Source: Candidatus Bathyarchaeota archaeon (GTDB lineage: Archaea; Thermoproteota; Bathyarchaeia; Bathyarchaeales; UBA233). From it: a stretch of DNA of 5,406 nucleotides. The notes under the pieces were generated by a model. It did no database searches. It was not told where the DNA came from and saw nothing but the letters and a program-made list of their open reading frames with translations. The position numbers and the translations under genes were made by a program. The DNA lies in assembly GCA_004376975.1 (NCBI GenBank), contig SOJA01000210.1:1-5406 (forward strand). The letters run 5' to 3'. The first letter of the stretch is position 1. Each line of letters begins with the position of its first letter. Below, one piece after another: positions 1 through 5,406 of this stretch.

Positions 1-95
1 TTAGAATTGCACTGTTGACTTATAAGTATCCTCACTTTGTTTTAGGAGTTTTGAGGCTGCGGCGGTTCCATTATGGAAGATTTCCCATCAAATAA
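1..95 (+). CDS. C-terminal tail of an unidentified plus-strand gene (5' end outside window)
   Basis: The frame starting at base 3 is open from the window edge to a TAA at 93-95 and gives about 30 residues. They combine a hydrophobic stretch (motif YPHFVLGVL) with a basic, aromatic end (LRLRRFHYGRFPIK). That is a plausible C-terminus for a membrane-associated enzyme, but I do not recognise the family. Both other plus frames hit stops within the first 20 bases. A hairpin followed by a T-rich stretch lies 18-60 bases downstream, as expected after a gene end. A chance open frame of 30 codons is quite possible, so the call is weak. Confidence 0.35.
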   Translation, partial: RIALLTYKYPHFVLGVLRLRRFHYGRFPIK

Positions 96-112
96 ACCTT
101 AGAAGACCAGTT

Positions 113-156
113 GGTGTAGGATTCAGCTCCTATCCGTTAGTTGCGATGTTCTTTTC
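113..156 (+). terminator. Hairpin plus T-rich run, possible terminator of the left-edge gene
   Basis: TAGGA (117-121) pairs with TCCTA (128-132) around a six-base loop. The stem can extend through a G-T pair and GG/CC (113-114 with 134-135) with one bulged T. TTCTTTT follows at 150-156. It sits just after the TAA at 93-95. Archaeal termination depends mainly on T-runs, and this one is short, so this is tentative. Confidence 0.25.
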
Positions 157-304
157 ACCTAGAAAAAAACGTTCAATTACACATTAAGAGACTGAAATAA
201 TGCAAACCTAGCGGAAGAAACAGGCGCTGAAGAACTAAGCTGATGTCTGATATGTCTGGAAAGATAAGAAATTATGTGTTTGAGATTCTCAGAAGGTTAC
301 CCAC

Positions 305-330
305 TGGGGGAAGCCCCAACACAACAAAAT
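305..330 (-). terminator. U-rich tract and GC hairpin after the DUF2095-like gene
   Basis: On the minus strand, just past the TAG at 341-339, the transcript reads TTTTGTTGTGTT (329-318). A perfect 5-bp hairpin follows, with TGGGG (305-309) pairing CCCCA (314-318) around a four-base loop. The U-rich tract resembles archaeal termination signals. The hairpin comes after it rather than before it, so its role is unclear. Confidence 0.3.
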
Positions 331-338
331 CAGGCTTG

Positions 339-683
339 CTATGGCTCGTCATGTTTGAAATAGTAGTTTTCTCCTTTTTTAGATCCGAAGCTGCGCACAC
401 CTTTCTCTGAAAGCTGTTTCCTAAGCTTTTCTGCGTATTGCGCCTTTATTTCTCCTCTTTTCTCCATGTAGCTGATTATCTTCTCAGCTTGTTTCACTGT
501 GTCGCATCGCCGGACAAAATCAATTACATCGGGCGTATAGTGGACGAATCGTTTAGAGGTTGCTTTTTCTTCGGTTTGGCTTTCTGTTCTCACAGAGTTG
601 ATTGCAACTTTATGTCTACTGGACTCTAATTCATTCGAGAGATTTGGAAAGAGTTTTTTTAATGCTTTTTTGTCAAGTTCCAC
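339..683 (-). CDS. Small conserved archaeal protein, DUF2095/COG4073-like, function unknown
   Basis: This 114-residue protein has no signal peptide or membrane segment and is rich in charged residues. It resembles the archaeal DUF2095 family by memory of its pattern: an N-terminal LFPNLxxEL motif (11-19), a variable linker (about 22-45), the block YTPDVIDFVRRCDT (49-62), a helical KRGEI segment (75-79), and a C-terminal RSFGxKK...YYFK (97-110). The family has no established biochemical role that I know of. The start is GTG at 683-681, with a good Shine-Dalgarno match AAGGTG five bases upstream. The gap of 86 bases to the upstream nucleotidyltransferase gene contains a TATA-like box, so it may be transcribed separately although it follows on the same strand. 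Gene reality is well supported. The family assignment should be confirmed with a Pfam search. Confidence 0.8.
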   Translation of the reverse strand: MELDKKALKKLFPNLSNELESSRHKVAINSVRTESQTEEKATSKRFVHYTPDVIDFVRRCDTVKQAEKIISYMEKRGEIKAQYAEKLRKQLSEKGVRSFGSKKGENYYFKHDEP

Positions 684-688
684 ATCTG

Positions 689-694
689 CACCTT
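689..694 (-). promoter_or_regulatory. Shine-Dalgarno site fixing the GTG start of the DUF2095-like gene
   Basis: On the minus strand the sequence reads AAGGTG, then five bases, then GTG (683-681). It matches the archaeal anti-Shine-Dalgarno sequence at 16S rRNA 3' ends, and no ATG is available nearby in frame. Confidence 0.6.
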
Positions 695-738
695 CTGTTC
701 TAGCAAGGCAGACTCAGTTTCATGTATTAAGAACTATG

Positions 739-746
739 TATTTAAG
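739..746 (-). promoter_or_regulatory. TATA-like box for the DUF2095-like gene, beside an inverted repeat
   Basis: The minus strand reads CTTAAATA, close to archaeal TATA boxes. It would place a transcript start near 717, about 34 bases before the GTG start. An inverted repeat, CATCA (747-751) with TGATG (761-765), lies immediately upstream between this box and the nucleotidyltransferase stop. It could be a terminator stem for that gene or an operator. Confidence 0.4.
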
Positions 747-769
747 CATCATTTAAGGGGTGATGGACA

Positions 770-1390
770 CTAGTGGGGAACAAATCTTTGTGTAGGATTT
801 TCTTGAAGTGTCTTTTCTAATTCTTGTATGCGAAGACCCGTAATCGTGTCGCCGTATATTTCACATCTTTCTTTACGGTTGGCTTCTTCAGAGCTTCGAA
901 CAATTATTTCAGCTTTATTCTCTGTTGGCAATTCTAAGTAGATGTGAAACGATTGTTTCTTTGATCCTTCTTTCGTTATCGTTACCCATTCAGCTCGCGT
1001 AACAATGATATTGCTTTGGTTTATTACTTTTAAGATGTCGTTTGGTTCATCATGGTACACGGTTATGTCAATATCGCTTTGACGATGTATTGTTCCGCGC
1101 CAAACGCTTCCAATCAGTACTGGATAATAGGTTTTAAGAATCTTCATCAGCTTTAGAGCTTCTTTCCGCATCTGAATTAAACGGTTTTTCCTTGTTGCCC
1201 CTTCTTTTTCCTCTGCTATTCTGTCAAGCTCAATTGCAACTTCAAGATTTGTTGGAAGAAAGTGAACTCGAAAGGTTTCTGCAGCTTTCAGTTTAGCCTG
1301 TTTATATTCTTTTTCAACTCCAAAATAGAGGAGATGAGCAGCTTCCTTTGCAACCTTCTTTCTCAAACTCAGAGAGTTGCCGAGATTCAA
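770..1390 (-). CDS. Predicted nucleotidyltransferase (COG2413-like, pol-beta fold)
   Basis: This 206-residue cytosolic protein has a DNA-polymerase-beta-type nucleotidyltransferase core. GSVWRG (94-99) is followed by SDIDI (105-109), the classic GS...DxD signature whose two aspartates (106 and 108) would bind the metal ions. A third acidic ligand may lie in the strand around HIYLE (149-153) or AEI (160-162). An N-terminal helical region contains EYKQAKLKAAE (28-38) and LPTNLEVAIELDRIAEE (45-61). That arrangement resembles archaeal COG2413 predicted nucleotidyltransferases rather than the short MNT antitoxins. The substrate is unknown. The start is TTG (1390-1388) with GGGTGA four bases upstream. 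The glycosyltransferase stop lies 18 bases before it in the same reading frame, so the two are probably co-transcribed. No HEPN partner is adjacent, so a toxin-antitoxin role is not supported. Confidence 0.82.
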   Translation of the reverse strand: MNLGNSLSLRKKVAKEAAHLLYFGVEKEYKQAKLKAAETFRVHFLPTNLEVAIELDRIAEEKEGATRKNRLIQMRKEALKLMKILKTYYPVLIGSVWRGTIHRQSDIDITVYHDEPNDILKVINQSNIIVTRAEWVTITKEGSKKQSFHIYLELPTENKAEIIVRSSEEANRKERCEIYGDTITGLRIQELEKTLQENPTQRFVPH

Positions 1391-1394
1391 GTGT

Positions 1395-1400
1395 TCACCC
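1395..1400 (-). promoter_or_regulatory. Shine-Dalgarno site supporting a TTG start for the nucleotidyltransferase
   Basis: The minus strand reads GGGTGA followed by four bases and TTG (1390-1388). The next in-frame methionine codon would be about 73 residues in and would remove conserved sequence, so this ribosome site decides the unusual start. Confidence 0.6.
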
Positions 1401-1408
1401 GTAGGAGT

Positions 1409-2677
1409 TTAAGTTTTAGAAATGGTTTGGCGTTTGTTCATTTTCTCGTATAATGCAATTGTTTTTTCCGCTATTTTGTCCCATGTGAATTCTTTCAGCA
1501 CTCTTTGTCTGCCGTTTTTTCCCAGCCATTTTGTCTTTTCAGGATTTTCCAGGGCGCTAGTTATGCCCCAAGCGATGTCTGTTGGATTGTGGGGGTTGAC
1601 GTGGTAGCCGCACTGTTCATCACCGCATGGAATGACTATTTCCCGCATTCCGCTGATGCCTGCTGCTCCGACGACGGTTGGGCGTTCCATGCTCATGGCT
1701 TCAAGGACAACTATCCCGAATGGTTCATAGAGGCTGGGGAATACTGCGACGTCGCATCCGGCGTAATGGAGGATGCGTTCTTCTTCTGGAATGAATTCAA
1801 AACGGAATTTTACGGAATCCTCAAGTTTCATGGTTCTAACCAAATTGGTTAGGTAGTCTTGCAGGTCGCCTAATCCTACTATGATAAGTTTTGCGTTTGG
1901 TTTTTTCTGCAGAACATGAGGCATAGCCATTATAAGCCTGTCAACTCCTTTAACACCCACAAGTCTTCCAATGAAAAGAATCATCAGGTCCTCGTTTTTG
2001 ATGCCGTAAGATTCTCTGAGTTTTCTTGTATCCTCAGCGTTTATTGTTTCTGGATTGTATTTTTGCTCATCTACGCCATTGTAGCATACTTCGATTTTAT
2101 CTTTGGGAAAAGCGAGTTTTGTGAGTTCATCTTTCATAGCGTATGAAACTGTTACGATTAGATCTGCCGAGATTGCGCCGCGGAGTTCAATGTTACTCAC
2201 TACTTCTGAGCCGTTTCCAAGAGTTCTTCCCTTCTCTGTGGAGTGAACATGAAAAGCGAAGGGTAGTCCAAGCTCTTTTTTGATTGTTATTCCAGCGATG
2301 GCTGAAAGCCAGTCATGCGCGACTATGATGTCATATTTGAAGTTTTCTTTTCTTATGAGTTCATTGACGAGTTTTGATGCACTTAGGTAGTTATAGACGA
2401 GAATTTTGGAGAACAAATTGATGCCGCGACCCCATTTCTTGATGTCTTCTGCGATCACATCTGGAAGTGAATCGGAAATGTCAATGTGTAATGGTCGATG
2501 GATTTCTATGCCGCGCCAAATTTCTCGTGTCGGAAGACTGCGAGCATCATCATTCATTGTAAACACGGTGACATCATGGTCCATTAAAACGAATTTTCGT
2601 GTGATTTCAGCTACGTAAGTTCCTAAGCCACCGACGATTTTTGGTGGATATTCATATACCAGCACAGCTATTTTCAT
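1409..2677 (-). CDS. Glycosyltransferase, GT-B fold, GT4/GT5 (glycogen-synthase-like)
   Basis: This protein has 422 residues from the preferred ATG at 2677. It transfers a sugar from a nucleotide-sugar donor; acceptor and donor cannot be read from the sequence. The N-terminal domain opens with EYPPKIVGGLG (9-19), the glycine-rich loop seen in starch/glycogen-synthase-like enzymes. HDW (121-123) and HVHS (143-146) follow. The C-terminal Rossmann domain has GRLVGVKG (237-244), with Arg238 and Lys243 as likely phosphate-binding residues, and the E-x7-E motif EPFGIVVLE (318-326). No membrane segment or signal peptide is seen. Length is normal for GT4. An upstream ATG at 2695 would add six residues (MDREIH). 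I prefer 2677 because GGGA lies seven bases before it and the family usually begins MKIA. The nucleotidyltransferase follows in a likely operon, and a winged-helix/DUF5752-like gene is divergent. Glycogen or glucan synthesis, or protein or lipid glycosylation, are the candidate roles. Confidence 0.9.
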   Translation of the reverse strand: MKIAVLVYEYPPKIVGGLGTYVAEITRKFVLMDHDVTVFTMNDDARSLPTREIWRGIEIHRPLHIDISDSLPDVIAEDIKKWGRGINLFSKILVYNYLSASKLVNELIRKENFKYDIIVAHDWLSAIAGITIKKELGLPFAFHVHSTEKGRTLGNGSEVVSNIELRGAISADLIVTVSYAMKDELTKLAFPKDKIEVCYNGVDEQKYNPETINAEDTRKLRESYGIKNEDLMILFIGRLVGVKGVDRLIMAMPHVLQKKPNAKLIIVGLGDLQDYLTNLVRTMKLEDSVKFRFEFIPEEERILHYAGCDVAVFPSLYEPFGIVVLEAMSMERPTVVGAAGISGMREIVIPCGDEQCGYHVNPHNPTDIAWGITSALENPEKTKWLGKNGRQRVLKEFTWDKIAEKTIALYEKMNKRQTISKT

Positions 2678-2684
2678 GTGAATT

Positions 2685-2688
2685 TCCC
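2685..2688 (-). promoter_or_regulatory. Weak ribosome site favouring the internal ATG of the glycosyltransferase
   Basis: The minus strand reads GGGA, then seven bases, then ATG (2677-2675). The upstream ATG (2695) has no comparable site, though leaderless initiation there cannot be excluded. Confidence 0.4.
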
Positions 2689-2710
2689 TGTCCATGTTGC
2701 TTAGGCTCTG

Positions 2711-2740
2711 TTATTAACGTATGGTGTCACTATTTACGTT
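2711..2740 (-). promoter_or_regulatory. Candidate promoter region of the glycosyltransferase operon
   Basis: Two AT-rich boxes on the minus strand could bind TBP. AACGTAAATA (2740-2731) would give a start near 2709. TTAATAA (2717-2711) would give one near 2690, just before the preferred ATG. Neither matches the consensus well. The first box overlaps the base of the hairpin at 2737-2754. Confidence 0.3.
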
Positions 2741-2803
2741 TTCGGAAGAGAACGGTGACGTTTTGGAAGTGAAAAAACAGATTCGGCCTCTTTTTGCGTT
2801 TTC
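2736..2803. repeat. Repeated CGTTTT motif with a GGAA-loop hairpin in the divergent control region
   Basis: ACGTTTTCGGAAG (2736-2748) recurs as ACGTTTTGGAAG (2758-2769), exactly 22 bases or about two helical turns apart. CGTTTTC appears again at 2797-2803. The first copy also forms a 7-bp hairpin: CGTTTTC (2737-2743) pairs with GAGAACG (2748-2754), including one G-T pair, around GGAA, a GNRA-type loop if read on the plus strand. The position upstream of the glycosyltransferase suggests an operator, but this is inference. Confidence 0.35.
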
Positions 2804-2922
2804 AAGAAAATGTTCAGATGTGATGTTTTCGTGCAGGTTACCCTTAAGCTTTTAATGTCGAACCCTTTGTTAATACGTGGGATCTTCCTGAAGAATAGAA
2901 AATCTGAAAAGTGAATTGTGCG

Positions 2923-2930
2923 TATAATAG
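2923..2930 (+). promoter_or_regulatory. TATA-like box before the winged-helix/DUF5752-like gene
   Basis: TATAATAG is centred about 22 bases before the ATG at 2949. That would fit a leaderless transcript, which would also explain the lack of a Shine-Dalgarno site. The spacing is slightly short. An alternative box, CTTTTAAT (2849-2856), would give a leader of about 70 bases. Confidence 0.3.
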
Positions 2931-2948
2931 TAATTGGATGTAGTTGAA

Positions 2949-3509
2949 ATGAGACTGTCACCTGTTAAGAGACTGGTTCTTGAAACTATGTGGGTGCTTG
3001 ATAAGCCTGCTAAGGCTGTTGAGATAGCTGAAGAGGTAGGGTTAGGTTTTCCTTCTGTTATGATGCATATAATAGGGCTTGGCAAGATGGAGTATGTGAA
3101 GGTGCCTGAGAAAGGGCAGTACATCATAACGGAAAACGGAAAAAAAGCGCTTGGTTTCCCTGAAATCGATGGAGAAAAAGCTCAACAAATCTTGGAATAC
3201 CTACCTGTGGAAAAGTCATTTCATTTTTACGCTGACGTCGGAAAACCCTTAAATGTTTTTGCAGCAAACCTCCAGGATTTCTGCGACAAAATCTTGAAAG
3301 TTGACATAAGTTCAATAGAATTTCACACATGTCACGGAGATTTCCAAGCATGGTTTGCAGCACTGGGCGACATAGAACTGTCGAGAAAGATCTTGCTAAT
3401 TCAAGAGAGGAAAGCGTCTGGAGAGGAATTACGGAAGAAACTTTATGATACTGCAAAAGATCGATGTGAAGAACTGTCGAAAATAAGGCATACAGCTGTA
3501 CTCAAGTGA
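2949..3509 (+). CDS. Winged-helix protein with a DUF5752-like C-terminal domain
   Basis: The protein has 186 residues from the ATG at 2949. Residues 5-67 read as a winged-helix DNA-binding domain: a helix with VLETMWVLD, a helix-turn-helix around AVEIAEEVGLGFPSVMMHI, then a wing with KGQYIITENGKKAL. Residues about 75-186 resemble DUF5752. The markers are FHFY (91-94), a helix ANLQDFCDKI, SSIEFH...GDFQAW (121-135), LGDIEL (139-144) and a long charged C-terminal helix. DUF5752 has no assigned function that I can name. Family members are, to my recollection, sometimes linked with carbohydrate enzymes. A TTG at 2934 would add five residues, but neither start has a ribosome site. The gene is divergent from the glycosyltransferase and its stop is 12 bases from that of the FBP enzyme. 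I infer a transcription regulator whose C-terminal domain may sense a ligand. The DNA-binding part is surer than the rest. Confidence 0.8.
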   Translation: MRLSPVKRLVLETMWVLDKPAKAVEIAEEVGLGFPSVMMHIIGLGKMEYVKVPEKGQYIITENGKKALGFPEIDGEKAQQILEYLPVEKSFHFYADVGKPLNVFAANLQDFCDKILKVDISSIEFHTCHGDFQAWFAALGDIELSRKILLIQERKASGEELRKKLYDTAKDRCEELSKIRHTAVLK

Positions 3510-3521
3510 TCAAATACAGGT

Positions 3522-4646
3522 TTAGAATGGTTTAAAGCGTTCCTTGAGTCTTTCCAGAATCTTTGGTAGAGTTGTGTATTCCATCTCTTCAATGCCTAAA
3601 CGCGCAGGTTCAAATTCACCCATACGCCTAAGTAGAGAAGCATATTCCATAGTTTCACGTCTAGCCATATCAAAAGCTGGATCAGCGAACAAATCAGCCA
3701 CCATAGGTTTTCCACTATCATCGCATGCAATGTTGCCGTTTGAAACTTGAAAGCTTAATGCAACAATCCTTGGAGGACCATCAAAAACAGTGCATTTCGC
3801 GTCTTTCACACTGACAGGCATTAGTGGACCCCAATGGCTTCCACGCATCCACCCTGCAACCAGATAACTGTGCATGAAGGGAACAAGAATCTCGCCTAAA
3901 GCTGGTAGCCCATGCTGCGCACGCACAATAAGTACAGGATCATCTTTTCCAACGTATTTGCCAGCAATTCTTGAAAGTTTGGTTACACTGCCAACAGCAC
4001 ATATCAAGTCGTCTCTAGCCCTCCAAACACGCGAAACCATATATCGTCCCACAGTTCCAATGAGCCCAACTAGCTCATACACTTCTTCAGGACATTTCAG
4101 AACAACAGCCTTGTTTTCTACAGTATCCAGCACCTCAAATTTGAAGCCGCCACCCATATCCGGGTCGATTACTAGTCCAGCAGTATTCATCGGATCAGCA
4201 AATATGCGAAACAGTGGGAGATTGAAAGCTCCAGCAGAGGTTTTGTCCGCTGCAAAAACAACAATTGGGTCAGAACCTCTTTCCTCAATTTCCATTTCAG
4301 CCACTCCTGGACCCATGCCCCTAACGTTTCCGCTGAAAGCTGTTTTCAAAAGGTCTTGCCCAGCACCATAGAGCTTTAGTTCTAAAGCCTTTTTTGCAGC
4401 TTCCTGGAATGTGTCCCAAGCAAGCTTATGAATCTCCGAGTTTGACTTGCCTCTTCCGTGAATCATAAGAAGCTGCAGATCATCTCCAACATTGAAAACA
4501 TGGTAGCTGTTGATTAATCCTTCTTCTTTTGCCTTCTTCAGATTTTTCTCTGCAACGTTAAACAATGGTTCTGGAACAACATGATGCCCTCCCAGAGAAC
4601 CAACATCACATTTGATCAGGGAAATCGTGGTTTTTCTCAGCATCAT
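3522..4646 (-). CDS. fbp: Fructose-1,6-bisphosphate aldolase/phosphatase (FBPAP, class V FBPase)
   Basis: This 374-residue bifunctional gluconeogenic enzyme condenses glyceraldehyde 3-phosphate and dihydroxyacetone phosphate, then dephosphorylates the product irreversibly to fructose 6-phosphate. It is a cytosolic, Mg-dependent oligomer in characterised archaea. The family's active-site residues appear present: CDVGSLGGHH gives Asp14 and His21, then GDD (Asp55, Asp56), Gln97, AADK (Asp134, Lys135), YVGKDDP (Tyr231, Lys234 for the Schiff base, Asp235, Asp236), Gln244 and a C-terminal Tyr (probably Tyr357). The sequence is full length and uninterrupted. Two ATGs lie in tandem (4646 and 4643). 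GTGAT at 4653-4649 is better spaced for the second, whereas the TATA-like box at 4668-4675 would start transcription near 4646, so leaderless initiation is also possible. The divergent neighbour is a DNA-binding protein, a candidate regulator. Identification is very secure. Confidence 0.97.
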   Translation of the reverse strand: MMLRKTTISLIKCDVGSLGGHHVVPEPLFNVAEKNLKKAKEEGLINSYHVFNVGDDLQLLMIHGRGKSNSEIHKLAWDTFQEAAKKALELKLYGAGQDLLKTAFSGNVRGMGPGVAEMEIEERGSDPIVVFAADKTSAGAFNLPLFRIFADPMNTAGLVIDPDMGGGFKFEVLDTVENKAVVLKCPEEVYELVGLIGTVGRYMVSRVWRARDDLICAVGSVTKLSRIAGKYVGKDDPVLIVRAQHGLPALGEILVPFMHSYLVAGWMRGSHWGPLMPVSVKDAKCTVFDGPPRIVALSFQVSNGNIACDDSGKPMVADLFADPAFDMARRETMEYASLLRRMGEFEPARLGIEEMEYTTLPKILERLKERFKPF

Positions 4647-4667
4647 ATATCACTTAATATAAGCTTT

Positions 4668-4675
4668 AATTTAAG
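4668..4675 (-). promoter_or_regulatory. TATA-like box of the FBP aldolase/phosphatase gene
   Basis: The minus strand reads AACC then TTAAATT, i.e. CTTAAATT at 4675-4668. It is centred about 25 bases before the first ATG, implying a leaderless or near-leaderless transcript. A small palindrome CTTA-ATA-TAAG (4653-4663) sits at the predicted transcript start and could be an operator. Confidence 0.4.
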
Positions 4676-4689
4676 GTTAAGTTGTTCTT

Positions 4690-4697
4690 CTTAAAAG
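4690..4697 (+). promoter_or_regulatory. TATA-like box of the RHH/winged-helix gene
   Basis: CTTAAAAG would place a start near 4719 and a leader of roughly 40-50 bases. It lies about 15 bases from the FBP enzyme's TATA-like box on the other strand, so the two promoters are back to back and one bound protein could affect both. Confidence 0.3.
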
Positions 4698-4767
4698 ATT
4701 TCCTGAAGAAAAGTGAAGAAAACATGAAATAACTAGTAACTGATATTAGAGCAGTGTGGGAAGATTC

Positions 4768-5268
4768 ATGGAGAAGTTGCGGGTTATATCAGTGAAAATA
4801 CCGGATGAAGTCTACAAAGAAATGATTTTGCGTGTTCCTGAAGGAGAAAGAAGCCGTTTCATTCGAGATGCAATATTGGAGAAGCTGCGAAAGACACCGA
4901 AGCCGGATAAGATTCTGGAGCTGGAAGGAAGACTTGGCAAAATGGAAAAAGAGTTTGCACAAATAAGGAAATATCTTGCAGACTTAGAATTGCTCACGTA
5001 TGAACGTGGAAAAACAGACCCGCACATGTTTTGCATGGATGAAATAGATCATAAAGTAATAAATTACCTCATTCATTACAAAGGCGCAACTACGCCGGAA
5101 CTGGCAGAATACCTCAAAACAAACAGGTGGCTAATATTGAACAGACTGAGAAAAATACAGAAAAAATCAAGAACCCAGCTTGGAAAATCCATAATAGATT
5201 ATTATTCCGGAGAAAAATCAGGAAAAAAACGGGCATGGTGGATCAACGAAGAACTAATCGAAATATAG
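4768..5268 (+). CDS. Transcription regulator with RHH, coiled coil and winged-helix domains
   Basis: The protein has 166 residues from the ATG at 4768. Residues 3-42 form a ribbon-helix-helix domain: strand RVISVKIP, helix DEVYKEMILRV, then the turn and second helix ERSRFIRDAILEKL. Residues about 47-77 are a charged heptad-like coiled coil (ILELEGRL, MEKEFAQI). Residues about 89-166 look like a winged-helix domain: DEIDHKVINYLIHYKG, the recognition region TTPELAEYLKTNRWLILNRL, then a basic wing ending KKRAWWINEELI. RHH proteins bind DNA as dimers, so the coil probably sets the dimer and the second domain offers a further DNA or protein contact. A GTG at 4756 would add four residues; ATG is preferred because GGGA lies six bases upstream and the RHH strand begins directly after it. 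The gene is divergent from the FBP enzyme and upstream of a tRNA. The target is unknown; control of the neighbouring promoter or of itself is inference. Confidence 0.82.
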   Translation: MEKLRVISVKIPDEVYKEMILRVPEGERSRFIRDAILEKLRKTPKPDKILELEGRLGKMEKEFAQIRKYLADLELLTYERGKTDPHMFCMDEIDHKVINYLIHYKGATTPELAEYLKTNRWLILNRLRKIQKKSRTQLGKSIIDYYSGEKSGKKRAWWINEELIEI

Positions 5269-5278
5269 CTCACGCAAC

Positions 5279-5286
5279 AATTAATT
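5279..5286 (+). promoter_or_regulatory. TATA-like box for the tRNA-Arg gene
   Basis: AATTAATT is centred about 27 bases before the first base of the tRNA (5310), the usual distance for an archaeal promoter. It is a poor consensus match but is the only AT-rich box at that distance in the 41-base gap after the regulator gene. Confidence 0.35.
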
Positions 5287-5341
5287 CTAGGCATCCATAA
5301 CTCTATTTTGGGCCCGTAGCCTAGTATGGATCAAGGCGCCG

Positions 5342-5362
5342 AATCACAGAATGGATGCGCAA
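5342..5362 (+). other. Non-canonical tRNA intron at position 29/30 (21 bases)
   Basis: A splice motif is visible. The 4-bp helix GCGC (5336-5339) pairs with GCGC (5357-5360). The 5' bulge CGA (5340-5342) is cut after G5341. The inner helix ATC (5343-5345) pairs GAT (5354-5356). The 3' bulge AAG (5361-5363) is cut after A5362. The outer helix is weak, so it is an HBh' rather than full hBHBh' motif, as is common for introns outside the anticodon loop. Confidence 0.8.
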
Positions 5363-5370
5363 GCCTCCGG

Positions 5371-5385
5371 GCTTCAACGAGAGAA
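5371..5385 (+). other. Canonical-position tRNA intron at 37/38 (15 bases)
   Basis: The intron follows G37 (5370) and precedes A38 (5386). Predicted bulges are G36-G37 plus the first intron base, and AAA (5384-5386), both cut after the second base. The 4-bp helix between 5365-5368 and 5380-5383 has three good pairs and one C-A mismatch, and the inner helix is minimal. The motif is relaxed, but the position and the restored 7-base loop support it. Confidence 0.75.
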
Positions 5386-5406
5386 AGCCGGAGAACAGGG
5401 GTTCAA

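What the first reader, a model, noticed from the sequence alone, without database searches (positions are those of the whole stretch)
5310..5406. tRNA-Arg(CCG) gene split by two short introns in one anticodon arm
Unspliced, the region does not fold as a tRNA past the D arm. Removing 21 bases at 29/30 and 15 bases at 37/38 restores a perfect anticodon stem and a 7-base loop with CCG. The middle exon is only 8 bases (5363-5370), carrying positions 30-37. Such a tiny central exon could easily be missed or given the wrong anticodon by automated tRNA prediction.
Basis: partly seen in the sequence, partly recalled or inferred. Interest (0 to 1): 0.75.

Follow-up and report, generated by a model that had tools for sequence, protein, structure and literature searches.

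The report
Arginine tRNA gene with two introns
This is the front part of an arginine tRNA gene of a Bathyarchaeia-type archaeon, interrupted by two short introns around an eight-base middle exon; introns like these are already known in archaea, and this one belongs to a series of relatives that carry both, one or neither of the two.

Summary
Window 5310-5406 is the 5' part (tRNA positions 1-58) of a tRNA-Arg(CCG) gene with a 21-base intron at 29/30 (5342-5362), a 15-base intron at 37/38 (5371-5385) and an 8-base exon between them. The window end cuts off the 3' part. In 19 relatives with the gene in the same place it is complete: 7 have both introns, 5 only 37/38, 5 only 29/30, 2 neither. Relatives lacking one intron give the exact empty sites, fixing both junctions and the anticodon. 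The 29/30 intron pairs with the 5' exon in 70-71 of 71 distinct genes per central position, with compensatory changes, including exon/intron covariation at base 26. The 37/38 motif is relaxed: 40 of 46 genes form 3 of 4 central pairs. Relatives carry splicing-endonuclease genes (16 of 16 genomes) and RtcB (15 of 16). No intron-free tRNA-Arg(CCG) was found in 14 genomes with the two-intron gene, many of them partial. Multi-intron archaeal tRNAs and 29/30 introns are known, so this is a new member of a known kind. Splicing is inferred, not shown.

The parts
5310..5341 (+). Exon 1 of tRNA-Arg(CCG): positions 1-29 (acceptor 5' strand 5310-5316, D stem 5319-5322/5334-5337, base 26 at 5338, positions 27-29 CCG at 5339-5341)
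   Evidence: sequence; compared with 19 relatives in the same place
5342..5362 (+). Intron 1 (21 bases) at 29/30. Splice-motif pairing: 5336-5339 (positions 24-27) with 5357-5360, inner helix 5343-5345 with 5354-5356
   Evidence: absent as a block in intron-1-free relatives; window pairing; pairing and covariation over 71 distinct genes of relatives
5363..5370 (+). Exon 2 (8 bases, GCCTCCGG): positions 30-37 with anticodon CCG at 5367-5369
   Evidence: GCCTCCGG in 36 and GCCTCCGA in 2 of 38 distinct two-intron genes
5371..5385 (+). Intron 2 (15 bases) at 37/38. Relaxed splice motif: 5365-5367 pair with 5381-5383, C5368 opposite A5380 unpaired, inner pair 5372-5379
   Evidence: absent as a block in intron-2-free relatives; window pairing
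5386..5406 (+). Exon 3, 5' part: positions 38-58 (anticodon stem 3' strand 5387-5391, variable loop 5392-5396, T stem 5' strand 5397-5401, TTCAA 5402-5406); cut by the window end
   Evidence: completed in relatives

Best explanation
A functional tRNA-Arg(CCG) gene, probably the only one for this anticodon, of a Bathyarchaeia-type archaeon with two introns. The precursor is transcribed whole. At 29/30 the end of intron 1 (GCGCAA) pairs with exon bases 24-27 to form the central helix of a bulge-helix-bulge-type site. At 37/38 the purine-rich end of intron 2 pairs with positions 32-35 to form a relaxed site with one mismatch. A two-subunit splicing endonuclease cuts the four junctions and RtcB joins the three exons, giving a mature loop CUCCGGA that reads CGG codons. 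Shown here: gene structure, empty sites, covariation for intron 1, presence of the enzyme genes in relatives. Inferred: transcription, cleavage, ligation, charging with arginine, order of splicing.
For: Nineteen relatives with the tRNA upstream of the FBP aldolase/phosphatase gene show all four intron states with intact exons. Wider set: 127 distinct complete genes, window not included; for CCG 38 have both introns, 27 only 29/30, 8 only 37/38, 15 none; for TCG 33 none, 6 only 29/30. Intron-1 central helix: 71, 71, 71 and 70 of 71 paired, with 8 genes changed on both sides at exon base 26 and its intron partner; inner helix 69, 67, 69 and 55 of 71, each above the maximum of 2000 shuffles (64, 60, 55, 43); sliding by one base drops the central helix to 0 of 71. 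Mature stem pair 27:43 is C-G 65, U-A 9, U-G 5 in 79 intron-bearing genes. Endonuclease family PF01974 in 16 of 16 genomes, two genes in 12; one type keeps EHAP[YF]MV (8 of 8 read), the other has TAKY at that place (5 of 5 read), as expected for catalytic and structural subunits (residue roles recalled). RtcB in 15 of 16, in G004 only as fragments. No intron-free Arg(CCG) in 14 genomes with the two-intron gene.
Against: No RNA evidence. The window's copy is truncated and its genome is not held, so its own 3' half and other Arg tRNAs are unseen. In the closest genome G001 the only endonuclease gene found is the type lacking the histidine motif, and G002's single match has a score like that type. 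Intron 2's central helix is imperfect in 40 of 46 genes, and its inner helix hardly covaries: i3:i-8 pairs in 30 of 41 against a shuffle maximum of 31, i4:i-9 in 22 of 41 against 25 (introns over 12 bases). Most central-helix positions of intron 1 are nearly invariant, so base 26 alone carries covariation there. Predicted minimum-energy folds of the window stretch and of L001 and L003 contain a competing exon hairpin, positions 32-37 with 40-45. The intron-1 site has a weak outer helix and competes with the D stem.
Confidence: 0.95

Rival explanations
1. The same tRNA but with other splice junctions at the second site, giving anticodon CCA, CGA or AGA, or another base at 37 or 38.
For: Six arms with a perfect stem can be made from the window alone.
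Against: Relatives without intron 2 read GCCTCCGGAGCCGG, fixing 37/38 and CCG; exon 2 is GCCTCCGG in 36 and GCCTCCGA in 2 of 38 two-intron genes (the parser asked for GCCTYCGR).
Confidence: 0.02
2. A decayed or dead tRNA copy with random insertions; a working Arg(CCG) lies elsewhere.
For: The window genome is not held, so another copy cannot be excluded. One relative, G137, has two two-intron CCG genes besides a TCG gene.
Against: Exons are conserved while introns vary in length and sequence but keep pairing; no intron-free Arg(CCG) in 14 genomes with the two-intron gene.
Confidence: 0.02
3. A piece of a split tRNA whose true 3' half is encoded elsewhere and joined in trans.
For: The window ends inside the T loop. 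Splits at 29/30 and 37/38 are described in Caldivirga (PMC4090602 section 4).
Against: All 19 relatives with the gene in the same place continue directly into T arm and acceptor 3' strand, and the window already holds positions 38-58 in line.
Confidence: 0.01

Closest known systems
Multi-intron tRNA genes of Thermoproteales (e.g. Pyrobaculum), up to three introns per gene
   Same: Canonical 37/38 intron combined with non-canonical ones, bulge-helix-bulge or relaxed sites (PMC4090602 section 4; PMC8450103 passages; PMC4033280 passages).
   Different: Different class of archaea. The example named there (Pro-UGG, P. islandicum) has introns at 25/26, 56/57 and the canonical site, not 29/30 plus 37/38; whether that exact pair is in the Sugahara lists was not seen.
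Introns or splits at 29/30
   Same: 29/30 is a listed insertion point, and Caldivirga tRNA-Ala genes are split there (PMC4090602 section 4).
   Different: Here it is a cis intron, paired with a second intron eight bases downstream.
Asgard (Atabeyarchaeia, Freyarchaeia) tRNAs with multiple introns
   Same: Over half of tRNA genes have multiple introns, often non-canonical; some introns missed by tRNAscan were found by structure (PMC11291895 passages).
   Different: Different lineage; no syntenic intron-state series in the passages seen.
Caldiarchaeum tRNA-Thr(GGU) one-intron and two-intron forms
   Same: One gene seen with one or two introns in close relatives (PMC3293823 passages).
   Different: There the gain is linked to a mobile-element insertion; no such element was looked for here.

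Membership tests
Archaeal intron-containing tRNA gene | Exons join to a complete cloverleaf tRNA | tested here: met
   Window joins through position 58 only; complete in all 19 relatives read in the same place
Archaeal intron-containing tRNA gene | Junctions match intron-free homologues | tested here: met
   Each intron absent as a block in some relatives
Archaeal intron-containing tRNA gene | Bulge-helix-bulge site at 29/30 with 4-bp central helix | tested here: met
   70-71 of 71 paired per position, covariation at base 26 and in the inner helix; outer helix weak
Archaeal intron-containing tRNA gene | Bulge-helix-bulge site at 37/38 | tested here: inconclusive
   Relaxed: 3 of 4 central pairs in 40 of 46, 4 of 4 in 6 of 46; inner helix weak
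Archaeal intron-containing tRNA gene | Host has splicing endonuclease and RtcB | tested here: met
   In relatives only: 16 of 16 and 15 of 16; the histidine-motif type was not found in G001
Archaeal intron-containing tRNA gene | Introns removed in the cell | not testable with these tools
   No RNA data
Split (trans-spliced) tRNA | Exons encoded at separate loci | tested here: not met
   Exons contiguous in the window up to its end and throughout in 19 relatives

The most novel reading that the evidence does not exclude
The introns help keep tRNA-Arg(CCG) apart from its paralogue tRNA-Arg(TCG). At this locus both intron-free relatives (L008, L024) read TCG instead of CCG, as if loss of introns went with overwriting by the paralogue. 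Intron 2 would also hold a trace of the past: its commonest end, GGAAGAA (21 of 46), pairs fully with a UCG but not a CCG anticodon. Against it stand 15 distinct intron-free CCG genes elsewhere.
Probability: 0.06. Interest if true: 0.6.

Novelty: new member of a known kind. Interest (0 to 1): 0.3.

Why it matters
It adds a natural series with built-in controls to the known set of archaeal tRNA introns: one gene in one place with both, either or neither intron, suited to study of intron gain and loss. It also shows a practical risk: ARAGORN misses or misnames this tRNA, so an apparent absence of Arg(CCG) in such genomes should not be trusted.

Tried and rejected
Rfam search of the window gave one match far below its cut-off. 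Folding the window stretch alone is uninformative. The idea that intron 2 always holds exactly one A opposite C34 or C35 (24 of 25 genes, window included) weakened in the larger set: 36 of 46; 4 have T opposite 33, and 6 are fully paired. The idea that intron loss goes with anticodon change is contradicted by 15 distinct intron-free CCG genes.

Literature: among the rows listed I saw no paper on tRNA introns of Bathyarchaeota or Bathyarchaeia; several of these lists were cut (one search showed 10 of 106, 15 of 22). One search found one paper with both terms, which names the phylum only in a footnote. PMC12918454 (passages) treats rRNA circularisation by endonuclease and RtcB in archaea including Bathyarchaeia; the passages shown do not treat tRNA introns. 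Only open-licence papers are held; Sugahara 2008 and Fujishima 2010 were seen only as citations.

Rows left out: 10 fetched loci did not fit the parser (L082, L083, L093, L128, L157, L166, L170, L183, L193, L199); some are of the same kind, e.g. L170 has both introns and L093 is a TCG gene with a 37/38 intron. I did not fetch 4 of the matches (G089:C35, G166, G176, G191), nor the further genes that only one search shows. One search lists 10 TCG genes with a 29/30 intron and one TCG gene (G223) with a 37/38 intron, so the TCG counts are low. cannot see introns over 30 bases, and some of its rows are chance hits (e.g. G142:C8, G163:C78, G226:C110, G247:C88). The parsers require an intact T arm and acceptor end, so decayed copies would be missed.

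Full report
What is there. Window 5310-5406 reads as tRNA positions 1-58 once 5342-5362 (21 bases) and 5371-5385 (15 bases) are taken out; 5363-5370 is an 8-base middle exon with anticodon CCG. The window ends in the T loop. The neighbours are an FBP aldolase/phosphatase (3522-4646), a family 4 glycosyltransferase (1409-2695) and a DUF2095 protein (339-683). The best genome matches are named Candidatus Bathyarchaeota.

Is it more than chance? Removing up to two introns in every way gives 6 perfect-stem arms, all with the same first intron; 2.7% of 300 shuffles give any. The window alone leaves the second junction, and so the anticodon, open.

Relatives settle it. The FBPase protein fetched 80 genome loci. 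In 19 of them blastn found the tRNA beside that gene, and all 19, read in full, complete the T arm and acceptor stem. Seven have both introns (L001-L005, L013, L029), five only 37/38 (L007, L011, L020, L028, L050), five only 29/30 (L006, L009, L010, L012, L031), two none (L008, L024, with anticodon TCG). The empty sites match the proposed junctions. The other 61 loci were not read for this gene; two near relatives among them (L025, L030) showed no hit in the rows listed.

Survey. A 5'-half pattern hit 102 of 256 genomes of the class and a gapped pattern 96 of 256. From loci held, 127 distinct complete genes were parsed: CCG with both introns 38, only 29/30 27, only 37/38 8, none 15; TCG none 33, only 29/30 6. 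At least one (L055) is from outside Bathyarchaeia. Rows left out are told under Tried and rejected. These are distinct sequences, not independent events.

Splice sites. For the 29/30 intron, exon bases 24-27 pair with intron bases -3 to -6 in 71, 71, 71 and 70 of 71 genes, and the next four intron pairs in 69, 67, 69 and 55 of 71. Those four inner pairs and the pair at base 26 exceed all 2000 shuffles; bases 24, 25 and 27 are too constant to be tested. At base 26 eight genes changed both exon and intron side. Sliding by one base gives 0 of 71 in the central helix; sliding by two gives much pairing again because GCGC repeats. For the 37/38 intron, 40 of 46 genes pair at three of four central positions and 6 at all four; the inner helix is short and scarcely covaries. 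Central-helix mismatches at experimentally determined sites are reported for S. tokodaii (PMC4307357 passages).

Machinery. Endonuclease genes: 16 of 16 genomes, two in 12, one in 4. One type keeps a histidine motif (8 of 8 read); the other has threonine there (5 of 5 read). This fits a two-subunit enzyme; the residue roles are recalled. In G001, the closest relative, only the second type was found. RtcB: 15 of 16, in G004 only fragments, none in G003.

Only copy? In 14 chosen genomes with the two-intron gene, a search for intron-free Arg(YCG) with up to 3 mismatches found TCG and other anticodons but no intron-free CCG; G003 and G154 gave no match at all. Many of these genomes are small (from 0.5 Mb) and so probably partial.

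Prediction tools. ARAGORN without introns of 38 two-intron genes; with introns 2 right, 28 wrong, 8 none. It is right for all 48 intron-free genes.

History. On a tree of 22 relatives' FBPase proteins plus the window, the least number of changes is 4 for the 29/30 intron, 3 for 37/38 and 2 for the anticodon, over the 20 rows with a known state. Each intron thus came or went more than once; several branches are weak and direction is not shown.

Known or new. Multiple introns, 29/30 introns and relaxed sites are all described. This is a new member, in a class for which I saw no report of tRNA introns in the listings.

Noticed in passing
L107 and L129 (genome G078): Arg(CCG) and Arg(TCG) genes 2.8 kb apart carry an identical 27-base 29/30 intron, suggesting gene conversion or recent duplication.
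   Followed up: partly
L008 1368-1443; L024 3168-3243; L094: At the FBPase locus the tRNA is intron-free and TCG. L008 has the GTGGG T stem commonest among TCG genes (18 of 39). In G016 the CCG gene (L094, intron-free) sits elsewhere, as if the two anticodons had swapped places.
   Followed up: partly
37/38 introns of 46 distinct CCG genes: The commonest intron end GGAAGAA (21 of 46) leaves C34 opposite A; it would pair fully with a UCG anticodon.
   Followed up: partly
L150, L152, L151 (genome G137): One genome has two different two-intron CCG genes and an intron-free TCG gene.
   Followed up: no
L182: A two-intron gene with introns of 37 and 41 bases, the longest total among the 38.
   Followed up: no
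window 4756-5268 (+): 170-aa protein just upstream of the tRNA, inside the DNA stretch that aligns with several relatives, with no NCBIfam or Pfam match at E 0.001.
   Followed up: no
L010, L011: ARAGORN names these one-intron genes tRNA-Asp(atc) and tRNA-Gly(tcc), false calls that could enter annotations.
   Followed up: yes
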